45,416 nt of DNA from Anaerolineae bacterium (GTDB lineage: Bacteria; Chloroflexota; Anaerolineae; UBA4142; SHND01). This document shows positions 1 to 45,416 of this stretch, piece after piece. The stretch is taken from the NCBI GenBank assembly GCA_021463195.1, contig JAJTXZ010000036.1, positions 1 to 45,416 of the forward strand, read 5' to 3'. Made by a program: the position numbers and the translations under genes. The notes under the pieces are model-generated. The model was not told the DNA's origin. It searched no databases and worked only from the letters and a program-made list of their open reading frames with translations. Every line of letters starts with the position of its first letter. Within the stretch, counting starts at the first letter, position 1.

Positions 1-180
1 AGGCACCAAATCGAGGGCTTGACACGGCACGTCTGGCGAAACTGCAGCTCTCGTCCGTTTTCATTTGTGACGCGACGCACGACTCAGGCGTTCGAAATGC
101 CTCGTTTTTCCGTTAGAAAAATAAGATTTTCTCAACCCTTGAAAACAGGCTCAGAATGCCTTTTTTCATGCTGCATCTCC
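1..180. other. No gene seen at the left edge
   Basis: I see no convincing coding frame, RNA gene or strong terminator in the first 180 bases. The short frame that can be read here on the + strand runs antisense into the next gene and has no protein-like composition. A weak GGC/GCC hairpin followed by a T-run near 149-166 could help end transcription, but it points away from the adjacent - strand gene, so I do not call it. Confidence 0.4.
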
Positions 181-1044
181 TTAAGGAACCTGAAAACTAG
201 AAACGATTCGATCGAACGTCGAGATATATTTGGATGTCGCCGGATACGCGCTGAATACATATAGCTTGTTATCCTTTACAAGTCCAACAATGACATTTCC
301 TTGTGGTATCATCTCTGCCGTTTGAGTCCAACGAACTGCTGGCACGCCATCAATCACAAGATTTTCAATCGGCGTCGCCGAAAATATTGATTCTGAACCA
401 ATCACTTTTGAATCCAAATGCTGAACAGCCCAAGCAGTCAAATCTGGAATTGAATCGGGTAAGGTTCTCCCAGCGCCAATATCAATTTTCAGCTGTTCGA
501 TTGTTTTATCCTCTTTTGTCGGGAGATCCTCATAATTCCGAACGATTAGCCCATAGCCCGGGATCACGGAATTCTTTGACTTGACTGTTGCCTCAATTAT
601 CCAATTACTTGGATATTCAAATGAAAATCCAAACTCCTTATTGGTGTAGGTTATCCACTCATCACTTGGCGGCAATCCGATAATGGGCGCAAACGTTGGA
701 GCGACGGCATCAATATCTGGAATTGGTTCCAAAGTTGGGACATCGGGTGGGTACTCTGCTGTTGGCGCGTTGTGCAATTGATCTTTGCTAAGAGTTGGTA
801 GGGGCGTTGGCAATTCACCTGTAGGTGTACCGGGCGGTGGCGGACCCTCCTCAAAATCTACTGTCGCCGTTGCTTGCGCAACTTGCGGCACAGTACCCGT
901 CTGCGCTTTGGGTTGAGTTGCAGAATTCAAAAATGGAATTACAACAAGATTGATTGTTGCAACAGATAGCGCTGCACAGGCAACCAAGAGTAACGCCGTC
1001 AAACCGGCCGTGCGCCAGACCGAACTTTTTTTCTTTGCAGCCAT
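181..1044 (-). CDS. Membrane-anchored protein with Pro/Thr linker and PsbP-like C-terminal domain (paralog 1)
   Basis: The start ATG at 1044 follows an AGGAGG ribosome site at 5-nt spacing; a longer in-frame reading exists but lacks one. The 287-residue protein has a basic N-terminus, one hydrophobic segment (about residues 14-40) and then a Pro/Thr-rich linker with PTPLPT-type motifs. The C-terminal domain of about 140 residues contains the FGFSFEYPSNW signature typical of PsbP-like extracytoplasmic domains. I infer an exported, N-terminally anchored domain of unknown ligand. It is a clear paralog of the gene at 2864-3739: TATVDFE, GPPPP, LPTPLPTLSKD and AEYP motifs occur in the same order. 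Both genes are visibly more AT-rich than the glcD gene between them, suggesting later arrival or different selection. No enzymatic motif is visible. Confidence 0.75.
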   Translation of the reverse strand: MAAKKKSSVWRTAGLTALLLVACAALSVATINLVVIPFLNSATQPKAQTGTVPQVAQATATVDFEEGPPPPGTPTGELPTPLPTLSKDQLHNAPTAEYPPDVPTLEPIPDIDAVAPTFAPIIGLPPSDEWITYTNKEFGFSFEYPSNWIIEATVKSKNSVIPGYGLIVRNYEDLPTKEDKTIEQLKIDIGAGRTLPDSIPDLTAWAVQHLDSKVIGSESIFSATPIENLVIDGVPAVRWTQTAEMIPQGNVIVGLVKDNKLYVFSAYPATSKYISTFDRIVSSFQVP

Positions 1045-1087
1045 TCTTCCTCCTTGACAAAGGGATTTTCTATAAACGAACAAGAAC

Positions 1088-1118
1088 AGTATAGAACAAC
1101 TATTTTTTTTTCTGTCAA
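1088..1118 (-). promoter_or_regulatory. Putative promoter of paralog 1
   Basis: On the - strand TTGACA (1113-1118) is followed, across a 19-nt spacer that begins with a run of nine A residues, by TATACT (1088-1093), about 43 nt before the ATG. The second paralog has the same design: TTGACAG and then an A-run. Confidence 0.5.
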
Positions 1119-1206
1119 TAGCTGAACCTTAAAATTCGCGTGTGTTTTTCATTTTGTATCGCTTTGCCACCATTCAGACGCCCAATCGCGCCCAATTGTT
1201 CTGATG

Positions 1207-1212
1207 TATAAT
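1207..1212 (+). promoter_or_regulatory. -10 box candidate upstream of glcD
   Basis: A perfect TATAAT inside GATGTATAAT. The same decamer occurs upstream of glcE at 4045-4054. No good -35 box is visible at standard spacing. The predicted leader (about 130 nt) would consist almost entirely of the short-repeat array that follows. Confidence 0.4.
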
Positions 1213-1217
1213 CTTTG

Positions 1218-1350
1218 CTAGTCATTCGTTATTCATCGTTAGTTACTAGTCGTTCGTCATTTACTGCTTGCTGATTACTACATACTCAAACGCTCAATCA
1301 CCCAATCACCCAATCTCCAATCTCCAATCTCCAATCTCCAATCTCCAATT
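1218..1350. repeat. Degenerate heptad/octad repeat array ending at the glcD start codon
   Basis: From 1218 to about 1275 the sequence falls into variable 7-nt words built on TTCGT, TAGTC and TTAC. It then gives two 8-nt units AATCACCC (1297-1312) and five perfect ATCTCCA heptads (1313-1347), followed only by ATT before the ATG at 1351. No Shine-Dalgarno can exist in this context. With the promoter above, the array accounts for the non-coding stretch 1045-1350. Confidence 0.8.
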
Positions 1351-2802
1351 ATGCAGCCCATCTCCCCCGCCATTCAAGAACTCCAAAAACTTTTAGGCGC
1401 GCGCAACGTGTTGTGGCATCCCGACGATTTGCGCGTCTATTCGTATGACGGCTCGAACAACATGGCGACGCCCGATATTGTGGTGCTGCCTGAAACTGCA
1501 AACCAAATCAGCAGCATCATCAAAATCGCGCGCCGCTATTCGATGGCGATTGTGCCGCGCGGCTCAGGCACCGGGCTTTGTGGCGCGGCTACGCCGATTG
1601 CGGGCGGCATCATGATCGCGTTCGCGCGCATGAAAAAAATTCTCGACATTGATTTGGAAAATCGCGCCGCGCTCGTCGAACCCGGCGTCATCAATTTGGA
1701 TGTTTCCACCGCGCTCGCGCCGTACAAATATTTTTACGCGCCCGACCCCTCGTCGCAAGCCGCGTGCAGCATCGGCGGCAACGTCGCGAATAATTCAGGC
1801 GGACCGCATTGTTTGTTGTACGGCGTCACCGCGAATCATGTGTTGGGCTTGGAAGTCGTTTTGGAGGACGGCGAAATTCTGTGGCTCGGCGGCGCGGCGC
1901 CCGATGAACAAGGTTACGATTTGGTTGCCGCGTTCATTGGCAGCGAAGGCACGCTCGGCATCATTACCAAAATTCTCGTTCGCATCATGCCGCTGCCCGA
2001 AGCGACGCGCACGCTTCTCGCCGTTTTCAACACCATTGAACAAGCATCGCGCACCGTTTCGGGCGTCATTGGCGCGGGCGTGATTCCCGCCGCGATTGAG
2101 ATGATTGACGGCACCACGATTCGCGCGGTCGAAGCCGCCTACAACATCGGCTTGCCGCTCGACGCCGACGCGGTGTTGCTGATCGAAGTGGACGGATCGA
2201 AAGCGGGGATTGACGAACTCCAAGAAATGCTCGCGGACTTTTGTCAAGAGTTCGGCGCGCGTGAGGTGCGGATCGCGCGCAACGAGCAAGAGCGCGCGGA
2301 TTTATGGAAAGCGCGCAAGACCGCGCTCGGCGCGCTCGGACGGCTCGCGCCCAATTATTACATTCAAGACGGCGTCGTGCCGCGTTCCAAATTGCCGTAC
2401 GTCTTGCAGCAGCAAGACGCGATTGCAAAAAAATACAACGTCACGATTGCGAACGTTTTGCACGCGGGCGATGGCAATTTGCATCCGAACATTTTGTTCG
2501 ACGCGCGCGAAGCGGGCGCGTTGGAACGCGTGAAAGAGGCAGGCGGCGAAATCTTGAAATTGTGCGTGGACGTTGGCGGAACGATAAGCGGCGAACACGG
2601 CGTCGGTCTCGAAAAATTGGATTACATGCCGCTGCTTTTCCAACAAGCCGATTTGGACGCGCAAGCCAAACTCCGCGACGCGATTGCGCCGACGCGCATT
2701 TTGAATCCCTGCAAAATGTTACCGCAAGGAAGCAAGTGCGGCGAAGCCGCGCGGTCTAAATTGCCACAAGCGATTGCGGGAAATCCGGATGTGTGGATTT
2801 AG
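1351..2802 (+). CDS. glcD: Glycolate oxidase subunit GlcD-like FAD-linked oxidase
   Basis: A flavoprotein subunit that oxidises 2-hydroxy acids such as glycolate or D-lactate and passes electrons to an iron-sulfur subunit. The protein has 483 residues, the usual GlcD length. An N-terminal FAD_binding_4 (PCMH-type) domain covers about residues 20-220, with PRGSGTGLCGAA and the glycine-rich SIGGNVANNSGG segment that contacts FAD. A FAD-oxidase C-terminal domain follows, with the HAGDGNLHPNI and EHGVGLEK signatures. The start is the first ATG; the 7-nt repeat array reaches to within 3 nt of it, so translation cannot use a normal Shine-Dalgarno. The partners glcE (4089) and glcF (6337) lie downstream on the same strand but are separated by opposite-strand genes, so this is no longer a compact operon. 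D-lactate dehydrogenase of the same family is the main alternative. Confidence 0.92.
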   Translation: MQPISPAIQELQKLLGARNVLWHPDDLRVYSYDGSNNMATPDIVVLPETANQISSIIKIARRYSMAIVPRGSGTGLCGAATPIAGGIMIAFARMKKILDIDLENRAALVEPGVINLDVSTALAPYKYFYAPDPSSQAACSIGGNVANNSGGPHCLLYGVTANHVLGLEVVLEDGEILWLGGAAPDEQGYDLVAAFIGSEGTLGIITKILVRIMPLPEATRTLLAVFNTIEQASRTVSGVIGAGVIPAAIEMIDGTTIRAVEAAYNIGLPLDADAVLLIEVDGSKAGIDELQEMLADFCQEFGAREVRIARNEQERADLWKARKTALGALGRLAPNYYIQDGVVPRSKLPYVLQQQDAIAKKYNVTIANVLHAGDGNLHPNILFDAREAGALERVKEAGGEILKLCVDVGGTISGEHGVGLEKLDYMPLLFQQADLDAQAKLRDAIAPTRILNPCKMLPQGSKCGEAARSKLPQAIAGNPDVWI

Positions 2803-2830
2803 AGATTTTTCATAAAGCAACAAGTGGCGT

Positions 2831-2868
2831 AAAAAAAGAGCGACTGAAAACCTGTCGCTCTCTTTATT
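2831..2868. terminator. Bidirectional terminator between convergent genes
   Basis: The stem AGAGCGAC (2837-2844) pairs with GTCGCTCT (2854-2861), with an A-run on the left and a T-rich tract on the right. It can therefore end both glcD (+) and the convergent paralog gene (-), whose stop codon at 2864 lies at its edge. Confidence 0.8.
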
Positions 2869-3739
2869 GAATTTTCAGACTAGCAACCACCTTATCGAAA
2901 ATATTTTGATATTCGGAATTGGCAGGGTAAGCAGAAAAAAAGTAGAGCCATTTTCCTTTGCCTACAGCCGCATACAATCCGCCCGCTGGTTCACCAGCCC
3001 CCCCTTGCCTCCATTGTACAAGTTCCACATCATTACTTTTGATAGATTGAACGTCTGACAATGTACAAGTGGGATCCTCTTGAGCGGAATTCTGTTCTCG
3101 CTTTTCATAATCCGCAAACCACGCGTCGATTGAGTCATACAAAGCGAATTCGGGCGCCACATGCAATTCAATTTTTAGAGCATTCTTTGGAACGCCGCCC
3201 TTTGTATCTCCCTCAACACGATAGCTTTCAAGGATAACTGAGGTTCCTCTTGCGTTGAGGAATTCGGTGGGCAAATTACCGGGAGAAGTAAGAAACCAAT
3301 TGCTTGGGTATTCAAGCGAGAATCCCAAGTTTGGATCTACAAATACTATCCAATCTTGACTTGGTTCTTCAGAAACGATCGGAGCCAATGTTGGCGCAAT
3401 GCTATCTACCTCTTGCGTCGGTTCCAAAGTTGGCGCATCACGTGGATATTCCGCAGTGGGCAGTTTGTGCAATTCGTCTTTGCTCAAGGTCGGAAGCGGC
3501 GTTGGAAATTCCCCTGTTGGTGTCGCTGGCGGTGGGGGTCCGTCTTCAAAATCCACTGTGGCGGTTGCTTTGGCGATCTGAGAAAAGCCCGCCACGATCG
3601 GAGGTTGATTCGCCGCTTGAAAGAGCGGAACAATAAATAAATTGATTCCGCCCACGGAAACAAGCGCGCAGAGGAATAACAACGCAAAGGTCAAGCCAAT
3701 CGTGAACCTGCCAGTCGAACGCTTTTGTTTTCCAGACAT
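2864..3739 (-). CDS. Membrane-anchored protein with Pro/Thr linker and PsbP-like C-terminal domain (paralog 2)
   Basis: A 291-residue paralog of the 181-1044 gene. The ATG at 3739 follows GGAG at 6-nt spacing. A basic N-terminus and one hydrophobic helix (about residues 11-38) are followed by a Pro-rich linker with the shared TATVDFE, GPPPP and LPTPLPTLSKDELH motifs. The C-terminal domain carries LGFSLEYPSNW, the PsbP-like signature. The C-terminal half has diverged more than the anchor and linker. A lone pair of Cys and several charged loops are visible but no catalytic motif. It lies between glcD and glcE on the opposite strand and splits what is usually one operon. Function unknown; an exported ligand-binding or accessory role is only inference. 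Confidence 0.75.
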   Translation of the reverse strand: MSGKQKRSTGRFTIGLTFALLFLCALVSVGGINLFIVPLFQAANQPPIVAGFSQIAKATATVDFEDGPPPPATPTGEFPTPLPTLSKDELHKLPTAEYPRDAPTLEPTQEVDSIAPTLAPIVSEEPSQDWIVFVDPNLGFSLEYPSNWFLTSPGNLPTEFLNARGTSVILESYRVEGDTKGGVPKNALKIELHVAPEFALYDSIDAWFADYEKREQNSAQEDPTCTLSDVQSIKSNDVELVQWRQGGAGEPAGGLYAAVGKGKWLYFFSAYPANSEYQNIFDKVVASLKIQ

Positions 3740-3784
3740 TTTGCGCTCCTATATTTTTATTTTGAGCGAGCCCCAAGCGTCAAC

Positions 3785-3813
3785 AATGTATTGTATGTTT
3801 TTTTCGCTGTCAA
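3785..3813 (-). promoter_or_regulatory. Putative promoter of paralog 2
   Basis: TTGACA (3808-3813, - strand) and TACATT (3785-3790) are separated by 17 nt that start with GCG and a run of seven A residues, matching the arrangement upstream of paralog 1. Confidence 0.55.
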
Positions 3814-3939
3814 CTCATTTATTTTGAAATTCACGCGCGAGTGGCAAATCCATACTTGTTCGATACAGTTCCATTACCATTTCACAACCTTTCCGCTATG
3901 ATCTTCTTGCGCGGTAGCTCTACAGTTAAGCGTAGGGAT

Positions 3940-4001
3940 GATTCACACTTCCGAATATCTCATGGCGAACATAGTTCGCCCGATTTCGGAAGTTTGAAAC
4001 G
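3940..4001. repeat. Imperfect palindrome upstream of glcE
   Basis: Outer arms ATTCACACTTCCGAA and TTCGGAAGTTTGAAAC and inner arms GGCGAAC/GTTCGCC can fold into one long hairpin. The sequence can be read in rough 7-nt words like the other arrays in this window, but it is more degenerate. Confidence 0.5.
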
Positions 4002-4048
4002 CCTATTCCACGATTGAATGCAGTCCTACCTCTTGCGGCAGTCAGATG

Positions 4049-4054
4049 TATAAT
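4049..4054 (+). promoter_or_regulatory. -10 box candidate of glcE
   Basis: TATAAT in the context CAGATGTATAAT, 34 nt before the GTG start. No clear -35 box is visible. Confidence 0.4.
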
Positions 4055-4088
4055 GCAATGCGATATATCCTTCACATGAGAATTTCCC

Positions 4089-5333
4089 GTGCCATCCAAC
4101 ATAGAGTATTCAGTCGGCGGATTTGCGCCGCAAACAATTTACACCCCGCGCGATGCGCATGAACTCGCGCAAATCCTCGCGCAATGTAATTCCGAAAAAC
4201 GCGCGGTCGTGCCATGGGGCGGCGGAACGCTGCAGCATCTCGGCAACGCGCCAACACAATTTGACGCGGCGATTCAAACCGCCAATCTGAATCAAGTCAT
4301 TGAATACGCGTTCGATGACTTGACTGCCACGTTCGGCGCGGGCATGACGCTCGCGGAAATCGAACGCGTGTTGAATGAGCATGGACAATTTTTGCCGCTC
4401 GACGTGCCGCATCCCGAACGCGCGACAATTGGCGGCGTCCTCGCGTCGGGCATGAACGGCGCGCTGCGTTTGCGTTACGGCCTCGCGCGCGATTACATGC
4501 TCGGCAATCGTTTCGCCACTGTGGACGGACAAATCATCAAAGCGGGCGCAAAGGTGGTAAAAAACGTCGCGGGATATGAATTGCACAAAGTTCAAGTGGG
4601 CGCGTTTGGGACTCTTGGGCTTTTGACAGAAGCAACCTTCAAGGTCTTTCCCAGACCGCCCGCCGAAATTTCGGCGTGGGCGTCGTTCGACGAATTGCGC
4701 GACGCGTGCGCGGCAGTAGGACAAGTTTGGAATTTGCCCATCCCCCCCCTCGCCATTGAATTATTCGACGCGCGTACGGCGCGTTCGATTGAACCCAACG
4801 CGTCGGGCGCGTGGCACATTGCCGCGCGTTTTGGCGGCGCGAAAGCGGCAATGGCAGCCGCGCGCGATGTATTTGCAAACGCGGCGAATGAAAATCACGC
4901 GCGTTCTATCGAAACGATTGACGATGCGACAAAATTCTGGCGCGCCGTCGCAGACATGCCCGCGACGTTGCGCGAATCGTTCTCCGACGCGTTGTTCGTG
5001 CGCGTGAGCGTTCCGCCGAAAGAATTACAAAATACATTGCGCGCCCTTGCGGAAAATTCCCCCCCCCGCATTTTCGCGCACGCGGCAGTCGCGTCCATTT
5101 ACGCGTCGTTCGATAACGCGTCCGCGTCGCCCGAAACATTTATCGCAATATTGCGCGCGCGCATACACGATTTGCACGGACACCTCATCGTCGAAGGCGC
5201 GCCGCCAACCTTAAGAAAACAAATCAACGTGTGGGACGACGTTGGCGCATCGTTCAAACTGATGCGGGCGCTCAAACGTAAATTCGACCCAAATAATATT
5301 TTAAATCCGGGGCGATTTGCGGGAGGGATCTGA
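4089..5333 (+). CDS. glcE: Glycolate oxidase subunit GlcE-like FAD-binding protein
   Basis: Second FAD-binding subunit of a GlcDEF-type 2-hydroxyacid oxidase, 414 residues. It starts with GTG. The PCMH-type FAD fold is visible: VPWGGGT near residue 40, ATIGGVLASGMNG near residue 117, and GAKVVKNVAGYEL then KVQVGAFGTLGLLTEATFKV, which is highly characteristic of GlcE. The C-terminus FDPNNILNPGRF is the usual family ending. It needs GlcD and GlcF as partners, both encoded nearby on the same strand. The reading frame contains C8 (4742-4749) and C9 (5049-5057) homopolymers, which are prone to slippage. No strong Shine-Dalgarno is visible. Confidence 0.9.
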   Translation: MPSNIEYSVGGFAPQTIYTPRDAHELAQILAQCNSEKRAVVPWGGGTLQHLGNAPTQFDAAIQTANLNQVIEYAFDDLTATFGAGMTLAEIERVLNEHGQFLPLDVPHPERATIGGVLASGMNGALRLRYGLARDYMLGNRFATVDGQIIKAGAKVVKNVAGYELHKVQVGAFGTLGLLTEATFKVFPRPPAEISAWASFDELRDACAAVGQVWNLPIPPLAIELFDARTARSIEPNASGAWHIAARFGGAKAAMAAARDVFANAANENHARSIETIDDATKFWRAVADMPATLRESFSDALFVRVSVPPKELQNTLRALAENSPPRIFAHAAVASIYASFDNASASPETFIAILRARIHDLHGHLIVEGAPPTLRKQINVWDDVGASFKLMRALKRKFDPNNILNPGRFAGGI

Positions 5334-5336
5334 CAA

Positions 5337-5464
5337 GACCTGACACAGTACATCCCAGATTTTTCTTTGGGACACGGATTTCATAGATTTCACAGATAAA
5401 ACGGGTTGGAATCTGTGTTATCTGCGTTCTCTGTGTCCAAAATTGTGATGCAGTGTGACAGGTC
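5337..5464. repeat. 128-bp imperfect palindrome with 7-nt internal period
   Basis: The ends GACCTGACACAGTACATC (5337-5354) and GATGCAGTGTGACAGGTC (5447-5464) are inverted copies with three mismatches. The interior alternates CACAGAT/GATTTCA-type and TCTGTGT-type 7-nt words around a centre near 5401. It begins 4 nt after the glcE stop and fills the gap to the zinc-ribbon gene. It could act as a terminator or processing site for glcE. Confidence 0.75.
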
Positions 5465-5484
5465 TCTATCGCGCGGAGGAAACC

Positions 5485-5712
5485 ATGGGATTGTTCGGGA
5501 AAAAGGAACCGGAACGCGTTGAGGTGCTGGGCAAAGAATTGCACTGCCAAATTTGCGGAGGCAATCAGTTTTGGCAGCGTGAAGGGCAGTTGAATACCTC
5601 GCTGGCAGAATTTCTAAATTTCGCGTGGGCGAATCCGCGCGCGACGTGCGTCATTTGCGCGTATTGCGGATACATTCATTGGTTCGCGCCGTTGAAAGTT
5701 CCAAAGGAATGA
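5485..5712 (+). CDS. Small zinc-ribbon protein (DUF2082-like)
   Basis: A 75-residue protein starting at the ATG (5485) that follows GGAGGAAACC. Two metal-binding pairs are visible: CQIC near residue 22 and CVICAYCGY near residue 57, giving a C-x2-C ... C-x2-C-x2-C-G pattern. A phenylalanine- and tryptophan-rich stretch lies between them (FLNFAW, HWF). This resembles the small zinc-ribbon family DUF2082, which is described as predicted nucleic-acid binding; I assign it by motif only. The stop codon ends at 5712 and the convergent ATL gene ends at 5713, so the two share no spacer and no terminator. Confidence 0.7.
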   Translation: MGLFGKKEPERVEVLGKELHCQICGGNQFWQREGQLNTSLAEFLNFAWANPRATCVICAYCGYIHWFAPLKVPKE

Positions 5713-6099
5713 TTATTTTTGAAACGGCAATTTGCGATTGATTTCAAATACGACATCTTCGGGCAATTGCAATTTTTCAATCATATGCGCGCCGGGACGC
5801 CATTGATATTTCTTCAAATCCACAATGCCGTCTTTTGTGAACACGACGCCTTCTTTTTCCAACAGCGCGCGTTGTTCGGGTCCCGTGCCGACTTTGTACG
5901 TCGAAAGTCCGCCGTAGCGATTGATGACGCGCTGCCATGGCACGCTTCGCCCGCGCGCATACAAAATGCGCCCCACTTGACGCGCGCCGCGCGGCGCGCC
6001 GGCAAGCAGCGCGACTTGTCCGTACGACAGCACTTTGCCGCGCGGAATCGCGCGGATGATTTCGAGAACGCGGTCAGTGAAGGGATTGGATTTTTCCAT
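5713..6099 (-). CDS. atl: Alkyltransferase-like protein (ATL)
   Basis: A 128-residue member of the O6-alkylguanine-DNA alkyltransferase family, DNA-binding domain only. Visible features are Tyr26 in SYGQVA, the helix-turn-helix region with the Arg finger in GARQVG (Arg40), and PWQRVI in place of the PCHRVI active site. The catalytic Cys is replaced by Trp55, the hallmark of ATL proteins, which bind alkylated guanine without transferring the group and hand the lesion to nucleotide-excision repair. The start at 6099 is favoured because it gives the standard N-terminus and because a TATAAT box lies 7 nt upstream on the same strand, implying a leaderless transcript. The C-terminus has about 20 extra residues (IEKLQLPEDV) beyond the usual end. 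Confidence 0.88.
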   Translation of the reverse strand: MEKSNPFTDRVLEIIRAIPRGKVLSYGQVALLAGAPRGARQVGRILYARGRSVPWQRVINRYGGLSTYKVGTGPEQRALLEKEGVVFTKDGIVDLKKYQWRPGAHMIEKLQLPEDVVFEINRKLPFQK

Positions 6100-6106
6100 T
6101 GAACGA

Positions 6107-6112
6107 ATTATA
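6107..6112 (-). promoter_or_regulatory. -10 box of the ATL gene, leaderless arrangement
   Basis: TATAAT on the - strand, separated by only 7 nt from the ATG at 6099. There is no room for a Shine-Dalgarno between a normal transcription start and the ATG. Confidence 0.5.
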
Positions 6113-6128
6113 CTTGAAACAGAGGTGC

Positions 6129-6344
6129 ATGATGGCAGTGAATACTCTGAATGAAATCTACCAAACACAAATCAAGACATGGTCTGTGGTTGACCGCCTC
6201 CAGTTGGTCAGGTTGATTATGGACGATTTAGCAGAATCCGCGCCACGCTGGATTGCGCAAGACCAAGATAGTTGGAGTCAGCAAGACTTGGTTGATGTTA
6301 CAACAAGCACGCTGCTTTATGAGGCAATAGATTTAGATGAATGA
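6129..6344 (+). CDS. Small antitoxin-like protein of unknown function
   Basis: About 70 residues, with start ATG ATG at 6129 or 6132 behind AGAGGTG; the second ATG has the better spacing. The motif LNEIYQTQIKTW followed by DRLQLVRLIMDDL resembles short helical antitoxin-like proteins common in cyanobacteria and Chloroflexota, but no toxin gene lies next to it. It overlaps the following glcF by 8 nt (the ATG of glcF lies inside its last codons), so it is probably translationally coupled to glcF. Its base composition is more AT-rich than that of glcF. I do not recognise a definite family. Confidence 0.55.
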   Translation: MMAVNTLNEIYQTQIKTWSVVDRLQLVRLIMDDLAESAPRWIAQDQDSWSQQDLVDVTTSTLLYEAIDLDE

Positions 6345-7683
6345 GCAGATCCAAAGAATAGGTTTCACCATCCCCGACCCGCCGCACGACGCGGATTTAT
6401 TGCGCTGCGTGCATTGCGGTTTGTGTCTCAATCATTGCCCGACCTATCGTTTAACGTCGCTCGAAACCGAATCGCCGCGCGGCAGAATTTTTCTCATCAA
6501 AGAGCTTGCCGAAGGCAAACAAATTGTCAACGATATTTTCATGGAACATATCGGCTTGTGTTTGGACTGTCGCAACTGCGAAACGGTCTGTCCGAGCGGC
6601 GTGCGCTATGGCGTTTTGTTGGAAGCGGCGCGCGGCGAAATCGTCAAGCAGGGAAAATTATCGCGTCAAGAAAAATTCATTCGCTGGGCGGTGTTCAAAC
6701 AATTATTTCCGCACCCCACGCGTTTGAATTTTGTCGTAGGCATGGCGGGCTTGTATCAACGCACGCTCCAACCCATTGTGCGCGCATCCGGCATTTTGAA
6801 ATTGTTTGGACGCTTGGGCGAAATGGAAGGCATGTTGCCCGCGCGCAAACTACGGCAATACAAACCGCCAAAACCAAAATCCCCTCCTCCCGAAATTGAA
6901 GGGGCGTATCGCCGAACCGAGTCTCCAGTCTCTAGTCTCCAATCTCCAAAACGCCGCGTCGCCCTCTTTACCGGCTGCCTCATGCGCGCGGGCTTTGCCA
7001 ACATTCACGAAGCGACCGTGCGCGTATTGGAAAAAAATCATTACGAGGTCATTGTTCCTGACGGACAAATTTGCTGCGCCGCGCTGCACGTTCACGCGGG
7101 CGAACGCGACACGGCGCGCGCAATGGCAAAACACAACATTGATTTATTTATGCGCGAACAATGGGATGCGATTGTGATTAACGCGGCGGGCTGCGGCGCG
7201 CAACTCAAAGAGTACGCCGAAATTTTTCGCGACGACCCCGAGTATTTTCACAAAGCAGAAGAATTCGCCAAACGCGTCAAGGATGTGAGCGAACTGCTCG
7301 CGCCAAACATCGCGCCGAACGCGTCATTGCCAAGCAAGACGCGCGTGACGTACCAAGACGCCTGTCATCTCGCGCACGCGCAAAAAATTCGATTGCAGCC
7401 GCGTCAAATCATCAAACAAATCGGCAACGTCGAACTCGTCGAAATGCGCGCGAGCGACCGGTGCTGCGGCAGCGCGGGCATTTACAATGTCGTGCATCCC
7501 GAAATGTCCGACCAACTGATTGACGAAAAAATGGTCAACACGCGCGACACACGCGCGGAAATCGTCGTCACCGGCAATATCGGTTGTCTCTTGCAGTTGG
7601 AATACGGCGCAAGACGCGCGGGGTGGAATGGGCGCGTCTTGCATTTGGTGGAATTGTTGGATGAGGCGTACAAAAATGGGTAG
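6337..7683 (+). CDS. glcF: Glycolate oxidase iron-sulfur subunit GlcF-like
   Basis: Iron-sulfur subunit that takes electrons from GlcD/GlcE. Two ferredoxin-type [4Fe-4S] motifs are present (Cys24, 27, 30, 34 and Cys75, 78, 81, 85, each ending in CP), followed by two CCG-type domains with GCLMRAG, CCAALHVHAG, CHLAHAQ and CCGSAGIYN. At 448 residues it has the usual length for the family. Residues about 195-204 (SPVSSLQSPK) are an extra linker encoded by four 7-nt repeats (6921-6948), an in-frame expansion of the kind that occurs upstream of glcD. The last codons and the stop (AAAAATGGGTAG) are part of the palindromic array at 7673-7739. Heterodisulfide-reductase-like or LutA-like oxidoreductases share the CCG fold, but the GlcDE neighbours favour GlcF. 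Confidence 0.9.
   Translation: MNEQIQRIGFTIPDPPHDADLLRCVHCGLCLNHCPTYRLTSLETESPRGRIFLIKELAEGKQIVNDIFMEHIGLCLDCRNCETVCPSGVRYGVLLEAARGEIVKQGKLSRQEKFIRWAVFKQLFPHPTRLNFVVGMAGLYQRTLQPIVRASGILKLFGRLGEMEGMLPARKLRQYKPPKPKSPPPEIEGAYRRTESPVSSLQSPKRRVALFTGCLMRAGFANIHEATVRVLEKNHYEVIVPDGQICCAALHVHAGERDTARAMAKHNIDLFMREQWDAIVINAAGCGAQLKEYAEIFRDDPEYFHKAEEFAKRVKDVSELLAPNIAPNASLPSKTRVTYQDACHLAHAQKIRLQPRQIIKQIGNVELVEMRASDRCCGSAGIYNVVHPEMSDQLIDEKMVNTRDTRAEIVVTGNIGCLLQLEYGARRAGWNGRVLHLVELLDEAYKNG
6921..6948 (+). repeat. In-frame heptad repeats inside glcF
   Basis: Four consecutive 7-nt units, GTCTCCA, GTCTCTA, GTCTCCA and ATCTCCA. The last is identical to the unit repeated five times before the glcD start. They encode a low-complexity Ser/Pro/Gln linker between the ferredoxin half and the CCG half of the protein. 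Confidence 0.85.
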
Positions 7684-7739
7684 AACGGGTAGCAACGGAA
7701 CCTGGTTCCGTTGCTACCCGTTCCGTGTCTACCCATTTT
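7673..7739. repeat. Palindromic heptad array, terminator-like, between convergent genes
   Basis: The core 7684-7722 is a 39-bp palindrome (19-nt arms around one central T). Outer arms AAAATGGGTAG (7673-7683) and CTACCCATTTT (7729-7739) extend it with a 6-nt bulge. It includes the glcF stop codon and reaches the stop of the opposing MBL gene. A sister sequence sharing GGGTAGCAACGGAACC lies at 35363-35402. It probably works as a bidirectional terminator. Confidence 0.85.
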
Positions 7740-8377
7740 CATACATAATTCTGCGTAAACGGATTCATCCGTTTTTCTTCGCCGATAGTCGTCATCGGGC
7801 CGTGACCCGAATACACCTGCGTCGCGTCGGGCAGCGTGTACAATTTCGTCCGAATCGAGCGCAGCAGTTCTTCCATCGAACCGCCTTCGAAATCGGTGCG
7901 CCCAATCGTCCCCCGCATCAACACATCGCCGACGAATACCACGCCATTCTCCGCGTTGTACAGCGCGATGGAACCGGGCGAATGGCCCGGCGCAGACAAC
8001 ACTTGCAATTCAAAATTCCCGGCGCGGATCACGTCGCCTTCATTCACCCAATGTTCCGGGTCCGGCAGCGGCGGCACCGCAATGCCGAATGTTTTGCCCT
8101 GCTCGGTCATATGCTCGTACATAAACTTTTCATCCGCGCCGACGTACAGCGGCGCGCCCGTCGCGCGTTTTAACGCCTCGATGCCCAACACGTGATCGAA
8201 ATGCGCGTGCGTCAAAACAATGCCCGTCACGCGCACACGCAAATTTTGAACCATTTCATGAATTTGGCGGGCATGTCCGCCCGGGTCAATCACCAAGACC
8301 TCGCGCGTTTTATCATCGCCGACAATATAACAATTCACCGCCAAGGGTCCCACCTGCATCATTTGAAAAAGCATCAT
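7739..8377 (-). CDS. MBL-fold metallo-hydrolase (glyoxalase II-like)
   Basis: A 212-residue metallo-beta-lactamase-fold hydrolase. The dinuclear metal motif THAHFDH near residue 61 is followed by the downstream His of APGHSPGS, the Asp of VGDVLM and the His of SGHGP, in the correct order for the glyoxalase-II-like branch. The likely reaction is thioester or similar ester hydrolysis, but many members have other substrates. The start is ATGATG at 8374-8377 with GGAGGA just upstream. A TATAAT box 14 nt upstream leaves a leader of only several nucleotides that still contains the Shine-Dalgarno. It is convergent with glcF, which suggests no direct functional link. Confidence 0.88.
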   Translation of the reverse strand: MMLFQMMQVGPLAVNCYIVGDDKTREVLVIDPGGHARQIHEMVQNLRVRVTGIVLTHAHFDHVLGIEALKRATGAPLYVGADEKFMYEHMTEQGKTFGIAVPPLPDPEHWVNEGDVIRAGNFELQVLSAPGHSPGSIALYNAENGVVFVGDVLMRGTIGRTDFEGGSMEELLRSIRTKLYTLPDATQVYSGHGPMTTIGEEKRMNPFTQNYV

Positions 8378-8391
8378 TCCTCCGCGCGCGA

Positions 8392-8397
8392 ATTATA
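8392..8397 (-). promoter_or_regulatory. -10 box of the MBL hydrolase gene
   Basis: TATAAT on the - strand, 14 nt before the ATG. The GGAGGA site at 8379-8384 lies between the two. Confidence 0.45.
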
Positions 8398-8620
8398 CCC
8401 CATTCAAGCGCCAAAAGAACAACTGGGTCTTTTGCCTTGATTTTAATTTTCGGTTATTATTTTGACGCCGCGCACACCCGTGCGCGCTATTTATTGCTCG
8501 TCTCCGCCGATTTGGGCAGCGCCGCCCCGATTTTTTATTTTTTTGCGCGCGGCGATTTTGGCGCGAGTGACGAGCGTTTGTTTTTGAGCGCGGGTGAGCT
8601 TTGCGATTGTTGGAGGAGGA

Positions 8621-10147
8621 ATGGAGTCAGTTTTAGGATTTGCGATTTTTGCGGTATATGGAACGTTTTTGCTCATTCTCTTTGCGTACGGCATCAATTT
8701 CCTGTACCTATCGTGGCTGGCATCACATCAACCCAGCGCGGACCCGGCGCCGCCGGAAATGACGCGCATACCGTATGTAGGCATCCATCTACCCATCTTT
8801 AATGAATTGTATGTGGCGGAACGTTTAATCAATGCCGCCGCGCAGTTGGATTGGGACCGCGACCATTTAGAGATTTTGGCGTTGGATGATTCAACCGACG
8901 AAACGAGCCAAGTGGTGCGCAAAGCGGTTGAATATTGGCGCGCGCGCGGCGTCAATATTCAACACATTCAACGCGCTGACCGACGCGGCTACAAAGCGGG
9001 CGCGCTGGCCGCGGGCATGGAAGCGAGTCGCGCGGAACTAATCGCCTATTTCGACGCGGACTTTGTGCCGCCGCGCGATTTTTTGCGTCGCACCATCCCC
9101 TATTTTGAAAATCCGCGCCTCGGTTTTTTGCAAACGCGCTGGGGACATCTGAATCGCGATTTTTCGCTCTTGACCTTTTTGCAAGCTCTGGCGATTGACG
9201 GACATTTTATGGTCGAACAAGTCGCGCGCTTTCGCGCCGGCTATTGGTTCAATTTCAATGGCACCGGCGGCGTGTGGCGGCGCGCCGCGATTATAGACGC
9301 GGGCGGTTGGACCCAAGACACCTTGACCGAAGACCTCGATTTATCGTATCGTTCCTTTTTCAAGGGATGGCACGCGCTCTATTTACGCAACGTCGTGGCG
9401 CCAGCGGAATTGCCGGTCACGCTTTCGGCATATCGCCGCCAACAACATCGCTGGGCCAAGGGCAGTCTGCAATGCGCGCGCAAACTGCTGCCGCAAGTGT
9501 GGCGCGCGCCGCTCGGACTCGCGCAAAAAATTCAAGCGACGCTGCATCTGACCGGATACATGATTCATCTTTATATGTTCGTGATGATGCTGCTTTATCC
9601 GGCGGTGATCTATTTCATGCAGCGCTCGCCCGAATTATTCGCGTTATGGGGCATCGGCGCGTTATTCAATCTCACGACGCTCGCGCCTTTGATGTTTTTC
9701 AGCGTCGCCCAAGCGCAGTTGGGGCGCGGCTGGTGGCGCAAAATTCCTTATATCTTGTTTTTTACCGCGCTCGGCGCGGGTTTGATGCCCAATACCTTGC
9801 GCGCGGCGTGGCAGTTGGCGCGCGGCGACAGCCAAACTTTTGAACGCACACCCAAATTTGGCATTGACGGACGCAATCAAACGTGGGTGGAAAAGAAATA
9901 TAATTTACCATTAGACGCGGCGATCCTATTCGAGTTTTTTATCGCGACGTGGAATCTCGCCACCTTTTGGTATGCGCTGCAAAGCGGCAACTGGGTGATG
10001 GCATTTTACGCCGCCATCTTTTGCGCGGGCGTGAGCTTTGTCTCGAGCCAAGCCATTCTACAATCCTTGCGCGAACGACAATACGCCAAAAAGCAGCCGC
10101 GCGTCCAACCCGCGCTCGATACGGGCAGCGCGGATGTGAATATCTAA
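8621..10147 (+). CDS. Membrane family-2 glycosyltransferase, cellulose-synthase-like
   Basis: A 508-residue processive-type GT2. The ATG at 8621 follows GGAGGAGG; an upstream in-frame GTG gives nine more residues but has no ribosome site. One N-terminal TM helix is followed by the cytosolic GT-A domain with LALDDSTDE, DADFVPP (the DxD metal site), TEDLDLSYR (catalytic base) and QQHRWAKG (the Q-x-x-R-W acceptor motif). Four or more C-terminal TM helices follow. This motif set belongs to BcsA-like and CESA_CaSu_A2-like enzymes that polymerise beta-linked sugars while exporting the chain. No PilZ domain or BcsB partner is visible. The next gene, a secreted glycosidase-like lipoprotein on the same strand, could act on the same polymer. 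Confidence 0.88.
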   Translation: MESVLGFAIFAVYGTFLLILFAYGINFLYLSWLASHQPSADPAPPEMTRIPYVGIHLPIFNELYVAERLINAAAQLDWDRDHLEILALDDSTDETSQVVRKAVEYWRARGVNIQHIQRADRRGYKAGALAAGMEASRAELIAYFDADFVPPRDFLRRTIPYFENPRLGFLQTRWGHLNRDFSLLTFLQALAIDGHFMVEQVARFRAGYWFNFNGTGGVWRRAAIIDAGGWTQDTLTEDLDLSYRSFFKGWHALYLRNVVAPAELPVTLSAYRRQQHRWAKGSLQCARKLLPQVWRAPLGLAQKIQATLHLTGYMIHLYMFVMMLLYPAVIYFMQRSPELFALWGIGALFNLTTLAPLMFFSVAQAQLGRGWWRKIPYILFFTALGAGLMPNTLRAAWQLARGDSQTFERTPKFGIDGRNQTWVEKKYNLPLDAAILFEFFIATWNLATFWYALQSGNWVMAFYAAIFCAGVSFVSSQAILQSLRERQYAKKQPRVQPALDTGSADVNI

Positions 10148-10220
10148 AAAACAACCGTCAAACCGCGCGCGCAACTTTTTTGAGCGCGAACATTTCCGCT
10201 TTACAGAACGGCACAATCGT

Positions 10221-11690
10221 ATGAACGAAAATTTTTTGACGCGTTTTCGCGTCGCCACTATTGTCATGTGCTTTGTCGCGCTGTGGACGCTCGCCGCGTG
10301 CGGCGCAGACAACGCGTCAGACTTGCCGACGCCAAACGTCGAACAGGCGCGCGCGCAAACCATGATTGCGCAAGGCACGCCCGCGAGTTTTCTCGGCACC
10401 AAAGTCGCGCGGCCCGAATTCACCGACGCGCCGCAAGATAACGCTACGGACGCGAATTCGCAACCGGCCGAGACCATCAATCCCACCCGCGCCGCGCGTC
10501 AAACGCGCGTCGCGCAACAAAACGCGCAGCCGACCGCGCAAGCCACCAAGCCGCCCGCGAAAAAACCGACGCCGCTGCCGGACGATTTTGAACCCACCGC
10601 GACGCCCCCTCCCCTGCCCGCGAAAAAGAGCGCGCATCTCAACTCGCCCGAATATTCGATTCAAATCTTTGGATGGTATCGTCCCGAAATCGCCGACCGC
10701 GATATGAATCAAATCAAAGAGATGGGCTTTAGTTGGATTAAACAACAATTCGCGTGGCGCGACATCGAAGGCGCAGCCAAGGGCGCGTTCGATTGGAGCC
10801 GTTCGGATGAAGTGATTTATCGCGCGAACGTCAAAGGGCTGGATGTATTGGCGCGCATGGATAACGCGCCCGATTGGGCGGCGCCCGGTTGTTTTGACCC
10901 GTCCACCTCTTCGATGGGCCCCGCGCGCAACATGCAAGATTGGACCGATTTTCTCACCGCGTTCGCGACGCGCTACAAGGGTCGCGTGCGCGCGTATCAG
11001 ATTTGGAACGAGCCGAATCTCGCGCGCGAATGGTGCAAACGTCCGCCGAATCCCGAAGAGTATGCGGCAATGTTAAAAGCGTCGTACGCGGCAATCAAAG
11101 CCGCCGACCCGAACGCGTTAATCATCAGCGCGGGATTGACGCCTACCACCGCCGATTTCGATCAAGCGATGTCCGATATGAAATTCTTTGGGCGCATGTA
11201 CGATGCGATGGGCAACCACAGCGACGGTTATTTTGATTTGCTCGGCGTGCACGCGGCGGGTTTCAAAGCCGATCCGGAAGCCGACCCCGGCGTCGTCGCG
11301 CAGGATGCGGCGCTAACGAATAACGACCCCAGCCCGACCGAAGCCAAACGAATCTATTCGTTCCGTCACGTCGAAGACGTGCGTAATTTGATGGTCCAAC
11401 GCGGCGACGCGGATAAACAAATCGCGATTTTAGAATTTGGTTGGACGAGCGATCAGGTGAATCCCGCGTACTCGTGGTTTCGCGTGAGCGAAGAGGAAAA
11501 AGCCGACCGCATCGTGCGCGCGTATCAATACGCCAAACAAAATTGGTCGCCGTGGATTGGCGTAATGAGCTTGATTTTTATGGGCAACGCGGATTGGAAC
11601 GGCAGCGAAGAACAATATTGGTGGGCAATCACCAATCCCGACGGCACGCCGCGTCCCGCCTATAACGCATTGAAAGCGATGCCGAAATAA
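10221..11690 (+). CDS. Lipoprotein with clan-A glycoside-hydrolase-like (TIM-barrel) domain
   Basis: A 489-residue lipoprotein. A signal peptide ends in the lipobox LAAC (Cys27), so the mature protein should be anchored on the outer face of the membrane. A Pro/Thr/Lys-rich spacer (about residues 30-140) leads into a domain with FGWYRPE, the WNEPN motif (acid/base Glu264) and ILEFGWTS (putative nucleophile Glu405). The two Glu residues sit where clan GH-A glycosidases (GH5, GH39 and relatives) place them. The substrate cannot be read from the sequence. The 73-nt gap from the GT2 gene and the shared strand suggest co-transcription and a role in trimming or remodelling the exported polysaccharide. 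A strong terminator follows immediately. Confidence 0.85.
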   Translation: MNENFLTRFRVATIVMCFVALWTLAACGADNASDLPTPNVEQARAQTMIAQGTPASFLGTKVARPEFTDAPQDNATDANSQPAETINPTRAARQTRVAQQNAQPTAQATKPPAKKPTPLPDDFEPTATPPPLPAKKSAHLNSPEYSIQIFGWYRPEIADRDMNQIKEMGFSWIKQQFAWRDIEGAAKGAFDWSRSDEVIYRANVKGLDVLARMDNAPDWAAPGCFDPSTSSMGPARNMQDWTDFLTAFATRYKGRVRAYQIWNEPNLAREWCKRPPNPEEYAAMLKASYAAIKAADPNALIISAGLTPTTADFDQAMSDMKFFGRMYDAMGNHSDGYFDLLGVHAAGFKADPEADPGVVAQDAALTNNDPSPTEAKRIYSFRHVEDVRNLMVQRGDADKQIAILEFGWTSDQVNPAYSWFRVSEEEKADRIVRAYQYAKQNWSPWIGVMSLIFMGNADWNGSEEQYWWAITNPDGTPRPAYNALKAMPK

Positions 11691-11729
11691 AAAAATCTTC
11701 GAGGTTTTGAAAACCTCGAAGATTTTTTT
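11689..11729. terminator. Perfect bidirectional terminator
   Basis: The stem of 20 nt on each side (AAAAAAATCTTCGAGGTTTT and its complement) surrounds a single G at 11709. The flanking A-run and T-run make it work on both strands. It ends the lipoprotein gene (+) and the convergent anchored-protein gene (-), whose stop codon overlaps its end. Confidence 0.92.
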
Positions 11730-12426
11730 ATTGTTGCACAAAGTCCACGCGCGTCGGACAATTTCCCGCGCCCGACCAGGGCTGCCCCACCGCGACTTGA
11801 AAGGGTGGACTGCGCAGCGCTTCTCTTTTGCCGATGACTTGCACCGTCCATACGCCGCTGCCAACGGGAATATCGTAAATGCCGGGACGGTCAGGCGGGC
11901 CCTTGGAATCCTTGTCGCCCGCGTTACCCGAGGCATCGCTGAAATGAATTTTGATGCCGGGCATTCCTTGGCCATTGCGGTCCAACACAAAGCCCCAAAT
12001 CAAGTGTGTTGGACAAGGATTGCCGCCCGGCGCGCCCGGGTCCGCCGGACCGAGGCGCGGACAAAATTCGGCGCCACAGCCGGGCGGCGTCGCCGATGCC
12101 TCGGGCGTCGTCGTAAATTCCGGCGTCGCAATCGTGGGAATAAAATCGAGCGTAGGGCCACGCGTGGCGGCGGGTTCGTCGGTCGGTTGATAACCGATCG
12201 GCGTTTCGGTCGGCGGTAACGGCGTATTGGTGGGCGGCGCGGGCGTTTCCGTCGGAATTTCCACAGTTAGCCCGACGGTGGGCGTCGCAGTTGCGCCGCT
12301 CAGCGATACCGCCAGACCCTCAGGATTCGCGTTCAGCAAGCCGCTAACCGCCACATACGCGCCGAGACAACAAATTCCCAAAATGATAAAAATCGCCACC
12401 GCGTACGCGCGGTCTTGCATGGTCAT
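11728..12426 (-). CDS. Membrane-anchored protein with Thr/Pro linker and carboxypeptidase-regulatory-like domain
   Basis: About 232 residues. The ATG at 12426 is chosen because GGAGAA lies 10 nt upstream and a TATAAT box a further 6 nt up; the longer reading frame begins upstream of that box. One N-terminal TM helix (AYAVAIFIILGICCLGAYVAV) is followed by a long TPT/PPTETP spacer. The C-terminal domain of about 90 residues reads IWGFVLDRNGQGMPGIKI ... GIYDIPVGSGVWTVQVIG, the pattern of CarboxypepD_reg-like or Cna-B-like beta-sandwich domains. It is probably an exported structural or binding domain. Two Cys pairs (GCGAEFCP, NPCP and NCP) may form disulfides. It has the same anchor-linker-domain design as the two PsbP-like paralogs at the left end. 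Confidence 0.7.
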   Translation of the reverse strand: MTMQDRAYAVAIFIILGICCLGAYVAVSGLLNANPEGLAVSLSGATATPTVGLTVEIPTETPAPPTNTPLPPTETPIGYQPTDEPAATRGPTLDFIPTIATPEFTTTPEASATPPGCGAEFCPRLGPADPGAPGGNPCPTHLIWGFVLDRNGQGMPGIKIHFSDASGNAGDKDSKGPPDRPGIYDIPVGSGVWTVQVIGKREALRSPPFQVAVGQPWSGAGNCPTRVDFVQQ

Positions 12427-12514
12427 AAGCAAAAAATTCTCCGCAGGCATTATACCCGCGACCCGCGCCGACGCAACTGGCAATATATCGCCGCGCCGTC
12501 ACCCTACTAAAATC

Positions 12515-12608
12515 CTGGTGATTACTCGTATCTCGAAAACGTAGCAGATTTCCAGACCCCAAGGGTTTTCGAAAACCCTTGGGGTCTGGAAATCCGCGCA
12601 ATCACCAG
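12515..12608 (+). mobile_element. 94-bp MITE-like element, copy A
   Basis: The ends are CTGGTGATTAC and (G)CAATCACCAG. It is flanked by an exact 9-bp direct repeat ACTAAAATC (12506-12514 and 12609-12617), as expected for a target-site duplication. The left arm has ATCTCGAAAACGTAGC. The centre, 12547-12594, is a 48-bp perfect palindrome. Two further full copies at 25573 and 28242 have exactly the same length. There is no coding capacity; it would depend on a transposase encoded elsewhere. Confidence 0.85.
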
Positions 12609-12620
12609 ACTAAAATCCTG

Positions 12621-12648
12621 TTGACCAAAACGCAAGGAATGTTATAAT
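12621..12648 (+). promoter_or_regulatory. Distal promoter of tRNA-Val
   Basis: TTGACC (12621-12626), a 16-nt spacer and TATAAT (12643-12648). It begins 3 nt after the right target duplication of MITE copy A. Confidence 0.65.
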
Positions 12649-12667
12649 TTTTGGGGCGCAATAGTAT

Positions 12668-12695
12668 TTGACAGTAGAAAAACAAGAGATAGAAT
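12668..12695 (+). promoter_or_regulatory. Proximal promoter of tRNA-Val
   Basis: A consensus TTGACA (12668-12673), a 16-nt spacer and TAGAAT (12690-12695), 11 nt before the first base of the mature tRNA. Confidence 0.75.
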
Positions 12696-12706
12696 AGCGA
12701 CCATGA

Positions 12707-12779
12707 GGGCAGTTAGTTCAGTTGGTGGAACGCACGGTTCACATCCGTGAAGCCATAGGTTCGAGTCCTATACTGCCCA
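12707..12779 (+). tRNA. tRNA-Val (anticodon CAC)
   Basis: A complete cloverleaf. The acceptor GGGCAGT pairs with ACTGCCC; the D-stem is GTTC/GAAC around AGTTGGTG; the anticodon stem CACGG/CCGTG encloses TTCACAT, giving anticodon CAC, which reads GTG. The variable loop is AAGCC, the T-arm ATAGG TTCGAGT CCTAT, and the discriminator base A. CCA is not encoded. Two promoters lie upstream and a hairpin terminator lies 13 nt downstream. Confidence 0.96.
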
Positions 12780-12792
12780 TTTGAGACGTTTG

Positions 12793-12830
12793 AAAACCGT
12801 GGTCGCACCCTTTTTAGCGCCACGGTTTTT
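12793..12830 (+). terminator. Terminator hairpin between tRNA-Val and the histidine kinase
   Basis: AAAACCGTGG (12793-12802) pairs with CCACGGTTTT (12820-12829), followed by T-rich GTTTGG. It ends only 9 nt before the kinase ATG at 12839, so it may also act as an attenuator for read-through into that gene. Confidence 0.75.
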
Positions 12831-12838
12831 GTTTGGAT

Positions 12839-14665
12839 ATGACAACTTTGGCGGACGATTCCTCTTTTTCCTTTACCTCACGGGCGTCACGCTCGGTTGA
12901 CGGAGCATTAGTAAACATTCGCTGGGCGGTGATTGCGCTGGCGTGGTTGAGTGTGTCTATCGTCAACGGCAACTATAGTCCTCCCGATTATTTTTTGGTC
13001 TGGCTCGTCGCGTATGCGGCGTTCAATGGTTTGCTGCTCATCGGAGTACGCCGCCGCACTTTGCCCGAACATCTACCGCTCTTGGGTCTCGTCGGCGACA
13101 TTTTATTTACCAGCATGTTGCCGCTGCTGCCCGGCGTCAACAATTCATTCCTCATCCTCTGCACAATTTTTCCCATCATCGTAGCGGCGATGCGTTTCGG
13201 CGTCGGCATCGGCGCGCTGGTCGCGTTTGTGGCTTTACTGCCATACGAAATCGGGACGTTCCTGCAATTTTTGCCCGAAAATATTCGCGCCGCGCTGCCT
13301 TTGCGCTTTGATACCCACATCAATTTTTTTGCCGCGCTCTTACCGGTCATTACCATTTTGAGCGCCGTCATTCTCATTGGTTATTTGACCCAGCGCGAAC
13401 GCGAAGCCGCTATCGGTTCGGCGCAATACGAATTGCGCGAACTGCGGCAAGCGATTTCCAGCGCGCGTCTTTTTTACGAATCCACCGATACGTTGAATGG
13501 CACATCCAACTATGTCCAAATTTTAGAAGTGATGCTGCAAGCTGGCGTCAATGGCATGCCGCAGGGACGTTTCGATTTTGGCGCGCCGGTCGGCATCGCG
13601 CTCACTTTTAGCGACAGCGACGCGGAAGGCAACAAAACATTGACTGTCACCGCGTCACGCGGTTTGGACCGCAATGACGCGCAGCGGCTGGTCAACGGCA
13701 AACAGGGCGTCATCAAGCAAGCGCTTGAAAGCGGCGACCCCGTCCCCTTTGCCAAAGTAACCAATGACGCCGAATTGAGCCAATTCACGTCGCTGCGGCG
13801 CGCGCACAATGGCGTTTGTTATCCGCTGCAATCGGGTCTCGACGTATATGGCGCGGTCATCCTCGCCTCGCCGAGCAGCCAAAAACCATCCGAACAACAT
13901 TTGCGTTTGATGCGCGCCTTTATCAATCAAGCCGCCATCGCGTTTCAAAACGCGCAGCTGTATCAAAATCTGCGCGCGGAACGCGACCGCATCATCGAAG
14001 CCGAAGCGTCCGCGCGCGCCAAACTCGCGCGCGATTTGCACGACGGACCTACTCAATCTATGGCGGCGCTCGCCATGCGGCTCGAATTCATTCGTTTGTT
14101 AATGGACCGCGACCCCACCCAAGCGCGGCAAGAAATAGACCAAGCGCGCGAAGCCGTCATGCGCGTTGGCAAAGATTTGCGCGGCTTGCTCTTTACGCTG
14201 CGCCCGCTAACGTTGGAGACCCAGGGCTTGTCCGCCGCATTGAAACAGTACGAACAACGTCTACGCGAAAATGACGGCGTGCCGATTGATATTCAACCGG
14301 GCAATTTCGGCTCTGAATTGGATGCCAATGTCGCAGGCACCGTCTTTGCCATCATCGAAGAAGCAGTCAACAACGCGCGCAAGCACGCGCAAGGCGCGCC
14401 GATTCACGTCATCGTGCAGCAGCAGGGCGGCAATTTATTCGCGCAAATTTCCGATGACGGGCCCGGCTTTGATACCGATGCCGTCAACACTAACTATACC
14501 GCGCGCGGTTCATTGGGAATGGTCAATATGCGCGATCGGACGCGTTTGGTGGATGGACAATTAAATATCGAATCCGCTCCGGGACGCGGCGCGCGCGTGA
14601 TTTTGCGCGTGCCCTTAAAAAATCGCGGCGCAAGAAATAACGCCGGAACTGTGACGCGCGGTTGA
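12839..14665 (+). CDS. Sensor histidine kinase (membrane, GAF, HisKA_3, HATPase_c)
   Basis: About 608 residues. An N-terminal membrane domain of roughly six hydrophobic helices (about residues 25-185) is followed by a short coiled coil, a GAF-like domain (about 205-370) and a second coiled coil. A HisKA_3 dimerisation domain has the phospho-acceptor His401 in ARDLHDGPTQ, and a HATPase_c domain has NNARKHA (N-box), DDGPGFD (G1) and GSLGMVNMRDR (G2). This is the NarX/LiaS/DegS type, which phosphorylates LuxR-family response regulators; none is encoded nearby, so it is an orphan here. The ATG at 12839 has no Shine-Dalgarno, and the tRNA terminator ends 9 nt upstream, leaving no space for a private promoter downstream of the hairpin. 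A TTG six nt earlier is an alternative start. Confidence 0.9.
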   Translation: MTTLADDSSFSFTSRASRSVDGALVNIRWAVIALAWLSVSIVNGNYSPPDYFLVWLVAYAAFNGLLLIGVRRRTLPEHLPLLGLVGDILFTSMLPLLPGVNNSFLILCTIFPIIVAAMRFGVGIGALVAFVALLPYEIGTFLQFLPENIRAALPLRFDTHINFFAALLPVITILSAVILIGYLTQREREAAIGSAQYELRELRQAISSARLFYESTDTLNGTSNYVQILEVMLQAGVNGMPQGRFDFGAPVGIALTFSDSDAEGNKTLTVTASRGLDRNDAQRLVNGKQGVIKQALESGDPVPFAKVTNDAELSQFTSLRRAHNGVCYPLQSGLDVYGAVILASPSSQKPSEQHLRLMRAFINQAAIAFQNAQLYQNLRAERDRIIEAEASARAKLARDLHDGPTQSMAALAMRLEFIRLLMDRDPTQARQEIDQAREAVMRVGKDLRGLLFTLRPLTLETQGLSAALKQYEQRLRENDGVPIDIQPGNFGSELDANVAGTVFAIIEEAVNNARKHAQGAPIHVIVQQQGGNLFAQISDDGPGFDTDAVNTNYTARGSLGMVNMRDRTRLVDGQLNIESAPGRGARVILRVPLKNRGARNNAGTVTRG

Positions 14666-14680
14666 TGGGAATGCTCTGCT

Positions 14681-15481
14681 TTGACTGAAAACTTGTTCGC
14701 CCTTTTGCAAAATAGCCGCGGCTGGAACGCGGTGGCGTTGGCATTGGGCGCGTTCGTGGTGTACGTGGTCGGAACGAATATCGCCTGGCGCGCTGTCAAT
14801 GCGCCGCATTCGTCTCTAGCGACCAATATGCGCGCGTGGACGACGCAGCGCGGCGCGCGCGCGTTATTTCAGAGCGCGCGCCTCGTCTATTATTTGGGGC
14901 TGCCTTTTCTAGCGCTCTATTTCGGTTGGGTTGATTTGCGCTCGGTTGGTTTGAGCGGACGCGACTGGACTGAAGGCATGCGCTGGACGATTGTGATTTT
15001 GCTCGCCGCTTGGCTCTTGCTCATTCTCATCTGGCTCCCCTATCTGCACGCCACACTAGACGTCGCGGCGACGCCGCAGACGCAATTCTCATTCGCGCGG
15101 CGCATGGTCGAGGTTATTTACATGCAGGCGCACTGGTTATTGTATCGCGCGGCGGCAATCATGCTTTTTACCGACGTTTTGGACGACGCTTTGTATTGGG
15201 GCGCGATTGGCGGACTCGGCATGATTTGTATCGAAGCGCTGCTTGACCCGCGGCTGCGCGCGCGGCTCCAAAGCATCGGCGCGGCGGACGCGCCGATTTG
15301 GAATTTCGGCCAGGCATTTATCAACACGCTCACGTTTCTGGCTACGCATATTTTGTGGCTCGGGCTGATGATTCAATTCTTGCTCGAACTCACCGTGCCG
15401 CACTTGCGCGCCACACGTGTCACAACGCGTCCAGCGCCGACAACCGCGCCCGCCGCGCAGGCGCAGCCCACGTCAAAATAA
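14681..15481 (+). CDS. Multi-pass membrane protein of unknown function
   Basis: A 266-residue protein with about five to six hydrophobic segments. The N-terminus reads NAVALALGAFVVYVVGTNIAW, then ARLVYYLGLPFLALYFGWVDL, WTIVILLAAWLLLILIW, and a C-terminal pair around FINTLTFLATHILWLGLMIQFLLEL. The tail is a Thr/Pro/Ala-rich cytosolic or exported stretch. The start is TTG at 14681, 15 nt after the kinase stop, so the two are probably co-transcribed. I recognise no family. The distribution of helices with an amphipathic loop and the location behind a sensor kinase are compatible with an envelope-related membrane partner, but that is only context. Confidence 0.65.
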   Translation: MTENLFALLQNSRGWNAVALALGAFVVYVVGTNIAWRAVNAPHSSLATNMRAWTTQRGARALFQSARLVYYLGLPFLALYFGWVDLRSVGLSGRDWTEGMRWTIVILLAAWLLLILIWLPYLHATLDVAATPQTQFSFARRMVEVIYMQAHWLLYRAAAIMLFTDVLDDALYWGAIGGLGMICIEALLDPRLRARLQSIGAADAPIWNFGQAFINTLTFLATHILWLGLMIQFLLELTVPHLRATRVTTRPAPTTAPAAQAQPTSK

Positions 15482-15510
15482 AAAACCGCGTTCGATGGAA
15501 CGCGGTTTTT
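15481..15510. terminator. Bidirectional terminator
   Basis: AAAAACCGCGTTC (15481-15493) and GAACGCGGTTTTT (15498-15510) around the loop GATG. It separates the kinase operon (+) from the convergent sortase operon (-). Confidence 0.92.
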
Positions 15511-15534
15511 TGAGCGCTAAACTATCGCGACGCG

Positions 15535-15834
15535 CTAACGATTCAATACAAAATAGAGCGCGAACATGACACCGAAACAGATGAGCGCCAAAATCGCGAT
15601 GCGGCGCAAATCAGCGTACACATAGCTGTAATCAAAATCCGATTCAGCGTTAACGGGAATCGAGTGATGTGGCGCCGCCGCCGCGCGCGCTGACGGCGGT
15701 TTGTTTGTGGTAATGCCATATTCGGCGCTGGGCGCGGGCATTTCAATCGGCGCGGGCATTGCAGGGGCTTTGTATTGACCCGATTCACGTCGCGCCGCCG
15801 CGCGTTCTTTTTCGCGGCGTGTTTTTTGTGGCAT
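15535..15834 (-). CDS. Small tail-anchored membrane protein, sortase neighbour
   Basis: A 99-residue protein. The first half is a basic then Pro/Ala-rich region (TRREKERAAARRES, MPAPIEMPAP); the second half ends in one TM helix (IAILALICFGVMFALYFVL) followed by NR. With no signal peptide and a C-terminal helix it should be tail-anchored, with the basic part in the cytosol. It lies 28 nt downstream of the sortase on the same strand and is probably co-transcribed. It has no LPxTG-like motif, so it is not an evident sortase substrate. Similar small proteins next to sortase or translation genes are seen in Chloroflexota, but I cannot assign a function. Confidence 0.7.
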   Translation of the reverse strand: MPQKTRREKERAAARRESGQYKAPAMPAPIEMPAPSAEYGITTNKPPSARAAAAPHHSIPVNAESDFDYSYVYADLRRIAILALICFGVMFALYFVLNR

Positions 15835-15862
15835 GAGAAAATCCTTCCTTTTTTGTTTGCGT

Positions 15863-16765
15863 TTACGGTATCAACTGCGCAATCACAACCAGCCGATGCG
15901 AATCCACCCGATACGGATGACACGTAATCAGCGTCACAATCGGCTCGCGCGAAGACTGCAAGACCGATAATTCGTTCGGCAAGACGATCCGTTTCGCGCG
16001 CACTTCGTACGTGAACAATCGTCCGCCCGCGTAAACTTGGACGCGGTCTCCATTTTTCAACGCTTCTAAATCTTTGAATACTTCGCCAAAGACATCATTG
16101 TGTCCCGATAAAATCATATTGCCGCGTTCGCCGGGGTCGGCGGAACCGACGTGATGTCCGACGCCGCGCTTGAGTTCTTCCCAACCATCGCCCGACACAA
16201 TGGGCCAATCCACGCCGAGGGCGGGAATCACGATGCGCGTCGGCGATTCCAGTCCGGGCGTCGGCGGCGGCAGCGCGGGCGCTTTTTGCACGGCTACGCC
16301 GATAGACGCGGGCAGCGCTTCGGGCGGCGCCGATGAACCCGGCAGTTCTCCGCCTACCAACGGCGGAAATGAAGAACCGGGCAATTCACCAACCGCTTGC
16401 GCGGGCGCGGCGGCAACATTCGTCACCGGCTGCGTATCCGCAGATTGCTGTCCGCGAATGGACTGCGCGAATTCCAGATTCAACGCCTGCAAATTGCCGA
16501 CGGCGAAAACGATGATGGCGATCAGACTAACCACCGCCGCGACTTCGACGAGAAATAATATATTATCGCGCCAACCGCGCCGCCGCCGACGTTTGCGTTT
16601 TTCATGCGGTTGAAGCGTAATAGGATTAAAACGCTGCGTATCATCCGCTTCGAGGAACGCGCGCGCGCGCTCAATGCGGCGACGTTCTTCGACAACGGCT
16701 TCCAATTCCGTCAACGACAAATCGCCGATGCGGCGTTCCTCTTCAGCATGTTTGTGACGCGCCAT
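15863..16765 (-). CDS. Sortase (class D/E-like transpeptidase)
   Basis: A 300-residue membrane transpeptidase. An N-terminal charged cytosolic region (about residues 1-65, rich in Glu and Arg) is followed by one TM helix (about 70-92), a Pro/Ala-rich spacer and a C-terminal sortase beta-barrel. The catalytic triad is visible: His222 in LSGHND, Cys282 in TLITCHP and Arg291 in VDSHRLVV. Sortases join LPxTG-type proteins to the cell wall or to pilins; I see no LPxTG protein in this window. The long cytosolic N-terminus is unusual. A TATAAT box lies 11 nt before the ATG with no Shine-Dalgarno, so its mRNA may be leaderless or nearly so. Confidence 0.92.
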   Translation of the reverse strand: MARHKHAEEERRIGDLSLTELEAVVEERRRIERARAFLEADDTQRFNPITLQPHEKRKRRRRRGWRDNILFLVEVAAVVSLIAIIVFAVGNLQALNLEFAQSIRGQQSADTQPVTNVAAAPAQAVGELPGSSFPPLVGGELPGSSAPPEALPASIGVAVQKAPALPPPTPGLESPTRIVIPALGVDWPIVSGDGWEELKRGVGHHVGSADPGERGNMILSGHNDVFGEVFKDLEALKNGDRVQVYAGGRLFTYEVRAKRIVLPNELSVLQSSREPIVTLITCHPYRVDSHRLVVIAQLIP

Positions 16766-16776
16766 AAGCGCTGGAT

Positions 16777-16782
16777 ATTATA
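16777..16782 (-). promoter_or_regulatory. -10 box of the sortase gene, near-leaderless
   Basis: TATAAT on the - strand, 11 nt before the ATG at 16765. No GGAG-like site lies between them. Confidence 0.45.
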
Positions 16783-16862
16783 ACGCGCCGCGCATGTGCG
16801 GTCAAAATAGAGCGGGGATGCTCGGGCATGTAGGCGCGAAACTTAATTCCGCGCTGACCGTA

Positions 16863-18455
16863 TCATTTGGCGCGCCGCAGTCGCTGCCGCGCGAGTATGA
16901 AAATCTGGTCTGCCTCGCGCACGCGTAAAATCTTTAGCGCCGCGATATACACCGCTGCGCCAATAGCCGTCGGCAGCGCCACGCGCAAAATTTCCTGAAC
17001 CAAACCGCTGCCCAGCTCGATCATCGGCAAAACAAACATAGCCAAGCCCATTAACGCGCTCGCCAATAGCGCTTTCAAGGTCGTCACGCCCAATCCTTCG
17101 CCTGCCAAGCCGCCTAAACGGGTGCGCGTGAACCACACCATCAACAGCGCGTGCCCCGCCAACTGCGCGGAATTCGCTAAAACGAGCGCGAGATAGCCAA
17201 ACGCGCCGAGCAGCGGCAGCGCGACGACTAGATAAAATCCTAACGCCGCGACCGCCACCAAATTAGGGAGCAATGTATTTTTGCGCGCGTAAAACGCGAA
17301 TACTAGCGGCTGGTCAATCGCCGCGAACGTCGTGCCGAGCAAATAAAATCGCAGCGCGCGCGCTGTCGCCGCCGTATCCTCTGCTGTAAATGCGCCGTGC
17401 TGATATAACAGCGTCACCACCGGCGTCGCCAACACAAACAGCGTGACCACACAAGGCAGCATTAGCAGCAGCGCCAGTTTTAAACCGAGCGCGAGCATGC
17501 GGCGAAAATCAAGCGCCGAAACCGCGCGCGCCAAGTTCGGCAGAATCGCAAAGGAAATCGCCGTCACCACTAGACCGAGCGGCAACTGCACTAGATAGGT
17601 CGCGGCTTGCATCCACGCCAGCGCCTGCTCGCCCGCGCGCGACGCGAGATTGCGATCGAGCGCGACGCCGACGAGCATCACCGCCAAACCGCCCAATACC
17701 GGCACATACAATTTGCCGATTTGTTTCAACGCGGGATGAGCGAGCCAAGTCCGCGAGAACTCGAGACGCAGCTGCGGCGATGTGCGTCGCAATTCGATAA
17801 ATTGCAAAATCACCTGCGATGCCGCGCCGACAACAATGCCGATTACGATACTGAGAATACCCCAAGTCGGCGCGAGCGCGATACCGCAAACGATGATGCT
17901 CAAATTGAATATGGCGGTGATGAACGCGGGCAGCGTGAATTTCTTTAGCGCGTACAGAATGCCGGATAACACGCCCGCGACCCCGAGAAAAAAAACGGCG
18001 GGCAGAATCCAGCGAATCATCCGCACGCCCGCCGCGCGCAATTCCGCGTTATAGCCCGCGCCCAAAATTTCAAACAACGGCTCGGCGAACAACTCTAAAA
18101 GCAATACCGCCACCGCCAGTAGCGCGGCGATAACGCTTAGCGTCGCGCTGACCAGTTTCCAAAATTCGTGTCGCCGCGCTTTATCCGCCGCGTATTCGCT
18201 AAACACCGGCACGAGCGCCGCCGAAATCAAGCCGCCGACGAAAAAATCGTAAAGCGTGATGACGAGGGAGGACGCGACGCGAAAGACGCTGACATAACCG
18301 GTCGCGCCAAACAAATCGGCAATGACAAGTTCGCGCCCCAAGCCCAATAGACGCGATAAAGCATTGCCCGCCGCTAAAATCGTCGCCGCGCCGACAATGT
18401 CGCGCCTGGACGATTCGGACAGAGATTGTGTTTCGATATGGGGTTCAACAGACAT
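16863..18455 (-). CDS. murJ: MurJ/MviN-family lipid II flippase
   Basis: A 530-residue MOP-superfamily exporter with about 13-14 TM helices. Family signatures are visible: GNALSRLLGLGRELVIADLFG at the N-terminus, DFFVGGLISAALVPVFSEY, LPAVFFLGVAGVLSGILYALKKFTLPAF and LVAVALGFY-type repeats. MurJ moves lipid II, the undecaprenyl-linked peptidoglycan precursor, across the membrane. The start is the ATG at 18455 (MSVEPHIETQ), where homology-like sequence begins; a much longer in-frame reading upstream overlaps ttuA and has no family features. No Shine-Dalgarno precedes this ATG. It lies downstream of ttuA with about 100 nt between them. Other Wzx-like flippases are possible but the motifs favour MurJ. 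Confidence 0.88.
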   Translation of the reverse strand: MSVEPHIETQSLSESSRRDIVGAATILAAGNALSRLLGLGRELVIADLFGATGYVSVFRVASSLVITLYDFFVGGLISAALVPVFSEYAADKARRHEFWKLVSATLSVIAALLAVAVLLLELFAEPLFEILGAGYNAELRAAGVRMIRWILPAVFFLGVAGVLSGILYALKKFTLPAFITAIFNLSIIVCGIALAPTWGILSIVIGIVVGAASQVILQFIELRRTSPQLRLEFSRTWLAHPALKQIGKLYVPVLGGLAVMLVGVALDRNLASRAGEQALAWMQAATYLVQLPLGLVVTAISFAILPNLARAVSALDFRRMLALGLKLALLLMLPCVVTLFVLATPVVTLLYQHGAFTAEDTAATARALRFYLLGTTFAAIDQPLVFAFYARKNTLLPNLVAVAALGFYLVVALPLLGAFGYLALVLANSAQLAGHALLMVWFTRTRLGGLAGEGLGVTTLKALLASALMGLAMFVLPMIELGSGLVQEILRVALPTAIGAAVYIAALKILRVREADQIFILARQRLRRAK

Positions 18456-18559
18456 GCGGAGGATAAATGCCAAACAGCGATCACAAGTTTGGCGCAACCA
18501 GAGACTGCCGACGCAAGAGGTTCGATGGCGCGTAAAACCGTTTCCATCGAATTCTCTTT

Positions 18560-19588
18560 TTACAAATCGGACAAATCCATATTTTCGGCGACGCGCGCTG
18601 ACGCAGCCGTCCACGCATCTTGGGCGGACAGCGCATTGCCAAGTTCAAGCGCGTCATTTGGCGGCGCGGCGACATCCCACATGCGACAGAACGCGCAACG
18701 CCCCGGCGCGGTCGTAGGTTGGCCGCAAACATCGCACACGCGCAAGGCGATTTGGTCAGAAGAGGGCGCGTCAAAAAAACCTGCGCGACGCGCTTTTAAA
18801 AATTGGGTATAAAATTGCAATTTCGCGCCCGGCGATTGGGCTTCGAGTTGATTGAGCAGCGTTTTATAAAAATTAGTGAGATTCCCGACGGCATGCGGAC
18901 ATTCGTCGTAAACATAGTTAATGTCGCGCACCATCGCGTACGCCGCCGTTTCGCGTTCGTAAAAACGACAAAATGGTTTCACCTTGCGCGCCAAACCCTC
19001 GCCCGCTTCCAACACCGGCGCTTGGCGCGCCAGATAACCGGTTTGCCAATGCAAAGTATTTTGCATCAGCACCGCGGCTTCGTCGTCAAGATTATGCCCC
19101 GTCGCCAACGCCGCGTAACCGCGTTCCGCCGCGAGCCGATTCATCACATAGCGTTTGGTGAGTCCGCACGCGGAGCAGGGTTTGCCATGTCCGCGCGAGC
19201 TCGCGCGCGCGATTTCGGGAATGGTCTTGCCGTACGTTTCTTGCACATCCACTATATGCAGCGTCGCATCGGGAACATGCTGCGCTTGGAATTCGCGGAT
19301 GCGCGCGAGCGATTGGTCCGAATATGCCAGCTCGCCTTGAATTCCCAGCCCAACGTACAAGCCATCAGTCGCATAACCGAGCCGCGTCAAGACATCCCAC
19401 AGCGCGAGCGAATCTTTGCCGCCGCTCACGGCGACCAGCACGCGTTCGGCGCGCGTAAACATTTTGTATTTTTCAATCGCGCGCTGCGTGGAAACCACAA
19501 ACCACTCCCCGTAATGGGGAGCGCACAGCGCGAGTTTGTGATGCCGCATGTTAATTACGGCGGACTCGTTACATTTTCGACAACGCAT
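18560..19588 (-). CDS. ttuA: tRNA 2-thiouridine synthetase TtuA-like (TtcA/NcsA group)
   Basis: A 342-residue PP-loop ATPase. It has an N-terminal zinc finger (Cys3, Cys6, Cys22, His25), the SGGKDS PP-loop at residues 55-60, and the three Cys expected to hold a [4Fe-4S] cluster (Cys138, Cys141 in KPCSACG and Cys230 in DECPH). A C-terminal zinc finger follows (Cys285, 288, 298, 301). In Thermus TtuA thiolates uridine-54 of tRNA, with the sulfur delivered by TtuB; archaeal NcsA relatives act on U34. The sulfur-carrier gene lies just upstream on the same strand, supporting the TtuA/TtuB assignment and possible heat adaptation. The start is preceded by two 8-nt repeats (AGTTCGAT on the + strand), so there is no Shine-Dalgarno. 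Confidence 0.88.
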   Translation of the reverse strand: MRCRKCNESAVINMRHHKLALCAPHYGEWFVVSTQRAIEKYKMFTRAERVLVAVSGGKDSLALWDVLTRLGYATDGLYVGLGIQGELAYSDQSLARIREFQAQHVPDATLHIVDVQETYGKTIPEIARASSRGHGKPCSACGLTKRYVMNRLAAERGYAALATGHNLDDEAAVLMQNTLHWQTGYLARQAPVLEAGEGLARKVKPFCRFYERETAAYAMVRDINYVYDECPHAVGNLTNFYKTLLNQLEAQSPGAKLQFYTQFLKARRAGFFDAPSSDQIALRVCDVCGQPTTAPGRCAFCRMWDVAAPPNDALELGNALSAQDAWTAASARVAENMDLSDL

Positions 19589-19590
19589 AA

Positions 19591-19657
19591 GAGTTCGATA
19601 GTTCGATAGTGCGTTCGCGCAATAGGCAAAGACTGTCCCTATCGCGCTATCGCGCTA
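19591..19657. repeat. Octanucleotide repeats spanning the ttuB-ttuA junction
   Basis: On the + strand AGTTCGAT is repeated at 19592-19607, and CTATCGCG is repeated at 19639-19654. The first pair abuts the ttuA ATG. The second pair lies inside the end of ttuB and encodes its last residues and stop. Confidence 0.8.
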
Positions 19658-19845
19658 CCTCCTGACACGACTGCGACCAATTTCACAACATCGCCCGCGC
19701 GCAAAATGACATCATCCGTGACCAATTTGCCATTCACCGTAATTAAAACACTTTCGGGGTCAATGCCGATTTTTTGCAGCGCATCGCGCGCCGTCATATT
19801 TTCCTTGACCTCGAATTTTTTATGCCGAAACGTGATTTCAATCAT
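19639..19845 (-). CDS. ttuB: ThiS/MoaD-family sulfur carrier TtuB-like, with five residues after Gly-Gly
   Basis: A 68-residue beta-grasp protein of the ThiS/MoaD/TtuB family, which carries sulfur as a thiocarboxylate on a C-terminal Gly-Gly. The fold motifs ITVNGKLV and LRAGDVVKLVAVVSGG are clear. The family normally ends at Gly-Gly; here Gly62-Gly63 is followed by SAIAR and a TAG. This tail is encoded by an 8-nt repeat pair (19639-19654). A TAG lies one frame away directly after GGAGG, so a one-base loss or array growth could have removed the original stop. Activation would need removal of the tail by a peptidase, or the carrier may be inactive. A TACAAT box 8 nt before the ATG suggests a leaderless transcript. 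It lies 50 nt upstream of ttuA. Confidence 0.85.
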   Translation of the reverse strand: MIEITFRHKKFEVKENMTARDALQKIGIDPESVLITVNGKLVTDDVILRAGDVVKLVAVVSGGSAIAR

Positions 19846-19853
19846 GGCAAATT

Positions 19854-19859
19854 ATTGTA
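19854..19859 (-). promoter_or_regulatory. -10 box of ttuB, leaderless arrangement
   Basis: TACAAT on the - strand, 8 nt before the ATG at 19845. No Shine-Dalgarno is present. Confidence 0.45.
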
Positions 19860-19887
19860 ACCGATTCGGATGAATGGTCAAAACACA

Positions 19888-19914
19888 AAACCCCTATCCG
19901 AACGGACAGGGGTT
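19888..19914 (-). terminator. Terminator downstream of the secreted repeat-protein gene
   Basis: AAACCCCT-A-TCCG pairs with CGGA-C-AGGGGTTT around AA, giving a strong stem with a T-rich end on the - strand, 14 nt after the stop at 19928. Confidence 0.8.
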
Positions 19915-19927
19915 TGCATCAAACTTT

Positions 19928-20899
19928 TTACGGATACAATCGTTCGACATGCCCATCAAAGTACGAAAAGCGCTGCCACTTGGTCACATCCGAATTCCAG
20001 CCATACGCGGCGACAATGTAACCGCCGTTCTGCCATTCGGGCAAGATATTCACCCGATAATACAGATTGCCGCCGCTGGTCGCATTCATGATCCCCTGCG
20101 ACACCACAAACCCATTCGGCATGCCAATCCACACTGATATTTGCTCACCCGGTTTGAAACCGCCTTGCCAAAAGTCAAAGTACGGCGCCGGTTTCGTAAT
20201 CGGGTTACTCGCTCGCACATCGGTCACTGTGCCGAACCAACTGAACGTGATGTATTGCGTATTGCCCGAACGGGCGCCGCGTCCGACGACTTGCCAACCG
20301 CCATAGAGCTGTCCGGGCTGCATCACAAACGGGAACGAGAGATTGCCCCACGCGTCAGCCGTGAAATTTTTATAGCTTTGCACCGTTCCATTCGGCAGAC
20401 GATACCATGCGTTGACCAGTTCGCCCGCCTGATAGCCGCGCGCGCTAAATTGCGCTGTGCGCTCCGAAAGCGGCGGAATCGTCACCGGTTTTGCCGTCGG
20501 ATTGGGATTCGGTTTTGGCTCTTGCGGCGGCGCGACGACATTGAATTTGATTGACACTTGGCCCGTAACGCGCCCCTTCGCGACGGCGATATATTCTCCG
20601 CCGCCTTGACTCGTTTTGGGTTTGAATTGCCACGCCACGCTGCCCGCATCGTCGGCGCGCAAGACGCCGGTGTTGACTGCCGACAAATTGGGCAAGCCCA
20701 CCCACGTATCTACAATCTCGTTGCGTTGAAAACCGTTTGCCTTGAACGAAAACGTCGTGTCAAAATTTCCGTAGAGCGGGTCCGCCGAAATACTCGCGGC
20801 GGCAACCGGCGCTGCTGAAATCAGCATCGCAAAAAGCGCAACGGCGGCAAAGCATAACGCAACCCAACGCCAATTAGAACGAAATTGGTTTTGCTTCAT
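19928..20899 (-). CDS. Secreted protein with three Ig-like repeats
   Basis: A 323-residue exported protein. The ATG follows AGGGAGGTGG at proper spacing. A signal peptide (WVALCFAAVALFAMLISAAPVAAA) is followed by three repeats of about 90 residues, each containing a related strand-turn motif: RNEIVDTWVGLPN near residue 58, GELVNAWYRLPNGT near 158 and GEQISVWIGMPNGF near 250. A Pro/Lys/Asn linker (about residues 120-140) separates the first from the rest. The repeats look like beta-sandwich domains of the kind found in cell-surface or extracellular proteins. No catalytic residues, sortase motif or lipobox are visible. A TAAAAT box lies at 20941-20946 (- strand). The gene is a single unit with its own terminator. 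Function unknown. Confidence 0.75.
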   Translation of the reverse strand: MKQNQFRSNWRWVALCFAAVALFAMLISAAPVAAASISADPLYGNFDTTFSFKANGFQRNEIVDTWVGLPNLSAVNTGVLRADDAGSVAWQFKPKTSQGGGEYIAVAKGRVTGQVSIKFNVVAPPQEPKPNPNPTAKPVTIPPLSERTAQFSARGYQAGELVNAWYRLPNGTVQSYKNFTADAWGNLSFPFVMQPGQLYGGWQVVGRGARSGNTQYITFSWFGTVTDVRASNPITKPAPYFDFWQGGFKPGEQISVWIGMPNGFVVSQGIMNATSGGNLYYRVNILPEWQNGGYIVAAYGWNSDVTKWQRFSYFDGHVERLYP

Positions 20900-20912
20900 T
20901 TTGCCACCTCCC

Positions 20913-20991
20913 TATTCCATTTCACCAAAAGCGCTTGGCTATTTTAGTTTGATAGCTCCACGCCAAGACAAGTCATTTATTATGAAATGGA
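20913..20991. repeat. Inverted repeat in the promoter region of the secreted repeat-protein gene
   Basis: TATTCCATTTCA near 20913-20924 and TGAAATGGAATA near 20979-20990 form the outer arms. CGCTTGGC and GCCAAG form an inner stem. The putative -10 box TAAAAT (20941-20946, - strand) lies between the arms, so the structure could serve as an operator or cruciform. The remainder of the 207-base gap holds nothing else except the terminator that follows. Confidence 0.5.
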
Positions 20992-21066
20992 ATAAAAATT
21001 TGAAACCGCTATCTGGCTTCAAAAATAATGACGCTGCGCTAGGCGTTAAAGTTCCGCGCGCCAAAA

Positions 21067-21101
21067 AAAATCCTAAAAGTTTCGAGAACTTTTAGGATTT
21101 T
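21067..21101. terminator. Terminator of the M16/solenoid/isocitrate dehydrogenase operon
   Basis: AAAATCCTAAAAGTT (21067-21081) and AACTTTTAGGATTTT (21087-21101) around TCGAG. It lies 6 nt after the isocitrate dehydrogenase stop. Confidence 0.9.
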
Positions 21102-21106
21102 GCGCA

Positions 21107-22195
21107 TTACTTGCCTTGTAATTTGGCGATAATCGCGTCCGCCATCTGACTCGTGCCGACAGCGGTCGGGTCATTGCGGTCCGCCTTCATATCATACGTG
21201 ACCGCTTTGCCTTCGGCAATCACCGCCGCAATCGCTTTTTCCAAACGCTTTGCCGCGTCCTCTTCGCCCAGATATTGCAACATCAACTTGCCGGAAAGAA
21301 TGACTGCCGTCGGATTGACTTTGTTTTGTCCTTTATATTTTGGCGCCGAACCGTGCACAGCTTCAAACATCGCGCCATGGTCGCCGATATTGGCGCCGGG
21401 CGCGACGCCGAGACCGCCGACCAAACCCGCGCACAAATCGCTCAAAATATCGCCGTACAAATTCGGCATCACCAACACGTCATACAATTCCGGTTTTTGG
21501 ACCAGCTGCATGCACATATTGTCCACGAGCATTTCCTCGTACACAATGCCCTGATAATTTTTAGCGACTTCACGCGCCACCGCGTAAAAAAGACCGTCCG
21601 TATATTTCATAATGTTGGCTTTGGTCACAGCGGTCACTTTTTTGCGATTGTTCTTGAGCGCGTACTCGAACGCGAACTTGACGATGCGCTCGGTGCCGGG
21701 CACCGAAATCGGTTTAATGGAAATGCCAACGGGTTCGCGAATCGCCGCTTTCGGCTGCTTGCTGCGAATCCAATTCACCAATTCCACCGTTTCGGGCAAG
21801 CCCTGTTCAAACTCGATACCCGCGTACAAATCCTCGGTGTTTTCGCGAATCAACACCAAATCAATATTGTCGTATTTGCTGCGAACGCCTTTGTACGTTT
21901 TTGCCGGACGCACGTTCGCGTACAAATCGAATTCTTTGCGGAATGCGACATTCACGCTGCGAAAGCCCGTGCCAATCGGCGTCGTAATCGGCGCTTTCCA
22001 CGCGACATGCGTGCGGCGCATAGATTCCAAAACGTTTTCGGGCAGCGGCGTGCCGTGCGTTTCCATCACATCCACGCCCGCATCCACCACCTCCCATTCG
22101 AACACCGCGCCCGTCGCTTCAATCACGCGTCGCGCGTTTTCAATCAATTCGGGACCCGTGCCGTCCCCGCGAATCAAAGTTACTTGATGTGCCAT
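21107..22195 (-). CDS. Isocitrate dehydrogenase (NAD-type, IDH/IMDH family)
   Basis: A 362-residue beta-decarboxylating dehydrogenase. The ATG follows GGAGTCAGA. Signatures: [11 protein letters not shown] at the N-terminus, the substrate Arg residues in [21 protein letters not shown], the metal-binding [17 protein letters not shown] and the cofactor region [25 protein letters not shown] together with [11 protein letters not shown] and a Lys-Tyr-x-Gly-x-Asn element favours isocitrate over isopropylmalate. Asp versus Lys preference at the adenosine site suggests NAD use, but this is inference. The reaction is isocitrate to 2-oxoglutarate in the TCA cycle. It is the last gene of a - strand run and its terminator follows at once. 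Citrate synthase and malate dehydrogenase are encoded 5-7 kb away on the same strand. Confidence 0.88.
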
Positions 22196-22243
22196 TCTGA
22201 CTCCATTGAATAAATTTTGGTTCCGTTGTGACGAATGAATCTT

Positions 22244-22801
22244 TTATGCGCCGCGCCGCTGCCGCAATAATATCAGCCCACCGACAACGCCCGCGGCGAG
22301 GCCAAACACGAGCGCGGCGCGCGTGTCGAACAACGCGCGCACATTGCCGCTGACGTTCTGCGCCAGAATCAAACCGACAAACGAATTATTGACTTGGATA
22401 TTTCTAGCCACCATCGCCGCCGCGCCACCTTGGTCTACGGCGATCGTGTCACGCGCAAACATCCACTGCGCGCCGCCCGCTTCGATTTCGACACTCGTCG
22501 CCAACAAACCCACCGCGCCGCCGGCGGTGATGTTGAGTTGGTCGCTGCGCGCCACCAAGATGCCGCCTTGCACGACCTCGATCGAACCGCCTTCCGCTTG
22601 CATAATGCCGCCCTGTTTGACGGTCACCGCTTCCGCGCTGACATTCTGCGCGCCACCCTGTTTAATCGTCACCGTTTGCGCGTCAATATTCTGCGCGCCG
22701 CCTTGCGTGAGATTAATGATTTGTCCTTGCAGCGTGTCGCCAACCGCGTCAAACGCTTCATCGTCCAATTCCTGGTCAAGCTCTTGAATAGGTTCTTCCA
22801 T
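22244..22801 (-). CDS. Tail-anchored beta-solenoid repeat protein of unknown function
   Basis: A 185-residue protein. The ATG follows GGAG at 7 nt. A short acidic N-terminus (about residues 1-25) leads into eight consecutive 15-residue repeats (about 27-150). The pattern is hydrophobic-x-Q-G-G-A-x-x-[hydrophobic]-x-A-x-x-[hydrophobic]-x, as in IKQGGAQNVSAEAVT and VDQGGAAAMVARNIQ. One TM helix (LVFGLAAGVVGGLILL) and a basic RQRRGA tail close it. Such strict periodicity predicts a short beta-helix with Gly-Gly turns, similar in principle to bactofilins but with a membrane tail. No signal peptide is present, so the solenoid probably faces the cytosol. It lies 15 nt after the second M16 gene and 48 nt before isocitrate dehydrogenase, in one operon. 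I recognise no named family. Confidence 0.8.
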   Translation of the reverse strand: MEEPIQELDQELDDEAFDAVGDTLQGQIINLTQGGAQNIDAQTVTIKQGGAQNVSAEAVTVKQGGIMQAEGGSIEVVQGGILVARSDQLNITAGGAVGLLATSVEIEAGGAQWMFARDTIAVDQGGAAAMVARNIQVNNSFVGLILAQNVSGNVRALFDTRAALVFGLAAGVVGGLILLRQRRGA

Positions 22802-22816
22802 AACTCTACTCCTATC

Positions 22817-24085
22817 TCAGGCGGGGGCAGGACCCGCTGTGACAATCACCGCTTCTTCCAGACGCGCATATTTATCCACCGCTTCCAGAATTTGTTCACG
22901 CGTCACCCCGCGAAAGAGGTCCGCATAGCGCACGATATAATCCATGCCGAGGTCATACAATTCCATATCCGCCAACGTCGCAGCGACGCCGTCATTCGTT
23001 TCCAGTCGCAGCGCCAGCGAACCGGTCAAATAATCTTGCGCGTGCGCCAATTCATCGGCAGTGACGCCTTCCGCGCGCAGCCGTTGAATTTCAACGCCAA
23101 TCGCTTCAATCGCGGCGTCCACATTACGCGGATTGACGCCCGTGCCAATCGCCCACGCGCCCGCGCCAATACCCGCGTTCAACGCGCTATACGCATAATA
23201 ACATAGCCCCATTCGGTCGCGCACAATCTCGCCCAGCCGCCCCGACAAACCCAGCTGACCAAAAATCAAATCAGCTGTCCGCAGCGCGTAAAAAGCGCGG
23301 TCATTGCGTTTAATACCGGGATAGCCCAACACCACATCCGTTTGGATTTTTCCCGCCATCGGAATATCGCGCCGCAACGCGCGCGCCGCAAATGGCGCGT
23401 CGGGAATCGCGAATGGCAAATTCTTTTTGCCCTTCCAACCCCCAAAATATTTCGCGATTAAATCAATCGCCTTGGGCGTGGGAATATCGCCCACAATAAC
23501 AAAAATCGCGCCTTCCGGACGAAAATATTTATTGTGAAATTCCGCCAATTTGGCGCGCGTCAAACGTTTGACGGTCGCTTCGGTCCCGTCGGAAGGACGA
23601 TGATAAGGATGCCCAACCGGAAACGCAAGCTCTTCAAATTTCGTCCACGCGACGTAACGCGTATCGTCCTGCGCCTCCCGCAAACCCGTAATAATTTGTC
23701 CGCGCAACTTTTCGATTTCTGGTTTCGGAAAGGTGGGCTGCAGCAGCGCTTGCGCCGCGATTTCCAACAACGCTTCAAAATCTTCGGTCAACGCTTTGCC
23801 GCCGAACGACGCCGTTTCAGTTCCGGCGGAAACGCCAAACGACATGCCCGCGTTATCGTACAATTCATTCAGTTTCTGAAAGGAATATTTTTGCGTGCCG
23901 CGCTGCAGCGCCACCGCCGTAAAGGACGCGAGGCCCGCTAGCGCATCCGTCTCGTACATGGCGCCGGCGCGCAAACGTCCACGCAGCGAGATGGACGCGT
24001 TAGTAAAATTCTCTTTGAACAGCGCCGTGATGCCGTTCGAAAATTCCACGCGCGTTACATTTTCGGGAGTAATCGGATGGGTCAT
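22817..24085 (-). CDS. M16-family peptidase homolog without catalytic motif (partner subunit)
   Basis: A 422-residue insulinase-fold protein. The zinc motif HxxEH is absent: the equivalent segment reads GLASFTAVAL, with Ser54, Ala57 and Val58 in place of His, Glu and His. The C-terminal half keeps the family R/Y-type region (SGRLGEIVRDRMGLCYYAYS), which in processing-peptidase pairs contributes substrate binding in trans. It is encoded 49 nt behind the catalytic M16 gene, so the two probably form a heterodimer like bacterial split pitrilysin pairs. The ATG at 24085 is preceded by 7-nt repeat words (24088-24122) and not by a Shine-Dalgarno. Confidence 0.88.
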   Translation of the reverse strand: MTHPITPENVTRVEFSNGITALFKENFTNASISLRGRLRAGAMYETDALAGLASFTAVALQRGTQKYSFQKLNELYDNAGMSFGVSAGTETASFGGKALTEDFEALLEIAAQALLQPTFPKPEIEKLRGQIITGLREAQDDTRYVAWTKFEELAFPVGHPYHRPSDGTEATVKRLTRAKLAEFHNKYFRPEGAIFVIVGDIPTPKAIDLIAKYFGGWKGKKNLPFAIPDAPFAARALRRDIPMAGKIQTDVVLGYPGIKRNDRAFYALRTADLIFGQLGLSGRLGEIVRDRMGLCYYAYSALNAGIGAGAWAIGTGVNPRNVDAAIEAIGVEIQRLRAEGVTADELAHAQDYLTGSLALRLETNDGVAATLADMELYDLGMDYIVRYADLFRGVTREQILEAVDKYARLEEAVIVTAGPAPA

Positions 24086-24087
24086 TG

Positions 24088-24122
24088 TAATTTCAGATTT
24101 CAGTCTTTGAATTTTAGCTTGC
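24088..24122. repeat. Heptad repeat words abutting the second M16 start
   Basis: Five 7-nt words on the + strand (TAATTTC, AGATTTC, AGTCTTT, GAATTTT, AGCTTGC) begin 2 nt upstream of the ATG. They are more degenerate than the glcD array but have the same phase and location. Confidence 0.55.
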
Positions 24123-24134
24123 GCCTGAGGAAAA

Positions 24135-25502
24135 TTATTTTTTGCGTCGGACTGACGCGCTTGACGTTTTGCGCGGACGCGTCGCCGTTCGCCGTTTACC
24201 GCGTATAGTCGCGCTAGCTCGATTTGGCTCGTCGTTCGTCGGGATGAACCAGCCCAACGTCCGATTCATTTCAGTGAGATATTTATTTGCTACGCGTCGC
24301 ACATCATCCTGACTCACTTGGTTCAAATTTTCCAAAAACGTTTCGTACATCCGCCACGAGGCGACCACATCCAACATGCCGAGACGATAGCCGTGATTGC
24401 CCACGCCGTCTTCGGCGTACACATATTGCGCGCGCGTCTGCTTGAGCACGCGCTCGAACTCTAGCGCGGTGATAGACTTGACGCTAATTTTCTCCAATTC
24501 GTCCAACAACGCGCGCTCGATTTTTTCCAGCGCGACGCCCGGGCGCGCGGTCGCGCTGATTTGAAACAAGTACGGGTCGAGCATCGGACGATAAAAACAA
24601 CCCACGTCGGCGGTCAACGTCTTTTCGACCAGCGCGCGATACAAACGCGACGAACGGCCCGGACTCGTGCGCCCCATCGCCAGACCGCTCGCGCCCGCCA
24701 GCGCGCCCGCCAACATCATCGTCGGATAAAAATCGGGGTCCGTCGCGCGCGGCGCTTTGAACGCGGCAATCAAGTACGGCGCCGCGCCGGGGCGACGCAC
24801 CGTCACGCGGCGCTCGCCCGATTGTTCCGGTTCGTCAATCGTCAACGCGGGAATATCCGCGCCGCGCGGAATTTGACCAAACGTCGCGCGCAACTTGTCA
24901 AGCAGCGGCTCGGTGTCAAAATCGCCGACAGCCACCACCGTCGCATTGTTAGGCGCGTAATATTTTTTGTAAAAATTGTACAGGTCATCGCGCGTCATGC
25001 GCTGCAAATCGACTTTCCAACCAATCGTCTCGTGACGATATGGATGCACTTGAAACGCCATCGCCTGAATTTCTTCGGCAAGCCAAAAGCCCGGATCATT
25101 CTCGTGTCCCTCGCGTTCGGAAATGATGACCGTGCGTTCGGACGCGACTTCGGCGGGATCGAAACGCGCGTTAACCATGCGGTCCGCTTCGATTTGAATC
25201 GCAATATCGAGGCGATCGCTCGGCAGCGTTTCAAAGTACGCCGTATAATCGAGCCACGTGAACGCGTTATTGCTGCCGCCATTGCGCGTGACCAATTTAA
25301 AGACATCGCCCTTTGCCAAACGGTCGGTGCCTTTAAACATCATGTGTTCGACCCAATGCGCCGCGCCCGTATTCCCCAGCGTTTCATTGCGCGAACCCAC
25401 GCGGTACCACACCCAAAACGTCGCCACTGGCGCGTTCCGTAATTCACGCGTCAGAACCTTTAACCCGTTTTCAAAATGTGTTTCGCGTACGCCGCTGTCC
25501 AT
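24135..25502 (-). CDS. M16-family zinc metallopeptidase (catalytic subunit)
   Basis: A 455-residue peptidase. The inverted zinc motif is complete: His49-Trp-Val-Glu52-His53 with the third ligand Glu129 in SERTVIISEREG, 76 residues after His53 as usual for the family. The M16 C-domain follows (MGRTSPGRSSRLYRALVEK), and the protein ends in a strongly basic tail of about 30 residues (RGKRRTATRPRK), which is not typical and may bind nucleic acid or membrane. The ATG at 25502 is preferred over the TTG at 25508; both are abutted by the 7-nt repeat array at 25506-25572, so there is no Shine-Dalgarno. The non-catalytic partner follows downstream. No signal peptide is visible, so the pair should act in the cytosol. 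Confidence 0.9.
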   Translation of the reverse strand: MDSGVRETHFENGLKVLTRELRNAPVATFWVWYRVGSRNETLGNTGAAHWVEHMMFKGTDRLAKGDVFKLVTRNGGSNNAFTWLDYTAYFETLPSDRLDIAIQIEADRMVNARFDPAEVASERTVIISEREGHENDPGFWLAEEIQAMAFQVHPYRHETIGWKVDLQRMTRDDLYNFYKKYYAPNNATVVAVGDFDTEPLLDKLRATFGQIPRGADIPALTIDEPEQSGERRVTVRRPGAAPYLIAAFKAPRATDPDFYPTMMLAGALAGASGLAMGRTSPGRSSRLYRALVEKTLTADVGCFYRPMLDPYLFQISATARPGVALEKIERALLDELEKISVKSITALEFERVLKQTRAQYVYAEDGVGNHGYRLGMLDVVASWRMYETFLENLNQVSQDDVRRVANKYLTEMNRTLGWFIPTNDEPNRASATIRGKRRTATRPRKTSSASVRRKK

Positions 25503-25505
25503 GGG

Positions 25506-25572
25506 CAAGTAAAAAGCAAAAAACTAAAAGTTCAAAGCAAACGCGTTTTCACTTTTAGTTTTTTACTTTATT
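25506..25572. repeat. Palindromic heptad array upstream of the catalytic M16 gene
   Basis: The words AGTAAAA, AGCAAAA, AACTAAA, AGTTCAA, AGCAAAC, GCGTTTT, CACTTTT, AGTTTTT and TACTTTA run in 7-nt phase and fold back on themselves (AAAAAACTAAAAGT with ACTTTTAGTTTTTT). The array lies between the M16 start codon and MITE copy B, which begins at 25573. Confidence 0.8.
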
Positions 25573-25666
25573 CTGGTGATTACGCGGATTCCCAGACCCC
25601 AAGAGTTTTCGAAAACCCTTGGGACCTGAAAGTCTGCTGCGTTTTCGAGATACGCGTAATCACCAG
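25573..25666 (-). mobile_element. 94-bp MITE-like element, copy B (inverted relative to A and C)
   Basis: The ends are CTGGTGATTAC and GTAATCACCAG. Flanks ACTTTATT (25565-25572) and ACTTTATC (25667-25674) match at 7 of 8 positions. Read on the - strand it contains ATCTCGAAAACGCAGC near the same end as copies A and C. The central palindrome has three or four mismatches, so it appears older than copy A. It separates the malate dehydrogenase stop (25685) from the M16 operon. Confidence 0.85.
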
Positions 25667-25684
25667 ACTTTATCCTTTTGACTT

Positions 25685-26626
25685 TTAAATTCCCATCACT
25701 TTTAAAATTTCCTGCACCGCCGCGACGGATTTGGCGAGGCCCGCTTTTTCTTCCGCGTTCAAATTCCACTCGACCACTTTTTCCGCGCCATTCGCGCCGA
25801 GCTGCACCGGCACGCCCGCGAATACGCCCTGCATGCCGTATTCGCCTTCCAACAAAACAGTGCAAGGAATAATTTTCTTTTTGTCATACACAATCGCGTC
25901 CACCATTTCCGCGATTGCCGCGCTGGGCGCATAAAACGCCGAACCCGTTTTCAACAATTTCACGATTTCAGCGCCGCCATCGCGCGTGCGCTGCACGATT
26001 TGCGCGAGCCGTTCCGGCGCAATCAATTCCGTGACCGGAATGCCGGCGGCAGTCGTATAGCGCGGCAGCGGCACCATCGAATCGCCGTGCGCGCCGAGAA
26101 CATACGCATCCACATTTTGCACCGACACGCCCAGCTCTTGCGCCAAAAAAGTGCGGAACCGCGCGCTGTCCAAAACGCCCGCCTGTCCGATGACGCGCGC
26201 GCGCGGAAATTGCGTAACGTGCCACGCGTATTGCGTGATGGCGTCCACCGGATTGCTCAAGACGATGAGAATCGTGTTGGGCGCGTGCTGCTTGATGGCT
26301 TCCGCCCACCCGCGCATAATTTTTTGATTCGTCGTCACCAAATCGTCGCGGCTCATGCCCGGCTTGCGCGCAATGCCCGCGGTCATGACCACAATATCCG
26401 AAGCCGCGAGCTGTTCATACCCCGCGCCCTCTGTGACCGTCACGCCGGTCACATTGGAATCGAAACCGAGAATAGGGCCCGATTCCAAGAGGTCGAGCGC
26501 TTCGCCTTCGGCGAGACCCTCAACGACATCGAACAAAACAATATCGGCATAATTGCGTTCGGCGAGCCGTTGGGCGGTCGTTGCGCCCGTTTTACCCGCG
26601 CCGATTACAGAAATTTTACGTCGCAT
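25685..26626 (-). CDS. mdh: Malate dehydrogenase (LDH-like type)
   Basis: A 313-residue NAD-dependent malate dehydrogenase. The ATG at 26626 follows GGAG at 6 nt; a longer frame starting at 26638 lacks a ribosome site. Signatures: the Rossmann motif VIGAGKTGATTAQ (dinucleotide), Asp after FDVVEG for NAD preference, and TAGIARKPGMSRDDL, with the Arg pair that binds malate and not lactate. LSNPVDA, the catalytic GAHGDSMVPL (His) and VPVQLGANG are also present. It converts malate to oxaloacetate in the TCA cycle, feeding the citrate synthase encoded two genes upstream. It is 67 nt after the cupin gene in the same operon. MITE copy B lies directly downstream and may end the transcript. Confidence 0.93.
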   Translation of the reverse strand: MRRKISVIGAGKTGATTAQRLAERNYADIVLFDVVEGLAEGEALDLLESGPILGFDSNVTGVTVTEGAGYEQLAASDIVVMTAGIARKPGMSRDDLVTTNQKIMRGWAEAIKQHAPNTILIVLSNPVDAITQYAWHVTQFPRARVIGQAGVLDSARFRTFLAQELGVSVQNVDAYVLGAHGDSMVPLPRYTTAAGIPVTELIAPERLAQIVQRTRDGGAEIVKLLKTGSAFYAPSAAIAEMVDAIVYDKKKIIPCTVLLEGEYGMQGVFAGVPVQLGANGAEKVVEWNLNAEEKAGLAKSVAAVQEILKVMGI

Positions 26627-26693
26627 CCTGCGCTCCATGTGAAAAATTTTTTGACTGCGATTTCGCGCGCGGGGCGGACGCCGCGCCGACGAT

Positions 26694-27014
26694 TCATTTT
26701 TTGTGTCCGTTCTTGGTGCCGATGAGATACATCACCGGATGCGCCTCGTCCACATCCGCCCAATACGTTTCGTTCGGTTCCAAATCGAGACGGTCGCCGG
26801 GTTCAAGAATAATTTCTTGGCCCTCGTCAGGCAAGCCGATACGCAGCTGCCCGCGCACGACCCACCGCGCCTCGGTAGTTTTAAGTTGCTGCACCGGATA
26901 GATGGTGCCCGGCGCATCCGACCATTCCGCTACGCGAAATCCTTGACGGGTCAATTCTTGCCGCAGCCCATCCAGCGTCGGTAACTCGTTCTGCGTCCAA
27001 CGCTTTAACTTCAC
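26694..27014 (-). CDS. Small cupin-domain protein
   Basis: A 106-residue single-domain cupin. The core reads EARWVVRGQLRIGL, then EIILEPGDRLDLEPNETYWADV, the second cupin motif with Pro-Gly-Asp. The first metal-binding motif lacks the usual His-x-His, so metal binding is uncertain. Cupins of this size act as small isomerases, dioxygenases or effector-binding proteins; none can be assigned. It starts 3 nt after the citrate synthase stop and is 67 nt before mdh, so it is translated as part of the TCA operon. That unusual placement is the best hint that it may modulate or support these enzymes. Confidence 0.8.
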   Translation of the reverse strand: MKLKRWTQNELPTLDGLRQELTRQGFRVAEWSDAPGTIYPVQQLKTTEARWVVRGQLRIGLPDEGQEIILEPGDRLDLEPNETYWADVDEAHPVMYLIGTKNGHKK

Positions 27015-27017
27015 CGC

Positions 27018-28145
27018 TTATCGCTCTTGAATCGGAACGTATGACAAATCGCGCGCGCCAACATATAACGCGTCCGGACGCACAATGCGATTATCGGCAT
27101 ATTGCTCCAAAACATGCGCGGTCCAGCCCGCGATGCGGCTCACCGCAAACACCGGCGTAAACATGTCAATCGGAATCGCCAGCGAATAATAGACGGACGC
27201 AGAATAAAAATCCACATTCACCGGCAAATTTTTCCGCGCTTGGACCGCCGCGCGCATTTTTTCTTGCATCGTAAACCACAAATCGTTGCCCGATACATGC
27301 GCCGCGTCTTGAGCGATTTTACGCAAATATTCGGCGCGCGGGTCATTCGCGCGATACACGCGATGCCCAAAGCCCATCACCTTGCCTTTATGCGCGAACG
27401 CGTCATTGACATAGGGTTCGACGCCCTCGACGCTGCCGATTTTCAACAGCGTGCGCATCACCGCTTCGTTCGCCCCGCCATGCAGCGGGCCCTTGAGCGC
27501 CGCCAGCGCGCCCACAATCGCCGAATACAAATCGCTGAGCGTCGAAGCGATTGAACGCGCGACGAACGTAGACGCGTTGAGCGAATGGTCGGCGTGCAGC
27601 ACGAGCGCGGTATCTATAATGCGCGCCGCGCGCGGGTCGGGTTCGTGACCTGTCAACATGTACAAAAAATTCGCCGCGTGATTCAAATCCGCGCGCGGCG
27701 CGACCGGTTCGCGTTGATTGCGAATAGCATTCCACGCCGCCGCAATCGTCGCCATTTGCGCGGTGAGAGGCAACGCCTGCTGCGGCGCGAGTGTTGCCGC
27801 ATCGCCTTTTGTCGTATCGCGCGCGCCGAGCGACGAAACGACGGTGCGTAACACATCCATCGGCGTCGCGTCGCGCGGATACATTTTCATTTCGGCAATC
27901 ACATCCGCCGACAGCGCGCGCTGCGCGGCCAGCTCTGCGCGAAACGCATCGAGCTGCGTTTGCGTCGGCAAATTCCCGTACCAGAGGAGATAGACGGTTT
28001 CTTCAAACGTGGAATTGGCGGCAAGGTCGTTAATATCATAGCCGCGATACAACAAGCGGCCAATGTCGCCTTGCACATCGGAAAGCCGCGTCGCTTCGGC
28101 GACGACGCCTTCCAAGCCCTTGGCGACCTTTACTGTCTCTGTCAT
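27018..28145 (-). CDS. gltA: Citrate synthase
   Basis: A 375-residue type-II-small citrate synthase. The ATG at 28145 is used; a TTG two codons earlier is the alternative. Catalytic elements are visible: HADHSLNAST (His), GPLHGGANEAVM (His) and the GFGHRVYRANDPRA segment, with the Asp in VNVDFYSASV. GLEGVVAEATRLSDV and LLYRGYDINDLA mark the N-terminus. It condenses acetyl-CoA and oxaloacetate; 2-methylcitrate synthases share this size class, and the mdh and isocitrate dehydrogenase neighbours favour citrate synthesis. It is the first gene of the CS-cupin-mdh operon. MITE copy C lies about 97 bp upstream, inside the promoter region. Confidence 0.93.
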   Translation of the reverse strand: MTETVKVAKGLEGVVAEATRLSDVQGDIGRLLYRGYDINDLAANSTFEETVYLLWYGNLPTQTQLDAFRAELAAQRALSADVIAEMKMYPRDATPMDVLRTVVSSLGARDTTKGDAATLAPQQALPLTAQMATIAAAWNAIRNQREPVAPRADLNHAANFLYMLTGHEPDPRAARIIDTALVLHADHSLNASTFVARSIASTLSDLYSAIVGALAALKGPLHGGANEAVMRTLLKIGSVEGVEPYVNDAFAHKGKVMGFGHRVYRANDPRAEYLRKIAQDAAHVSGNDLWFTMQEKMRAAVQARKNLPVNVDFYSASVYYSLAIPIDMFTPVFAVSRIAGWTAHVLEQYADNRIVRPDALYVGARDLSYVPIQER

Positions 28146-28241
28146 GTTCAAATCTCAACCTCATCGTTAGATTTTTTTAGCTGCAAAGGCGCAAGCGGAG
28201 TCATTATAACCTGTTCAGAGCGCATGTCAAAGGAATTTTCG

Positions 28242-28335
28242 CTGATGATTATCCACATCTCGAAAACGCAGCGGGCTTTTAGACCCCAAGGGTTTTCGAA
28301 AACCCTTGGGGTCTGAAAATTCGGGTAATCACCAG
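28242..28335 (+). mobile_element. 94-bp MITE-like element, copy C
   Basis: The left end CTGATGATTAT has two changes from the consensus; the right end GTAATCACCAG is intact. Length is exactly 94 bp as in copies A and B. ATCTCGAAAACGCAGC is present on the left, and the palindrome core AGACCCCAAGGG/CCCTTGGGGTCT is intact. Flanking AATTTTCG and AATTTATCG are a near-perfect target duplication. It lies upstream of citrate synthase, oriented like copy A. Confidence 0.82.
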
Positions 28336-28505
28336 AATTTATCGAGTTAAAAAGACGCGCGCGGGCGCGTCTTTTGGAAATCCTTGACAATTCGCGTTGA
28401 CGCGCGCAAACATTGGACGCGGCACAGCGGCGCGGAATACGCGCGTACATTGGAACCGAACGCGGCGCGTTTAACGGAATTGGAAAAAGAATGGGCGGAA
28501 AAGTG
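28336..28505. other. Rest of the 28146-28505 gap: terminator plus a coding-like remnant
   Basis: After MITE copy C this gap contains the terminator at 28350-28375, then about 120 bases (28384-28505) that read on the + strand as RVDARKHWTRHSG ... ELEKEWAEKCQ with codon choice like real genes here. That frame then runs antisense into the cyclase gene. It may be the remnant of a displaced gene, but it has no start signal and no recognised family. Confidence 0.3.
28350..28375. terminator. Terminator downstream of the cyclase gene
   Basis: AAAAGACGCGC (28350-28360) pairs with GCGCGTCTTTT (28365-28375) around GCGG. It can end the - strand cyclase operon. Confidence 0.75.
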
Positions 28506-29180
28506 TCAAGCCGCGCGCGCTTCCGCGAACGCGCGCACCGGCAGCGCCGCCGCGCCGCGCGCGCGAAGCGGAACGGCGAAAAAACGAAACTGTTTGCCGC
28601 GCAGCGCGGCGAGATTCCGCAAATTTTCCACAATCAAAATATCATTCTGCAATAGACGCGAATGCGCGGGCCGTTCCGGGTCGCGCGTATCGTCAATATT
28701 CAACGTATCCACGCCGACAAGTTTCGCGCCGCTCTCGATGAGCCAATCAATCACCTCGCGCGCGATAAACGGATACGCTTCGTATTGCGGTTTGTCCCAA
28801 AATTGGTCCCAGCCAAAATTGAACAACACCGCTTTGCCGCGCACATCCAATTTGGGAAGCACATCCCACGCCGTTCGTTCCAACGCCTCGCGCGCGTCAA
28901 TCCGCACGCCCTCTAAAATCACATCGTCCAATTTCAAATCGCCAATCGCGCGCATCCCTTGCCAACGATGATACGGCGCGTCGAGATAGGTGCCCATAGA
29001 CGCGTGAAAATGAAATTCGGTGATTTCAAATTCCGCCTTGCCTTGATAACGCGGGCGCGTTTGCGCGTGCGTGAGAAACGGTTTAATGGAGACATTGAAC
29101 GCGGTGACGACGCCGTCATCGTTTTTGTATTTGAATCCCGGCATTCCGTCGTAAAATTCGTGCGAGAGGTCAATCAGCAT
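28506..29180 (-). CDS. Cyclase-family metal-dependent hydrolase (kynurenine formamidase-like)
   Basis: A 224-residue member of the Cyclase/KynB family. The start is the ATG at 29180 with GGAG 8 nt upstream. MLIDLSHEFYDGMPGF opens the family domain, and the zinc motif H-x-G-T-x-x-D-x-P-x-H is visible in FHASMGTYLDAPYHRW. VDTLNIDD and the C-terminal PLRARGAAALPVRA complete the pattern. Family members hydrolyse N-formylkynurenine or related amides and lactones; the substrate here is unknown and no tryptophan catabolism genes are nearby. The ATG lies 11 nt inside the end of the preceding two-TM gene, so the two are translationally coupled. Confidence 0.88.
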   Translation of the reverse strand: MLIDLSHEFYDGMPGFKYKNDDGVVTAFNVSIKPFLTHAQTRPRYQGKAEFEITEFHFHASMGTYLDAPYHRWQGMRAIGDLKLDDVILEGVRIDAREALERTAWDVLPKLDVRGKAVLFNFGWDQFWDKPQYEAYPFIAREVIDWLIESGAKLVGVDTLNIDDTRDPERPAHSRLLQNDILIVENLRNLAALRGKQFRFFAVPLRARGAAALPVRAFAEARAA

Positions 29181-29820
29181 TTTTTCGCTCCGTAGAATTC
29201 TTTTTTTCCGCCAACAGATTCGCCCCCAACAGCAGCGCGCTGCCCGCCACCGCCGCAATGACGCCCAGCTGCCGATTGCGCGTCTGTTCGGCTTGGCGGG
29301 CGGCGCTAGCGCGGCCAAGGTCAATGCTCTGCTGCACGAGCTTTGGCACGAGCGCTTGCCCTTGCGCGACGATTTCATATTCGCGTTGTTTGAGCCGCAT
29401 AAAATTTTCGTACGTGCCGTCGGCGCGCGCCGTGTCATTCAATTTTTCGTACGCGTCATAGGTCTGACGATAATCCAGCTGCTGCAGCTGCGCCAGCGCC
29501 CCAATCATATCGCGCACCGGCGTCGCGCGGTCCAAAAGATTGCCGCGATAAATGTCGTTGGCGACACCTTGATTCGCGTCTTGGCGCTGCGCCATAATAT
29601 AAATCAAATCGCCCTGTTGATTGGCGATAAAATAATCCGAAGCTTTGCGATTCAGCGTTTCGATGTTGGCGACCGTTTCGGCTTGCGCGTCAGCCAGCTG
29701 CGCCAGCTGCGCGTTCAAATTATCAATGACAAACAGCGACCACAGCGTCCCCAGCGTAGCAAACACAAACCCGGCAATCAACGCAATCACTTTGGCATTG
29801 CGCGCGAGGATAGCGAACAT
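29170..29820 (-). CDS. Two-TM protein with helical sensor-like middle domain
   Basis: A 216-residue protein. The ATG at 29820 follows GGGGGAGG. It has an N-terminal TM helix (VIALIAGFVFATLGTLWSLFVI), a long helical central region (about residues 35-180) and a second TM helix (LGVIAAVAGSALLLGANLL), ending in a charged tail. The central region resembles the extracytoplasmic four-helix bundle of chemoreceptors or sensor kinases (AQAETVANIETLNRKASDYF, QQLDYRQTYDAYEKL), but no HAMP, kinase or signalling domain follows. It could be a stand-alone membrane sensor or a structural protein. Its end overlaps the start of the cyclase gene. No family is recognised with confidence. Confidence 0.65.
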   Translation of the reverse strand: MFAILARNAKVIALIAGFVFATLGTLWSLFVIDNLNAQLAQLADAQAETVANIETLNRKASDYFIANQQGDLIYIMAQRQDANQGVANDIYRGNLLDRATPVRDMIGALAQLQQLDYRQTYDAYEKLNDTARADGTYENFMRLKQREYEIVAQGQALVPKLVQQSIDLGRASAARQAEQTRNRQLGVIAAVAGSALLLGANLLAEKKNSTERKNAD

Positions 29821-29842
29821 AGCGATAACCTCCCCCGCATAA

Positions 29843-30814
29843 TCACGCCGCCGCCAACTTTTCTTCGCTATTTTCCACATCCTGAAAAGCCGCGACCGCG
29901 ACTTGAATCATATCGTCCGTCGGTTGGCGCGTCGTCAACGATTGCAGCGCGAGCGATGGACGCACAATCAGCCAATCGAACACGAAAATGTTGCGATGCT
30001 TGGATGAAAAACGAATGAGCTCATAACTTACCGCTGCCACCACCGGAATCAACACAATCCGCGACGCGAGTCGCACGCCGAGCGTCAAATCGCCGAGCAG
30101 AATAAAAAATAAAATCGAAATGACAACAACGGTCAACAAAAAACCGGTGCCGCAGCGCGGATGCTCTTTGGGAAATTTCTGCACAGCGGCGGGTAGCAGC
30201 GACGCGCCACCTTCGTACGCCGCAATCGTTTTATGCTCCGCGCCGTGATACATAAACACGCGTTGGATTTCGGGAATACGCCCGATCGCAATCAAGTACG
30301 CCAAAAATAGCCCCAACCGAATCACGCCTTCGAGAACATTATTCCAAAACGGCGTCACGCCGTATCCACCCAAAAAGTTCGCGACGACGACAGGCAGCGC
30401 AAAAAAAATCGTCAACCCTAAACCGAGCGACACCGCCAGCGAACCGTAAATGGCGTTTTGCGAAAGACCCTCGTCGGATTTTTGATTTTTGATTTCCGAT
30501 TTCTGATTTTCGATTCCATTCTCTCGCGCCATCCGTCGCTCATCGTCCGCCGCCCCTTCGTCCTTTGCCTGTTCATTCGCCGACCACATCAACATCCGCG
30601 TGCCCAAAACGAGCGTATCCCACAACAAAGGCAGCGCGCGCAAAAAAGGCGCCTTGCTCCAAATGCCCGCATACACCCCTCGCGGAATGGATTCGCGCCG
30701 CAGCACAATCTCGCCATTCGCGCGCCGCACCGCGCACGACACATAATTGCGCCCGCGCATCATCACGCCTTCCATCACCGCTTGGCCGCCATACAAAATT
30801 TTTGGTTCCGTCAA
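29843..30814 (-). CDS. DUF1385 family membrane protein
   Basis: A 323-residue protein. A TTG start at 30814 is chosen because GGGAGGG lies 3-9 nt upstream and the next residues (TEPKILYGGQAVMEGVMMRG) match the family N-terminus; an in-frame extension to 30868 lacks a ribosome site. Four to five TM helices follow, with FMYHGAEHKTIAAYE and HPRCGTGFLL as family signatures. DUF1385 proteins are widespread in Gram-positives, Chloroflexota and Thermotogae; their function is not established. Residues about 98-111 (GIENQKSEIKNQKS) are encoded by six 7-nt repeats and form an expanded linker in a charged loop between TM segments. Confidence 0.85.
   Translation of the reverse strand: MTEPKILYGGQAVMEGVMMRGRNYVSCAVRRANGEIVLRRESIPRGVYAGIWSKAPFLRALPLLWDTLVLGTRMLMWSANEQAKDEGAADDERRMARENGIENQKSEIKNQKSDEGLSQNAIYGSLAVSLGLGLTIFFALPVVVANFLGGYGVTPFWNNVLEGVIRLGLFLAYLIAIGRIPEIQRVFMYHGAEHKTIAAYEGGASLLPAAVQKFPKEHPRCGTGFLLTVVVISILFFILLGDLTLGVRLASRIVLIPVVAAVSYELIRFSSKHRNIFVFDWLIVRPSLALQSLTTRQPTDDMIQVAVAAFQDVENSEEKLAAA
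30478..30519. repeat. Six in-frame heptad repeats inside the DUF1385 gene
   Basis: GAT begins each unit at 30478, 30485, 30492, 30499, 30506 and 30513, giving GATTTTT twice, GATTTCC, GATTTCT, GATTTTC and GATTCCA. Forty-two nt equals fourteen codons, so six units preserve the frame. The encoded segment is hydrophilic and low in complexity. Confidence 0.9.
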
Positions 30815-30887
30815 AATCCCTCCCGTGCGATTACGAATGTCCACGATTCTAATCCGAAATGACAACACGTCAATCGCGCGCTTGCCA

Positions 30888-30935
30888 GATTTTCAGACCC
30901 CAAGAGTTTTCGAAAATCCTTGGGGTCTGAAAATC
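30888..30935. repeat. MITE core-only palindrome, copy D
   Basis: A 48-bp palindrome (GATTTTCAGACCCCAAGAG and its near complement) matches the centre of the 94-bp element but has lost or never had the terminal CTGGTGATTAC repeats. The surrounding 343-base gap (30815-31157) holds the 5' region of the DUF1385 gene on one side and the folC promoter on the other. I see no gene in it. Confidence 0.75.
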
Positions 30936-31145
30936 CATCACGCTTTTGGGCGAATCGAATTCGCTCGCAACAAATACGCAAAACGGTCCCGCGGACGTTC
31001 CCGCTGGGCTACGCTTGCGAATGTTCTTGATTCGCCGCAGACTTGCGTTCTGGTTGCCGCGATTTCCAAGCGCTTGATGGGATTCCCAAAATTTGGACGC
31101 ACACTCCAAACACGCTTGGCGTTAGGCGATTAAACCAACCCCGCG

Positions 31146-31151
31146 TAAAAT
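31146..31151 (+). promoter_or_regulatory. -10 box of folC, leaderless arrangement
   Basis: TAAAAT, 6 nt before the GTG start at 31158. The expected transcription start falls on or beside the start codon. Confidence 0.5.
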
Positions 31152-31157
31152 AGCCCC

Positions 31158-32534
31158 GTGACTCTGGCGTATTCCGATGCTGTGCGTTGGTATTATTCAT
31201 TCGCGCGTTTTGATGTCCAACCCGCGCGCAATGACGCCGCTAAACTGGACCGCATGCGCGCCCTCTTGCGCGAATTGGGCGACCCGCACACCCAGTACCC
31301 GCTCATTCACATCGCCGGCACCAAAGGCAAAGGTTCCACTGCCGCGCTGCTCGAAAGCATGTTCCGCGCGGGCGGTTATCGCACTGGACTTTTTACTTCG
31401 CCCCACTTGCATAGTTTTCGCGAACGCGTGCGACTCGACGGCCAACCGATCTCCCAAGCCGATCTAAGCGCGCTCACAGCGCGCCTGCAAGCGCTCGCGC
31501 CGGCTTTTCCCACAATCACTTTTTTTGAATGGGTCACCGCGCTGGGCTTGCTCTATTTCGCCGCGCAGCGCGTGGAAATGGCAATCATCGAAGCGGGATT
31601 GGGCGGACGCCTCGACTGCACCAATGTCGTGACGCCGCGCGTTTCCGTCATCACCCCCATCTCGCTCGACCACACCGAAATTTTGGGCAAAACCATAGCG
31701 CGCATCGCGCGCGAAAAAGCGGGGATCATCAAGCCCGGCGCGCCAGTGGTCGTCGCGCCGCAAAAACCGCGCGCGCTCGAGCAAATCTTGCGCCAAGCCA
31801 ACCAACAACACGCGCGCGTCGTCAACGTGGAAAAAAAGTGGCGTTGGGAATTGGCGCGCGCGACGCCGGAAGGACAAACTGTCCGCGTCCGCTTTATCAA
31901 AAACGCGCGCTGGCAAACTTTTCAGCTGCCGCTGCTGGGGCCGCATCAACGCGTCAATCTGGCGACCGCGCTGGCGACAATGGACGTGCTGCACGGACGC
32001 AACTGGCGCATTTCGCGCGCGTCGTTGAAACAGGGCGTCGCCAATGTCGAATGGCACGCGCGCTTTGAAATTCTCGCGTACCTCGATACGCCCGCCGCCG
32101 CCATTGACGAAACGACCGCGAAAAATTTTGACGGCAAAACGCCGCGCGGTTATATTATCGCGGACGGCGCGCACAACGCCGCGTCCGCGCGCGAATTGGT
32201 CGCGACGCTGGACGAAGTTTTTCCGCGCGCGCGCGCGCATTTTATTTTCGCCGCGTCCGCCGACAAAGACATCGCGGGCATGTTCCAACAGCTCGCGCCG
32301 CGCGCCGCGTCATTTGTTTTGACCAAAGCGCAAAGCGCGCGCGCCGCGTCAGTGGAGACGCTCGCGGCGCTGCTCGCGCCGCGCCCTGCGCCGTACGACA
32401 CCGCGCCCGATATCGCGCGCGCGCTGGAGCGCTTGTATGAACGCGTCGCGCCCGGCGATCTAATCTGTATCACCGGTTCGCTCTTTATCGCCGCCGAAGC
32501 GCGCGCGCTCTTTTTTGACGTTATACACGATTAA
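31158..32534 (+). CDS. folC: Folylpolyglutamate synthase / dihydrofolate synthase
   Basis: A 458-residue Mur-ligase-fold enzyme that adds glutamate to folates and joins dihydropteroate to glutamate. The P-loop HIAGTKGKGSTAALLES is followed by GLFTSPHLHSFRERVRLDG, the Asp/His metal site in ISLDHTEILG and the KPGAPVVVAPQ segment; the C-terminal ligase domain has ADGAHNAASA. The start is GTG at 31158 (MTLAYSDAVRWYYS), the standard FolC N-terminus, with a -10 box 6 nt ahead and no Shine-Dalgarno. A C-terminal insertion around TAAAIDETTAKNFDGKTPRG lengthens the loop before the ADGAHN motif. It precedes ychF by 58 nt on the same strand. Confidence 0.93.
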   Translation: MTLAYSDAVRWYYSFARFDVQPARNDAAKLDRMRALLRELGDPHTQYPLIHIAGTKGKGSTAALLESMFRAGGYRTGLFTSPHLHSFRERVRLDGQPISQADLSALTARLQALAPAFPTITFFEWVTALGLLYFAAQRVEMAIIEAGLGGRLDCTNVVTPRVSVITPISLDHTEILGKTIARIAREKAGIIKPGAPVVVAPQKPRALEQILRQANQQHARVVNVEKKWRWELARATPEGQTVRVRFIKNARWQTFQLPLLGPHQRVNLATALATMDVLHGRNWRISRASLKQGVANVEWHARFEILAYLDTPAAAIDETTAKNFDGKTPRGYIIADGAHNAASARELVATLDEVFPRARAHFIFAASADKDIAGMFQQLAPRAASFVLTKAQSARAASVETLAALLAPRPAPYDTAPDIARALERLYERVAPGDLICITGSLFIAAEARALFFDVIHD

Positions 32535-32592
32535 TTTTTTTAGCACGCCGACGCGCGCCGATAACGCATCGCCGCGCGCCAGCCATTGACTC

Positions 32593-33741
32593 ATGCAAAT
32601 CGGAATCATCGGACTACCCCTCGCGGGCAAAACTACCATTTTCAACGCGCTCACGCGCGGCAACGCCGACGTCGCCAATTTCGCGTCCGGCAAATTGCAA
32701 GTGCATACCGCTTCGGTCCAAGTGCCGGACCCGCGCATTAACCGCCTCACCCAAATGTTCAAGCCGCGCAAAACCATTTACGCGCAAGTGGTGTACAACG
32801 ACATTGCGGGACTGGCGCGCGGCATCGGCGAAAAGGGCGGCATGGACGGCAACCTGCTCAATCAAATCGCGCAGAACGACGCCATCGTGCATGTCGTCCG
32901 CGCGTTCCAAGATGACAATGTGCCGCATCTCGAAGGCAGCATCAATCCCGCGCGCGATTTGGAAACGCTCGACACGGAATTGATTCTTTCCGATTTAGGC
33001 GTCGTCGAACGTCGCATCGAACGTTTGAAAACGTCACTCGGCAAAGGCGGTTCGACGCCGCAAGAAAAAGACGCGTTTCAAAAAGAGCTCGCGCAGTTGG
33101 AACATTTTCAAAAGACGCTGGAGGGGGGGGGGCTTTTGCGCGACCTCGAACTTGGCGCCGCCGAATTAAAGGCGCTCAGGTCGCTCGCGCTGACGACCTT
33201 GAAACCAACGCTCGTCATCCTCAACACTGATGAACACAGTACGGGCGAAGCATTGGCAGACGCGAATGTTGCATCCGGCGCGGGCGCGAGTGCCAATACT
33301 TCGCCCCTACCTTTTGGCATTTCATACCATCACAAACAGACGCAAATCGTCGCGCTGCAAGGCAAAATCGAAATGGAACTTGCGCAAATGTCGGACGAGG
33401 ACGCGCAAATGTTTTTGCAAGAATTCGAAATCGCGGAACCATCGCTGCCGCGCGTGATTCGTCTTTCGTATCAACTGCTCGGGCTGCAATCCTTTTTCAC
33501 CGTCGGCGAAGATGAAGTGCGCGCGTGGACGATTCCCGTCGGCGCGACGGCGGTTGAAGCGGCCGGCGCGATTCATACCGATTTGGCAAAAGGTTTCGTG
33601 CGCGCCGAAGTGGTGAGTTACGAAAATTTAATCAAAGCGGGCGGCATGAACGAAGCGAAAACGCACGGCGTCTTGCGTTTGGAAGGCAAAGAATACATCG
33701 CCCAAGACGGCGACATTATGCACATTCGGTCTTCGCTATAA
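32593..33741 (+). CDS. ychF: YchF-family GTPase/ATPase
   Basis: A 382-residue OBG-family P-loop protein that hydrolyses ATP and associates with ribosomes. G1 IIGLPLAGKTTIFNAL, G3 DIAGLARGIGEKGGMDGNLL, a coiled-coil insertion (about residues 130-190) and the C-terminal TGS domain (VGATAVEAAGAIHTDLAKGF, KEYIAQDGDIMHIR) are all visible. The G4 position reads ILNTDEHS, close to the NxxE version that favours ATP over GTP. About 20 residues (ALADANVASGAGASANTSPL) follow and are longer than in most homologs. A G9 run at 33123-33131 within EGGG is a slippage-prone site. No Shine-Dalgarno is evident. Confidence 0.93.
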   Translation: MQIGIIGLPLAGKTTIFNALTRGNADVANFASGKLQVHTASVQVPDPRINRLTQMFKPRKTIYAQVVYNDIAGLARGIGEKGGMDGNLLNQIAQNDAIVHVVRAFQDDNVPHLEGSINPARDLETLDTELILSDLGVVERRIERLKTSLGKGGSTPQEKDAFQKELAQLEHFQKTLEGGGLLRDLELGAAELKALRSLALTTLKPTLVILNTDEHSTGEALADANVASGAGASANTSPLPFGISYHHKQTQIVALQGKIEMELAQMSDEDAQMFLQEFEIAEPSLPRVIRLSYQLLGLQSFFTVGEDEVRAWTIPVGATAVEAAGAIHTDLAKGFVRAEVVSYENLIKAGGMNEAKTHGVLRLEGKEYIAQDGDIMHIRSSL

Positions 33742-33746
33742 GGGAT

Positions 33747-33838
33747 AGCAGGCGGCAAGTAGCAGGTAATAGGTCGCAGATAGATTCAAACTACTACCTG
33801 CGATTTGCGACCCTTTACTTATTACCCGCTACTTTGCC
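33747..33838. repeat. Palindromic heptad array between ychF and the DUF2723 gene
   Basis: The 7-nt words AGCAGGC, GGCAAGT, AGCAGGT, AATAGGT, CGCAGAT and so on are mirrored by ATTTGCG, ACCCTTT, ACTTATT, ACCCGCT and ACTTTGC. Arms GGCAAGTAGCAGGTAATA (33754-33771) and the near complement at 33820-33838 form the outer stem. It fills the gap between two convergent stop codons exactly and probably serves as a terminator. Confidence 0.85.
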
Positions 33839-35347
33839 TCATTTTTCCGCCACCACGCATTTCAACGCCCCGCGTTCTTCATATTCAAATTCTGGCAGCA
33901 ATGGACTGGAATCGGTAAAACAGATTTCGCGCCCTTCGGCAAACGTGACGCGTATAATTTCGCGCGCGCGTTGAGGCGCGTCGGCGACCACGCGCGGTTC
34001 TTGAAATTGGACCTCGCTCATCGTGCGCCGCAAACTATCGTAATACCAATCGTATTGCAGCAACCCCTGACTCACAATCACCGAACGCGCGTTTTGATAC
34101 GCCACCGCGTGCCGATAATACCATAACGCAAACAACGCTTCGTCGCCATCCGCGAACAACACCGCGTCGCGCGACAAAGCTTGAAAATTTTGTTTCGCGT
34201 AAGCGAACGCGGCGCGGTCGCGCGAAACATTCATCGTCGCAAAATTTGTGGCGAGATTGTAAATGGGCAGCAGCGCAAACAACGCAATCGCCGCGCCGCG
34301 CAATAATTTATCATCGCCCGCCCAGCTCAAAATATCAGCCGCGCCGTACACGAGCCACATGAGCGCAATCGCGAACGCGGGCAGCAAATACAAGAACGAA
34401 TCGCGCGACGCGTACACAATCGCGTACAACACAATCGGCGCACACATCAGTAGCAGCGCGAAAAAAATTCTGCGCCGCGTCAACGCCATTTGCAGCGCGC
34501 CCCACACAATCAACGCGGCGCCCACGATTGTAAATTGATTGAGCAGCGCGCGCGCCGCAAAAGCGAACCGACTAAACATCTCCGCGCCATTCACGTCGAA
34601 CAAATATGGGCGATATTGCGCCGCCGTGACGAGCCACACAAATCGTTCTACCGTCACCGGGTCGCCCCAATTCACCGGCGGATTGGACAATGCCGCCAGC
34701 GGCAAATACGCGTAAAACAATAAGGGCGCGCACAAAAGCAACAGCGCGCGCCAATCTTGACGCGTCGGCGTCAGCGCGAACCACGCCCCCGGCAGCAAGA
34801 GCAAAATCGCCGGATGATGCGCCGCGCCCAAGCCGAACGCTAACGCGGCGATTGAGATACGACGCGGATGACTCGACATGCTCGCCCACACAATCAACGC
34901 GACAAAAAATAAATTCAGCGCGTACACTTCGGGAATCACCGCCTGCGACCAAAAGAGCGGCGAAAACGCGAAACCTAACGCGGCAAGCGGCGGAATCAAT
35001 AGCGCGGCAAGCTTGGCGGTTTCCGCAAACGCTAGCGGTTGAATCACCGCGTCGCCCGCGCGCGCCAACACATACACCGCGCCCGCCGCGCTCAACGCTG
35101 AAAACAATGCGACGCCAAACGCGGGTTCGCTCAAAGGCAAACGCGCAAACAGCGCGGCGAGCAGCGTGTACAACGGATACCCCGGTGGATGCGGAATGCC
35201 GAACGTATACGCCGCTGTGACCAAATCGCCGCTGTCCGCGCCATAATGCAGCCACGTCACCGTGCGCGCCGCCGTCAAGCCGTACACCAACAGCGCGCAT
35301 TCAGCGGCAATGAATGCGAGAATTCGACCGGGACGAGTTTGAGGCAT
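33839..35347 (-). CDS. DUF2723 (TMEM260-like) GT-C-type membrane protein
   Basis: A 502-residue protein with about ten to twelve TM helices. The start is the ATG at 35347 (MPQTRPGRIL); a longer frame upstream would read through the terminator hairpin at 35363-35402. The family signature is very clear: GADSGDLVTAAYTFGIPHPPGYPLYTLL, with the Asp pair and the HPPGYPLY motif of DUF2723. The eukaryotic member TMEM260 is a protein O-mannosyltransferase, so a lipid-linked-sugar-dependent glycosyltransferase is likely. The C-terminal 150 residues form an extracytoplasmic domain. It lies last in a four-gene - strand run with other envelope-glycan-like genes. Confidence 0.85.
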   Translation of the reverse strand: MPQTRPGRILAFIAAECALLVYGLTAARTVTWLHYGADSGDLVTAAYTFGIPHPPGYPLYTLLAALFARLPLSEPAFGVALFSALSAAGAVYVLARAGDAVIQPLAFAETAKLAALLIPPLAALGFAFSPLFWSQAVIPEVYALNLFFVALIVWASMSSHPRRISIAALAFGLGAAHHPAILLLLPGAWFALTPTRQDWRALLLLCAPLLFYAYLPLAALSNPPVNWGDPVTVERFVWLVTAAQYRPYLFDVNGAEMFSRFAFAARALLNQFTIVGAALIVWGALQMALTRRRIFFALLLMCAPIVLYAIVYASRDSFLYLLPAFAIALMWLVYGAADILSWAGDDKLLRGAAIALFALLPIYNLATNFATMNVSRDRAAFAYAKQNFQALSRDAVLFADGDEALFALWYYRHAVAYQNARSVIVSQGLLQYDWYYDSLRRTMSEVQFQEPRVVADAPQRAREIIRVTFAEGREICFTDSSPLLPEFEYEERGALKCVVAEK

Positions 35348-35362
35348 ACGCGATGCGTCCAA

Positions 35363-35402
35363 AAAAATGGGTAGCAACGGAACCCGGTTGCTACCCATTT
35401 TT
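35363..35402. terminator. Hairpin between the phosphohexomutase and DUF2723 genes
   Basis: AAAAATGGGTAGCAAC (35363-35378) and GTTGCTACCCATTTTT (35387-35402) around an 8-nt loop: a strong stem with A/T tails on both sides. It shares GGGTAGCAACGGAACC with the glcF array at 7684-7702, so it belongs to the same repeat family while working as a terminator. Confidence 0.85.
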
Positions 35403-35408
35403 AACCAA

Positions 35409-36845
35409 TTATTTTTCTCCATTCCGCAGCGCGTCCGACAACGCGACGCCTTGCGTCAACAATTCTTGCACCAACTGCGGCGAACGCGCTTCGGAATAGA
35501 CGCGCAAAACCGGCTCTGTCCCCGATGGACGAATTAAAAGCCAGCTGCTGTCGTCAAACAAATACTTGACGCCATCGCGGTCGTTAATCGAAACCAACTT
35601 TAAACCCGCCAACGTCGCGGGCGCATCGTCTTTAAGCCGCTGCACCAACTCGGCTTTGGAAAACGGCTCGGTCCGCAAATCACGGCGCGCGTAATAGAAC
35701 GCGCCCAATTCCGCGCGTAAATCCGAGACCAAATCGCGCAGCCCGCGCCTGTAATGCGACATCATTTCCATCAACAACAAACCCATCAAAATGCCATCGC
35801 CCATCGGCACATGGCCGCGCATCGTAATACCGCCGCTCTCTTCGCCGCCCATCAACACATCATTATCCTGCATCAAATCCGCGATATGATTGAAACCGAC
35901 GGGCGTTTCATGCAATTCCAACGCGTATTTTTCCGCGAGCAAATTAATCATCTGCGTCGTCGAAATCGTTTTCACCACCGCGCCGCGCAGCTGGCGCGCC
36001 TGCAGCAGATAGCGCAAAGTCAACGCGAAAATAAAATGCGGGTCAATAAAATTTCCCGCGTCGTCCACCGCGCCAATGCGGTCAGCGTCGCCGTCTGTCG
36101 CGAGTCCGATATCGGAATGATGATCACGCACCGCCGCAACCAACGCGCTCAGATATTTTTCAATCGGTTCGGGATGAATGCCGCCAAAACCAGGATTCAT
36201 CTCGCCGCGAATTTCCAAGACCTCGCAACCCGCCGCTGTGAGGATGGAGCGCAAATAGCCGCGCCCCGCGCCATACATCGGGTCTACCACGACGCGCCAT
36301 TGCGCCTGCCCGATAACTTGCATATCCACCAACGTTTGAATGTGTTTGAGATAGAGCGGAAAAAAATTCGCGCGCGTAATCGCGCCCGCTTTCAGCGCGT
36401 CGGCATACGCGCGTTGGCGCGGCGCGGCATAACGCGGCGCGCGCAATTTTTCTTCGACGCGTCGAGTCACGCGCGCGGACGCGGAAGCGCCATCCGACGA
36501 TTTGAGTTTGATGCCGCTATACCGCGGCGGATTGTGACTCGCCGTCAACATGATGCCCGCGCACGCGTCCGACGCGCGCACCGCGTACGAAACCACCGGC
36601 GTCGGACAATCCGCGCGCGACAAAATCACGCGCAAAGCATTTCCCGCCAACACTTCGGCGACCGCCACCGCGAAACGGTCTGACAAAAAGCGCGTGTCAA
36701 ACCCAATCACCACCGGCGCCGCGGGCGCGGGCGCCGTTTCCAAAATATATTCCGCAATCGCTTGCGCGACGCGCCGCACATTGTCAAAGGTAAATTCTTC
36801 GCCAATCACCGCGCGCCAACCGTCCGTTCCAAAATGTATCGGCAT
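35409..36845 (-). CDS. Phosphoglucomutase/phosphomannomutase family enzyme
   Basis: A 478-residue alpha-D-phosphohexomutase. The ATG at 36845 follows GAGGATAGAT; an upstream in-frame extension has no ribosome site. Domain signatures in order: FGTDGWRAVIGEEFT at the N-terminus, the phosphoserine loop TASHNPPRYSGIK, the metal loop ATDGDADRIGA, the sugar-binding GGEESGG, and the phosphate loop IRPSGTEPVLRVYSEA. It interconverts hexose 1- and 6-phosphates and feeds nucleotide sugars to the envelope glycosyltransferases encoded around it. Specificity for glucose, mannose or glucosamine cannot be read with certainty; the length and motifs differ from GlmM. Confidence 0.92.
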   Translation of the reverse strand: MPIHFGTDGWRAVIGEEFTFDNVRRVAQAIAEYILETAPAPAAPVVIGFDTRFLSDRFAVAVAEVLAGNALRVILSRADCPTPVVSYAVRASDACAGIMLTASHNPPRYSGIKLKSSDGASASARVTRRVEEKLRAPRYAAPRQRAYADALKAGAITRANFFPLYLKHIQTLVDMQVIGQAQWRVVVDPMYGAGRGYLRSILTAAGCEVLEIRGEMNPGFGGIHPEPIEKYLSALVAAVRDHHSDIGLATDGDADRIGAVDDAGNFIDPHFIFALTLRYLLQARQLRGAVVKTISTTQMINLLAEKYALELHETPVGFNHIADLMQDNDVLMGGEESGGITMRGHVPMGDGILMGLLLMEMMSHYRRGLRDLVSDLRAELGAFYYARRDLRTEPFSKAELVQRLKDDAPATLAGLKLVSINDRDGVKYLFDDSSWLLIRPSGTEPVLRVYSEARSPQLVQELLTQGVALSDALRNGEK

Positions 36846-36900
36846 ATCTATCCTCGAATTAAGATTTATGTTTTTTCCTCGCGCGTCCCGCGCGCAAGCA

Positions 36901-38766
36901 TTAGGGTTCAAAATAAATTGCGAGCCATTTATCGCGCGTCAAAATTTCTTGAAATTCTACCGTATGGTCATCCAATCGCTGAAAATTTTCAGTCGCGTTC
37001 CGGATGCGCCACGTCGCGGGATATTCCACGCGCACGCGGACTGGCGTCGCGGCGGCGCCGGCCTGCGTTTGCAATTTGAGCGCATACGTTTTAGCGCGCG
37101 TAATCGTGTCGGGCAGCGTATATTGAAATTGAACGCGCGTAGCGGCATTGCGCGGCGCCACAACATAACCGCCAAACGCGGTCACCGCGTCAATATCGTC
37201 GGCGTAACCGGCATCGCTCACGCCCTGCGCCGAAATGAGCTGCGCGAAACGCGGCGCCAACACGCGCGCATAATTCCAATAACATCCCTGTTCCATACTC
37301 GCGTATGTCGCGTCTTTATTTTGCCGCAGCAAATCGCACGCGTCGTTTTCCGCGCGCGATGGATTGTGATAAATAATTTCAACCGTCGCGACGCCGCCGG
37401 TTTCGTTCAAGCGCGCCTGATAATAAATTTCGCGCGTGACGCGCGCATTCACTTTATTGAAACCGACATTGGCGTCAATCACATTCAAATAATCCGCGTC
37501 GCCCGTTTCAATCGCGCCGCCCCACCCCGCGTCCAATATCGCTTGTTGCGCGTCCGCGTCGGTAAAATAAATTTGCGCCGCCTTGCCGCGCAAACCTTGC
37601 CGCGCCGCTTGCGCCAATGCTACCGCATTCACCTCGCCGTCGGTCACGCGCGCCAGCAGCGCGCGCAGCAGCGCGCCCAAAAAATTTTTGCGGTCGGCGG
37701 TGAACCATTCCGCCGTCATGTAATCGCTCTGCGGCAGCGGCTTCCAATGCGCTTTGATTTCGTCAATAACATTCGCGCGCGTCAAACGCGCGCCATCGAG
37801 TTCCACCGCGCCCATCGCCTGCGCGAGCAGCGGCAACAAGTTCAAATCCACCGCAATCACGCCGTCCGTTCGCGTCGCGCGATCGCGCGCCACCATGGAC
37901 TGCGCCACCGCCGCGCTGGTCGGAAAATTGGCGTACCAATTCGCGTCGCGCAGCAACCACTGCGACGCCCACATATATTTTTCCAGCGGCGCGGGTGGGG
38001 GGGGGTGAATTAAATTCAAATCATCGGCAGCCAAACTGTCGCCAAACCATTCGATGCGGATAGCGCCGTGAGCGACCTGCAAAATTCCAACTGCCGTAAT
38101 GAATCCGCCGGTCGGGCGCAGTTCGTCATTATTTTGCGCGAGCAACAAATATTTTTTTGGCGTGTCCGCGCCCAATAATACTGGCGCGCGTTCCAACAAG
38201 CGCAGCGCGGCATCCCATTCGCGCACACCGCGTCGCGCGTTTTCAATGAACGCATACATGGCTGGCGAAACCGCGCGCGGATCCAACGCGTCAAAGGCGG
38301 CGCGCGCGTCGCGCGTCGCCGCGCGCGCGACGGACATTGCTGTCGCGTTGCGCCGCGCGAATGTCGCCAGCGCCGCGCCCGCCGCGCGCGTTTTCAACTG
38401 CGGCAGCAAACTTTCATAGATTCGCCAAGTCGGTTCGAGCGCGTCAATGGTTTTATCCAACGCGTTCGCCAACTGCGGCAAACTTTGCGCGTCGCCGCCA
38501 ATGTACGGCAGTTCCGCCAAGTACGGCGCGTAAGCGACAAACTGCGCCATTTCAGCGCGCCAGACGCGCGCATCGCGCGTCAACGCGCGCGCGGCAGTCG
38601 GCAAACGCGCGGCATCGTTCGTTAACGCGACGGACACGGCGCGCGCATCGAAAACGGTTGCGACCGCCAGCGCGCCCCAACGCGGCGGAACTGTTTGCAG
38701 CGTCAGCGCGACGAGAAAACCGATAACGAGAAAGAGGGGACGTAAACGCGCAATCAAACGAGGCAT
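36901..38766 (-). CDS. DUF4012 domain membrane-anchored protein
   Basis: A 621-residue protein anchored by one N-terminal TM helix (PLFLVIGFLVALTLQTVPP). A helical region (about residues 50-190) leads into the DUF4012 domain (about 200-600) with LLLAQNNDELRPTGGFI, its diagnostic motif, and then TDGVIAVDLNLLPLLAQAMG. The start is the ATG at 38766; an upstream extension would read through the hairpin at 38786. DUF4012 proteins are exported, occur near polysaccharide genes in Gram-positives and Chloroflexota, and have a LytR-like arrangement, but no activity is established. A G9 run (37998-38006) encodes the Pro-Pro-Pro stretch in IHPPPPAPLE and is a potential slip site. It lies 55 nt before the phosphohexomutase. 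Confidence 0.88.
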   Translation of the reverse strand: MPRLIARLRPLFLVIGFLVALTLQTVPPRWGALAVATVFDARAVSVALTNDAARLPTAARALTRDARVWRAEMAQFVAYAPYLAELPYIGGDAQSLPQLANALDKTIDALEPTWRIYESLLPQLKTRAAGAALATFARRNATAMSVARAATRDARAAFDALDPRAVSPAMYAFIENARRGVREWDAALRLLERAPVLLGADTPKKYLLLAQNNDELRPTGGFITAVGILQVAHGAIRIEWFGDSLAADDLNLIHPPPPAPLEKYMWASQWLLRDANWYANFPTSAAVAQSMVARDRATRTDGVIAVDLNLLPLLAQAMGAVELDGARLTRANVIDEIKAHWKPLPQSDYMTAEWFTADRKNFLGALLRALLARVTDGEVNAVALAQAARQGLRGKAAQIYFTDADAQQAILDAGWGGAIETGDADYLNVIDANVGFNKVNARVTREIYYQARLNETGGVATVEIIYHNPSRAENDACDLLRQNKDATYASMEQGCYWNYARVLAPRFAQLISAQGVSDAGYADDIDAVTAFGGYVVAPRNAATRVQFQYTLPDTITRAKTYALKLQTQAGAAATPVRVRVEYPATWRIRNATENFQRLDDHTVEFQEILTRDKWLAIYFEP

Positions 38767-38785
38767 CTTGCGATTGTGGGCAAAA

Positions 38786-38817
38786 GACCTTTCGGATTTT
38801 CGGAAACCCGAAAGGTC
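38786..38817 (-). terminator. Intra-operon hairpin upstream of the DUF4012 gene
   Basis: GACCTTTCGG (38786-38795) and CCGAAAGGTC (38808-38817) with a 12-nt loop, followed on the - strand by TTTTG, 19 nt before the DUF4012 ATG. It may end or attenuate transcription from the GT-C gene upstream. Confidence 0.7.
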
Positions 38818-38870
38818 CAACCACCAATCAAAGTGGAATGCGGGCTAGGCAATTTCATATTGTCCGAGCG

Positions 38871-40844
38871 CTAGTGATACACGTACATGACGCGCGTAAA
38901 CCAAAAACTCAACCCAACCCAAATTACATACGCGAGATAAAATACCAGCGCCGCGTACGCCGCGTACGTCCATTTGCCGCGCGTCGTCAACCACGCGCAA
39001 CCGATACCGACGCCCAACGCCAACGCGGGCAGCGCATAAACATTGTAACGCACATAAATACCCGCAAATTGCGCGATGGCGACAAACAGCGCCGCGCTGA
39101 GAAACCACGCCAAGAGCGCGCGCTGCAACAACGGCGCAATCTGTTTCCAACCGACCGCCGTGCCTGCCAAGCCGCCAACAATCACCGCCGCGCTGATAGC
39201 AACCGGCACTTTGGCGAACGCGAGCGTGCCTGCGACGCGCAAACCGCCGCCGAATTTTTTCTGCAGCAGTCCGACAAATTCATTCCACAACAATCCGGTG
39301 AAATCCACATAGTACAACGCAAAACTCAGCGCAATCCCCGCGACGATTGCCAACGCCAACGCGCGCGCGTTTTGCCGCGCGGCTGCGTCCGGCGCCCACA
39401 GCCACAACGCGAGCGCGAACGCGGCGAGAAACGCGGTCATCACAATCAAGTTGCCAATGTGACTGACGCCCGCGCTGAAAAATAAAAATACAATGCCGAG
39501 CCACACGCGGCGATCGCGCAATTTTGGATAGCCGCCCAAGACGACCGCGATTAACGCGAGTAAAAGCCATTGACTATAAATATTGGGCAGATTACCCGCC
39601 GACAACATCAAAAATGGAATCGGCGTAAATTGATACACCAACGCCGCAATCCACGCGACAAAATTGGCGCGCGCGGTAAATTTAAACGCGAAAAAAGCGA
39701 GGAAAAAAACGGTTGTCGTATCAAACAGCGCCGCCGCGATTTTTAAAATCAAATACAGGTTTTGAAACGCCACACCGACGGGCGCGAGAAATACATAATA
39801 GCCGGGCGCAAACGGAATATCGAGATTGCCAAATTCGGGCGACGAAGTGAGAAAATATAAATCACCTTGCAAGATGCGTTCCCAGCGATGCATCTGGTAC
39901 AATAAATCGGATGAAATAAATTGCGGATAAAACGTCCCGCCCAATTTGAGCGCGAGCGCGATGAAAAAAACGAGCAGCGTCGGCGTCAATTCCGCGCGCG
40001 TCACGGTCAAGCCGCCGAGACGATATAATCGCGGCGTCAGATACGCGCTCGCGACGGCGAGTAGCGCGCTTGCCGCGAAAATTAACGCCAGCGTCGGCGA
40101 AAAAATCGTGAGATAGATGCGCCAAAACATCAAGAGCGCGGCGAACGCGCCGAGCAGCGCGACCGCCGCAAGCGCAGACCAACGACGCGTCACGCCCAAA
40201 TTCGTCAACAAGAGATAGACCGTCAACACCGCCAGCGTCAACGCCGCGAGTTGCGCCGGCCCGGGCCGCACAATGCGATTGAGCGCGAGCGGGCCGGTCG
40301 TTTCCCATTGTCCATTTTGCCAAGCGACGGGTTCAATCAAAATTTCGCGCACCGCGGCGCGCGATTCTTGAATCGCTTTGGGTTTGTTGACTTTATGCGG
40401 GTCCGCGGGGCGCGCGAAAAAATGAATCACCCAGTTAACCGCGTCAAATGCCGCGCCGTCGCTCACAATATACGCGTCAGTTTGCCATGCGGCTGCCAGC
40501 GCGCGGTCGTCCAATGGTTGACCTTGCGCCGTCACCGTCACGCGCGTCGCGCGCTGCGAATTGGCGCGGCGCATTGTAATGGTCAGCCGACGCGCGAAAC
40601 CGCCGCCGATGCCGGGCAGCACAATCATCGAATTAGTGCGCGTGAGCCGAAATAACGTCCCGTCGTCTTTTTGCGGCGCTTGAAAATTGACCGCGTACGG
40701 ACGATCCAGCGCGCCGCCCACTTGAATTTGAATCGGCAGGACGACTTGATAAGCGAGCGTCAACACCGCCAGCGACCCCAAGCCCAAGAGATAGAGATTG
40801 CGGTCGCGCAAGAGCGTCGTCAGCCAAGCGAAAAATTTTATCAT
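38871..40844 (-). CDS. Large multi-pass membrane protein, GT-C-glycosyltransferase-like
   Basis: A 657-residue protein with a single N-terminal TM helix, an extracytoplasmic beta-rich domain (about residues 35-185) and then about twelve TM helices. The first large loop after the second helix has SSDLLYQMHRWERILQGDLYF with an acidic residue following a short helix, as in GT-C enzymes that use lipid-linked sugars. The segment LSAGNLPNIYSQWLL and the closing YVRYNVYALPALALG also resemble this superfamily. There is no DUF assignment I am sure of. The start is the ATG at 40844 (MIKFFAWLTTLL); an upstream in-frame ATG would add nine basic residues. It heads the - strand run that continues with DUF4012, phosphohexomutase and DUF2723. 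Confidence 0.7.
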   Translation of the reverse strand: MIKFFAWLTTLLRDRNLYLLGLGSLAVLTLAYQVVLPIQIQVGGALDRPYAVNFQAPQKDDGTLFRLTRTNSMIVLPGIGGGFARRLTITMRRANSQRATRVTVTAQGQPLDDRALAAAWQTDAYIVSDGAAFDAVNWVIHFFARPADPHKVNKPKAIQESRAAVREILIEPVAWQNGQWETTGPLALNRIVRPGPAQLAALTLAVLTVYLLLTNLGVTRRWSALAAVALLGAFAALLMFWRIYLTIFSPTLALIFAASALLAVASAYLTPRLYRLGGLTVTRAELTPTLLVFFIALALKLGGTFYPQFISSDLLYQMHRWERILQGDLYFLTSSPEFGNLDIPFAPGYYVFLAPVGVAFQNLYLILKIAAALFDTTTVFFLAFFAFKFTARANFVAWIAALVYQFTPIPFLMLSAGNLPNIYSQWLLLALIAVVLGGYPKLRDRRVWLGIVFLFFSAGVSHIGNLIVMTAFLAAFALALWLWAPDAAARQNARALALAIVAGIALSFALYYVDFTGLLWNEFVGLLQKKFGGGLRVAGTLAFAKVPVAISAAVIVGGLAGTAVGWKQIAPLLQRALLAWFLSAALFVAIAQFAGIYVRYNVYALPALALGVGIGCAWLTTRGKWTYAAYAALVFYLAYVIWVGLSFWFTRVMYVYH

Positions 40845-40945
40845 GTGATTTGAGGCGCGCCTACGCCGCAACCGATTATACGCGACATCGCGTGCATGGC
40901 GAATGCTTGCGCGCGGCTAAAAATGCTCTTGGCGCAAGCCAATGT

Positions 40946-40951
40946 TATAAT
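40946..40951 (+). promoter_or_regulatory. -10 box of maf, near-leaderless
   Basis: TATAAT, 11 nt before the ATG at 40963. No Shine-Dalgarno lies between. Confidence 0.5.
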
Positions 40952-40962
40952 TCGTTTTCGCT

Positions 40963-41607
40963 ATGACCAAACAAATTGTGTTGGCTTCCGCTTCGCCGCG
41001 CCGCCGCGAATTATTGAAACAACTCGCCATTGAATTTACAAGTGTCGCCACTGACATAGAGGAAACTCAACTGCCGGAGGAACACGCGCCAAACATGGTC
41101 GCGCGTTTAGCGCGGCTCAAAGCGCTCGCCGCGCAGCGCCAATTTCCTAACGCGCTCGTCATCGCCGCCGATACGGATGTGGAACTCGACGGCGCGATTT
41201 TGGGCAAACCGCGCGATGCCGCCGACGCGCGCGCGATGTTGACCGCCTTGCGGCAGCGCGCGCATAATGTGTTTACGGGTTTCACCATCGCCGACGGCGC
41301 GCGCTGCGAAACAGAAATCGCGCACACGCGCGTATTTATGCGCGATTATTCGGACGCCGAAATTACGACATATATCGCTAGCGGCGACCCGTTCGACAAA
41401 GCTGCGGGCTATGCGGCACAGCATCCGGACTTGCGCCCCGTCGCGCGCGTGGACGGTTGTTTTGCCAATGTGATGGGCATGCCGCTGTGTCGTTTGTATC
41501 ACGCGCTCGAACGTCATATCGAAATGCCCGCGCCGCGTTTAGAATGCTTGGCGCACTCGGAGCGCGATTGCAGCGTGGAAAAAACGCTGTTTCAAGTCAA
41601 AAGTTAA
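40963..41607 (+). CDS. maf: Maf-family nucleoside triphosphate pyrophosphatase
   Basis: A 214-residue house-cleaning enzyme that hydrolyses non-canonical or dTTP/UTP-type nucleotides to monophosphates. LASASPRRRELLKQL at the N-terminus, the catalytic Asp in AADTDVELDG, GKPRDAADARAML, VFTGFTIADG and DPFDKAAGYAAQ are all present. The C-terminal part is about 20 residues longer than usual: after HALERHIEMP the chain continues with PRLECLAHSERDCSVEKTLFQVKS. The last codons (FQVKS and stop) lie in the 7-nt array that continues to the helicase gene, so array growth may have extended the protein. The start ATG has a -10 box 11 nt ahead. Confidence 0.9.
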   Translation: MTKQIVLASASPRRRELLKQLAIEFTSVATDIEETQLPEEHAPNMVARLARLKALAAQRQFPNALVIAADTDVELDGAILGKPRDAADARAMLTALRQRAHNVFTGFTIADGARCETEIAHTRVFMRDYSDAEITTYIASGDPFDKAAGYAAQHPDLRPVARVDGCFANVMGMPLCRLYHALERHIEMPAPRLECLAHSERDCSVEKTLFQVKS

Positions 41608-41650
41608 ACGTTGGAATCTTTAACCTTTAACCTGAAATCTTTATTTATGA
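41589..41650. repeat. Heptad array joining maf and the helicase gene
   Basis: From about 41593 the sequence reads as 7-nt words such as CAAGTCA, AAAGTTA, AACGTTG, GAATCTT, TAACCTT, TAACCTG, AAATCTT and TATTTAT. It includes the last maf codons and stop (41605-41607) and runs to the helicase ATG at 41647 with no Shine-Dalgarno. Confidence 0.7.
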
Positions 41651-44034
41651 ATTTGCTCTCTCAACTCAATCCGCAGCAGCGTCAAGCGGTCGAAATGGTG
41701 GATGGGCCCGTGCTGGTGCTGGCGGGCCCCGGTTCCGGCAAAACGCGCGTATTGACCTATCGCATCGCGTATCTATTGGAAGAAGTTCGGCTCGCGCCGC
41801 ATAATATTCTCGCGGTGACGTTCACCAACAAAGCGGCGCGCGAAATGCGCGACCGACTCACGCAGCTCGTCGGCCCTGATAAATTGCGCGATTTAGCCAT
41901 CGGCACGTTTCACGCCATTTGCGCGCGCTTTTTGCGCCGCGACGGCGAAACGGTTGGTCTCGCGCCGGGCTTTGTGATTTTTGACGATGATGACCAAGCG
42001 AAACTGATTCAAGAAATCGTGCGCGAGCAAAATATCAATGACAAGGTATATCGTCCGGGCCAAGTGTTGGGCGCGATTTCCAAAGCGAAAAATGAACTGA
42101 TTGGGCCCGAGCAATATGTGCCTACGACGTATTGGCATGAAGCGGTGGGACGCATTTATAAACGGTATCAAGAAAAATTGTTGGACAATAACGCGGTGGA
42201 TTTTGACGATTTGCTCATTTACACCGTGCAGCTGCTGCGCGACCATCCCGCCGTCTTGCAAAAATATCAGCGCCGTTACGCCTATTTGCATGTGGACGAA
42301 TTTCAAGACACCAACATGGCGCAGTATCTCATTGTCAAACTGTTAGCAGACAAATATAAAAATATTTTTTGCGTGGGCGATGAGGACCAATCCATCTATG
42401 CCTGGCGCGGCGCGGATTATCGCAATGTGACGCGGTTTCGCCAAGATTTTCCCGACGCGCGCGTATTTTTGCTGGAACAAAATTATCGTTCGACGCAAAC
42501 GATTTTGGATGTGGCGCAAGCGGTCATTCGCCGCAATCCGACGCGCACGCACAAAAAATTGTGGACCGAAAATCCGGACGGCGTGCCGATTACGATCATC
42601 GAAGCGTACGACGACCGCGAAGAACCGCAGTTGGCGGCGCAAGAAATCAATCGCCTTTTGGCGCAGGGCCAGTACAAGCCCAAAGATTTTGCCGTGTTTT
42701 ATCGCACCCGCGCGCAGTCGCGTATTTTGGGCGAAGAATTTTTTCGGCGCGGCATTCCGTACAAAGTCATCGGCGCGCGCGGCTTTTACGAATTGCGCGA
42801 GGTCAAAGATTTGTTGGCGTATCTGCGTTTGCTGCATAATCCGCGCGATACCGTTTCATTCAATCGCATTTTGAATGCGCCGCCGCGCGGCATCGGCAAA
42901 CGCACGCACCAAGATTTGGTCAAGGTCGCGGAAAAATTGGGCGTGTCGCCGGTGACCGCGTTGAAAATGTTGCGCGAGAGTGAAACGACCGACGCGGCAA
43001 ACGCGCCAGCGGATGACACCGCGGCAAACGCGTTCCCTTTCGCGAATTATTTTGATACGCGGGCGCGGCGCGCGTTAGTCGCGTTTTTTGATTTGTTGGT
43101 GGAATTGAATCACTTGAAAGGCGAGTTGACGCTGACGCAATTCTTTGACGCGCTCGTGGAAAAAATCGGTTACCGCGATTATTTGGTGGATGGGTCGAAA
43201 GAGGGCGACGATCGCTGGGATAATGTGATGGAATTGCGCAAGGCGACGCAAGAGCATGGCGCGTTGGAGCCGGACGCCGCGCTCGCCGAATTTTTGGAAA
43301 CCGCCGCGCTGGTGTCCGATGTGGACGCGCACGACGCGAACGAGGGCGTGGTGGTCTTGATGACGCTGCACATGGCTAAAGGTTTGGAATTTCCCGTCGT
43401 CTTTATCACGGGGATGGAGGAAGGAATTTTTCCGCACGCGCGTTCGTATGACGAAGCGCACGAGATGGAAGAAGAGCGCCGACTGGCATATGTCGGCATT
43501 ACGCGCGCCAAAGAAAAATTATATTTGTTGTACGCATTCCGCCGTTCCACTTTTGGCAATCAGTATGAACCCACTGAACCTTCGCGTTTTCTCACTGATA
43601 TTCCGCGCGAGCTCGTCAGCGCCAAAAGCGGCGAAAAACGCAATACCTATGACGATATGCTTAACGCGCGCAAGTACAAAGCAATGACGACATGGGACAA
43701 TAACGCTAAAACCGAACTGGTTGATAGCGATTCGCGCAAAAAAGACGCGGCGCCGCCGCGTGCGACAGCGCCCAAAAAACGCGCGAGCGCCGACGTGGCG
43801 GATGAAACTGAAACGCGCAAATTGGGCGCCGCGCAAAGTTCATTCGCCGAAAAACCGAAAGCGACGCGCGCGACCGAATGGCGCGGCGGCGATAAAGTTT
43901 CGCATCCGACCTTTGGCAACGGCACGATTATTACAAGCAAAATCGTCGGCAATGACGAAGAGCTCCAAGTCGCGTTCGAAGGCGCGGGCGTAAAACGTTT
44001 GCTGGCGGCGTACGCGAAATTAACGCGGCGCTAA
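41647..44034 (+). CDS. pcrA: UvrD/PcrA-type DNA helicase
   Basis: A 795-residue superfamily-1A 3'-5' helicase. Motifs in order: Q-motif LNPQQRQAV, Walker A LAGPGSGKTRVL, Ia FTNKAAREMRDRL, II VDEFQDTN, III GDEDQSIYAWRGAD, IV LEQNYRST, V LMTLHMAKGLEFPVVF and VI YVGITRAKEKLYL. The C-terminus has a charged linker and the tudor-like domain (WRGGDKVSHPTFGNGTI) that binds RNA polymerase in PcrA. It acts in nucleotide-excision repair and removal of stalled complexes. The ATG at 41647 (MNLLSQLNPQQ) is chosen because the upstream in-frame TTG lies inside the 7-nt array. It probably shares its transcript with maf. Confidence 0.95.
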   Translation: MNLLSQLNPQQRQAVEMVDGPVLVLAGPGSGKTRVLTYRIAYLLEEVRLAPHNILAVTFTNKAAREMRDRLTQLVGPDKLRDLAIGTFHAICARFLRRDGETVGLAPGFVIFDDDDQAKLIQEIVREQNINDKVYRPGQVLGAISKAKNELIGPEQYVPTTYWHEAVGRIYKRYQEKLLDNNAVDFDDLLIYTVQLLRDHPAVLQKYQRRYAYLHVDEFQDTNMAQYLIVKLLADKYKNIFCVGDEDQSIYAWRGADYRNVTRFRQDFPDARVFLLEQNYRSTQTILDVAQAVIRRNPTRTHKKLWTENPDGVPITIIEAYDDREEPQLAAQEINRLLAQGQYKPKDFAVFYRTRAQSRILGEEFFRRGIPYKVIGARGFYELREVKDLLAYLRLLHNPRDTVSFNRILNAPPRGIGKRTHQDLVKVAEKLGVSPVTALKMLRESETTDAANAPADDTAANAFPFANYFDTRARRALVAFFDLLVELNHLKGELTLTQFFDALVEKIGYRDYLVDGSKEGDDRWDNVMELRKATQEHGALEPDAALAEFLETAALVSDVDAHDANEGVVVLMTLHMAKGLEFPVVFITGMEEGIFPHARSYDEAHEMEEERRLAYVGITRAKEKLYLLYAFRRSTFGNQYEPTEPSRFLTDIPRELVSAKSGEKRNTYDDMLNARKYKAMTTWDNNAKTELVDSDSRKKDAAPPRATAPKKRASADVADETETRKLGAAQSSFAEKPKATRATEWRGGDKVSHPTFGNGTIITSKIVGNDEELQVAFEGAGVKRLLAAYAKLTRR

Positions 44035-44053
44035 AACGTTTTGCGTAATCAGG

Positions 44054-44059
44054 TATAAT
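44054..44059 (+). promoter_or_regulatory. -10 box of the HemL-like gene, leaderless arrangement
   Basis: TATAAT, 6 nt before the ATG at 44066. A transcript would start at or next to the start codon. Confidence 0.55.
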
Positions 44060-44065
44060 AAACGC

Positions 44066-45391
44066 ATGAGCATTTCTCTCGACAATACGACGCGTTCCTA
44101 TGAATTATTCAAGCGCGCGCAAGAGGTGGTGGCAGGCGGCGTCACTTCGATTGTGCGCGGGCCTTCGGCGGGCTGGCTGCCCTATCCGCCCGTCATTCAA
44201 CGCGGCGATGGTTCACATTTGTACGATGTGGATGAAAACGAATACATTGATTATGTGATGGGGCATGGGCCCTTGATTTTGGGACATCGGCCCAAAAATG
44301 TGACGCAAGCCGTCGCGCAAGCGATTCTCGATTATGGCAATATGTTCGCGCTGCCGTACGAAATGGAACGCGTCGTCGCCGAAAAAATCCGCGACCGTTT
44401 TCCTTCGATGGAGTTGCTTAAATTCAACAACTCGGGTTCGGAAGCGACGCATTGCGCGGTGCGAATGGCGCGCGCGTTGACAGGGCGCAACAAGATTATC
44501 AAGTTCGAGGGGCAATATCACGGCTGGACGGACGCGGTGGAATACAGCTATCAACCGGCGCTAAAAGATTTGGGTCCGCGCACCGCGCCGCGCACGATTC
44601 CCGCCGCGGCAGGCACGCCGATGGAGTTCGCGCAGTTTGTGCTGACGCAGCCGTGGAACGACGCGGATTTATTGCGCAAAACGCTGCGCGACCATCGTCA
44701 CGAAATCGCGGCGATTATTACTGAACCGATCATGGCGAATTCGGGCGTCATTCCACCCGCGCCGGGTTATTTGAAATTTTTGCGCGAGATCACGCGCGAA
44801 TATGACATCCTGTTGATTTTTGACGAGGTGATCACCGGCTTGCGCGCGGCGCGCGGCGGCGCGCAAGAATTGTACGACGTAAAACCTGACATTACGGTTC
44901 TAGCGAAAGCGTTGGGCGCGGGTTTTCCCGTCGCCGCGTATGGCGGTTCGCGCGCGGTGATGGACGCGGTAGCGCGCGATGAAATTTTGCACGCGGGGAC
45001 GTACAACGCGAATGTGGTGGCGATGGCGGCGACGAACGCGACGCTGGACGAATTGGACAAGCCGGGGACGTACGAAAATTTGGAACGGCTCAGCGCGAAA
45101 TTGGCGCACGGCATTCAAGAAATTTTCGCGCGCGCGAACATTCCTGTCCAAGCGCAACGCGTCGGTTCTTTTTTTCAAACCTATTTTTCGCCGAAACCGA
45201 TTCGCGAATATCGCGACGCGGCGCAGTACGCGGACGTTCAAAAATTTCGCCGCTTTCAGCAACTGCTGCGCGCGCGCGGCGTGCTACTTTATCCAAACCC
45301 GTTGGGACGTTGGTTTCTTTCCACCGCGCACACGAACGCGGATATTGAAGCGACGCTCAACGCCGTGGAAGACGCGGCGCAGGATTTATAA
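44066..45391 (+). CDS. hemL: Class-III PLP aminotransferase, glutamate-1-semialdehyde aminomutase-like
   Basis: A 441-residue fold-type-I PLP enzyme. PEYIDYVMGHGPLILGH-type N-terminal signature, FNNSGSEATHCAVRMARALTG (PLP phosphate), FEGQYHGWTDAVEY, the Asp of LLIFDEVITGLR and the Schiff-base Lys in VLAKALGAGFPVAAYGG are all visible. HAGTYNANVVAMAA then matches HemL-like enzymes. HemL converts glutamate-1-semialdehyde to 5-aminolevulinate for tetrapyrrole synthesis. It is about 15 residues longer than typical HemL, and the second half diverges, so an unrelated amine/ketone aminotransferase in the same clade is possible. No other heme genes are in the window. The start codon is almost leaderless; the gene is followed by 25 bases to the end of the window. 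Confidence 0.78.
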   Translation: MSISLDNTTRSYELFKRAQEVVAGGVTSIVRGPSAGWLPYPPVIQRGDGSHLYDVDENEYIDYVMGHGPLILGHRPKNVTQAVAQAILDYGNMFALPYEMERVVAEKIRDRFPSMELLKFNNSGSEATHCAVRMARALTGRNKIIKFEGQYHGWTDAVEYSYQPALKDLGPRTAPRTIPAAAGTPMEFAQFVLTQPWNDADLLRKTLRDHRHEIAAIITEPIMANSGVIPPAPGYLKFLREITREYDILLIFDEVITGLRAARGGAQELYDVKPDITVLAKALGAGFPVAAYGGSRAVMDAVARDEILHAGTYNANVVAMAATNATLDELDKPGTYENLERLSAKLAHGIQEIFARANIPVQAQRVGSFFQTYFSPKPIREYRDAAQYADVQKFRRFQQLLRARGVLLYPNPLGRWFLSTAHTNADIEATLNAVEDAAQDL

Positions 45392-45416
45392 AATTTTTCG
45401 AGCGGCGGCGTGCGGC

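Follow-up and report, generated by a model that had tools for sequence, protein, structure and literature searches.

TtuB proteins with residues behind the Gly-Gly in Anaerolineae: probable precursors trimmed by a type I JAMM peptidase

In the window, which is the whole 45,416-nucleotide stretch of Anaerolineae DNA that was analysed, ttuB encodes a sulfur carrier in which Gly-Gly is followed by five further residues. Judging from gene content and distribution, TtuB is most likely made as a short precursor that a type I JAMM trims after the Gly-Gly, its stop codon drifting into the flanking DNA, here an octamer repeat. Among 152 genomes, tails are found almost only where a type I JAMM is present, and TtuB is therefore probably a precursor that is cut to size. 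We propose that: a standalone type I JAMM metallopeptidase would cut TtuB after Gly63; the freed Gly-Gly would be adenylated by an E1-like enzyme and would then carry sulfur for TtuA on tRNA, mature TtuB presumably serving TtuA; and the position of the stop codon would be only loosely constrained because the peptidase would remove anything behind the Gly-Gly. In the window species, the stop would have drifted into an intergenic octamer array, yielding SAIAR-TAG.

The ttuB gene, its tail and the octamer arrays

The minus-strand open reading frame at 19639-19845 encodes a 68-aa product, MIEITFRHKKFEVKENMTARDALQKIGIDPESVLITVNGKLVTDDVILRAGDVVKLVAVVSGGSAIAR*, with the C-terminal end VVSGG-SAIAR-stop. 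Its TtuB/ThiS-like core (residues 1-63; 19657..19845, minus strand) ends in Gly62-Gly63, as expected of a sulfur carrier of this kind, with the codons at 19662-19660 and 19659-19657. The beta-grasp ThiS domain is recognized by Pfam ThiS (44.4 bits, cut-off 22.5), which covers residues 3-63 and whose profile ends exactly at Gly63, and by a PDB profile search matching SAMP2 (5lda_B, 8e-11) as well as TtuB (5ztb/5gha). The five tail codons (19642..19656, minus strand) lie beyond the ThiS match and are followed by a TAG stop (19639..19641, minus strand). The order Gly62-Gly63, SAIAR, TAG, read earlier from the letters of this DNA, is thereby confirmed. The encoded C-terminus is SAIAR, not Gly-Gly, and the protein matches the mature carrier form only if trimmed. 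A search of the window genome revealed no second TtuB copy with a free end, giving chance matches only.

The tail and its stop are encoded by an array of CTATCGCG (2.4 copies, 19639..19657, plus strand; 100% match in Tandem Repeats Finder). The earlier note had the tail encoded "precisely" by two octamers; the tail is indeed repeat-encoded, but the fit is only nearly exact, as the 2.4 copies begin on the last base of the Gly63 codon and take in the whole stop. Because the array runs that far, the ttuB stop is repeat-made as well. The single unit occurs four times in the window against 2.8 expected, and this near-chance count was rejected as evidence by itself, the paired pattern being needed. 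The genome holds 28 copies of the paired form, CTATCGNNCTATCG, and none of the reversed control pattern; the array therefore belongs to a real dispersed repeat family. An array of CGCGATAG has one stop per three copies in every frame, while CTATCGCG, in the other direction, is open in all frames. A frame that enters the repeat in the former direction must therefore close within eight codons, hence the short tail here. Repeat units of several other relatives share this stop-in-every-frame property, and those of several others do not. The repeat accounts for the letters of the SAIAR tail only; the wider tail phenomenon is independent of the octamer arrays.

A second array, AGTTCGAT (2.4 copies, 19592..19610, plus strand; Tandem Repeats Finder), is in part reverse-complementary to the first. 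The spacer RNA (19589-19665, minus strand) folds at -28.9 kcal/mol (z -3.2), for which we claim no function. In most genomes of the genus and sister family (loci L005-L016 and L018), the ttuB-ttuA spacer carries short tandem units with inverted partner copies, and these units differ between species, as if arrays had been replaced in place. Further short tandem arrays lie in the window at 1295-1349, 5373-5433, 6920-6948 and 30477-30515, with units CCAATCT, CACAGATTT/ATCTGCGTT, AGTCTCC and GATTTTT; they resemble the spacer arrays in style with other units. A 45-bp tandem repeat (2.1 copies, 22607-22699) lies within a 185-aa open reading frame (22244-22801, minus strand) with repeated GGAQN/VKQGG motifs.

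Tails in relatives and the state of the thiolation genes

The tail could be a sequencing or assembly indel, the real gene stopping right at Gly-Gly. The source of the window is a draft assembly of 143 contigs, and the out-of-frame TAG that had been noticed directly after GGAGG is present, within GGAGGTAG. However, comparison of ttuB 3' ends in relatives, which the earlier note had called for, showed that all five sequenced congeners keep ttuB (77-89% identity) and that all five are tailed, each differently and over different spacer DNA. Their tails, GL, SNQ, KDE, TGDSSSSDLVWGRGTGDF and EIGDWRLEALSSPSLQSPVCSYEMS (the last two of 18 and 25 residues), are unrelated in sequence, and most of their spacers carry species-specific short tandem units with reverse-complement copies further along. 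Because every congener has a different tail, the idea that the stop was lost by a one-base deletion, or by a sequencing error, is not needed; and as all the congeners are tailed too, a slip in the window assembly cannot be the general explanation. In addition, random errors would not track JAMM, as the tails of the survey described below do. We consider an indel very improbable.

Beyond the genus, ttuB ends exactly at Gly-Gly in six of 11 sister-family genomes. Tail sequences are hardly conserved, even inside a genus. In family f15 (loci L152, L159, L161 and L162), a four-residue tail overlaps the likely ttuA start, so that the two frames share bases.

Alternatively, TtuB could be inactivated or decaying in the window species, the masked Gly-Gly abolishing tRNA thiolation, since the C-terminal glycine is how this family works (PMC3980101). 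The state of the genes argues against this. The TtuB core is conserved, the genome has two E1-like ThiF genes, and the next gene downstream, a TtuA-like tRNA thiouridylase gene (18560..19588, minus strand; Pfam ATP_bind_3 and TtuA_LIM_N; NCBIfam TtuA 284 bits, under the equivalog cut-off of 450), is intact, with its PP-loop and LIM-type zinc finger cysteines. Moreover, gene and tail are both kept in the congeners and in many families. With all six congeners keeping the tailed gene, the earlier suggestion that thiolation is disabled is disfavoured, and decay is hardly to be expected. Neither an isolated indel nor gene death accounts for the window ttuB.

Tails and type I JAMM genes across the class

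The earlier note had proposed to look for a JAMM/Mov34 gene. The window genome has one clear Prok-JAB JAMM, on another contig (C69:22284-22649) directly downstream of glyA (PF14464, 82.7 bits, cut-off 25), with an intact HSH-x7-S-x2-D motif (ETCG...HSHPVTQPYPSATD). The window genome thus pairs a TtuB that extends past Gly-Gly with a cognate JAMM, as expected for a JAMM-processed ubiquitin-like precursor. The HSHP...S..D motif is present in all 39 JAMM loci read, and their tree separates standalone type I enzymes (including that of the window genome), Mec-like type II enzymes (HSHPD...) and a small third kind. Two profiles split these kinds cleanly: on the type I profile, type I enzymes reach at least 103 bits, and no other JAMM exceeds 83. 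In G092, a contig edge truncates a type I gene, of which a 73-bit piece is left. Type I genes have various neighbours (glyA, CNNM/CorC, ParA/NUBPL) and adjoin neither ttuB nor an E1 gene in any neighbourhood examined, while type II genes, where neighbours were scanned, adjoin PALP (cysM-like) or DUF4395/ThiS genes. Against the PDB, the type I profile matched PfJAMM1 (5lda_A) at 6e-21; PfJAMM1 and SAMP2, among the best solved relatives of JAMM and TtuB, are partners in one crystal entry (5LDA).

Of 395 genomes of the class, 160 have the gene according to a TtuB-core profile; 152 loci, drawn from the class set and from G003 and G010, were retrieved and read. The surveyed genomes were also scanned for Prok-JAB genes, with a second, looser threshold for those that lacked a JAMM. 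Weak Prok-JAB matches in the latter, which we take to be RadC-like or other paralogs, were not counted: nearly all score under the cut-off, and most are partial and lie in frames some 250 aa long. Tails were found in 56 of 152 genomes, ranging from one to 25 residues plus one 300-residue fusion. Genomes with a strong JAMM match had 51 tailed and 34 tail-less genes, and those with none or a weak one had 5 and 62 (Fisher 6.7e-12), the JAMM calls being hand-transcribed from tables for draft genomes of one class, where gene absence may mean missing sequence. By kind of JAMM, tails occurred in 48 of 73 genomes with type I, 3 of 12 with only other JAMMs and 5 of 67 with none (type I against the rest, Fisher 6.7e-13). 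Type II or other JAMMs were accordingly rejected as the trimmer, as they alone go with tails in only those 3 of 12.

In genomes at least 90% complete, tailed and tail-less genes numbered 40 and 18 with type I, 2 and 9 with other JAMMs only, and 2 and 43 without JAMM (type I against 4 and 52 without it, Fisher 2.4e-12; exception tails V, Y, EA and REAG). Among the 45 well-assembled genomes without JAMM, TtuB thus stops right at Gly-Gly in 43 and has a single extra residue in two. The five tailed JAMM-less genomes comprise three incomplete assemblies (69-88%) and two with one-residue tails; tails also occur in two more well-assembled genomes whose JAMMs are all of other kinds. At the family level, tails of at least two residues occur in 12 of 16 mainly type I families versus 1 of 19 others. 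Gene spacing was rejected as a confounder: JAMM stayed associated with tails when the distance to ttuA was taken into account (p 7e-11), whereas that distance had no further effect given JAMM (p 0.26).

It is also conceivable, if unlikely, that a general carboxypeptidase removes the tails or that the E1 tolerates them, the JAMM link being indirect via shared ancestry. Most tails are short, with a median of 2 residues; tails of 1-6 residues occur in a few genomes without JAMM; and the Treekit independent-pairs sign test, although pointing in the same direction, was not significant, being underpowered with too few informative pairs. On the other hand, on a TtuA+TtuB tree of 118 genomes, with at least 21 changes of tail state and at least 15 of JAMM, the four-state dependent model was favoured over the independent one, and more so for type I (p 1.8e-5) than for any JAMM (p 0.001); with states taken at face value, the dependent model estimated the rate of tail gain without JAMM at about zero. 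A carboxypeptidase would also have difficulty with tails as long as 13-25 residues and with the Era fusion described below. These results strongly favour trimming by a JAMM-type peptidase, one of the alternatives in the earlier note: the JAMM of the window genome retains its motif intact, and tails follow that JAMM type class-wide.

Trimming would not leave the end wholly free. As many as 42 of 55 tails are at most five residues long against 21% expected under free drift, and some constraint therefore remains; the end is relaxed, not free. Because 25 type I genomes have no tail, trimming cannot be the sole job of this JAMM. Short tails persist across whole groups, with two residues in 8/8 genomes of family f11 and 13 in 3/3 of f6, as would be expected if the tail were a selected regulatory mask and regulated JAMM cleavage gated TtuB activity. 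Given the poor conservation of tail sequence even within a genus and the many tail-less type I genomes, we regard such a mask as quite unlikely, and simple trimming of a precursor with a drifting stop is preferred.

The longest extension is in G313, which carries a type I JAMM. At L238:3650-4744 (minus strand, contig C65), the TtuB Gly-Gly is followed by STFH and a complete in-frame Era GTPase, giving 364 aa from a GTG start. The first in-frame ATG, GTG or TTG after the Gly-Gly is a GTG that already lies within the first Era strand. The fusion is the only full-length Era match in this one draft assembly (267 bits, cut-off 116; others at most 80 bits), and ttuA was not found in the 11.5 kb around it. 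On the same contig, a ThiS-like domain is fused in frame to DUF4395 beside a Mec-like type II JAMM (L194:2458-3294, plus strand). Tentatively, JAMM maturation may, class-wide, have made TtuB an obligatory precursor with a changeable C-terminal context, whose stops were overrun time and again by adjacent repeat DNA and, in a single lineage, by an entire essential gene; the TtuB-Gly-Gly-Era polyprotein might then supply its ubiquitin-like modifier and its ribosome-assembly GTPase in equal amounts, a possible bacterial parallel to ubiquitin-ribosomal protein fusions.

Meaning and comparison with known systems

Maturation from a processed precursor is characteristic of eukaryotic ubiquitin, and Urm1/ubiquitin-like systems are thought to descend from the tRNA-thiolation branch. 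If TtuB is routinely a precursor in a large bacterial class, processing would be widespread in that branch. The distribution points to a specific peptidase-substrate pair, in which the C-terminus would be defined by the peptidase so that the stop codon may drift. For annotators, a ubiquitin-like protein with residues past Gly-Gly need not be a pseudogene. JAMM maturation of ubiquitin-like precursors is already known, from archaea and for the MoaD-MoaE of Deinococcus; what appears to be new is the TtuB precursor and its drifting stop.

CysO-CysM-Mec and QbsE-QbsD are ThiS-like carriers paired with JAMM peptidases, and the type II JAMMs of the class, with their PALP (cysM-like) and DUF4395/ThiS neighbours, resemble these. 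TtuB and type I JAMM are another pair, because type II or other JAMMs alone show no link to tails. In eukaryotic ubiquitin-ribosomal protein fusions, a ubiquitin-like protein is joined in frame to a ribosome-related protein, as in the G313 fusion; unlike them, the latter is from one draft genome, Era is a GTPase rather than a ribosomal protein, and cleavage is putative.

The Thermus system (TtuB/TtuA/TtuC plus JAMM) has the same carrier and thiouridylase as the window system; in the PDB, the alignment of the TtuB chains reaches to within one residue of their end. Deletion of the T. thermophilus JAMM leads to aberrant TtuB conjugates and about 50% less tRNA thiouridine (PMC3980101), so the JAMM effect there was seen on conjugates, while precursor trimming is not described in that review. 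According to a prediction from a 2006 comparative study, ThiS/MoaD moieties are released from fusions by JAB domains (PMC1779556). In Deinococcus, DRJAMM cleaves MoaD-MoaE (PMC8832034), and a bacterial JAMM thereby frees a sulfur-carrier glycine from a linear fusion; its substrate, however, is the MoaD of molybdopterin synthase in one fixed fusion, whereas here it would be TtuB with drifting tails. Closest in form are the archaeal SAMP/JAMM systems (CsJAMM of Caldiarchaeum; PfJAMM1-SAMP2, PDB 5LDA), in which a ThiS/MoaD-type beta-grasp precursor meets a JAMM, CsJAMM cleaving CsSAMP precursors (PMC6043591). The present system differs in that it is bacterial, the carrier lies beside ttuA, cleavage is predicted from distribution, and the tail, which varies between species, can be encoded by intergenic repeats.
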